IMG/VR virus record: IMGVR_UViG_3300021519_000003
Location: 1 to 28,601 of that record
DNA from: a virus
Length of the DNA: 28,601 nucleotides
Strand: one strand, 5' to 3'
Part shown: one piece after another, positions 1 to 28,601 of the stretch
Position numbering within the stretch: position 1 is the stretch's first letter
Layout of the letters: each line of letters opens with the position of its first letter
Made by a program: the position numbers and the translations under genes
The notes under the pieces: generated by a model
Seen by the model: only the letters and a program-made list of their open reading frames with translations
The model's database searches: none
What the model was told of the DNA's origin: nothing

Positions 1-127
1 AACATTAGGCTATTCAGCAGACTTTTACTACGGATTACTAGATGAAAATTTAGGAATTGTAGCTATTGGCAATTTAACTATGACAGGAGAAGCCTACCAA
101 AAGTGGTCTCAAGATTCTTATGCTTGG
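1..127. repeat. Left copy of 127-bp terminal overlap
   Basis: These bases are identical to 28475-28601. An exact overlap of 127 bp at both ends of a contig is what short-read assemblers leave when a circular molecule is assembled with a k-mer of 127. The repeat lies inside one reading frame that becomes intact when the ends are joined, which supports a circular or circularly permuted molecule of 28,474 bp. A genuine direct terminal repeat of exactly this size cannot be excluded from sequence alone. Confidence 0.95.
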
Positions 128-232
128 GATTGGGTAGCTACTACATTAGGTTTAACTATTACAGGGGAATATGTTGCACCTATTGTTGAAACAATTGTTG
201 AAAGTCCTACTGCGGAAATTATAACAGAATAA
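1..232 (+). CDS. Small protein downstream of tail fibre, 3' part
   Basis: This is the C-terminal part of the gene that starts at 28392; codons here begin at base 2 and TAA is at 230-232. Joined across the circle the product is 104 residues. It is rich in Thr, Ile and aromatic residues, with no signal peptide or obvious membrane segment, and ends in an acidic, Pro-containing tail (PIVETIVES then TAEIITE). The gene directly follows the S74-type tail fibre, a place where phages often carry fibre-assembly helpers or accessory adhesins. I do not recognise a family. The role as a fibre-associated protein is inferred from position only. Confidence 0.8.
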   Translation, partial: TLGYSADFYYGLLDENLGIVAIGNLTMTGEAYQKWSQDSYAWDWVATTLGLTITGEYVAPIVETIVESPTAEIITE

Positions 233-235
233 TCT

Positions 236-243
236 TATATTTG
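236..243 (+). promoter_or_regulatory. Possible -7 promoter element before lysis genes
   Basis: TATATTTG matches the Bacteroidetes sigma-A -7 consensus TAnnTTTG and lies 15 nt before the ATG at 259. I see no TTG at the expected 17-23 nt upstream, so this is a half-site only. The 12-mer ATTTGTAAAAAA that it starts recurs upstream of the connector gene at 16335-16346, again just before a start codon. Confidence 0.4.
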
Positions 244-258
244 TAAAAAATCAATATT

Positions 259-405
259 ATGATAACAATCAACGAACAACAACTAAAAGATTTAGAAGCA
301 TTTATCAACACTATCCCAACTGCTTACGGCTTACCACTATTGCAGTTTTTAGGTAAATTGAATGCAGAACAAAATCCTCCAGTAGAGGATGCAAAAGTAG
401 ATTAA
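259..405 (+). CDS. 48-residue hypothetical protein
   Basis: The frame runs ATG at 259 to TAA at 403-405, and the final A of the stop is the first base of the next gene's ATG, so translation is probably coupled. The peptide begins MITINEQQLK, has one amphipathic helical stretch (about residues 6-36, ending in a hydrophobic GLPLLQFLGKL patch) and an acidic C-terminus (PPVEDAKVD). It has no cysteines and no clear membrane helix. It is first in the lysis cassette. No family is recognised; a small soluble or membrane-peripheral accessory protein is the most I can say. Confidence 0.65.
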   Translation: MITINEQQLKDLEAFINTIPTAYGLPLLQFLGKLNAEQNPPVEDAKVD

Positions 406-623
406 TGCAGTCAGTTGTCATTTTCATAGCAGGACAAGCCATATTTATCATTATCGGCTTAATAAGTATTTATGTTAAGGTTAGCCTTAAACTAAAAGAA
501 CTTGAGGTAAGGGTAAGTATGGTTGAGAAACAAGATGACATTATTGCTAAGAAACTTGACCTAATCCAAGCTACATTAAATGGTTTGGCTATTGCTTTAC
601 AAAATAAGCAAGACAGAGAATGA
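405..623 (+). CDS. Small TM plus coiled-coil protein of lysis cassette
   Basis: The product has 72 residues. Residues 3-27 form one hydrophobic segment (VVIFIAGQAIFIIIGLISIYV). Residues 29-60 are charged and heptad-like (KLKELEVRVSMVEKQD and on), suggesting a short coiled coil outside the membrane. The start overlaps the previous stop by one base, and its own TGA (621-623) overlaps the next ATG at 620. One TM helix plus a coiled coil beside a holin and endolysin fits a holin-like or spanin-like component, but the topology is generic. The lysis role is inferred from neighbours. Confidence 0.75.
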   Translation: MQSVVIFIAGQAIFIIIGLISIYVKVSLKLKELEVRVSMVEKQDDIIAKKLDLIQATLNGLAIALQNKQDRE

Positions 624-1156
624 AAGAGATTGTAATCACATTGTTGGTTGCAGCCTTAATCCTTTTCATTTTTAAGGGTAATTATAATAAGATAGAACCT
701 ATTGTTATAACCCAAACTGATACTATTTATAAGCACGACATTACAAGAAAATTTATTAAAGGGGATTCTATCCCTTTTGTCGTTTTGGGCATTGATACGA
801 CCACAATACACGATACAATACGCATAGTTCAAGATTATGCGTACGTACGAGCCTATTCTGACACTATAAAGGTAGATTCAAGTACTTTTATTATAAACGA
901 TACCATCTCTAAAAACAAGATATTAAATAGGGGATTTTACGCTGATATAAGTCAAAAAACCATAAAAGTGGAAACTATTAGGACAACACCATCCAAAAAT
1001 GAGGTTTATTGGGGTATATTAGGCGATTTAAGGGCATCTGACAATAAATTGGGGATAGGACTAGGCTTAGGGTTTAAAACGGCTAAAAATAGCCTATTTA
1101 CAATATCGGCAACAACTAATCAATATTCAATCGGATACTATGGTAGAATTTATTAA
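620..1156 (+). CDS. Candidate spanin-like membrane protein
   Basis: The product has 178 residues. Residues 4-19 are a strongly hydrophobic N-terminal anchor (IVITLLVAALILFIFK). The rest is Thr/Ile/Asp-rich and beta-prone (repeated DT-I-H/DT patterns). The last 45 residues are Gly/aromatic with alternating polarity and a terminal aromatic (GIGLGLGF, then YSIGYYGRIY), like outer-membrane beta-strands. An inner-membrane anchor plus an envelope-spanning beta-rich part, within a lysis cassette of a Gram-negative phage, is what a one-protein spanin would look like. I do not recognise a named family. The ATG at 620 overlaps the previous TGA by four bases. Confidence 0.75.
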   Translation: MKEIVITLLVAALILFIFKGNYNKIEPIVITQTDTIYKHDITRKFIKGDSIPFVVLGIDTTTIHDTIRIVQDYAYVRAYSDTIKVDSSTFIINDTISKNKILNRGFYADISQKTIKVETIRTTPSKNEVYWGILGDLRASDNKLGIGLGLGFKTAKNSLFTISATTNQYSIGYYGRIY

Positions 1157-1334
1157 AAATATGTTGGCAGATGAACGAGGTTCAATCAGCCACAAGAGAA
1201 CTTTAGCTTTTATAGGGTCATTCATCCTATTTGGAGTTTATTGTTTTACTAAAGATCAGCATTTAGCAGACCTTATTTTCTATTTAGTTTGTGCTTGGTG
1301 TGGACTTGCAACTATTGACAAATTTAGCAAATGA
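1140..1334 (+). CDS. Holin candidate (two TM segments)
   Basis: The product has 64 residues. A charged N-terminus (MVEFIKNMLADERGSISHKR) is followed by two hydrophobic segments, about residues 22-38 (TLAFIGSFILFGVYCFT) and 43-60 (ADLIFYLVCAWCGLATI), joined by a short KDQH turn and ending in a basic tail DKFSK. Size, two-helix topology and position two frames before the endolysin fit a class II-type holin that lets endolysin reach the wall. It overlaps the preceding gene by 17 bases, and its TGA overlaps the next ATG as ATGA. Confidence 0.75.
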   Translation: MVEFIKNMLADERGSISHKRTLAFIGSFILFGVYCFTKDQHLADLIFYLVCAWCGLATIDKFSK

Positions 1335-1402
1335 AACAACAAATAATCTTAAAGGCAGCTTTAATACTTTGGATTATTTTATTAATAATATTCTTATGTT
1401 AA
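1331..1402 (+). CDS. 23-residue hydrophobic lysis microprotein
   Basis: This frame runs from ATG at 1331 (ATGA overlap with the holin stop) to TAA at 1400-1402, which overlaps the endolysin ATG at 1396 by seven bases. The peptide is a short polar start (MKQQ) and then an almost unbroken hydrophobic helix ending in a C-terminal Cys (IILLIIFLC at its end). Tight overlaps at both ends suggest a translated frame rather than chance. It could be a pinholin-like or antiholin-like helix, or a coupling peptide that tunes endolysin translation. Function unknown. Confidence 0.5.
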   Translation: MKQQIILKAALILWIILLIIFLC

Positions 1403-2001
1403 GCAAAAAAGCAATAGACCTTATCATACAATTTGAAGTAGGAGGTAGAGCATTTTATGAGAAAAAACTTCAATCCCCTATTTGGGCTGGTGGAGAATCT
1501 GGTATTACAATAGGTATGGGATATGATTGCGGATATGTTAGCGAAAAGCAATTCTTTCAGGATTGGGGTAATAAACTTACTCCTAACTTTTTAGAGCCAT
1601 TGAGAAGGGTTATTGGACTTAAAGGGGTACAAGCCAAACAAATGCTAAGAGGGGAATTAATGCAGGTTAAAATCTCATACAATACTGCCTACGAGGTTTT
1701 CGTTAAATGTTCAGTACCTAAGTATTTTAAATTAACTAAGGCAATATATCCACAATTAGAAGAACTTAATGAGGACACTCAAGGTGCATTAGTTTCTATG
1801 GTTTACAACAGGGGAAACAAATTGGAAGGAGATTCAAGGATAGAGATGAAAGCCATTGTTGAAATGGTTAAGAATAAAGATTACGAAGGGATTGCAGAGG
1901 AAATAGAAAAGAGTAAAAGACATTGGGAACATAAAAATCTTGATGGGCTGGTAGTGAGAAGGGAAGCAGAAGCAGACTTGGTAAGGGATTCATACGCATA
2001 A
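1396..2001 (+). CDS. Endolysin, GH24/pesticin-like lysozyme
   Basis: The product has 201 residues. It begins MLSKKAIDLIIQFEVGG, with the likely catalytic Glu in FEVGG (residue 13), then GGESGITIGMGYDCGY, matching the E...T-I-G-x-G-Y core of T4-lysozyme-type muramidases. The C-terminal lobe carries QGALVSMVYNRG and GLVVRREAEADL, typical of GH24-like enzymes. It would cut peptidoglycan glycan strands. No signal peptide is seen, so export depends on the holin. The frame is open back to 1291, but that start lies deep inside the holin gene, and 1396 follows the microprotein directly and begins just before the conserved domain. Confidence 0.88.
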   Translation: MLSKKAIDLIIQFEVGGRAFYEKKLQSPIWAGGESGITIGMGYDCGYVSEKQFFQDWGNKLTPNFLEPLRRVIGLKGVQAKQMLRGELMQVKISYNTAYEVFVKCSVPKYFKLTKAIYPQLEELNEDTQGALVSMVYNRGNKLEGDSRIEMKAIVEMVKNKDYEGIAEEIEKSKRHWEHKNLDGLVVRREAEADLVRDSYA

Positions 2002-2015
2002 CAAAAACCTAAAAT

Positions 2016-2765
2016 ATGGCAACTCCAAAAACGCTTCAAACCAAGCGTAGGCGACTATTTTTTGACATAGAAACAAGTCCCAACATAGGTTTGTTCTGGG
2101 AGGCTGGTTATAAAAAGAACATTGATTACTCAAACATTATTCAAGAACGTGCAATTATTTGCATCTGTTATAAATGGGAAGATGAAAAAGAAGTTTACTC
2201 TTTACAATGGGATTCTAAGCAGAACGATAAAGCAATGCTTATCAAGTTTATTGAAGTGGCAAATCTATCTAACGAAATGGTTGGACACAATGGCGACAAA
2301 TTTGACTTGGCTTGGATTAGAACAAGATGTTTATTTCATCACATTCCAATGTTTCCTAAGTATCTAACTATTGATACATTAAAGGTAGCAAGACAAAAGT
2401 TTAGATTTAATTCAAATAGACTTAATTACATAGCCGATTTTCTAGGCTTAGGTCAAAAGATTAAGACAGAATATTCTCTCTGGAAGGATATTCTTTTGCA
2501 CAAGGATAAGATTGCAATGGAGAAGATGATTAAATATTGCAAAAAAGATGTTGTTTTGCTAGAGAAAGTATTTTGTGAATTAAAGAATCATATTGAACCT
2601 AAAACTCATTATGGAGTTGTATTTGGTCAAGATAGAGGCAGTTGTCCAGAGTGCGGAAGTGATGAGTTGATCCAAAATAACAAAGTAGTAACTGCATCAG
2701 GATTAACAAGAATACAGTATAAATGTAAAGTTTGTAATAAATACCATTCAAAAACCGATAAATAA
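2016..2765 (+). CDS. DEDDy 3'-5' exonuclease with zinc ribbon
   Basis: The product has 249 residues. An RNase H-like exonuclease fold is shown by motif I FFDIETSP (D17, E19), motif II VGHNGDKFD (D97), and motif III YCKKDVVLL (Y174, D178), the DEDDy arrangement. The C-terminus adds a four-Cys zinc ribbon (C210, C213, C237, C240) that may bind nucleic acid. The N-terminal TKRRR patch is basic. Family knowledge suggests degradation or processing of DNA or RNA 3' ends. It sits at the end of the late transcript after the lysis genes, away from the replication block. Its last base overlaps the next ATG. Confidence 0.88.
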   Translation: MATPKTLQTKRRRLFFDIETSPNIGLFWEAGYKKNIDYSNIIQERAIICICYKWEDEKEVYSLQWDSKQNDKAMLIKFIEVANLSNEMVGHNGDKFDLAWIRTRCLFHHIPMFPKYLTIDTLKVARQKFRFNSNRLNYIADFLGLGQKIKTEYSLWKDILLHKDKIAMEKMIKYCKKDVVLLEKVFCELKNHIEPKTHYGVVFGQDRGSCPECGSDELIQNNKVVTASGLTRIQYKCKVCNKYHSKTDK

Positions 2766-2950
2766 TGAAAATGCCTAAGAACTGGAATAAATTTAATATA
2801 GCCGAACAAGAAAGTTGGTTGGTAAAGAAGTATCAAGAAATGATTAGCGAAGTAGAATCAGTTTCTAAGATGTTAGCTAAGTTAAGAGGTGGACAAAGGA
2901 TTGTAGTAAAGGAGATTGAAAGACCAGATGAAGCCTTATTGAAATCGTGA
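2765..2950 (+). CDS. 61-residue hypothetical protein
   Basis: A small, mostly helical protein beginning MKMPKNWNKFNIAEQESWLV, with a charged middle (KKYQEMISEVESVSKMLAKLR) and a C-terminal KEIERPDEALLKS. The ATG shares a base with the exonuclease stop and its TGA overlaps the next gene's GTG, so the three genes form one translational unit. A start at residue 3 (2771) is also possible. No cysteines, signal or membrane segment. Function unknown; a partner or regulator of the neighbouring exonuclease or HExxH protein is only a guess from coupling. Confidence 0.7.
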   Translation: MKMPKNWNKFNIAEQESWLVKKYQEMISEVESVSKMLAKLRGGQRIVVKEIERPDEALLKS

Positions 2951-3216
2951 GAATTAAAATCATATATCGTAAACTTGGTAAGGAACAGGCTTACGGAATA
3001 TCCTCTAGTGATGGGGTCATTGAGATTGACCAAAGACTAAAGGGCAAGAAGCATATGGAGATATTGATCCACGAGGTATTACATTTACTAAACCCAAAGG
3101 ATGATGAAAAAACCATAATTCGCAAAAGTGTAACTTTGACTAAGATTCTGTGGGCTGAAAATTATCGTAGAATAGATAATACAAACGATGAGCCTTTACA
3201 GGATGGGTCAATTTAG
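2947..3216 (+). CDS. Small HExxH protein, metallopeptidase-like
   Basis: The product has 89 residues and uses a GTG start that overlaps the previous TGA (GTGA). Residues 38-50 read MEILIHEVLHLLN, a zincin HExxH motif (H42, E43, H46) in a helix. The preceding GVIEIDQRLKGKKH looks like a beta-strand edge, as in small SprT-like or M78-like zinc peptidase folds. The third zinc ligand is not obvious in so short a protein, so activity is uncertain. It is the last gene before the tandem terminators. Alternative: an inactive peptidase-like domain. Confidence 0.75.
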   Translation: MRIKIIYRKLGKEQAYGISSSDGVIEIDQRLKGKKHMEILIHEVLHLLNPKDDEKTIIRKSVTLTKILWAENYRRIDNTNDEPLQDGSI

Positions 3217-3241
3217 GTTGTTTTTTCTTGGTTCATAGGTT

Positions 3242-3270
3242 CTCCTCAGTGTAAAAGCTGGGGAGTTTTT
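3242..3270 (+). terminator. Rho-independent terminator after late operon
   Basis: CTCCTCAG (3242-3249) pairs with CTGGGGAG (3258-3265), 8 bp including one T-G wobble, with an 8-nt loop, followed by five T. It lies 26 nt after the stop of the HExxH gene and would end the long late transcript. Confidence 0.85.
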
Positions 3271-3272
3271 AT

Positions 3273-3280
3273 TATATTTG
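3273..3280 (+). promoter_or_regulatory. TAnnTTTG element between tandem terminators
   Basis: TATATTTG fits the Bacteroidetes -7 consensus. No TTG lies 17-23 nt upstream. If used, it would give a transcript of about 50 nt ending at the second terminator. It may be coincidental in such AT-rich DNA. Confidence 0.25.
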
Positions 3281-3303
3281 TGTATAGATTATACTAATGG
3301 TTC

Positions 3304-3337
3304 GGAGGTGCATTTTTATGCTGCCTCCCTTTTTTTT
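3304..3337 (+). terminator. Second tandem terminator
   Basis: GGAGG (3304-3308) pairs with CCTCC (3324-3328), and GCAT (3310-3313) with ATGC (3318-3321) around a TTTT loop, with a 1x2 internal bulge. A T-rich tract from 3330 to 3337 follows. Two terminators in a row insulate the early region downstream from late read-through. Confidence 0.8.
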
Positions 3338-3734
3338 GCCTTTTGTCAAGTTATAACTTTACTAATTTACTTTACCCTTTAAAAGTAAAATAACAATATT
3401 TATATGTTACAAGATATAACAAGCCCAAAATTAACAATTAACAAATTTTGTCACAATTATTTGAAAATCTGTGGCATATATACCCTAATTATGTTACAAC
3501 AATTAACAGAATAACCCCTTACTATTTTACATATTGTGTCAAATCTGCTTGAATAATTCGGAAAAATTCATGCAAATGTTCCCAAATTGGTTACAAAAGT
3601 TCGCTAATAGAAAACTTTATCAATCACAAAAGTTACCTAATAAGGCAACTTTGAGCCGTAAATGACCGATAATAGCCTCATTTATGACCGATAAACGTTA
3701 ACATAACTTTAACTAAAATAATTTAAATAATTTA
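3338..3734. other. AT-rich non-coding region, candidate origin/operator
   Basis: No convincing coding frame is present. The stretch holds short repeats: ATGTTACAA at 3404-3412 and 3491-3499; CAATTAACA at 3435-3443 and 3500-3508; ACAAAAGTT at 3593-3601 and 3626-3634 (33 bp apart); ATGACCGATAA at 3662-3672 and 3684-3694 (22 bp apart). Inverted repeats are CAAAATT/AATTTTG at 3426-3450 and AACTTT/AAAGTT at 3613-3634. It lies between the end of late genes and the first early promoter, the usual place for an origin or operator set. Function is inferred. Confidence 0.5.
3662..3694 (+). repeat. 11-bp direct repeat ATGACCGATAA, 22-bp spacing
   Basis: Two exact copies (3662-3672, 3684-3694) begin 22 bp apart, about two turns of B-DNA, so bound proteins would sit on the same face. 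They lie roughly 65 bp upstream of the early promoter and are candidate operators for the ribbon-helix-helix protein at 4071 or iterons for a replication protein. Confidence 0.6.
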
Positions 3735-3765
3735 TTGTTTGTATTGTAATCTTTATATATCTTTG
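3735..3765 (+). promoter_or_regulatory. Early promoter (Bacteroidetes type)
   Basis: TTG (3735-3737), a 20-nt spacer and TATCTTTG (3758-3765) match the TTG-N17-23-TAnnTTTG consensus known for Flavobacterium and Bacteroides. Transcription would start near 3771, about 15 nt before the first early gene at 3786. Confidence 0.7.
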
Positions 3766-3785
3766 TTGAAACAAACCAAAAGTAT

Positions 3786-3965
3786 ATGAAAACAATCATT
3801 AGCTACAAAGACAATTTCTACCCCTACAATTTTCAATTTATCCCACAGGGAGGCGACAACATTTTTCTTGACTACGAATTAGATGAAACAAGATTCTTTT
3901 TAGTAAAGTTTCGCACTATTGATGTAGCCAACAATCAAATTATTTTATCAATTGTAAAAATCTAA
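3786..3965 (+). CDS. 59-residue early protein, unknown
   Basis: First gene after the early promoter. The product begins MKTIISYKDNFYPYNFQF and is rich in Phe, Tyr, Asn and Ile, with an alternating pattern (FFLVKFRTIDVANNQIILSIV) typical of a small beta-sheet domain; no cysteines or membrane segment. ATG at 3786, TAA at 3963-3965, and the next small gene starts two bases later. First early genes in phages often encode host-takeover proteins, but nothing here identifies a target. Function unknown. Confidence 0.65.
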   Translation: MKTIISYKDNFYPYNFQFIPQGGDNIFLDYELDETRFFLVKFRTIDVANNQIILSIVKI

Positions 3966-3967
3966 TT

Positions 3968-4060
3968 ATGAAACCAGACAGTTTTGAAATCAAAGGAATG
4001 AAAGCAGTAATAGTAGTAGTATTATGCTTAGTAATAGCAATGTTAGCAGATAACTTATAA
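3968..4060 (+). CDS. 30-residue single-TM microprotein
   Basis: ATG at 3968 to TAA at 4058-4060. A charged start (MKPDSFEIKGMK) leads into a hydrophobic helix (AVIVVVLCLVIAMLA) ending DNL. It lies two bases after the previous stop and ten before the next gene in a compact array. It could be an early membrane-acting protein (exclusion or host effector), but there is no recognisable family and a frame this short may be untranslated. Confidence 0.45.
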   Translation: MKPDSFEIKGMKAVIVVVLCLVIAMLADNL

Positions 4061-4070
4061 ACCCAAATAA

Positions 4071-4220
4071 ATGAAAGTAGAAAAAAAAGAAGTGGTCTGC
4101 ATTAGACTACCTGAATCAATCAAAAAGAAAGTAGATGCCGAAGCTAAAAAAATGTATTTAGCACCAAGTAAATTAGTGTCCATAATTGTACAAAAATATT
4201 ACGAAACCAAAAACCAATAG
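4071..4220 (+). CDS. Ribbon-helix-helix (CopG/Arc-like) regulator
   Basis: The product has 49 residues: a basic start (MKVEKKE), a beta-strand VVCIRLP, and two helices (ESIKKKVDAEAKKMY, then SKLVSIIVQKYYE). This is the ribbon-helix-helix pattern of small dimeric DNA-binding proteins such as Arc and CopG, whose strand residues contact the major groove. ATG at 4071, TAG at 4218-4220. As an early gene just downstream of repeat-bearing control DNA, it is the best candidate for an autoregulator of the early promoter or a copy-control protein. The fold is well supported; the target site is inferred. Confidence 0.75.
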   Translation: MKVEKKEVVCIRLPESIKKKVDAEAKKMYLAPSKLVSIIVQKYYETKNQ

Positions 4221-4221
4221 T

Positions 4222-4518
4222 ATGAAACTAGACTATCAAGGGAAACAACTAAAGTTACACAAAAGAGCAACTTGTTTGCTGGAACTTTTAAAGAAGGCAC
4301 AAAGCGAACAATGGAGACAGGAGAAGCTATTAGCGGAATGGAGATCAGCAGGAAACTTTGATAATGTCCGCTTATTTACTCACGAGAATAATTACCTGAT
4401 AAGGATTGCAGAATTGAACGACATACAAAAGAGAATCCTTAAAAGCTATTATTGGCTTATTGTAGAATTATATTCTATAAGTGAGAATTTTATGTTACCT
4501 ATAAATCTTGTACAATGA
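4222..4518 (+). CDS. 98-residue hypothetical protein, helical
   Basis: The product begins MKLDYQGKQLKLHKRAT and is predominantly helical: LLELLKKAQSEQWRQEKLLAEWR, then LIRIAELNDIQKRILKSYYWLIVEL. The frame is open upstream to 4186, but that start overlaps the RHH gene, while 4222 comes one base after its stop. Its TGA overlaps the next ATG by three bases. The dense Lys/Arg/Gln helix could bind nucleic acid or another protein. No family recognised. Confidence 0.7.
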   Translation: MKLDYQGKQLKLHKRATCLLELLKKAQSEQWRQEKLLAEWRSAGNFDNVRLFTHENNYLIRIAELNDIQKRILKSYYWLIVELYSISENFMLPINLVQ

Positions 4519-4685
4519 GTTACATAGATAATACTAAAGTAGATTTACATCGCACTATTTACATTTTAGAAATGGAGAATGAGATGTACAGAAACCAAAT
4601 TAAAAAACTTAAATTAGAAATCAATGAATTACTGGACAATGCCATCATTAAAGGAAAGGGAGAAGGCTATGAGAAAAAGGCTTGA
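4515..4685 (+). CDS. 56-residue coiled-coil-like protein
   Basis: The ATG at 4515 overlaps the previous TGA (ATGA type), and TGA at 4683-4685 lies inside the DnaA-like gene. The product is one long charged helix (DLHRTIYILEMENEMYRNQIKKL then KLEINELLDNAIIKG), coiled-coil compatible, with a basic Gly/Lys tail. Coupling to the upstream gene argues for translation. The overlap with the DnaA-like frame is 17-62 nt depending on that gene's start. Function unknown. Confidence 0.55.
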   Translation: MSYIDNTKVDLHRTIYILEMENEMYRNQIKKLKLEINELLDNAIIKGKGEGYEKKA

Positions 4686-4971
4686 TTATGCCGATACGAT
4701 AATAAAGCAGGTATGCGAGTATTATAAGGTATCAAATAAGGACATTAGAGGCAAAAGCAGAAGGTTTATCCACACCAAGCCTAGATTTGTAGCCATTTGG
4801 CTAATTAAGGATGAATTAGGGCTTAAATTGACCGCTATTTCGGAGATGTTTGGGCGAAATCATACAACGATTATACACTCCCTTAGAACGATACAAGATA
4901 GCCTATCGCAGAAGTATGATACAGATATTTCGGATGACATAAAAGAAATAAAAAAAATATTGAGTTATTAA
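4624..4971 (+). CDS. Stand-alone DnaA domain IV protein
   Basis: The product (up to 115 residues) matches the C-terminal DNA-binding domain of DnaA. It contains ADTIIKQVCEYYKVSNKDIRGKS, an arginine-rich segment, FVAIWLIKDELGLKLTAISEMF, then GRNHTTIIHS (residues 77-86), the DnaA signature that reads the DnaA box. The AAA+ domain is absent, so it can bind DNA but not act as an ATP-driven initiator alone. It may recruit host initiation factors to the phage origin or compete with host DnaA. Starts at 4639 or 4669 are possible; 4669 follows a purine-rich AGGGAGAAGG and reduces overlap with the 4515 gene. Confidence 0.85.
   Translation: MNYWTMPSLKEREKAMRKRLDYADTIIKQVCEYYKVSNKDIRGKSRRFIHTKPRFVAIWLIKDELGLKLTAISEMFGRNHTTIIHSLRTIQDSLSQKYDTDISDDIKEIKKILSY
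4766..4774 (+). promoter_or_regulatory. Exact DnaA box inside DnaA-like gene
   Basis: TTATCCACA is the consensus DnaA box and lies within the DnaA domain IV gene. One perfect 9-mer in 28 kb may be chance, but the location in the gene for a DnaA-box reader is notable. It may be an autoregulatory or origin-proximal site. Confidence 0.4.
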
Positions 4972-5016
4972 CAAAAAAGTCTTATTTTTAATTATTATTT
5001 ACCTAAAAACCATAGT

Positions 5017-5571
5017 ATGATTACCTTACAAACAAATTCACTTATCAACATTTACAAGGCTTTAGCATCCTTTCAACAGGATTGCCCTGTAATTCACAAA
5101 GGGACAACTGGTCATAATTACACTTATGCCGATTTCCCTACAATTCTTGAAGTAATAAATCCGATACTCAAGAAACACAATTTAGGTTTTACCCAACTTC
5201 TTATTGAAGATGGATTAAAGACAATTATCTTCCATACTATTAGTGGGGAGGCAATTGAATCTAATGCAACAATCCCACAAATTACTCTTAGAGGTATGAA
5301 CGAGTATCAATCCTTTGGTAGTGGAATTACCTATTACAGAAGATACGCTTTAAGTGCTGCTCTTGGATTGGTAACTGATAAAGATACCGATGCCTCTGGC
5401 GAAAAGACTGCTTCAGTATTTATTAAGAAACACAAATCAATTCTGGACCTAACATTAGCTATTGATATGTGCGAAAATTTAAACGAATTATCTAAACTTC
5501 ATTCTTTGAATAAAGATTTAATGAATGATGGGATTACTGCATTATTCACTGTTAAAAAATCTAAATTATGA
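5017..5571 (+). CDS. ERF-family single-strand annealing recombinase
   Basis: The product has 184 residues. The ERF core is visible: LINIYKALASFQQDCP at the N-terminus, NYTYADFPTILEVINPILKKHNLGF (residues 34-58), and the diagnostic QSFGSGITYYRRYALSAALGL (98-118) followed by an acidic DKDTDASGE. ERF proteins (P22 Erf type) form rings that anneal complementary single strands during phage recombination and genome circularisation. The C-terminal 50 residues are variable and Lys-rich. Downstream is a small protein with an SSB-like tail, consistent with a recombination module. The TGA overlaps the next ATG. Confidence 0.9.
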   Translation: MITLQTNSLINIYKALASFQQDCPVIHKGTTGHNYTYADFPTILEVINPILKKHNLGFTQLLIEDGLKTIIFHTISGEAIESNATIPQITLRGMNEYQSFGSGITYYRRYALSAALGLVTDKDTDASGEKTASVFIKKHKSILDLTLAIDMCENLNELSKLHSLNKDLMNDGITALFTVKKSKL

Positions 5572-5798
5572 TTGACCAAAAACTACAAAAACTAAGAGAA
5601 TTAGTTGAGTATTACAATTGGAAGTATGAATGTACCCGCCATATTGGTAAGCATTCATCTTGGGATGATTTAATACAAGCCAAGAAAAACCTTAAAGAAT
5701 ACAAAGCTAAAACCTATCCAGTAACAAGATTATTAACCCCTGCTCAACCATTTTTAAGAATGAATGATTGGACAGAACAATACGAAAACTATGAATGA
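5568..5798 (+). CDS. 76-residue hypothetical protein
   Basis: The ATG at 5568 overlaps the recombinase stop by four bases. The product starts MIDQKLQKLRELVEYYNWKYE, has a helical Lys-rich middle (DDLIQAKKNLKEYKAK), then TYPVTRLLTPAQPF and an acidic, aromatic end (MNDWTEQYENYE). No membrane segment or metal site. Coupling with ERF suggests a recombination-linked helper, but there is no recognised family. Confidence 0.75.
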   Translation: MIDQKLQKLRELVEYYNWKYECTRHIGKHSSWDDLIQAKKNLKEYKAKTYPVTRLLTPAQPFLRMNDWTEQYENYE

Positions 5799-5970
5799 AT
5801 TTCCTAGCATTGATTTAATGATTGGTCAATTAAATAAATCAATCACAGAAATAGAAGAAACATCTTTGTCAAACGAAAACTTTGTATTAAGAACATTAAA
5901 CGCAGCACTAAGACTAGCATTAGATATTAAGAAAGAAGAATTAAATTATTTTAAAACTAAAAACAATTAA
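5791..5970 (+). CDS. 59-residue helical hypothetical protein
   Basis: Starts at 5791 (MNEFPSIDLMIGQLNK), overlapping the preceding stop by eight bases; an upstream ATG at 5764 would overlap by 35 bases and is less likely. The product is nearly all helix, acidic then basic (ITEIEETSLSNENFVLRTLN, LALDIKKEELNYFKTKNN). No family recognised; a small dimeric helper protein would fit. Confidence 0.7.
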   Translation: MNEFPSIDLMIGQLNKSITEIEETSLSNENFVLRTLNAALRLALDIKKEELNYFKTKNN

Positions 5971-5971
5971 T

Positions 5972-6142
5972 ATGGGATATTCAACTTGCTGCGGAGCAGA
6001 AACCGATATGGAAGAAATAGGAATATGTCCTGAATGTATGGAACATTGCGATTTTGAAGAAGATGAAGAAGAAGAAATACAAAATGATAAAGATGCAGAA
6101 AACCAAATAGAAGAAGAACAAATTAATAAACAAAACAAATAA
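5972..6142 (+). CDS. Small zinc-ribbon-like acidic protein
   Basis: The product has 56 residues beginning MGYSTCCGAETDMEEIGICP. Cysteines at residues 6, 7, 19 and 22, followed by a HC pair (EHC), form a CC-x11-CPEC-type zinc ribbon. The second half is a very acidic Glu/Asp run that turns Gln/Asn/Lys-rich. Small Cys-ribbon proteins with this pattern occur widely in phages and often bind nucleic acid or protein partners. The acidic tail could mimic DNA, but this is speculation. It sits one base after the previous stop and two bases before the next gene. Confidence 0.7.
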   Translation: MGYSTCCGAETDMEEIGICPECMEHCDFEEDEEEEIQNDKDAENQIEEEQINKQNK

Positions 6143-6144
6143 AA

Positions 6145-6381
6145 ATGGAAAAGAAACAAAACTATGGTGCTTGGAAAAAAACAACATCAAAAGGCGAAGT
6201 GATTGAATTTACAATTGAGGACAAACGCTACTCAATGTGGTTAAATCAATACAAAAAGCCAGAATCTAAAGAACCAGATTACAAGATTTACCCTAATGAT
6301 TACAAGCCAAAAGCTGAAAACAAAATGGAATATCAAACTCCAGTAAATCAACAAGAAAGCGAAGATGACTTGCCGTTTTAA
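6145..6381 (+). CDS. Small protein with SSB-like C-terminal tip
   Basis: The product has 78 residues. The N-terminal half (NYGAWKKTTSKGEVIEFTIE, then KRYSMWLNQYKKP) is beta-like with exposed Trp/Tyr and many Lys, as in nucleic-acid-binding OB-type strands. A disordered Pro/Gln/Glu linker leads to the end EDDLPF, which matches the acidic tip (consensus DDDIPF) that bacterial SSB uses to bind host repair and replication proteins. The body is too short for a normal 110-residue OB fold. It is probably a minimal ssDNA-binding or SSB-mimic protein working with ERF. Confidence 0.65.
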   Translation: MEKKQNYGAWKKTTSKGEVIEFTIEDKRYSMWLNQYKKPESKEPDYKIYPNDYKPKAENKMEYQTPVNQQESEDDLPF

Positions 6382-6404
6382 TTAACTATCTAAAAACAAA
6401 AACT

Positions 6405-6599
6405 ATGAGCCAAAACAAACAAATAGCAGATTACCTAAATAAAGGTAAAAAGCTAACTACATTAGATGCCTTGAGTAAATTCGGTTGCTTTAGATTAGCA
6501 TCACGAATTAATGATCTAAGGAATGAAGGGATGAAAATATCTACAAAGATTATCAAACTAGAGAATAAGAAGCAGATTGCCCAATATTCAATAAAATAG
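6405..6599 (+). CDS. Small winged-helix/HTH DNA-binding protein
   Basis: The product has 64 residues beginning MSQNKQIADYLNKGKKLTTL. DALSKFGCFRLASRINDLRNEG resembles a helix-turn-helix with recognition helix RLASRINDLR, followed by a short hairpin (MKISTKIIKLENKKQIAQYSI) that could be the wing. This is a common small phage HTH form. Its 3' end overlaps the promoter at 6577-6609, so it ends the first early operon and could regulate that promoter. Target unknown. Confidence 0.75.
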   Translation: MSQNKQIADYLNKGKKLTTLDALSKFGCFRLASRINDLRNEGMKISTKIIKLENKKQIAQYSIK

Positions 6600-6609
6600 G
6601 TTATCTTTG
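6577..6609 (+). promoter_or_regulatory. Promoter for structured RNA and replication gene
   Basis: TTG (6577-6579), a 22-nt spacer and TATCTTTG (6602-6609) fit the Bacteroidetes consensus. The -7 element is identical to that of the early promoter at 3758. A start near 6614 would put the first hairpin at the extreme 5' end of the RNA. Confidence 0.65.
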
Positions 6610-6612
6610 CCA

Positions 6613-6700
6613 TAGGTGTAGGATACCTAATTTTAAACTTATTGGCTCGAAGCTGAACCCCTAATCCTACTGGGGGGAATGCCTAGAGCCTTTTTATTTT
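6613..6700 (+). ncRNA. Structured leader/small RNA with kissing loops
   Basis: Hairpin 1 is TAGGT (6613-6617) / ACCTA (6625-6629) with loop GTAGGAT. A second long hairpin has GGCTC (6644-6648) / GAGCC (6686-6690), an inner GC/GC (6652-6653, 6681-6682) and CCCC (6658-6661) / GGGG (6672-6675), closing a loop that contains ATCCTAC (6664-6670). The two loops are perfectly complementary over 7 nt, allowing a kissing interaction. The T-rich tract TTTTTATTTT (6691-6700) makes the second hairpin terminator-like, ending exactly at the ATG of the replication gene. It could be a discrete RNA of about 80 nt or an attenuator. Function is inferred. Confidence 0.65.
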
Positions 6701-7411
6701 ATGAAAAGCAATTCATATTATTTCAGCCACGATTATAACGCTGCAAATGATACAAAAGTCCTTTTTTTAAGGCATCAATTAGGGATGGAGGGTTATGGGA
6801 TTTATTGGTATTTAATTGAACAATTAGCAAATGCAGGGGGAAAATTACCTTTAGAATTAATACCTGTTTTAGCTATGCAGATGCATTGCACAGATGTAAA
6901 AGTTAATGGGGTACTTATGAATTTTGGTCTATTTACCCTTGATTCAGGCGAATTTTGGTCTGAAAGATTACAGAATCATTTAGAATTAAGGCTAAAACTA
7001 AGTGAAAGTGGGAAAACAGGAGCAAATAATAGGTGGGGTAATAGGGTGGCTATTGGGGAGGGTAATGCAAAGGAAAGAAAAGAAAAGGAAATAAAAGGAA
7101 AAGAAAGTAAAGTAAATGAAATTAAACTAATAGATATAGATTTTAATAAGTTTTGGGATATATACGATTATAAGAAATCTAAGGACAAAGCAGAAAAGGC
7201 TTGGAAAACTTTAAATAAAGAAGAAAAGGCTTTAGCTTTACAAAACGCACCATTATACGTTAAGTCAACACCAGATAAACAATTTAGAAAGCATCCAACA
7301 ACATACTTAAACAATAAAAATTTCAACGATGAAATCATTGAACGAACTATTAGTACAAAACTTACCTATGCAGAACGTGAGTGGGAGAAGTTTAAGCAGC
7401 TTGGACAATGA
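6701..7411 (+). CDS. DUF4373 replication initiator-like protein
   Basis: The product has 236 residues. The N-terminal 110 residues (YYFSHDYNAANDTKVLFLRH, GMEGYGIYWYLIEQLANAGG, then GKTGANNRWGN) match the DUF4373 / Lin1244-Lin1753 N-terminal domain found in phage and plasmid replication proteins with a winged-helix fold. A Lys/Glu-rich linker (about 120-140) precedes a C-terminal domain with FNKFWDIYDYKKSKDKAEKAW and HPTTYLNNKNF, which resembles primosomal DnaT/DnaD-type C-terminal motifs. It probably marks the phage origin and helps load the host helicase. Its ATG sits directly behind a terminator-like RNA, so expression may be attenuated. Confidence 0.85.
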   Translation: MKSNSYYFSHDYNAANDTKVLFLRHQLGMEGYGIYWYLIEQLANAGGKLPLELIPVLAMQMHCTDVKVNGVLMNFGLFTLDSGEFWSERLQNHLELRLKLSESGKTGANNRWGNRVAIGEGNAKERKEKEIKGKESKVNEIKLIDIDFNKFWDIYDYKKSKDKAEKAWKTLNKEEKALALQNAPLYVKSTPDKQFRKHPTTYLNNKNFNDEIIERTISTKLTYAEREWEKFKQLGQ

Positions 7412-8030
7412 TGAACTAAAGGTATTTAAGGCTTTAGAATCAATGGGTATTAGACAATGCTCAAGAATTGAGGTAGTAGAACATCTAAAAACTTGCCTTG
7501 CATTAAGTGGCACTCAAATGCCTACAAATGAGATATTCCAGCTTTGCGTTTCATTTGTGATTGAATCATATGGGCAATACAAACTAAAAGAATTAGGAAC
7601 TGCCTTTAAGATGTTTGCAGAGGATAAATTTTCTATTGATAAGCATATAAATTTTAGCCCTAAATTAATTGGGGAGGTAATGAATGCCTATAAGAAAATA
7701 GCCATCCAAGTAAGAAACAAGATTGAAGTAAACGAAATAAACGAAATATCAGTGCAAATAGATGAAGAACAAGTAATGAAAGATGAAGCGGAGTATTGGA
7801 AAACATCTAAGAAAGATTGGCGGTTTTTAAACTATCAATGTTTTGATTATCTCTGGAAGCGAAAGTTAATTAAGATAAGTCCAGATAAGGCAGAATTAAT
7901 AAAAGCTAGGGTAAATGCCTATAATTTGGCACAGGCTAGAAAACCTGAAGATATTTTAACAGATCAAGAAACTATTAGACAACAATGCAAAAAATATTCA
8001 TTAAAACTTTATTACGATAACGAGTTATGA
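7368..8030 (+). CDS. Hypothetical replication-region protein
   Basis: The product has 220 residues from ATG 7368; the frame is open to an ATG at 7329, but that start would overlap the DUF4373 gene by 83 nt. It has helical segments (DNDELKVFKALESMGIRQCS, TNEIFQLCVSFVIESYGQYK, ELGTAFKMFAEDKF), a linker (EVNEINEISVQIDEEQ) and a Trp/Tyr-rich C-terminal part (YWKTSKKDWRFLNYQCFDYLWKRKLI). It follows the replication initiator in an overlapping arrangement, so a helicase-loader or initiation partner role is plausible. No P-loop is present and the family is not recognised. Confidence 0.75.
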   Translation: MQNVSGRSLSSLDNDELKVFKALESMGIRQCSRIEVVEHLKTCLALSGTQMPTNEIFQLCVSFVIESYGQYKLKELGTAFKMFAEDKFSIDKHINFSPKLIGEVMNAYKKIAIQVRNKIEVNEINEISVQIDEEQVMKDEAEYWKTSKKDWRFLNYQCFDYLWKRKLIKISPDKAELIKARVNAYNLAQARKPEDILTDQETIRQQCKKYSLKLYYDNEL

Positions 8031-8233
8031 TAGAAACATATATACCTATGGAAGATGTACTTATTAGAGTAAAATACCATCCTGATATTACAAAAGAAGA
8101 AAAGGCACAATTTGAAGAACAAGTTAAAGGCATTTATATGTCTGATAAAAGAAATAAGAAAGTATTTAAACCTATAACAAAAAACCAACAAAGAAATGAA
8201 AACAGCAATGGAAATGGCATTAGCAAGGATTGA
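8027..8233 (+). CDS. 68-residue hypothetical protein
   Basis: The ATG at 8027 overlaps the previous TGA (ATGA). The product starts MIETYIPMEDVLIRVKYHPD, with a beta-alpha start and an acidic helix (TKEEKAQFEEQVKGIYMSD), then a basic Asn/Gln/Lys tail that looks disordered. It overlaps the next frame by 38 bases. No recognisable domain. It belongs to a run of small early proteins of unknown role. Confidence 0.65.
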   Translation: MIETYIPMEDVLIRVKYHPDITKEEKAQFEEQVKGIYMSDKRNKKVFKPITKNQQRNENSNGNGISKD

Positions 8234-8417
8234 AATGCTTTATATAGAAAAAGATAGCGTTCATTGGGAAATGTTTAAGAATGATTGTATGGAAAAAGAA
8301 AAAGAGCAGATAATAGATGCACATTTAAACGGACAATCAGACCATCATTTTAGTTTAGAATCAAAAATGGCAGAAGTAGAAAAATACTACAATAAAACCT
8401 ATAACCAAAAAAAATAA
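8196..8417 (+). CDS. 73-residue helical acidic/basic protein
   Basis: Starts MKTAMEMALARIEMLYIEKD and continues with charged helices (WEMFKNDCMEKEKEQIIDAH, LESKMAEVEKYYNKTYNQKK). A DAHLNGQSDH turn carries three His nearby, which is not a known metal motif. The start overlaps the upstream gene by 38 bases; an internal ATG at 8208 is an alternative. No family recognised. Confidence 0.65.
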   Translation: MKTAMEMALARIEMLYIEKDSVHWEMFKNDCMEKEKEQIIDAHLNGQSDHHFSLESKMAEVEKYYNKTYNQKK

Positions 8418-8420
8418 CCT

Positions 8421-8501
8421 ATGAAAATTGCAATCGGAATCTTATGTATTTTCCTAATATGGATAATCTATGAAATTAAAAACGCACCCTATGAAAATTA
8501 A
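8421..8501 (+). CDS. 26-residue single-TM microprotein
   Basis: ATG at 8421, three bases after the previous stop; TAA at 8499-8501. The sequence is a membrane helix (KIAIGILCIFLIWIIYEI) with a short polar end KNAPYEN. It overlaps the next TM gene's start (8491) by 11 bases in another frame. Two adjacent tiny membrane proteins suggest a paired function or a translational coupling device. Function unknown. Confidence 0.45.
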   Translation: MKIAIGILCIFLIWIIYEIKNAPYEN

Positions 8502-8607
8502 ACCATTAGAATTATTAAAGTTCTTCTTTATTTCAGTACCAGTATTCTTAGTTGTTTACTGTTCTGCAATACTTTACATAGAAATTAAAGAATTTATAAA
8601 ACGATGA
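8491..8607 (+). CDS. 38-residue single-TM microprotein
   Basis: ATG at 8491 to TGA at 8605-8607. A basic start (MKIKPLELLK) and end (EIKEFIKR) flank a long hydrophobic helix (FFFISVPVFLVVYCSAILYI). It overlaps the preceding TM frame by 11 bases and the next gene by the ATGA pattern at 8604-8607, which supports real translation. A role in membrane-level exclusion or host interference is possible but unproven. Confidence 0.5.
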   Translation: MKIKPLELLKFFFISVPVFLVVYCSAILYIEIKEFIKR

Positions 8608-8879
8608 TATATCAACTAGAAAAAACAATAGATGTATTAACTCCATTAGGATATGGCAAGGCAATAGCTTGGATAGACTATGGATCAGATACAAACACAG
8701 TATGGAAAGTTGTTTTATATGATACTGGTATGGTAAGGAACTTTTATGATGATGACATACTTGTTTACCCTAATGCAATGGACGGCGGCAAAATAGATGA
8801 GAATTATTTTAGTAAAAATATCCCTAGTAATAAACAATTTATTAAAGGATTAAAGAACCATTTTAAACCTAATGAGTAA
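8604..8879 (+). CDS. 91-residue hypothetical protein, SH3-like
   Basis: The start overlaps the previous stop (ATGA). The first two-thirds reads as a small beta-barrel: VLTPLGYGKAIAWIDYGSD, WKVVLYDTGMVRNFYDDDIL, a pattern (G-x-G-x-A, W-x-V-x-L-Y, then D-x-x-I) seen in SH3-like or Tudor-like folds. A basic helix (NKQFIKGLKNHFK) ends the protein. No catalytic motif. It likely binds nucleic acid or a partner; family not recognised. Confidence 0.7.
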   Translation: MIYQLEKTIDVLTPLGYGKAIAWIDYGSDTNTVWKVVLYDTGMVRNFYDDDILVYPNAMDGGKIDENYFSKNIPSNKQFIKGLKNHFKPNE

Positions 8880-9078
8880 AATAGCAGGACACGAGAACGC
8901 ACAACCAATAAGAATGATATTTATAGACACAAAAGAAGAAATAGAATTTAAATCAGTCGCCTACGCAAAAAGAGTAACAGGAGTAAATGAATACCAAATA
9001 AAGGAATCTTTAAGCCCTATAAAAAAGAAGCGGTTTGATTACCAAGATCGAAAAATAACGTTTCGTATCAAAAAGTAA
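8872..9078 (+). CDS. 68-residue basic protein, NUMOD-like pattern
   Basis: The product contains EEIEFKSVAYAKRVTGVNEY then QIKESLSPIKKKRFDYQDRKITFRIKK. The order of a beta-hairpin, a helix with a V-A-x-A-K-R-V-T-G-V core, and a basic end resembles the small NUMOD1-type DNA-binding repeat found with HNH/GIY-YIG nucleases, and an HNH-type gene follows directly. The similarity is by eye and weak. It overlaps the previous stop by eight bases. Confidence 0.6.
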   Translation: MSKIAGHENAQPIRMIFIDTKEEIEFKSVAYAKRVTGVNEYQIKESLSPIKKKRFDYQDRKITFRIKK

Positions 9079-9080
9079 CT

Positions 9081-9088
9081 TAGTTTTG
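9081..9088 (+). promoter_or_regulatory. TAnnTTTG element abutting NinG gene
   Basis: TAGTTTTG lies only four bases before the ATG at 9093. If it is a -7 element, transcription would begin at or next to the start codon, giving a leaderless message. There is no TTG at 17-23 nt upstream. Confidence 0.4.
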
Positions 9089-9092
9089 CATT

Positions 9093-9464
9093 ATGGCATT
9101 ACCTACGATTCCCAAATTAACGGCAAAGGCTCAAACAATATTTAACAGATATATCCGTACAAGGGATTCACAAGACGGATTTTTTACTTGTATTTCTTGC
9201 GGTCAAGTTAAAGGACACGAAGTTATGGATGCTGGTCATTATGTCCCAGTCAAAGGAAGTTCTGCATTAAGATTTGATGAATATAACGTAAACGGAGAAT
9301 GTAAATCTTGCAATGGATTTGACCAATTTCACCTTATAGGCTACCGAAAGAACCTTATTGATAAAATAGGCGAAAGAATGGTAATGCACCTAGAAAGCCA
9401 ACATAGATTAATAAAGAAATGGTCTAGGACAGAATTAAACTACATAATAGAAAAGTATAAATAA
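9093..9464 (+). CDS. ninG: NinG/Rap-type recombination nuclease
   Basis: The product has 123 residues. It matches lambda NinG (Rap), a structure-specific nuclease that resolves recombination junctions. The core shows RTRDSQDGFFTCISCG (C33, C36), MDAGHYVPVKGSSALRFDEY (H49), then NGECKSCNGFDQFHLIGYRK (C70, C73), an HNH-like zinc site with a D/H pair. The C-terminus is a helical basic region (HRLIKKWSRTELNYIIEKYK). Together with the ERF annealase it makes a lambda-like recombination pair. The length is shorter than lambda NinG because the N-terminal extension is absent. Confidence 0.88.
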   Translation: MALPTIPKLTAKAQTIFNRYIRTRDSQDGFFTCISCGQVKGHEVMDAGHYVPVKGSSALRFDEYNVNGECKSCNGFDQFHLIGYRKNLIDKIGERMVMHLESQHRLIKKWSRTELNYIIEKYK

Positions 9465-9586
9465 TGGCAAAAGGATTAACAACAGGCAAAGTAAACTTTG
9501 GCAGTAGAAAGAAAGGTAAATACAAAAAAAACTCTGGTCCTAAAGACAAACCAACAAAGAAATATGTAAAACAAGGAAGATGCTAA
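9464..9586 (+). CDS. 40-residue very basic protein
   Basis: ATG at 9464 shares a base with the NinG stop; TAA at 9584-9586 overlaps the ParB-like start. The peptide is rich in Lys, Gly, Ser and Thr (GSRKKGKYKKNSGP then KPTKKYVKQGRC), with no hydrophobic core, so it is probably disordered and could bind nucleic acid. Overlaps on both sides support translation. Function unknown. Confidence 0.55.
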   Translation: MAKGLTTGKVNFGSRKKGKYKKNSGPKDKPTKKYVKQGRC

Positions 9587-10008
9587 TAAACGAAATCAAA
9601 TCAAACCCTAATAATCCTAGAATTTGCCGTGATGCTAAATTCAAATTATTAGTTAAATCAATTCAAGAGTTTCCAGAAATGTTAGGATTGCGACCTATTG
9701 TGATTGATGAGAATAATGTTATTTTAGGAGGTAATCAAAGGTATCGTGCTTGTATAGAAGCTGGACTTTTAGATGTACCCGTTATTCACGCAAATAATCT
9801 TAGCGAAGAACAAAAAAAGCAATTTATCGTTCGTGATAATGTTAGCACAGGAGATTGGGATTTTGACCTATTGGCAAACGAATGGGGTATTCAAGATTTA
9901 GATAATTGGGGTTTAGATATACCAGCTTTTGCAAACAATGACATAGAAGAACCAAAGGACAATGCCAAAGGTGGCAAGACTTGTCCTAATTGTGGAGTAA
10001 CTTTGTAA
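9580..10008 (+). CDS. ParB/sulfiredoxin-like nuclease-fold protein
   Basis: The product has 142 residues. The ParB N-terminal fold is visible: NEIKSNPNNPR at the start, LVKSIQEFPEMLGLRPIVID, then VILGGNQRYRACIEAGLLDVPV, the G-G-x-x-R motif, followed by SEEQKKQFIVRDNVSTGDWD. Such domains bind nucleotides and in phages are often fused to DNA methyltransferases; here no methyltransferase follows. It ends in TCPNCGVTL, a half zinc-knuckle with only two Cys. The position just before terminase suggests a packaging or DNA-modification accessory role. TAACTTTG at 9998-10005 near its end may act as a promoter for terminase. Confidence 0.8.
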   Translation: MLINEIKSNPNNPRICRDAKFKLLVKSIQEFPEMLGLRPIVIDENNVILGGNQRYRACIEAGLLDVPVIHANNLSEEQKKQFIVRDNVSTGDWDFDLLANEWGIQDLDNWGLDIPAFANNDIEEPKDNAKGGKTCPNCGVTL

Positions 10009-10032
10009 GAATTAAGAAAGAGATTAGAGAAT

Positions 10033-10380
10033 ATGGCAAACGAACAAAATTTAATACCTGCTCAAAAAGGGGAAATAAGAAACCCTAATGGCAGACCGAA
10101 GGGAATACCAAACTCAAAGACTAGATTGCTAAGATTGTTAGAATTAGTCCAAGTAAAAACAAACCCAATTACAGGAGAGAAAGAGGAGTTTACTGTGGCA
10201 GAGCAATTAGATATGATGGTACTGCAAAAGGCATTCAAAGGAGATTTAAAGGCTTATCAGGAGATACTTGATAGACTAGAAGGCAGAGCAAAACAAACCA
10301 ATGAGATAGAACTATCTGGAGGACTGCAAGTAAATTGGGAGGAGAAGAAAACTTACGTTGAAAAAACAGGAAGCCTATAA
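10033..10380 (+). CDS. Putative small terminase subunit (DUF5681-like)
   Basis: The product has 115 residues. It carries the KGEIRNPNGRPKGIPNSKTR motif of DUF5681-type proteins that lie next to large terminases, followed by a helical part (TVAEQLDMMVLQKAFKGDLK, YQEILDRLEGRAKQ). The basic N-terminal GRPKG segment resembles an AT-hook-like DNA contact. Its last base overlaps the ATG of the large subunit, as usual for TerS-TerL pairs. It would recognise packaging sites. Function is inferred from motif and position. Confidence 0.75.
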   Translation: MANEQNLIPAQKGEIRNPNGRPKGIPNSKTRLLRLLELVQVKTNPITGEKEEFTVAEQLDMMVLQKAFKGDLKAYQEILDRLEGRAKQTNEIELSGGLQVNWEEKKTYVEKTGSL

Positions 10381-11690
10381 TGGAATTATCCATAAAACAA
10401 ACAACTGCTTTAGACCTATTAGAAGATAAAACAACAAATGAGATTCTATTTGGAGGAGGAGCAGGAGGTGGTAAGACTGCATTAGGTTGCTACTGGCAAC
10501 TTAAACAAAGATTAAAATATCCCAATACAAGAGGACTAATTGGGAGAGCCGTGTTAAAAACCCTAAAAGAAACTACCTTAGTCTCCTTCTTTCAGATAGC
10601 TAAAATGCAAGGATTAGAAGCTAACAAGCATTTTAAATTTAATGCTCAATCTTCTACAATAGAATTTCCTAATGGTTCTACTATCCTACTCAAAGACCTT
10701 TACTCCTACCCTTCCGACCCTAACTTTGATGAATTAGGTTCATTAGAGATTACCGATGCTTTTATAGATGAGGCTAATCAAGTAGATGACAAGGCTAGAA
10801 ATATTATCAAATCAAGGATAAGATTTCAATTAGACCAAAATGATTTAGTACCTAAGATTCTATACACTTGCAACCCAGCTAAGAATTGGACTTATTCGGA
10901 ATTCTACAAGCCACAACAAGAAAATACAATATCTAAGAATAAAAGATTCATTACTTCCTTAATAGATGATAATCCGTACATATCTAAACATTACAAGGAG
11001 AACTTGCTAACTTTGGATAGTGTCTCAAAAGAAAGGCTTTTATTCGGTAACTGGGAGTATTTAGATGACCCTGCTCAATTAATAGATTATGATAAAATAC
11101 TTGACACTTTTACCAATAGTTTTGTTCCTGTTGGTGATTCTTACATTACTTGTGATGTGGCACGTTTTGGTAATGATAGCACTGTTATTGGTATATGGAA
11201 TGGGTTTCGTGTTAGGTTTTATCAATTCAATGGTAAATCAGTTGTTGAAGTCGCTGAACTTATAAAGAACTTTGCAACAGAACATAAAGTTCCTTCATCA
11301 AACATTGTTTGTGATGAGGATGGAGTAGGAGGTGGAGTAGTAGATATTCTACGATGCAAGGGCTTTGTAAATAATAGTTCTCCATTAATAAATCCTATTA
11401 CTAAGCAAAAGGAAAACTTTGATAACTTAAAGTCTCAATGCTATTTTAAATTAGCTGATTTAGTAAACAAAGCAGAACTTTACATTCAAGCAGATGGGAA
11501 ACAAAAACAATTAATCATTCAGGAACTAGAACAAGTGAAACAAAAGTCCGTTGATAATGATATGAAGAAAGGAGTAATACCAAAGGATAAAGTCAAAGCT
11601 GCAATAGGTCGTTCTCCAGATTTTAGTGATTGTTTGGCAATGAGAATGTTCTTTGAATATACTCCAAGATTTCAAGTAAGTGTATTTTGA
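10380..11690 (+). CDS. terL: Large terminase subunit
   Basis: The product has 436 residues. ATPase: Walker A GGGAGGGKT (25-33) and Walker B with acidic pair AFIDEA (D130, E131), followed by the coupling stretch ILYTCNPAKNW. RNase H-like nuclease: ITCDVARFGNDST (D259), NIVCDEDGVGGG (D312), and SPDFSDCLAMR (D417). This is the packaging motor that cuts concatemers and drives DNA into the prohead. The length is normal for the family. It pairs with the overlapping upstream small subunit and the portal downstream. Confidence 0.96.
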   Translation: MELSIKQTTALDLLEDKTTNEILFGGGAGGGKTALGCYWQLKQRLKYPNTRGLIGRAVLKTLKETTLVSFFQIAKMQGLEANKHFKFNAQSSTIEFPNGSTILLKDLYSYPSDPNFDELGSLEITDAFIDEANQVDDKARNIIKSRIRFQLDQNDLVPKILYTCNPAKNWTYSEFYKPQQENTISKNKRFITSLIDDNPYISKHYKENLLTLDSVSKERLLFGNWEYLDDPAQLIDYDKILDTFTNSFVPVGDSYITCDVARFGNDSTVIGIWNGFRVRFYQFNGKSVVEVAELIKNFATEHKVPSSNIVCDEDGVGGGVVDILRCKGFVNNSSPLINPITKQKENFDNLKSQCYFKLADLVNKAELYIQADGKQKQLIIQELEQVKQKSVDNDMKKGVIPKDKVKAAIGRSPDFSDCLAMRMFFEYTPRFQVSVF

Positions 11691-11701
11691 TGTAAAAATC
11701 A

Positions 11702-11709
11702 TAACTTTG
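11702..11709 (+). promoter_or_regulatory. TAnnTTTG element before portal
   Basis: TAACTTTG ends 16 nt before the portal ATG in the 35-nt gap after terminase. A TTTG at 11686-11689 is only 12 nt upstream, short for a -33 element, so this is a tentative promoter for the head module. Confidence 0.4.
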
Positions 11710-11725
11710 TTTAAATTCTAATAAT

Positions 11726-13111
11726 ATGGCATTTTTTGACTTCTTAACTAAAAAGAAGATAAACACTCTATTACCTAATATTCCTTTTGATACAAGTGTC
11801 GCTATTCAACGAGGAATCGTTACTTGGCAAGGTGGTGATTCAAGAGCATTCGTAAGAGATGGATATATAGCTAACGATATTGTTTATTCAATTGTAAAAC
11901 TAATTACTGATAAAGTAAAACTTGCTCCATTTCACGTTTATAAAGTTAAAGATGAAGTATCTGCAAAAAGATATAAGGCTTTAATGAAACAACCTGATAA
12001 GATTGCAAATTGGCAAGAGGTAAACAATTTACATAAGAAAGCATTTGAGATTTATACAGGAGATCAAAGATTAAACGACCTTTTAAAATATCCTAATGGA
12101 GAAGATACTTGGGCAGATTTAATTGAGCAATGGTGTGGATTTAAGTTAATAACAGGAAATTCATTTATATATGGAAAACTTATTGAAACAGGAAACAATC
12201 AAGGAAAGCCGTTCGAACTATTTGCTTTACCTGCTCAGTATATGGCTATTATTGCAAACATCGAAATGTTCCCACCAACCAGAGTGGGATATCAATTATA
12301 CTATGGAGCAATGTGGTCATTTGACCCAAAAGAAATCTTACACGACAAATACTTTAATCCTGAGTGGACAGTTACAGGTGGACAATTATATGGACAAAGT
12401 CCTCTATTAGCCGCAGCAAGAACTTTAACTAGAAGTAACGAAGCTAAGACTGCTGCCGTTGCATCATTCCAAAATGGTGGTCCAGCAGGAGTTTTATTTA
12501 TGAACGATGAAAGATTTGACCCTACAAGTGGACAAGCACAAGCTCAAGCATTAAAGAGAGCAGTTAGCGAGAAAGGTGGAGCAGCTAATTTTAACTCTAT
12601 TGCAGTATCAGGTTATAAAGTAGATTGGAAACAAATAGGACTTAGTCCAGTAGAACTTAATATTATTGAATCAGAGAAATGGGATATGAAGGCACTTTGT
12701 AATATTTACGGAGTACCATCTCAACTATTAAACGATTCAGACAATAAGACTTATAATAATCAATTAGAGGGAGAGAAAGCATTGACTTTACGTTGTGCTA
12801 TTCCTTTGTTGGATGCATTGACTGATAACTTAAATAGAAAATTGCATACTGATTGGGGATATAGAAATAGCGGATTATATGTAGGATATGATATTCAAGT
12901 TTACCAAGAATTAGAAGCTAATAAGACAGAACAAGTTGCTTGGTTAAATACGGCTTGGTGGATTGCTCCTGCTCAAAAGAATGAGATTATGGGTATTAAA
13001 ACTCCAGATTATATTCCACAAGAGGAGATGGAGAAACTTTATATCCCTTCATCTTTACAACCAACTGACCAATTTCAACCTTTGACTATTCCTGACAATT
13101 TAAATCCGTAA
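11726..13111 (+). CDS. Portal protein (HK97-like)
   Basis: The product has 461 residues. Portal hallmarks include an early NDIVYSIVKLITDKVKLAPF, WCGFKLITGNSFIYGKLIET, LFALPAQYMAII, PKEILHDKYFNPEWT, GQSPLLAAARTLTRSNEAK, then GVLFMNDE and KALCNIYGVPSQLLN. It forms the dodecameric ring at the packaging vertex, docking terminase and later the head-tail connector. The C-terminal end is Pro-rich (DQFQPLTIPDNLNP). Its context between terminase and head genes is standard. Confidence 0.93.
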   Translation: MAFFDFLTKKKINTLLPNIPFDTSVAIQRGIVTWQGGDSRAFVRDGYIANDIVYSIVKLITDKVKLAPFHVYKVKDEVSAKRYKALMKQPDKIANWQEVNNLHKKAFEIYTGDQRLNDLLKYPNGEDTWADLIEQWCGFKLITGNSFIYGKLIETGNNQGKPFELFALPAQYMAIIANIEMFPPTRVGYQLYYGAMWSFDPKEILHDKYFNPEWTVTGGQLYGQSPLLAAARTLTRSNEAKTAAVASFQNGGPAGVLFMNDERFDPTSGQAQAQALKRAVSEKGGAANFNSIAVSGYKVDWKQIGLSPVELNIIESEKWDMKALCNIYGVPSQLLNDSDNKTYNNQLEGEKALTLRCAIPLLDALTDNLNRKLHTDWGYRNSGLYVGYDIQVYQELEANKTEQVAWLNTAWWIAPAQKNEIMGIKTPDYIPQEEMEKLYIPSSLQPTDQFQPLTIPDNLNP

Positions 13112-13112
13112 T

Positions 13113-13508
13113 ATGAATAAGCACGTTTTAAGAATTTTATCATTACTTGATGAAATTAAAATAGAATTAAAAGCAACCACAGGGATAAATAGAAGTGGAG
13201 TTAGTCAAGCTAATTCTTTAGTAGCTGATGGCAAGGTAAAAAAGCCTAGTTCTTGGATGCCACCAAGTGCTGTCGAAGAAAATGCATACATAGAGAAAAA
13301 CGGAATGGCTGCTTATGGCAAATGGTTCTTAGGAATAGATGCACAGGCAGACCCAGAGACTAAACAACATTGGCATTATATTTATACGAGTGATTTCGTT
13401 AATGTGGATAGAGCAGCTTTAGTAGCAATAAGACAAAGAGCAGGTCAACAAAAACAAACCGATGTTTTTAACGCTGCTGGTAAAATCATAGAAAAAATTG
13501 ATGCATAA
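13113..13508 (+). CDS. Conserved-looking head-module protein, unknown
   Basis: The product has 131 residues. The N-terminus is helical (MNKHVLRILSLLDEIKIELK); the rest contains KKPSSWMPPSAVEENAYIEK, YGKWFLGIDAQADPETKQHW, then IYTSDFVNVDRAALVAIRQRAGQQK. The pattern recalls small domains accompanying phage proteases or portals, but I cannot name it. Situated one base after the portal and immediately before the MuF-like gene, it is likely structural or a head-assembly factor. No membrane segment or catalytic motif is seen. Confidence 0.8.
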   Translation: MNKHVLRILSLLDEIKIELKATTGINRSGVSQANSLVADGKVKKPSSWMPPSAVEENAYIEKNGMAAYGKWFLGIDAQADPETKQHWHYIYTSDFVNVDRAALVAIRQRAGQQKQTDVFNAAGKIIEKIDA

Positions 13509-14393
13509 ATGATTTGGCAAGATTATAGAAAACTATATGCCAACGCATTAAAACAATACTCACCTAAGTTCAAAAAAGAACTACAAAATCAGGTGAATAC
13601 CTATTGCCGTACCCTAGACTACAACAAAATTAGCGACAAAGCCCTAAAAAAGACCATTTACAAGCTCCATTTAGCTATGGGTACTAAGATGGCTCAAATA
13701 AGTGAAAGTGTCGTTAAAAGGTCTGTAAAGGGGGTTTATGTGCCTTTTGAGTTTAAATCACAAAAGACAGATGCTTTCCAATATGCTATTATCCAAGTCC
13801 TTCAAAATGATGGATTAGACCAATTAGCCTCAGATATTACCAATACGACCAAAGAACAGATAAGAAGATTCTTAATTCAATCAGCAGAGCAGAACTTAAC
13901 AATGCCTGAAACAATAGCCTTGCTTAGGACATCTGGAATAACAGATTATAGAGCCGAACTTATAGCTAGAACGGAAACAGGCAGGGCTGCAAATATTGGT
14001 TCAATGGTTGGAGCAACTAGCACTGGACTTGTAACTATCAAAGAATGGATTTCAGCAAGAGACAACCGAACAAGGAGAGAGCCAAGAGACCATACTGACC
14101 ACTTAAATATGGATGGAGTTAAACTTCCTATGGAGAAACAATTTCACGTTCCTAATAATCAAGTAGGCTTAGGTTATGAATTAATGGACCACCCTTGCGA
14201 TTCTAAAGCAAGTGCTGCCAATGTTTGTAATTGTAGATGTACTTTAGGATATGAGGCGGTAAGAGGTGCAAATGGTAAACTTTTAACTTTAGTAGATAAC
14301 CCTCCAATGGGTAGAGTTGCAGTTATTTGGAATGCTCTACAAAATGTAATAGGACAAACAATAGGAAAACTTATAGCATCATTAATACAATAA
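13509..14393 (+). CDS. MuF/SPP1 gp7-like minor head protein
   Basis: The product has 294 residues. A helical N-terminal half (LYANALKQYSPKFKKELQNQ) precedes the MuF domain: IARTETGRAANIGSMVGATS, IKEWISARDNRTRREPRDHT then DHLNMDGVKLP, and the terminal HPCDSKASAANVCNCRCTLG. The D-N-R-T-R, H-x-x-M-x-G and C-x-C-R-C motifs are those of Mu gpF-like and SPP1 gp7-like proteins found in capsid interiors. The extra 40 residues end in a hydrophobic helix (VAVIWNALQNVIGQTIGKLI) that could interact with membrane or portal. It starts directly after the previous stop. Confidence 0.9.
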   Translation: MIWQDYRKLYANALKQYSPKFKKELQNQVNTYCRTLDYNKISDKALKKTIYKLHLAMGTKMAQISESVVKRSVKGVYVPFEFKSQKTDAFQYAIIQVLQNDGLDQLASDITNTTKEQIRRFLIQSAEQNLTMPETIALLRTSGITDYRAELIARTETGRAANIGSMVGATSTGLVTIKEWISARDNRTRREPRDHTDHLNMDGVKLPMEKQFHVPNNQVGLGYELMDHPCDSKASAANVCNCRCTLGYEAVRGANGKLLTLVDNPPMGRVAVIWNALQNVIGQTIGKLIASLIQ

Positions 14394-14405
14394 CAAAAAA
14401 AATAA

Positions 14406-14413
14406 TAACTTTG
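14406..14413 (+). promoter_or_regulatory. TAnnTTTG element abutting protease gene
   Basis: TAACTTTG ends five bases before the protease ATG at 14419, within the 25-nt gap after the MuF-like gene. As a -7 element it would give a leaderless or near-leaderless transcript. No good -33 TTG is present. Confidence 0.4.
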
Positions 14414-14418
14414 TCAAT

Positions 14419-15174
14419 ATGAAAACATACGCATCAAAAGATACTATTGTTGAAAAACAAGATATCGGTTACGAAGTAATGGATGTTGATACCGAAACTC
14501 GTAGAGTTAAAGCAGTTTGGGCAAGAACAGGAAACATAGATTTAGATAATGACATTATAGTTCCTGAAGCCTTTACTAAAACTCTTAAAGAAAGAGGTCC
14601 AGCAGGTAAAAACTTAATATGGTCATTGGTAGATCATTGTGCTGAAATGGAAGCCGTAATCGGTAAGCCTGAGCAATTATATATTGAGGGAGATATGCTT
14701 ATTGCAATCACTCCAATAGTAGAAACTGAAACAGGAGAGGATATGATTAAAATGTATGATGCTGGACTTATTAATCAACACTCAATTGGATTTAGCACAA
14801 TTAATTCAAGCGTAGATAAAAACGGAATAAGAACAATAAGTGAACTTAAACTTTACGAAGGAAGTGCGGTATTATGGGCAGCAAATCCAGAGACACCAAC
14901 AATCTCTGTAAAAAGTGAAGTTAAGAAAGAACAATTAGCAAATAGGCTAGAGAAACTCTTGAAAGCGTTTAAAGGTGGTCGTTTTACAGATGAGACCTTT
15001 GCGTTGATGGAGATTGAAATAAAAAGGATTCAATCAGAATTATTACAAATTGAAATCGTTAAAGAAATCACTCAGACCGAGCAATCACCTGAGCCGATAA
15101 TTGAAGAAATTAAAAATAATGATGCACAAGTCCTGAAGGCAATAAAAGAATTTAATAAAATATTTAAAAAGTAA
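14419..15174 (+). CDS. Prohead protease (HK97 S78 family)
   Basis: The product has 251 residues. RRVKAVWARTGNIDLDNDII matches the start of the fold. The catalytic His is in LVDHCAEMEAVIG (H73) and the Ser in INQHSIGFSTI (S122); their 49-residue spacing equals that of HK97 gp4 (H65, S114). Downstream LKLYEGSAVLWAANPETPT is also typical. It cleaves the delta domain of the capsid protein and then itself during maturation. The last 85 residues are charged helices with a Lys-rich end, likely a scaffold-like or targeting tail. The capsid gene follows after two bases. Confidence 0.93.
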   Translation: MKTYASKDTIVEKQDIGYEVMDVDTETRRVKAVWARTGNIDLDNDIIVPEAFTKTLKERGPAGKNLIWSLVDHCAEMEAVIGKPEQLYIEGDMLIAITPIVETETGEDMIKMYDAGLINQHSIGFSTINSSVDKNGIRTISELKLYEGSAVLWAANPETPTISVKSEVKKEQLANRLEKLLKAFKGGRFTDETFALMEIEIKRIQSELLQIEIVKEITQTEQSPEPIIEEIKNNDAQVLKAIKEFNKIFKK

Positions 15175-15176
15175 AA

Positions 15177-16265
15177 ATGGAAAACGTAATTAACGAAATG
15201 GCTGATAACCTTAAAGGTTTTCAAGCTAACATCGAAGCTAAGTTAGAAGAAACTAAAGCTGAGATTAGAGTTGTAAGAGATGAAGCACAAAAACAATTTG
15301 ATGCTCAAGCTGCTGCAACAAAAAAATCTGCATCTAAGCAAATAAAATTCTTAGATGAAGTTATCATCGAGAAATTAGATGGTAGATTAGATGAAATGGA
15401 AAAATCAATGAAATCTAACGGAAAATTCCGTGTTGATTTATCTGATGTTAAGACAATGACTTTAAGTGGTTCATTAACAGGAGATGCTCAAGCATCTTAT
15501 GCTCCTAATGCTTCTATCTTGCCAAGTCAAGCAATTAACTTCCGTGATTTAGTACCAACTGTAAGAAGTGAATCAGGTCTTTATGTATTCTACAAAGAGA
15601 CTGCTACAACTAACAACATTGCTGCTCAAACTGAAGGTTCTGATAAAGGACAAAATAGCTACGCATTAAGCGAAGTTAAAGTTGTAAACGACTACATAGC
15701 TGGTTTCTCAACTTTCTCTAAACAAATGGCTAGAAGTTTACCTTTCTTGAGTACAACTTTACCAAGAATGTTAACTAGAGATTTCTACAAAGCTGAGAAC
15801 GCTGCGTTTTTCTCTACTGTTTCTGGTGCTGCAACTGGTTCTACAACAACTGCTGAAACTGTTGATTTAAAGCAATTAGTTGACTATATTGGCAACCAAA
15901 AGAGTGCAAACTTTGTAGCTTCTTTTGCTTTAGTAAGCCCTTCTCAATTAGGTCGCTTATTGAAAGAAACTATTACTTCTGGTTACTATGCTGGAAATGG
16001 TAGTGTTATTGTTAACCCTAATGGTGGTATCACAATCTGGGGTGTTCCAGTAATTGCTGCATCTTGGGTAACTGATGATAAAGTACTTATTTTAGATAAC
16101 AACTTCTGCGAAAGAATTGAGGTTGAAGGAATGGCTATTGAGTTCTCTTATGAGAATGCTAGTAACTTCCAACAAAATATGGTTACTGCTCGTATCGAGT
16201 GTTATGAAGATATTAACTTAATGCAACCAACTTCAGCTATTTATGCTGACTTAGGAAACGTATAG
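15177..16265 (+). CDS. Major capsid protein (HK97 fold)
   Basis: The product has 362 residues. Residues 1-95 are an Ala/Glu/Lys-rich coiled coil (GFQANIEAKLEETKAEIRVV), the scaffold-like delta domain removed by the protease. The mature part starts near MTLSGSLTGDAQASYAPN and contains NFRDLVPTVRSESGLYVFYK, QTEGSDKGQ, then KVVNDYIAGFSTFSKQMARS and LVSPSQLGRLLKE, GITIWGVPVIAASWV, all typical of HK97-type shells. It forms the icosahedral capsid. Codon and residue use (Ala, Ser, Thr) and the terminator immediately downstream suggest high, separately controlled expression. Confidence 0.95.
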   Translation: MENVINEMADNLKGFQANIEAKLEETKAEIRVVRDEAQKQFDAQAAATKKSASKQIKFLDEVIIEKLDGRLDEMEKSMKSNGKFRVDLSDVKTMTLSGSLTGDAQASYAPNASILPSQAINFRDLVPTVRSESGLYVFYKETATTNNIAAQTEGSDKGQNSYALSEVKVVNDYIAGFSTFSKQMARSLPFLSTTLPRMLTRDFYKAENAAFFSTVSGAATGSTTTAETVDLKQLVDYIGNQKSANFVASFALVSPSQLGRLLKETITSGYYAGNGSVIVNPNGGITIWGVPVIAASWVTDDKVLILDNNFCERIEVEGMAIEFSYENASNFQQNMVTARIECYEDINLMQPTSAIYADLGNV

Positions 16266-16290
16266 TTCTAATCTTACATAGATATAAAGA

Positions 16291-16318
16291 CCCCTTGCTT
16301 TTTAGTAGGGGGTTTTTT
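16291..16318 (+). terminator. Terminator after major capsid gene
   Basis: CCCCT (16291-16295) pairs with AGGGG (16307-16311), and CT (16298-16299) with AG (16304-16305) across a small bulge, with a T-rich loop. Six T follow at 16313-16318. It probably limits read-through into connector and tail genes, keeping capsid mRNA abundant. Confidence 0.8.
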
Positions 16319-16331
16319 ATTATAAATAATG

Positions 16332-16339
16332 TAAATTTG
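16332..16339 (+). promoter_or_regulatory. TAnnTTTG element before connector gene
   Basis: TAAATTTG lies 12 nt before the ATG at 16352 and 13 nt after the capsid terminator, where a new promoter is expected. No TTG is seen at the -33 position. The following AAAAAA is shared with the element at 236. Confidence 0.45.
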
Positions 16340-16351
16340 TAAAAAAGATAT

Positions 16352-16885
16352 ATGGCATATTCTAATTTTATTATAGATTATACTTTAACCGATACAGGTA
16401 CAGTTGTTGAACCTGTTACACTTACAGAGGCTAAATTGTATATCAGAGTAACTAATTCTGTTGATGATAACCAAATCTCTTTAATGATAAAACAAGCAAG
16501 AGAAGCAGTTGAAGTAGGTACAGGATTGAGTTTAATAGCTAAGACTGCCGTTGTTTGGTTTACTAACTTTGATGGTAATTTTAACCTTCCTTATGGACCA
16601 GTAAATAGTTTTACTTCATTATACGACCAAAATAATAATGCCATAATAGCTGCTGATTATACTTTAGTAGGAGGTAAGTTCCCACAATTACAAAGACCTC
16701 TTTTTAGGAATTTAAAGGCTACTTATACTGTTGGATATACAACTATTCCTAATGACTTAAAGATTGCTATTTTAGATCAAGTGTCTTACGATTACGAGAA
16801 TAGAGGATTAGATTCAGATACAGGAATTTGTGAAAAGACTTGGAAAGCCTGTCAACGCTGGACAAGAATAAGCCCAATATTATGA
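16352..16885 (+). CDS. Head-tail connector (gp6-like)
   Basis: The product has 177 residues. PVTLTEAKLYIRVTNSVDDN and QISLMIKQAREAVEVGTGLS match the helical start of HK97 gp6-type connectors, followed by a beta-strand region (PYGPVNSFTSLYDQNN, YTLVGGKFPQLQ, ATYTVGYTTIPNDLKIAILD) and a terminal helix. Such proteins form a ring on the portal that prepares it for tail joining. The gene is first after the capsid terminator and its TGA overlaps the next ATG. Confidence 0.87.
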   Translation: MAYSNFIIDYTLTDTGTVVEPVTLTEAKLYIRVTNSVDDNQISLMIKQAREAVEVGTGLSLIAKTAVVWFTNFDGNFNLPYGPVNSFTSLYDQNNNAIIAADYTLVGGKFPQLQRPLFRNLKATYTVGYTTIPNDLKIAILDQVSYDYENRGLDSDTGICEKTWKACQRWTRISPIL

Positions 16886-17223
16886 AAATAGGAAGCAAGA
16901 AAGGTAGCTATGTAGATGCAAACACAATGTACTCTGAGATAGGCTTATATGCCCCTACAAGGGTCTCAGATGGTCAAGGCGGCTATACAACTACATTTAC
17001 CTTACAAGGTGTCGTATTTGGTGATTTTCGCCCTCAAGAGCAAAATAGAGCATTATTGGAATTAGAGTTGAGTTTTACTCGTTCTGCTAAGTTATTTATC
17101 AGATATGATGTAACTATTACCGATGGTTACCAAATAGAAGCAGAAGGCGAAATGTACACTATCCATTCTATTAAGGATGTAGAGAATCAGTTTAGATTTT
17201 ACGAAATATTAATGTACGCATAA
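16882..17223 (+). CDS. Head closure/adaptor protein (SPP1 gp16-like)
   Basis: The product has 113 residues from ATG 16882 (ATGA overlap); the frame is open to 16840, but that start would lie inside the connector gene. ANTMYSEIGLYAPTRVSDGQ and GGYTTTFTLQGVVFGDFRPQ and TRSAKLFIRYDVTITDGYQI then YTIHSIKDVENQFRFYEILM form the compact beta-barrel pattern of phage head-tail joining proteins. It closes the portal channel and is the docking point for the tail. Its stop overlaps the next ATG by one base. Confidence 0.85.
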   Translation: MKIGSKKGSYVDANTMYSEIGLYAPTRVSDGQGGYTTTFTLQGVVFGDFRPQEQNRALLELELSFTRSAKLFIRYDVTITDGYQIEAEGEMYTIHSIKDVENQFRFYEILMYA

Positions 17224-17747
17224 TGGCATTTGACGTAAATCTTACAGGAATGAGTGAGATTCAGGATGCAATTAAGAATATGTCCGAAATAGTCTCAAAA
17301 GAAGTTTCTAATGAAATACAAGCCTCTGTAATGAAGATTGAATCAGATGCTAAAAGATTAGCACCTACTAATTTTGGCAAACTTCGTGGAGCAATCAAAT
17401 GGAATAAGGAAAGCGAATTAACTTATTCGGTTGGTGCTTACACTTCTTATGCTGCTTATGTTGAATTTGGCACTGGTCCATTAACTACAATCCCTAATGG
17501 ATATTCAACTTTTGCATCCCAATTTCAACAAAAGACAGGTGGTAAATTTAAAGATATGGTCAATGCCTTAACTTTGTGGGTTGAAAGAAAGGGTATTGGA
17601 AGCGGTAAAAAGTCTAAAAGTATAGCTTATGCAATTGCATTAAGCATATTAAGGAAAGGAATGAGACCACAACCTTATTTAATACCAGCTTTTGAGAAAG
17701 AACAAAAACTATTAATAGAAAGACTTAAAAATATATTAAATGCTTAA
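17223..17747 (+). CDS. Tail completion protein (HK97 gp10-like)
   Basis: The product has 174 residues. MSEIQDAIKNMSEIVSKEVS, ESDAKRLAPTNFGKLRGAIK, then TSYAAYVEFGTG and a late RKGMRPQPYLIPAFEKEQKL are the conserved order of HK97 gp10-type proteins (A-P-x-x-x-G-x-L, Y-A-x-x-V-E-F-G-T-G, P-x-P-Y-L-x-P-A). A longer middle insert (about residues 95-140) includes GIGSGKKSKSIAYAIALSIL. It works at the head-tail interface during tail completion. It overlaps the next gene by eight bases. Confidence 0.9.
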   Translation: MAFDVNLTGMSEIQDAIKNMSEIVSKEVSNEIQASVMKIESDAKRLAPTNFGKLRGAIKWNKESELTYSVGAYTSYAAYVEFGTGPLTTIPNGYSTFASQFQQKTGGKFKDMVNALTLWVERKGIGSGKKSKSIAYAIALSILRKGMRPQPYLIPAFEKEQKLLIERLKNILNA

Positions 17748-18147
17748 TCCTAACATAGAAATAAAAAAATGGTTTTATACACATTTAGTATCTGCAACAG
17801 GACTAGGTGTTTATGATGGTTTTGCTCCTGAAAACATAGGCAATGAATACATAATTTTAACAGGTAGAACATCAAGTCAGGAACAAGGGAAAGCAGGTTA
17901 TACAAATTCTATTACTATCATAGTTGACATTGTTACAAAAAATGCTAACTTTGGCTATAAACGAGCCGAAGAAATAAGTGATTTGGTATTGGCGAATATA
18001 AACTCGGATACAACAATAACTCTAAGTAATGGATTTACTTCATCTGCTTTAAGTATTGGAAGTGTAACGAATTTAGATGGATTAAACCCTTTGGACAACG
18101 TTTTTAGAACATTAATAACATATAATATAATAATAACTCAAAATTAA
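17740..18147 (+). CDS. Tail terminator-like protein (DUF3168-like)
   Basis: The product has 135 residues. NPNIEIKKWFYTHLVSATGL, VYDGFAPENIGNEYIILTGR, then TNSITIIVDIVTKNANFGYK and RAEEISDLVLANINSD and a final FRTLITYNIIITQN give the alpha-beta pattern of tail terminators. This class caps the tail tube when the proper length is reached. Order after gp10-like and before the tube protein fits the standard siphovirus layout. Sequence identity is not directly diagnostic. Confidence 0.8.
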   Translation: MLNPNIEIKKWFYTHLVSATGLGVYDGFAPENIGNEYIILTGRTSSQEQGKAGYTNSITIIVDIVTKNANFGYKRAEEISDLVLANINSDTTITLSNGFTSSALSIGSVTNLDGLNPLDNVFRTLITYNIIITQN

Positions 18148-18152
18148 ATAAA

Positions 18153-18605
18153 ATGGCAGAAACTAAAGTATCAGCAAGGGACTATATTCTCTTAGCAGAT
18201 TTAGCTGGTGGTACAACTTTTATACCAGTAGCTTGTTTAACAACAAACTCACTTACATCAACTGTTAACACTATTGATGCAACTTCAAAATGTGGAGACC
18301 AATTCCAAGCAGGTCCAGCGTTTACTCAATCTTTCAAAGCAGATGGTTTTGCGATTGATGAAACAGGAACTCCAAGTAAAGATTCTTACCAACAATTGTA
18401 TGCTGCTCACGCTGCAAGAACTCAATTTACCATTAAAATGGGTAAAGCAACTCCAGCAGCAGGTGATGTTTACTATGGTGGATTATCAACAAGTACAGTA
18501 TTTATTAGCAACTTTGATGTAACTGCTGCTGATAAAGATGATGTAAAATTCTCTGCTACTTTTGTTGTGTGTGTTCCTCCTATTGCACAAACTGAAATGG
18601 CATAA
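18153..18605 (+). CDS. Major tail tube protein
   Basis: The product has 150 residues. YILLADLAGGTTFIPVACLT, TIDATSKCGDQFQAGPAFTQ, FKADGFAIDETGTPSKDSYQ, then TQFTIKMGKATPAAGDVYYG and a final FISNFDVTAADKDDVKFSAT follow the tube-protein beta-sandwich with a loop that contacts neighbours. It would build stacked hexameric rings of the non-contractile tail. It stands just before the tail chaperone gene, the typical place. A second protein with a similar pattern is encoded at 23175. Confidence 0.87.
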   Translation: MAETKVSARDYILLADLAGGTTFIPVACLTTNSLTSTVNTIDATSKCGDQFQAGPAFTQSFKADGFAIDETGTPSKDSYQQLYAAHAARTQFTIKMGKATPAAGDVYYGGLSTSTVFISNFDVTAADKDDVKFSATFVVCVPPIAQTEMA

Positions 18606-18620
18606 AAAAAATAAAAAACT

Positions 18621-18992
18621 ATGTTTGAATTAAGACTGAACAACAACACAATCCATTTAAAATGGGGTACTTGGGCAATGCGTGAGTTTTGCCAAAGAAA
18701 CAATATAACAATTGATAAGTACTTTGAATTACTTGGTAAATCGCAATTTGATATTGACTTAATTGTTCAATTAGTATTTATTGGTTATAAGTCCGCTTGT
18801 AATTCTTTAAAAATACCAATTGATCATTCAGAAGATGAGGCTTGTGATTGGATAGATGAAATGGGGACTATTTTTAGTTCTGAAGGGCAATTGATAGATT
18901 ATATTAAATATATAATTGAAAACACAGTTAATTCTGTAAAAACAACTGCAACAGAAGAAAAAAAAAAGCCTAACAAATCTAAGTTGGGATGA
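18621..18992 (+). CDS. Tail assembly chaperone, gpG-like
   Basis: The product has 123 residues if translation stays in frame: FELRLNNNTIHLKWGTWAMR, EFCQRNNITIDKYFELLGKS, QLVFIGYKSACNSLKIPIDH, ending in a Lys-rich tail. Tail chaperones bind the tape measure protein and come as a short G form and a longer G-T form made by ribosomal frameshifting. Here the gene ends just after a run of ten A (18958-18967), and a matching T frame continues downstream. The order between tube and tape measure genes is diagnostic. Confidence 0.85.
   Translation: MFELRLNNNTIHLKWGTWAMREFCQRNNITIDKYFELLGKSQFDIDLIVQLVFIGYKSACNSLKIPIDHSEDEACDWIDEMGTIFSSEGQLIDYIKYIIENTVNSVKTTATEEKKKPNKSKLG
18958..18967 (+). other. A10 recoding (slippage) site for G-T fusion
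   Basis: Ten A precede GCCTAAC. In the G frame the codons are AAA AAA AAG CCT. A -1 shift would meet GCC TAA and stop at 18971-18973. The T frame is reached only by +1 or -2. The T frame is closed upstream by TAA at 18937-18939, so the shift must occur between 18940 and 18992, and this A run is the only slippery feature there. Either tRNA-Lys slippage or polymerase slippage could do it. Confidence 0.75.
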
Positions 18993-19287
18993 TATATTAG
19001 TTAAGGCTGCTGAATGTGGTATAAAGCCTTATGAGTTTTGGGATATTACTTGGAAAGATTTTTCCATTATTGTAATGGGGAAAGAAAGACAGGAGTTAAA
19101 TGAATGGGCGAGGACAAGAAACCTCGCCTATATTATATACTTAACTAATACAATGGAAAAGTCTCCTAAATCATTAAAGGCATTTTGGCATATACCAATG
19201 CTAGATGATAATGAAGAAGAAGAAAAAAGAGAAATGTTGACGGATGACCAATTGGCTAGAACATTAAAATTATATGGAGTAAATTAA
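18970..19287 (+). CDS. Tail assembly chaperone T extension
   Basis: After the shift the frame reads LTNLSWDDILVKAAECGIKP, YEFWDITWKDFSIIVMGKER, then NEWARTRNLAYIIYLTNTME and a C-terminal AFWHIPMLDDNEEEEKREML. The W-D-x-I-L-x-K-A-A-x-C-G-I-x-P and F-W-x-I-T pattern is typical of T domains. About 105 residues would be added, giving a G-T protein near 220 residues. An internal ATG at 19075 is possible but would lose the conserved first 35 residues, so I favour the fusion. Confidence 0.8.
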   Translation, partial: LTNLSWDDILVKAAECGIKPYEFWDITWKDFSIIVMGKERQELNEWARTRNLAYIIYLTNTMEKSPKSLKAFWHIPMLDDNEEEEKREMLTDDQLARTLKLYGVN

Positions 19288-19293
19288 AATAAG

Positions 19294-21192
19294 ATGCCAG
19301 AGTTAAAAATTATAATTTCAGCCGAGAACCAAAAGGCACTAGAAGAATTAAAACAACTCCAAGATAAATTATTCCAATTACAGGAAACAGTTAAGAATTA
19401 CAAAGGGGACTGGCCTTTAACTCATACAATTGAAACTGCAATTCCTAGAATACAAGCTAGGATTGGGGAATTACAAGGTACTTTAAGTAAAGCAGGAGTT
19501 GCATTTGACAACTTTGGTAATAATACAGAAAAAATAGCTTTAGGTAGTAATAAGGCTGGTTTGGCATTAAATGACCTTTCAAGGATTGCACAAGATGCTC
19601 CTTATGGATTTATAGGTATTTCTAATAACCTTAACCCAATGATTGAATCATTTAATAGGTTAGCTGCAACTGAAGGTGGAACTAAAAAAGCATTAAGTGC
19701 TATGCTTAATGGTTTATCTGGCCCTGCTGGTATAGGCTTAGCAATAGGTGCAGTTTCAGCATTGTTAGTTGTATTTTCAAAAAATATAACTGAAGCATTT
19801 GAAAAACCAGTGGATAAATTAAAAAAATTAAGAGAAGAATTAGCAAAACTTAATGAAGATATTTATAAAATTGCTGGTGCTGCTCAATCAAATCAATTAA
19901 TTGGAAGTATATTATCAGAAAAAGTATCTAATCAAAAATTAGATATTACGACTAGGCAAAATGCTATTATAGAATTAAAAAAATTATATCAAGATAATAA
20001 AGATATACAAGATTTAGATATAAAAAGTATAGATACATATACTGCAAATTATTTAAAATCATTAAATAATAAGGCGGCAATTCAACAATTAGAAATTGGT
20101 AAAGAAAAAAATTATACTAGTGCATTAAGTGCTGCTAATGCTGAATTTAAAAGAATTACTGAAGAAAGAGATAATTTAATTAAAAATACTTATGCAACAA
20201 CAAGGCAACAAGAACAAGGCAAAACAACTCAACAATTAAGAGATGAAATAAAGGCAAATTATGTTGATATTTTAGCAGGTGCTCAATCTGATATAAATAA
20301 AGCAAAAGATTCATTAAGTAGAAATCTTGATGAAGTATTAAAATTTAAAATTCCGCAAAAAGAAGATAATAAAGAATTTAAAAAAGCATTAGATGAAAAA
20401 ATAGCACTTTTAGAATATGATATTAGAAAAACAAATGAATGGGCTAATGAACAAATTAAGATTCACGATAAAATAAGAATTTCTGCAAGAAAGGCTTTTA
20501 CTGTTGATTGGGCTGATATGTTACCATCTACTAAAATAGATAAATCACAAGCTGGATTACCTGATTGGTATATGAAGCAAAGAAATCAAGAAAATCCTTC
20601 AGAATCTAAAATAGATAAAGAACTTCCTGCTTGGTATAATAAAACAATTGCTTTACAAAATGAAAATACTATTAGTATAAAAAATCAATATAATGAATAT
20701 AAAAAATTCTCTAATTTGCTTTCAGGAGAAATAACAAATGGTTTAATGTCTGCTTATGATGCTATGCAAAATGGAGAAAATCCAATACAGGCTTTAGGAG
20801 ATGCTTTTGCTAGAATGGCAGAGCAAATAGCTTTTGCAGTAATTGAAGCTAGTATATTTGAGGCTTTATTAAATGCTTTTCCTGAATTAAAAGGAGTATT
20901 TGCAACAGTTGGTGCTATAAGTAATGCAGTTTCATATTCTGGACCTAGAGCAAGTGGTGGAATAACTAATGGGGCTTCACTTGCTATGGTAGGCGAAGCT
21001 GGACCAGAAGCAATTATGCCTTTAAGTAAATTAAGTAATATGATTAATAGTACTTTTAACGCTGGTGCAATGAGTGTTAGTTCTTCAGGTAATAGCGGTC
21101 AATTTGTATTAAGAGGTCAAGATTTATTATTGGCAGTTAATAGAACACAAAAGGCATCTAATCTTAAAGGACAATCAATTAGTTTAGCATAA
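19294..21192 (+). CDS. Tape measure protein
   Basis: The product has 632 residues. The N-terminus is coiled coil (ENQKALEELKQLQDKLFQLQ), then Q-A/G-rich helices, a hydrophobic segment GLSGPAGIGLAIGAVSALLV (about 143-163), more long charged helices (190-480), and a C-terminal hydrophobic AEQIAFAVIEASIFEALLNA. It ends with ASGGITNGASLAMVGEAGPE followed by AIMPL, a signature common to siphovirus tape measures. It sets tail length and is ejected with DNA. At about 0.15 nm per residue (established estimate) the tail would be near 95 nm. Confidence 0.93.
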   Translation: MPELKIIISAENQKALEELKQLQDKLFQLQETVKNYKGDWPLTHTIETAIPRIQARIGELQGTLSKAGVAFDNFGNNTEKIALGSNKAGLALNDLSRIAQDAPYGFIGISNNLNPMIESFNRLAATEGGTKKALSAMLNGLSGPAGIGLAIGAVSALLVVFSKNITEAFEKPVDKLKKLREELAKLNEDIYKIAGAAQSNQLIGSILSEKVSNQKLDITTRQNAIIELKKLYQDNKDIQDLDIKSIDTYTANYLKSLNNKAAIQQLEIGKEKNYTSALSAANAEFKRITEERDNLIKNTYATTRQQEQGKTTQQLRDEIKANYVDILAGAQSDINKAKDSLSRNLDEVLKFKIPQKEDNKEFKKALDEKIALLEYDIRKTNEWANEQIKIHDKIRISARKAFTVDWADMLPSTKIDKSQAGLPDWYMKQRNQENPSESKIDKELPAWYNKTIALQNENTISIKNQYNEYKKFSNLLSGEITNGLMSAYDAMQNGENPIQALGDAFARMAEQIAFAVIEASIFEALLNAFPELKGVFATVGAISNAVSYSGPRASGGITNGASLAMVGEAGPEAIMPLSKLSNMINSTFNAGAMSVSSSGNSGQFVLRGQDLLLAVNRTQKASNLKGQSISLA

Positions 21193-23165
21193 TGGCTTAC
21201 GGATTAAGATATACAATTACTCAAAGATTAAGAAATGGGAACGACCAAACTATTGATATTTATGAGAAAGATTATACCGCAGGTATTATTAAAACATACT
21301 ATCCTACATCTATAATTTTACAACCTAATTCTAGTGTTGAATATCCTAGTCCTTCAATAATATCTAGCCAATTAAACTTTTCTATATTATTAGAAACACA
21401 AGATGATTACGACCAATTCCCTAATGTATTAAGTCAAGATGATAGAAAATATTATGTAGTACTAAAAGAAGTTGATGTAATTACTTGGAGAGGGTTTATA
21501 TTTAATGACTTTTCGCAAATGGGTTTTTCAACAGGTATTACTCAAGCTGACTTTATTTGCGTTGATGGTATTTCTTTTTTACAATCTATTGTTTATGAAA
21601 AGGATAGAAGTATAAATCAATTAATTAGTCATTTAGAATTCTTTTCTATTGCATTAAATAAGATAAATTATCCAGATACTATTACTTTTTATTCTGCTTG
21701 TTCTTATTTTGCAGAAGGGATGTCAAATAGAACTGATAATGTTACTAATGAACCATTTAGCCAAATTTATCAATATATAAGAGATTTTGTAGGAGAATCA
21801 TACTATGATATCCTTAATAATATAATGGTATCATTTAATTGTAGATTATTCCAAGCTAATGGAGATTGGTGGGTAGCTTCAATGAATGAAATGGCTGGGA
21901 CTACAAATTATTACACAAAATATACTTTGTACCCAACTCCTGTATTAGTTACAGGTGGTGTTTTAAACAATACTATTAATATTGAGCCTTACGCAGAAGG
22001 TAATGTTCACTACATAAATAATAGTCAAACAAAAATACTTAAAAAGGGGTTCTATAATATTGAAGGTAGAGGTGCTTTTGAAACTGCAATAAACTATATA
22101 GACAATGCTGATTTAAAAATAAATAATGGCATTTTAACCGCACAAGGATTTGTAACTGCAAAAACAGGAACAGGTAATGTTACTTTATATACTAATACAA
22201 ATGAACAATTTGATTCATATTCTTTAAGTGCAGGTTCTTCTGGAACTGCAAGTGTAGAAACAGGAGATGCAACTACTCCATATGATTACTTACCTTATAT
22301 TGGAGATATACCTTACAAATTAAGTTTTGATGCAATTACTAGTCTTGTTGTTGTTTATGTACAAGTTAAATTAATAACTGCTTATGGTAATGCTTGGTTA
22401 ACATCAACTAATACTTGGAGTTCAACAGTTCAAAATATTACAATTCCTACAAGTTCAAGTACTTTTTCTGTTGATATTCCAATTTATTATGACCCTCTTT
22501 ACTTGCCATTAAGTGTGCCTAGAATGGGGTATTTACAAATAAAAATACTTTGTAGTGTATCTGGTAGTACTATAAGTGTAAGTAATTTTGTTTTACAAAG
22601 AGGTTCGTATGCTCAAAATGATATTAAATATATTCAAGCTAATTACAATGCAGTAACAGGATTAGATTCTACTTTAAAAATATTTGAGCAACCTTATGGG
22701 AATAATTATCCTACTAGCTTTGATTATACAACTAATAAAGGCGTTTTAAATGATTCAACTGGCAAATATTTAAAGAATTGGTACACATCAACAACTGCAA
22801 ATGCTCCAACAAGTGCAGCTGATTTGGTTACATTTATGACCTATCAGAATATTAGAAACTTAAATCAAAATATTGCAACAATAGAATGTGATTTGGGTTC
22901 ATTTAAAGATTCTGGAGTAGGTTATATTTATTTGGATAAAGTATTTACTACTACTGATACAGTTACAGGAAACTTATCTTATACAGGTAAAAAATTCATA
23001 ATAAATAGATTAAGTCAAAATGCTTATGCAGATGAAGTTAATTCAGTTCAATTAATAGAAGTTAGTGAAAGAGAATTAGATATTTTAATTATTCCTACAT
23101 ACATTACTGATATTACTCAATTTGGACCATTTTGGTTTGTAAATTATACTAATAATATAACTTAA
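21192..23165 (+). CDS. Distal tail/baseplate protein
   Basis: The product has 657 residues. The first 250 residues (LRYTITQRLRNGNDQTIDIY, SQLNFSILLETQDDYDQFPN, TWRGFIFNDFSQMGF) look like a distal-tail fold with a hub domain. A second half rich in Ser/Thr/Tyr beta-strands (LPYIGDIPYKLSFDAITSLV, NTWSSTVQNITIPTSSSTFS) resembles a jelly-roll carbohydrate-binding module. Coming directly after the tape measure with a one-base overlap, it fits Dit/Tal at the tail tip. No peptidase or lysozyme motif is recognised. Exact role uncertain. Confidence 0.75.
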   Translation: MAYGLRYTITQRLRNGNDQTIDIYEKDYTAGIIKTYYPTSIILQPNSSVEYPSPSIISSQLNFSILLETQDDYDQFPNVLSQDDRKYYVVLKEVDVITWRGFIFNDFSQMGFSTGITQADFICVDGISFLQSIVYEKDRSINQLISHLEFFSIALNKINYPDTITFYSACSYFAEGMSNRTDNVTNEPFSQIYQYIRDFVGESYYDILNNIMVSFNCRLFQANGDWWVASMNEMAGTTNYYTKYTLYPTPVLVTGGVLNNTINIEPYAEGNVHYINNSQTKILKKGFYNIEGRGAFETAINYIDNADLKINNGILTAQGFVTAKTGTGNVTLYTNTNEQFDSYSLSAGSSGTASVETGDATTPYDYLPYIGDIPYKLSFDAITSLVVVYVQVKLITAYGNAWLTSTNTWSSTVQNITIPTSSSTFSVDIPIYYDPLYLPLSVPRMGYLQIKILCSVSGSTISVSNFVLQRGSYAQNDIKYIQANYNAVTGLDSTLKIFEQPYGNNYPTSFDYTTNKGVLNDSTGKYLKNWYTSTTANAPTSAADLVTFMTYQNIRNLNQNIATIECDLGSFKDSGVGYIYLDKVFTTTDTVTGNLSYTGKKFIINRLSQNAYADEVNSVQLIEVSERELDILIIPTYITDITQFGPFWFVNYTNNIT

Positions 23166-23170
23166 CTTTG
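23163..23170 (+). promoter_or_regulatory. TAnnTTTG element abutting 23175 gene
   Basis: TAACTTTG includes the stop codon of the previous gene and ends four bases before ATG 23175. The layout TAACTTTG-acat-ATGGC closely repeats that at 9081-9097. Confidence 0.35.
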
Positions 23171-23174
23171 ACAT

Positions 23175-23876
23175 ATGGCAGACAACGTACAGGGTAAAAA
23201 TATTATGCTTTATTATCACGAACCAGCTTCGGAGACTTATCCTACTGGTAGAGATATAGCTTTTGCGTGTTCAACGAATTGTAGTTTTTCAGTTAATGTT
23301 GACCAAAAGGAAGTAACTAGCCAAACATCGGCTTGGTATCGTGAATACAAAAATGACATAGCTTCTTGGACTATTTCTTGTGATGGTCTTGTAACTTTAA
23401 CTGGTTATGGCTATCTTTTCTTATTACAACAACAACAAAATAGAACTCAAATTCTAGTTAAGTTTGTTATTGATAATGGAGCAGATGGTTTAGTTATTAT
23501 AAGCGGCAATTGCAATCTAACAAGTTTACAAATAAATGCTCCTTATAAAGAGATTGGGACTTATGCAGTTTCATTACAAGGGTCAGGTGCTTATGGTACA
23601 ACAGGAACAACAATAAATCCTTCAGGAGTGGTAGTAGTAGCAGGTGGTCAAGTTTATATGAAGCAATATGTGGCAGCAGGTGGAGAATCTACAATTACTT
23701 GGACAGATATGATAGGAAAAACTTGTCTAGGAGTAACTAGAGGTGGTGTTGAGGTAAGAGAAATTGTATCTATAACTCCAACAGGAGAGCAAGTTAAATG
23801 GGATGTTGCAACAGGCGTTCTTACATTTGCAAGGGTTTTAGAATCGGATGAATTTATTAGAGGACTATTTCAATAA
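23175..23876 (+). CDS. Second tail-tube-like protein with extension
   Basis: The product has 233 residues. The first 140 residues (NIMLYYHEPASETYPTGRDI, FSVNVDQKEVTSQTSAWYRE, YKNDIASWTISCDGLVTLTG, QTRILVKF-like strand, then SLQGSGAYGT) carry a TP901-1-type major tail protein pattern. A Gly-rich linker leads to a C-terminal 75-residue domain (YVAAGGESTITWTDMIGKTC, WDVATGVLTFARVLESDEFI) ending GLFQ. Tube-like folds at the tail tip occur as baseplate or adhesin-attachment proteins. It stands between the distal tail protein and the fibre, so it probably joins the fibre to the tip. Confidence 0.7.
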   Translation: MADNVQGKNIMLYYHEPASETYPTGRDIAFACSTNCSFSVNVDQKEVTSQTSAWYREYKNDIASWTISCDGLVTLTGYGYLFLLQQQQNRTQILVKFVIDNGADGLVIISGNCNLTSLQINAPYKEIGTYAVSLQGSGAYGTTGTTINPSGVVVVAGGQVYMKQYVAAGGESTITWTDMIGKTCLGVTRGGVEVREIVSITPTGEQVKWDVATGVLTFARVLESDEFIRGLFQ

Positions 23877-23881
23877 TTAAT

Positions 23882-26800
23882 ATGAGCAATCAGATACAAA
23901 TAACAGGCGGTGCGAAAGTAAGGTCATTAGAGGGAGTTATAACAGGAACGAGTGGTGTTTTATCAAGTGTTCCTTTAGGTGCTGCTAATGGGGTAGCTAC
24001 ATTAGATTCAGGGGGTAAAGTTCCTGTATCTCAATTGCCTGCTTCAGTAGTAACTTATTTAGGTACTTGGAATGCAACTACTAATACTCCTACTTTAGTG
24101 AACGGAACTGGTGATGCTGGTGATCTATATATTTGTAATGTTGCTGGTACAGTTAACTTCGGTGCTGGTCCTATTACTTTTGCGGTAGGGGATTGGGTAT
24201 TGTACGGAAGTGGAACTTGGCAGAAATCAAGTGGACAAAATGGTACAGTTACCAGTGTGGCTGCATCAATCACAGGAAATTCACTAGGAATAACAGGAAG
24301 CCCTATTACCAACGCAGGTACATTGGCTTTTGCTTTTGCGGGTACAAATTTACAATATGTAAATGGTGCTGGTAATTTGACCACATTCCCGACCTTAATC
24401 TCTAGCATAGGTTTATCTATGCCAAGTGCTTTTAGTGTCGCTAATAGCCCTCTAACGGCTAATGGAACGATTGCAGTAACAGGGGCAGGTAATGCTTCTC
24501 AGTATATTCGTGGAGATGGTTCTTTAGCGGCTTATAATCCTAGTAGTGGCGGAGGAGGTTCAAGTCAAACATTTTATTTTAATGGTGGTGTTGCTTCAAG
24601 TGTTGTAGGATATGAGCAAATGAGTACAACTGCTAATACAGGTACAAGTGCTGATTTTAGTATTAGTGCAGATGGATATATAGCATCTTTTTTAACAGAT
24701 GTAGGTTCGCCAAATCAATTAAATATACCAGCAGGTAATTGGAACTTTGAGATTTATATGAATTCTAATTCATCAGGTGGAAGTCCTAGTTTTTATGTTG
24801 AATTGTATAAATATGCTTCAAGTACATTTACTTTGATAGCTACAAGTTCAGCAAATCCTGAATATATAACAAATGGCACTTCGGTAGATTTATATATAAC
24901 TGCTTTAGCAGTTCCATCAATAGTTTTAACAGTTACCGATAGATTGGCAGTAAGAGTTTATGTAATACATTCTAGCAAGACAATTACAATGCATACTCAA
25001 GATTCAAATTTGAGTTCTGTTATAACAACTTTCTCAACGGGTATAACTGCGTTAAATGGTTTGACTGCTCAAGTACAATACTTTGCGACTGGCACAAGTG
25101 GAACTGACTTTGCAATTAGTTCATCAACTGCTACGCATACTTTTAACTTACCTACTGCATCTGCTAGTAATACAGGTAAATTAAGTTCAACAGATTGGAG
25201 TACATTTAATGGTAAGATTGGCGGAAGTGGTTCTAGTGGACAAGTAGCTTTCTTTAACGGAGGTTCTACTTTAACTGGTAGTACTAACTTTTATTGGGAT
25301 AACTCAACCTCAAGGCTAGGAATAGGCACTAATACACCTAATGCAAGTTTGGGTATATTAAACTCTAGTTCAACAGGATTACAAATAAGAACTTCGGACA
25401 CATCAAACCAATATCAAGCGAATATCTATTGGGATAGTTCTTATGGTATGGTTTATGGTTATAATAGAACTGGTGCTTCTACTACTGCTCACAATTTAAC
25501 TTTTTACAATGCTTTAGGTGGTTTTTTATCAGTACCAGAAAGCAGCAATAATAACATAGGTTTTAATACTTTAAATCCACAAGGTTCAAGTGCTACTACT
25601 GTTTATGACTTTACTTCAATAAGCACAAGCGTAGAGATTAGATTGCACAATCCAACAACAGGATATACTTCAACAGATGGTTCTTATATAAAAGTAACTC
25701 CTACTGCTTTAGTAATAGCTAATGTGGAAACTGCTAGTCAAATATTAATCAACAATGGTGGAAGTGGTGTTGTTACTATTGATGGAACAAATAATGTGGC
25801 AATAGGGAATATTGGGGTGATTCCTATGACACAACAATTAACTGTTGTTGGTTCAATTCAAGCCTATGGAGGTTCTATTTATCAGACTGTTACATCAAGT
25901 ATGTTAAAGGCTAATTCATCAGGACAAATAATTGCTGCGGTTGGCGGAACAGACTATGAATATCCTTTGACTTTTTCTAGTCCTTTAGTAAGAACTACAA
26001 ATACTATTTCAATTCCTGCTGCAACGACAAGTGTTAATGGTTATTTGACTTCAACTGATTGGAATACTTTTAATAATAAGGGAAGCGGAACTGTTACTTC
26101 TGTTACAGGAACTGCTCCAGTTGTTTCTAGCGGTGGTACAACTCCTGCAATATCAATGGCGGCTGCTACAACATCGGTTAGCGGTTATTTAACATCTACT
26201 GACTGGAATACTTTTAACGGCAAGTTTACTTTGCCTTCGTTGACAAGTGGTTCAATATTATTTAGTAATGGTTCTACTATTGCTCAAAACAATACAAGAT
26301 TATATTGGGATAATACCAATATGAGATTAGGTATAGGTACACAATCGGTTTCTCAATATGTAACGTATATAGCTGCAAATGTGGGTGAAAATGCAAATGC
26401 TTGGTTAGGTATTGAAAACAAAAACACAACAGGTTCTACTGCGGTAAGATTACTATTAAATGGTAGTACAACAAGTGGATTCCAATATGTGCAATCTACA
26501 AATATGACGCAAGTTTATGCTAATGGAGGACCTATTCAAATAATTAATAGTAGTAGTCTAGGTTTAACAATAGCAAATACAACAGGTGCTGCAACATTTG
26601 ATTCAAGTGCAACTGCTACATCTTTTGTCAAAACTGGTGGAACATCAAGCCAATTTTTAAAGGCAGATGGTTCAGTAGATTCAAATAGTTATTATTTAGC
26701 ATCAAATCCTAGTGGGTTTACTTCTAATACAGGAACAGTTACTTCGGTAGCTACATCTGCTCCATTAACAGGAGGTACTATTACTACTTCAGGAACAATA

Positions 26801-28390
26801 GGAATAACACAAGCTACAACAAGTACAAATGGTTATTTAAGTAGTACAGATTGGAATACATTTAATAATAAAACAACATTACCTTCTTTAACAAGTGGTT
26901 CAGTATTGTTTAGTGATGGGAGTACAATTGCTCAAGACAATACCAACTTCTTTTTTGATAATACTTATAAGGCTTTAAAAATAACTTCTTCTTCTAATGG
27001 TTTAGAAACAGGGAATCCTTATCCTTTGCACGTTAAAGGGGTAAACTCAATTATAATGGCTGAGAATACTAATACAACTGGAACTGCTGCCATTAGAATA
27101 AAATTAAACTCATTTATTCAATCTACTTATCAATATTCTTCAACTACTGGAGCAACTACGATTTCAAGCAATTATTCTGATTTAAGATTACTTAGCGGTA
27201 GTGGGAATGGAATTTGGATTGCTAATAGTACAGGTAACGTTTCAATAAACAATTTTACAGATTCAGGCTACAAATTAGATGTTACAGGTACAGGAAGATT
27301 TACAGGTAGTTTATCAGCTAATGGAGTTATGTCTTTAGGAGATGATGGAACTTATGGTTCAACATATAAGACTTTAGGATTAACAGGGAACTCTAATGGT
27401 TCACATAGAATATTTGGTGGAACTGCTGATAATTTGTATGTAGCGGCTGCAACAGGTAGAGGAATATATTTATGTACTAATGGTACTACTACTCCAAATT
27501 TAACCATAGCCTCAGGTGGAGCAGCTACATTCTCTAGTAGTGTTCAAAATACAGGATTATTAAAAAGCATTAATACTTATGTTTCAGATACAACTGTATA
27601 TCAAAAATTTAATGATAATACAGGATATGATTTGAATTTTGGTGGTACTGCAAGTGGGTTTAAATGGTTACAAGTACAAGATGCTAGCGGTTTAGCTTCA
27701 TATGCAAGTTTATTATTAAACCCATTAGGAGGTAATGTAGGTATAGGAACAAGTAGCCCTAATAACTTATTAGTGGTAAGTGGTAGCACAGGCAGTATGA
27801 GATTAGAAGCTACTTCAACAAATCGTTCTGCTATTACGATTCAAAATACAGGGAATGCATTATATATGGGTATTGAAAATAGTTCAGGAACATATTTTGG
27901 TGCTACTGCATATTCTGCAAATTTTCAAGCTGGAAATTATCCAATGATATTTTGGACTAACAATACCGAAAGAATGCGTATTACAAGTGGGGGTGGCATT
28001 AATATGCCAACTGTTTATTCATCTTATTCATCAGGTAATGCTGCAAATGTTTATATGGGAGCAGGTGGTGCTTTGTATGTTGGGATTTCTTCTATTAAAT
28101 ATAAAAAAGATATTAGAAATTATGATAAAGGTTTAGCTGAAGTATTAAAAATGCGACCTGTTTATTATAAGGGTATATCTGATTATGATGGAGATACACA
28201 ATTTGCAGGTTTAATAGCTGAAGAAATAGAAGAATTAGGTTTAAAAGAATTTGTTGTTTATGAAGAAGATGGAACACCAAGGTCATTAGCCTACGCAAGT
28301 ATGGTAACAATATTGACTAAGGCTATACAAGAATTATCTGCTAAAAATGATGCTTTAGAAACAAGATTACAATTATTAGAAAATAAATAA
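23882..28390 (+). CDS. Tail fibre with S74 chaperone domain
   Basis: The product has 1502 residues. The N-terminal GAANGVATLDSGGKVPVSQL segment and VTYLGTWNATTNTPTLVNGT form the attachment region. The shaft has repeated modules GYLTSTDWNTFN-x-K (around residues 434, 721, 769, 985) and NxRLGIGT motifs (about 479, 816 and 1286). The C-terminal 100 residues are an S74 intramolecular chaperone: ISSIKYKKDIRNYDKGLAEV (S1404 with K1409 as a possible dyad), RPVYYKGISDYDGDTQFAGL then IAEEIEELG and a final coiled coil. Such domains trimerise the fibre and cut themselves off. This is the likely receptor-binding protein. Confidence 0.92.
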   Translation: MSNQIQITGGAKVRSLEGVITGTSGVLSSVPLGAANGVATLDSGGKVPVSQLPASVVTYLGTWNATTNTPTLVNGTGDAGDLYICNVAGTVNFGAGPITFAVGDWVLYGSGTWQKSSGQNGTVTSVAASITGNSLGITGSPITNAGTLAFAFAGTNLQYVNGAGNLTTFPTLISSIGLSMPSAFSVANSPLTANGTIAVTGAGNASQYIRGDGSLAAYNPSSGGGGSSQTFYFNGGVASSVVGYEQMSTTANTGTSADFSISADGYIASFLTDVGSPNQLNIPAGNWNFEIYMNSNSSGGSPSFYVELYKYASSTFTLIATSSANPEYITNGTSVDLYITALAVPSIVLTVTDRLAVRVYVIHSSKTITMHTQDSNLSSVITTFSTGITALNGLTAQVQYFATGTSGTDFAISSSTATHTFNLPTASASNTGKLSSTDWSTFNGKIGGSGSSGQVAFFNGGSTLTGSTNFYWDNSTSRLGIGTNTPNASLGILNSSSTGLQIRTSDTSNQYQANIYWDSSYGMVYGYNRTGASTTAHNLTFYNALGGFLSVPESSNNNIGFNTLNPQGSSATTVYDFTSISTSVEIRLHNPTTGYTSTDGSYIKVTPTALVIANVETASQILINNGGSGVVTIDGTNNVAIGNIGVIPMTQQLTVVGSIQAYGGSIYQTVTSSMLKANSSGQIIAAVGGTDYEYPLTFSSPLVRTTNTISIPAATTSVNGYLTSTDWNTFNNKGSGTVTSVTGTAPVVSSGGTTPAISMAAATTSVSGYLTSTDWNTFNGKFTLPSLTSGSILFSNGSTIAQNNTRLYWDNTNMRLGIGTQSVSQYVTYIAANVGENANAWLGIENKNTTGSTAVRLLLNGSTTSGFQYVQSTNMTQVYANGGPIQIINSSSLGLTIANTTGAATFDSSATATSFVKTGGTSSQFLKADGSVDSNSYYLASNPSGFTSNTGTVTSVATSAPLTGGTITTSGTIGITQATTSTNGYLSSTDWNTFNNKTTLPSLTSGSVLFSDGSTIAQDNTNFFFDNTYKALKITSSSNGLETGNPYPLHVKGVNSIIMAENTNTTGTAAIRIKLNSFIQSTYQYSSTTGATTISSNYSDLRLLSGSGNGIWIANSTGNVSINNFTDSGYKLDVTGTGRFTGSLSANGVMSLGDDGTYGSTYKTLGLTGNSNGSHRIFGGTADNLYVAAATGRGIYLCTNGTTTPNLTIASGGAATFSSSVQNTGLLKSINTYVSDTTVYQKFNDNTGYDLNFGGTASGFKWLQVQDASGLASYASLLLNPLGGNVGIGTSSPNNLLVVSGSTGSMRLEATSTNRSAITIQNTGNALYMGIENSSGTYFGATAYSANFQAGNYPMIFWTNNTERMRITSGGGINMPTVYSSYSSGNAANVYMGAGGALYVGISSIKYKKDIRNYDKGLAEVLKMRPVYYKGISDYDGDTQFAGLIAEEIEELGLKEFVVYEEDGTPRSLAYASMVTILTKAIQELSAKNDALETRLQLLENK
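25181..25222 (+). repeat. Fibre module repeat, copy 1
   Basis: Encodes LSSTDWSTFNGKIG near residue 434. It is the first of four related S-T-D-W-x-T-F-N-x-K modules in the fibre, and is followed by a WDNSTSRLGIGT segment at about residues 472-483. Confidence 0.7.
26042..26083 (+). repeat. Fibre module repeat, copy 2
   Basis: Encodes YLTSTDWNTFNNKG from residue 721. The next copy begins 144 bp downstream, exactly 48 codons away, suggesting duplication within the shaft. Confidence 0.7.
26186..26346 (+). repeat. Fibre module repeat, copy 3 (long form)
   Basis: Encodes YLTSTDWNTFNGKFTLPSLT then GSILFSNGSTIAQNN and WDNTNMRLGIG, about 50 residues. It matches the copy at 26834 over its whole length, with many synonymous changes. 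Confidence 0.75.
26834..26985 (+). repeat. Fibre module repeat, copy 4 (long form)
   Basis: Encodes YLSSTDWNTFNNKTTLPSLT, GSVLFSDGSTIAQDN, then FDNTYKALKI. The final GIGT motif of copy 3 has decayed to ALKI here, showing divergence after duplication. Confidence 0.75.
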
Positions 28391-28391
28391 A

Positions 28392-28601
28392 ATGAAAACA
28401 ATTTCACCAATCACAAGTTGGAACAACGGACAAGTAGTACAAGCTACTATTCTTAACTCCTATGCTACTAATGTAACATTAGGCTATTCAGCAGACTTTT
28501 ACTACGGATTACTAGATGAAAATTTAGGAATTGTAGCTATTGGCAATTTAACTATGACAGGAGAAGCCTACCAAAAGTGGTCTCAAGATTCTTATGCTTG
28601 G
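28392..28601 (+). CDS. Small protein downstream of tail fibre, 5' part
   Basis: ATG at 28392, one base after the fibre stop, begins MKTISPITSWNNGQVVQATI and runs off the window end; it continues at base 2 of the window and ends at 232, giving 104 residues. The strand pattern (VVQATILNSYATNVTLGYSA, LGIVAIGNLTMTGEAYQKWS) looks like a small beta domain. Immediate coupling to the fibre gene suggests a fibre cap, assembly helper or accessory binder, but no family is recognised. The split is an artefact of linearising a circle. Confidence 0.8.
   Translation, partial: MKTISPITSWNNGQVVQATILNSYATNVTLGYSADFYYGLLDENLGIVAIGNLTMTGEAYQKWSQDSYAW
28475..28601. repeat. Right copy of 127-bp terminal overlap
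   Basis: Identical to bases 1-127. It should be counted once when computing genome length or gene content. Confidence 0.95.

Follow-up and report, generated by a model that had tools for sequence, protein, structure and literature searches.

A predicted kissing-loop leader RNA upstream of replication and homing endonuclease genes in Bacteroidota phages

Genes and features of the locus

The window analyzed here is the whole of the virus record IMGVR_UViG_3300021519_000003, 28,601 nt in length. Its replication initiation gene is directly preceded by a candidate leader RNA, the parts of which are listed in Table 1. The -7 consensus of the Bacteroidota primary sigma factor, TAnnTTTG, spans -12 to -5 (PMC9723704). 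Since the TATCTTTG element ahead of the RNA would occupy these positions, the transcript is predicted to start at A6614, where the core of the P1 stem begins. The small hairpin P1 is followed by a linker, a larger hairpin (hairpin 2) with conserved internal loops, and a U-tract.

Table 1. Positions of the leader RNA, its promoter and the gene downstream in the window
Feature	Position	Strand	Basis
-33-like TTG, weak	6577-6579	+	sequence alone
-7 promoter element TATCTTTG, Bacteroidota primary sigma factor	6602-6609	+	match to consensus TAnnTTTG
Leader RNA, predicted +1 (A6614) to last base before ATG, ~87 nt	6614-6700	+	
Hairpin P1, 5 bp (6613-6617/6625-6629)	6613-6629	+	covariation
Loop L1, GTAGGAT, tip of P1	6618-6624	+	
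Single-stranded linker, conserved core AACTTATTG	6630-6643	+	linker also in class B
Hairpin 2: P2 (6644-6648/6686-6690), P3 (6652-6653/6681-6682), P4 (6658-6663/6671-6676)	6644-6690	+	
Loop L4, ATCCTAC, partner of L1	6664-6670	+	covariation of kissing helix
Terminator-like U-tract TTTTTATTTT, abuts ATG at 6701	6691-6700	+	sequence
Lin1244_N (DUF4373) replication initiation protein gene	6701-7411	+	Pfam E 9.7e-10; PHROG 2562 E 5e-16

Folding of nt 6614-6700 recovers both hairpins (z = -2.2), with the P1 loop closed by two extra pairs. Hairpin 2 alone is GC-rich and stable (-20.4 kcal/mol, z = -3.0), and with the U-run behind it has the sequence layout of an intrinsic terminator or attenuator. 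This layout is retained in all members of the family described below, and none of the other gene starts examined in the window has a comparable T-run. When both strands of the window were scanned for two hairpins with entirely complementary loops of 7 or 8 nt and a T-run, the present element was the single case; no such hairpin pair occurred in 40 dinucleotide shuffles of the plus strand.

Two other regions of the window were noted. Nucleotides 4624-4971 encode a protein of 115 residues that comprises little beyond the C-terminal DNA-binding domain of DnaA (Pfam Bac_DnaA_C, E 8.4e-20), and the predicted product is a phage stand-alone DnaA domain IV; the gene of an ERF annealing protein follows. 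Nucleotides 3217-3785, about 570 bases in a compact phage genome, hold no convincing gene, and contain short direct repeats (3403/3490 and 3593/3626) and a copy of TATCTTTG at 3758.

Covariation of the stems and loops

The best 80 viral loci carrying a relative of the Lin1244_N protein were fetched blind to the RNA, and in almost all of them the promoter, P1, linker, hairpin 2 and T-tract precede the gene. With a covariance model trained on relatives (R1), elements score about E 1e-6 or lower, and 549 kb of sequence gave no stray match. The covariance-model match in the window extends from nt 6612 to 6700 (100.9 bits, E 1.2e-14).

Pairing was assessed in 45 distinct rows that were gathered by protein homology and share ancestry. 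In these rows 97.4% of the paired cells are complementary, versus 69.5% with the letters of the 3′ side shuffled and at most 48% with the partners slid. Changes on both sides are found in 20 of the 25 pairs, the kissing helix included: four of five in P1, all five in P2, one of two in P3 and five of six in P4. Pairing in the kissing helix between the two loops reaches 99.7%; of the seven pairs, five changed on both sides and none on one side only, and no G-U pair is present. The sole exception is a row without P1 (L082).

Given the common ancestry of the 45 rows and the training of R1 on relatives, a cross test between elements provides a cleaner figure. In class A, the P1 loop complements the hairpin 2 loop of its own element in 44 of 44 rows, and complementarity is absent from all 1,534 cross-combinations in which the two elements differ in their loops. 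Shuffles and cross-pairing were used as the chance controls; reversing the sequence is uninformative for this purpose because reversal keeps the pairing. A tree built without the loops requires at least 17 switches of the loop pair.

The family displays about 28 distinct loop pairs, 17 in class A and 11 in class B. Loops are 6, 7 or 8 nt long, and the complementarity always covers the whole loop. Members found by the model, outside the reach of an exact 7-mer search, have 6-nt loops (CCGTAC, GTGCAA) as well as 8-nt loops (TCCGTACA, TGTGGTAG) that are likewise complementary from end to end. In class A the loops lie 38-42 nt apart, with little variation. G-T pairs outnumber A-C pairs by 43 to 3, and the structure is therefore assigned to the strand of the gene (+); this ratio speaks against a minus-strand structure, though it can not separate RNA from single-stranded DNA.

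A two-hairpin kissing structure is thus, judged from the aligned sequences, close to certain. A kiss between nt 6618-6624 and 6664-6670 had been proposed by the first-pass annotation, with covariation of the two loops as the support to be sought, and the covariation described above strongly supports it. Every part of the layout it had described, from promoter through structured RNA and terminator-like hairpin to ATG, is present. Its "good" Bacteroidetes promoter holds for the -7 element and less well for the -33 region, where only a weak TTG is seen. It had also recognized no known riboswitch or ribozyme, and the Rfam scan bears this out: Rfam 15 has no match in the window and none of relevance at a permissive threshold, nor any at the element in nine related loci, class B included.

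Classes and downstream genes

Class B has a longer first hairpin, with linker and T-tract as in class A. Its loops are complementary over at least 7 bases in 21 of 21 members, and the distance between the loop starts is 49-52. The lower stem is nearly invariant in class B, so that its pairing carries no covariation signal.

A search with a pattern of the RNA only returned 42 records, all of which contain a covariance-model match. Among the matches listed, every distinct member has an ATG directly after the RNA. A broader pattern in which the ATG was required yields many more members. Most class A members precede replication initiators of several families. The other genes found behind the cassette encode an N6/N4 DNA methylase, NUMOD4-HNH and GIY-YIG homing endonucleases, and an ATPase-acetyltransferase. 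Class B was found before homing endonucleases only. The same RNA, letter for letter, was found before three different genes.

The replication initiators downstream in L119, L111, L176, L152, L153 and L147 share a C-terminal domain (..FWDxYDYKK..PDKQFRKxPxTYLNNKSFNDE..) and have unrelated N-terminal domains. From these sequences, exchange of the N-terminal part seems to occur at the leader RNA. In L124, the element at nt 1960-2048 precedes a gene for a 382-residue fusion of an ABC-type ATPase-like region and a GNAT acetyltransferase, and a second element with other loops precedes a replication gene 1.2 kb beyond the first.

Phages with two to five copies of the element were found, and in each of them the loops differ between copies. 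One 52.7 kb phage fragment harbors five class B leaders, no two of which share a loop pair. These differences may reflect separate origins of the copies rather than selection. Two natural members, L082 (nt 1255-1352) and L114 (nt 13870-13953), have no P1 and keep hairpin 2 and the T-tract; in L082 the promoter is still present. The loss of P1 may be real or may be an assembly fault.

The element has not been described in the literature searched, and the predicted structure is that of an undescribed structured RNA family of Bacteroidota phages. The collections in which it was found hold mostly fragments of uncultured phages. No record among the INPHARED isolate phages has the element at the DNA level, and relatives of the Lin1244_N protein in INPHARED are below 60% identity. 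A search of about 690 Bacteroidota genomes gave none beyond the starting-point metagenome-assembled genome (MAG) with phage contigs, a weak negative, few candidates having been scored per genome. The host is indicated only by a Chitinophagaceae MAG and a Sphingomonadaceae-labelled MAG, the latter of which probably contains a mis-binned phage contig. A conserved upstream open reading frame was rejected by eye, the members having no frame in common.

Promoters

A TAnnTTTG-like element lies close upstream of P1 in 91 of 94 class A members, and in 69 of these 91 the predicted +1 and the end of P1 are at most one base apart. Class A is thus served by a host promoter located upstream of P1. A motif of a different kind was found in class B. 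L199 derives from a class B phage of 91 kb, in which ATATTTAT is the most enriched 8-mer upstream of genes (15 versus 1.0 expected). TATTTAT occurs in this phage (L325-L329) before about 20 genes, 10-40 bases and often 10-11 bases from the ATG, in a promoter-like manner; it resembles, and is not identical to, the T4 late promoter TATAAATA. Class B RNAs begin directly at TATTTAT, which adjoins the 5′ arm of P1. The RNA part thus follows a host promoter in class A and one of phage type in class B, and it depends on no single promoter or phage.

In these phages, the same promoters also drive other genes, with short, unstructured leaders. TAnnTTTG was also observed only 4-5 bases before the ATG of the genes at nt 9093, 14419 and 23175 of the window, 4789 of L064 and 4730 of L018; from this spacing the genes apparently give rise to leaderless messages. 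A scan of the minus strand between nt 6165 and 9742 of the window found no TAnnTTTG.

Insertion of the cassette

Comparison of L145 with L207 and L156 reveals an insertion of ~0.58 kb, which consists of the promoter, the RNA and an HNH gene. The left edge of the insertion is the promoter of the RNA. L067 has the same left edge when compared with L064, and its homology with L064 and L068 stops 14 bases before the RNA. In L064 and L018, where the site is empty, the promoter of the following gene lies 4 bases from its ATG; window genes 9093 and 23175 have the same spacing. These boundaries indicate that promoter, RNA and HNH gene were inserted as a unit.

The RNA as a property of the HNH family was considered and rejected, being present in only the 4 closest of 80 HNH relatives; one extra hairpin-scan match, L337, lacks the rest of the motif. 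Since distant HNH relatives are mostly without the RNA, the leader belongs to a phage gene pool and not to the protein family.

Discussion

The comparison of related sequences establishes the predicted helices and kissing pairs, the promoter and U-tract, the place before the ATG, the exchange of genes behind the RNA and the co-insertion with an HNH gene. The fixed position before the ATG, the spacing of the loops, the lack of dependence on promoter type or downstream protein, and the GC-rich stem with a T-tract behind it together argue for a cis-acting leader, and the near-constant spacing fits pairing of the loops in cis. The reading that we favor is a horizontally mobile, cis-acting 5′ leader that combines a kissing-locked terminator with a translation block; we give it about an even chance of being correct.

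Transcription would start at the first base of P1, and P1, the linker and hairpin 2 would then fold in this order. Pairing of the entire P1 loop with the entire hairpin 2 loop would produce a compact RNA with P2 as base stem and the U-tract leading into the start codon. The kissing-locked hairpin would most likely act as a partial intrinsic terminator, and read-through transcripts would still carry a strong structure that stops about 10 nt short of the ATG. The outcome would be weak or conditional expression of replication initiators, homing endonucleases and DNA methylases, and some signal may relieve the block. We infer each of the following: the pairing within one molecule, the termination of the polymerase, the reduced translation and the relief by a signal.

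Gene starts in Bacteroidota, as in Flavobacterium, favor the absence of structure from -20 to +20 and an A at -3 (PMC6847099). The leader deviates from the Flavobacterium preference; its stem ends about 10 bases before the ATG and the base at -3 is usually U. Visual inspection of the aligned members revealed no conserved segment with which P2 or P4 could pair instead. A two-state attenuator or riboswitch therefore gains no support from the alignment, and a constant damper would be the simplest form of the leader.

Several observations count against parts of this reading. P2 is short, with 4-6 bp, and gives way to an internal loop, and in some members the base directly after the stem is A or C, which weakens the case for a terminator. 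It is also hard to see why a promoter should serve a terminator alone, except where much of the transcription reads through or the short RNA has a function of its own. L082 and L114, with hairpin 2 and no P1, may speak against a kissing-locked leader if they are not assembly faults.

The first-pass annotation had offered an attenuator, a copy-control RNA or a discrete small RNA of about 80 nt. Of these, the attenuator still describes the likely function best, and copy control is too narrow, as the element also stands before homing endonucleases and DNA methylases. It is possible, rather than probable, that the element is a regulatory RNA of a new kind, a portable kissing-loop leader that phages and their homing endonucleases can place on any promoter to gate the gene behind it, alone or with host machinery only, with loops that drift jointly and possibly with self-recognition of co-resident copies.

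A discrete, stable phage small RNA of ~80-87 nt might instead act in trans on a protein, the host RNA polymerase or other transcripts, the ATG adjoining it because promoter, RNA and gene are inserted as a cassette. The hairpin at +1 and the U-tract would protect both ends, the fold is compact, and the element travels as one unit. However, each loop is taken up by the other and the two vary freely as a pair, so they can not be conserved seeds for another target, and the ATG follows directly even in the listed members found without requiring one. A purely trans-acting RNA thus becomes less likely, and we regard it as unlikely.

The leader might also raise expression, its structured 5′ end and U-rich stretch stabilizing the mRNA or aiding the ribosome to start. 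Most members have no overhang ahead of P1, which begins at +1, and the U-rich stretch before the ATG is kept in all classes, though the first bases after the stem are sometimes not T. Yet other phage genes, presumably some of them highly expressed, use the same promoters without the leader, and a U at -3 and structure within -20 are unfavorable in Flavobacterium (PMC6847099). Such a role appears quite unlikely.

That about 28 loop pairs exist, and that the two to five copies in one phage differ in their loops, would suit self-recognition in trans, in which the loop pair sets the specificity of copy-number or immunity control in the manner of plasmid incompatibility groups. Pairing in trans does not need the near-fixed loop spacing, however; by our estimate the chance of differing loops is roughly 0.1 over all cases, which is not unlikely, and for homing endonuclease genes there is no copy number that could be controlled. 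We consider this improbable. A structural RNA that forms multimers through its two fully complementary loops, like the ring of phi29 packaging RNA, is highly improbable, with no packaging genes nearby and several copies per phage that differ in loops and adjoin different genes.

By standing before homing endonucleases, methylases and replication initiators alike, the leader would connect selfish elements with core phage genes through one regulatory part. The family adds a structured RNA of rare architecture, two hairpins whose entire loops pair over 6-8 bp, with a clear genomic rule of promoter, RNA and start codon. With loops that change in pairs, break-and-restore mutants offer a clean test of the kissing helix. 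The RNA also supplies orthogonal kissing pairs for RNA design.

Comparison with known systems

In homing endonuclease genes of T4-type phages, a structure in the leader blocks synthesis of the enzyme from read-through transcripts (PMC3014915). The leaders of I-TevI, Aeh1 mobE and segB resemble the present one in that a structure lies just before the start codon of a phage homing endonuclease gene. In class B the phage promoter motif TATTTAT adjoins the 5′ arm of the first hairpin, the arm that in T4-type leaders holds a late promoter. Those leaders are single hairpins that mask the Shine-Dalgarno site, with neither kissing loops nor a terminator. In the present leader the start region is not sequestered; about 10 nt separate the end of the helix from the ATG, which is unpaired in the covarying structure. 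It is also placed before replication genes and methylases, in hosts without Shine-Dalgarno use.

The phi29 packaging RNA likewise has two complementary loops in one phage RNA, but it is a three-way junction of the packaging motor, encoded apart from replication genes and different in genome position and structure. An RNA of this type was rejected as a candidate, the present element consisting of two hairpins with no junction and adjoining replication or endonuclease genes.

The CI RNA of phage P4 and the C4 RNA of phage P1 are short, contain complementary segments, and stop expression of the downstream operon. They are antisense RNAs that act on a separate leader, whereas here the complement lies within the same 87 nt and the loops vary by lineage. 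In the repZ leader of IncIalpha and IncB plasmids, a pseudoknot formed by long-range pairing of a loop controls expression of the rep gene. There one loop pairs with a stretch close to the Shine-Dalgarno site, in competition with a separate antisense RNA; the present leader has loop-loop pairing, no known antisense RNA, and other genes besides rep.

In ColE1, whole 7-nt loops of RNA I and RNA II pair, and paired mutations shift the specificity. RNA I and RNA II are two RNAs from opposite strands, whereas the present loops lie in one RNA at a fixed spacing. Pairing of whole loops and their change in pairs are common to both systems.
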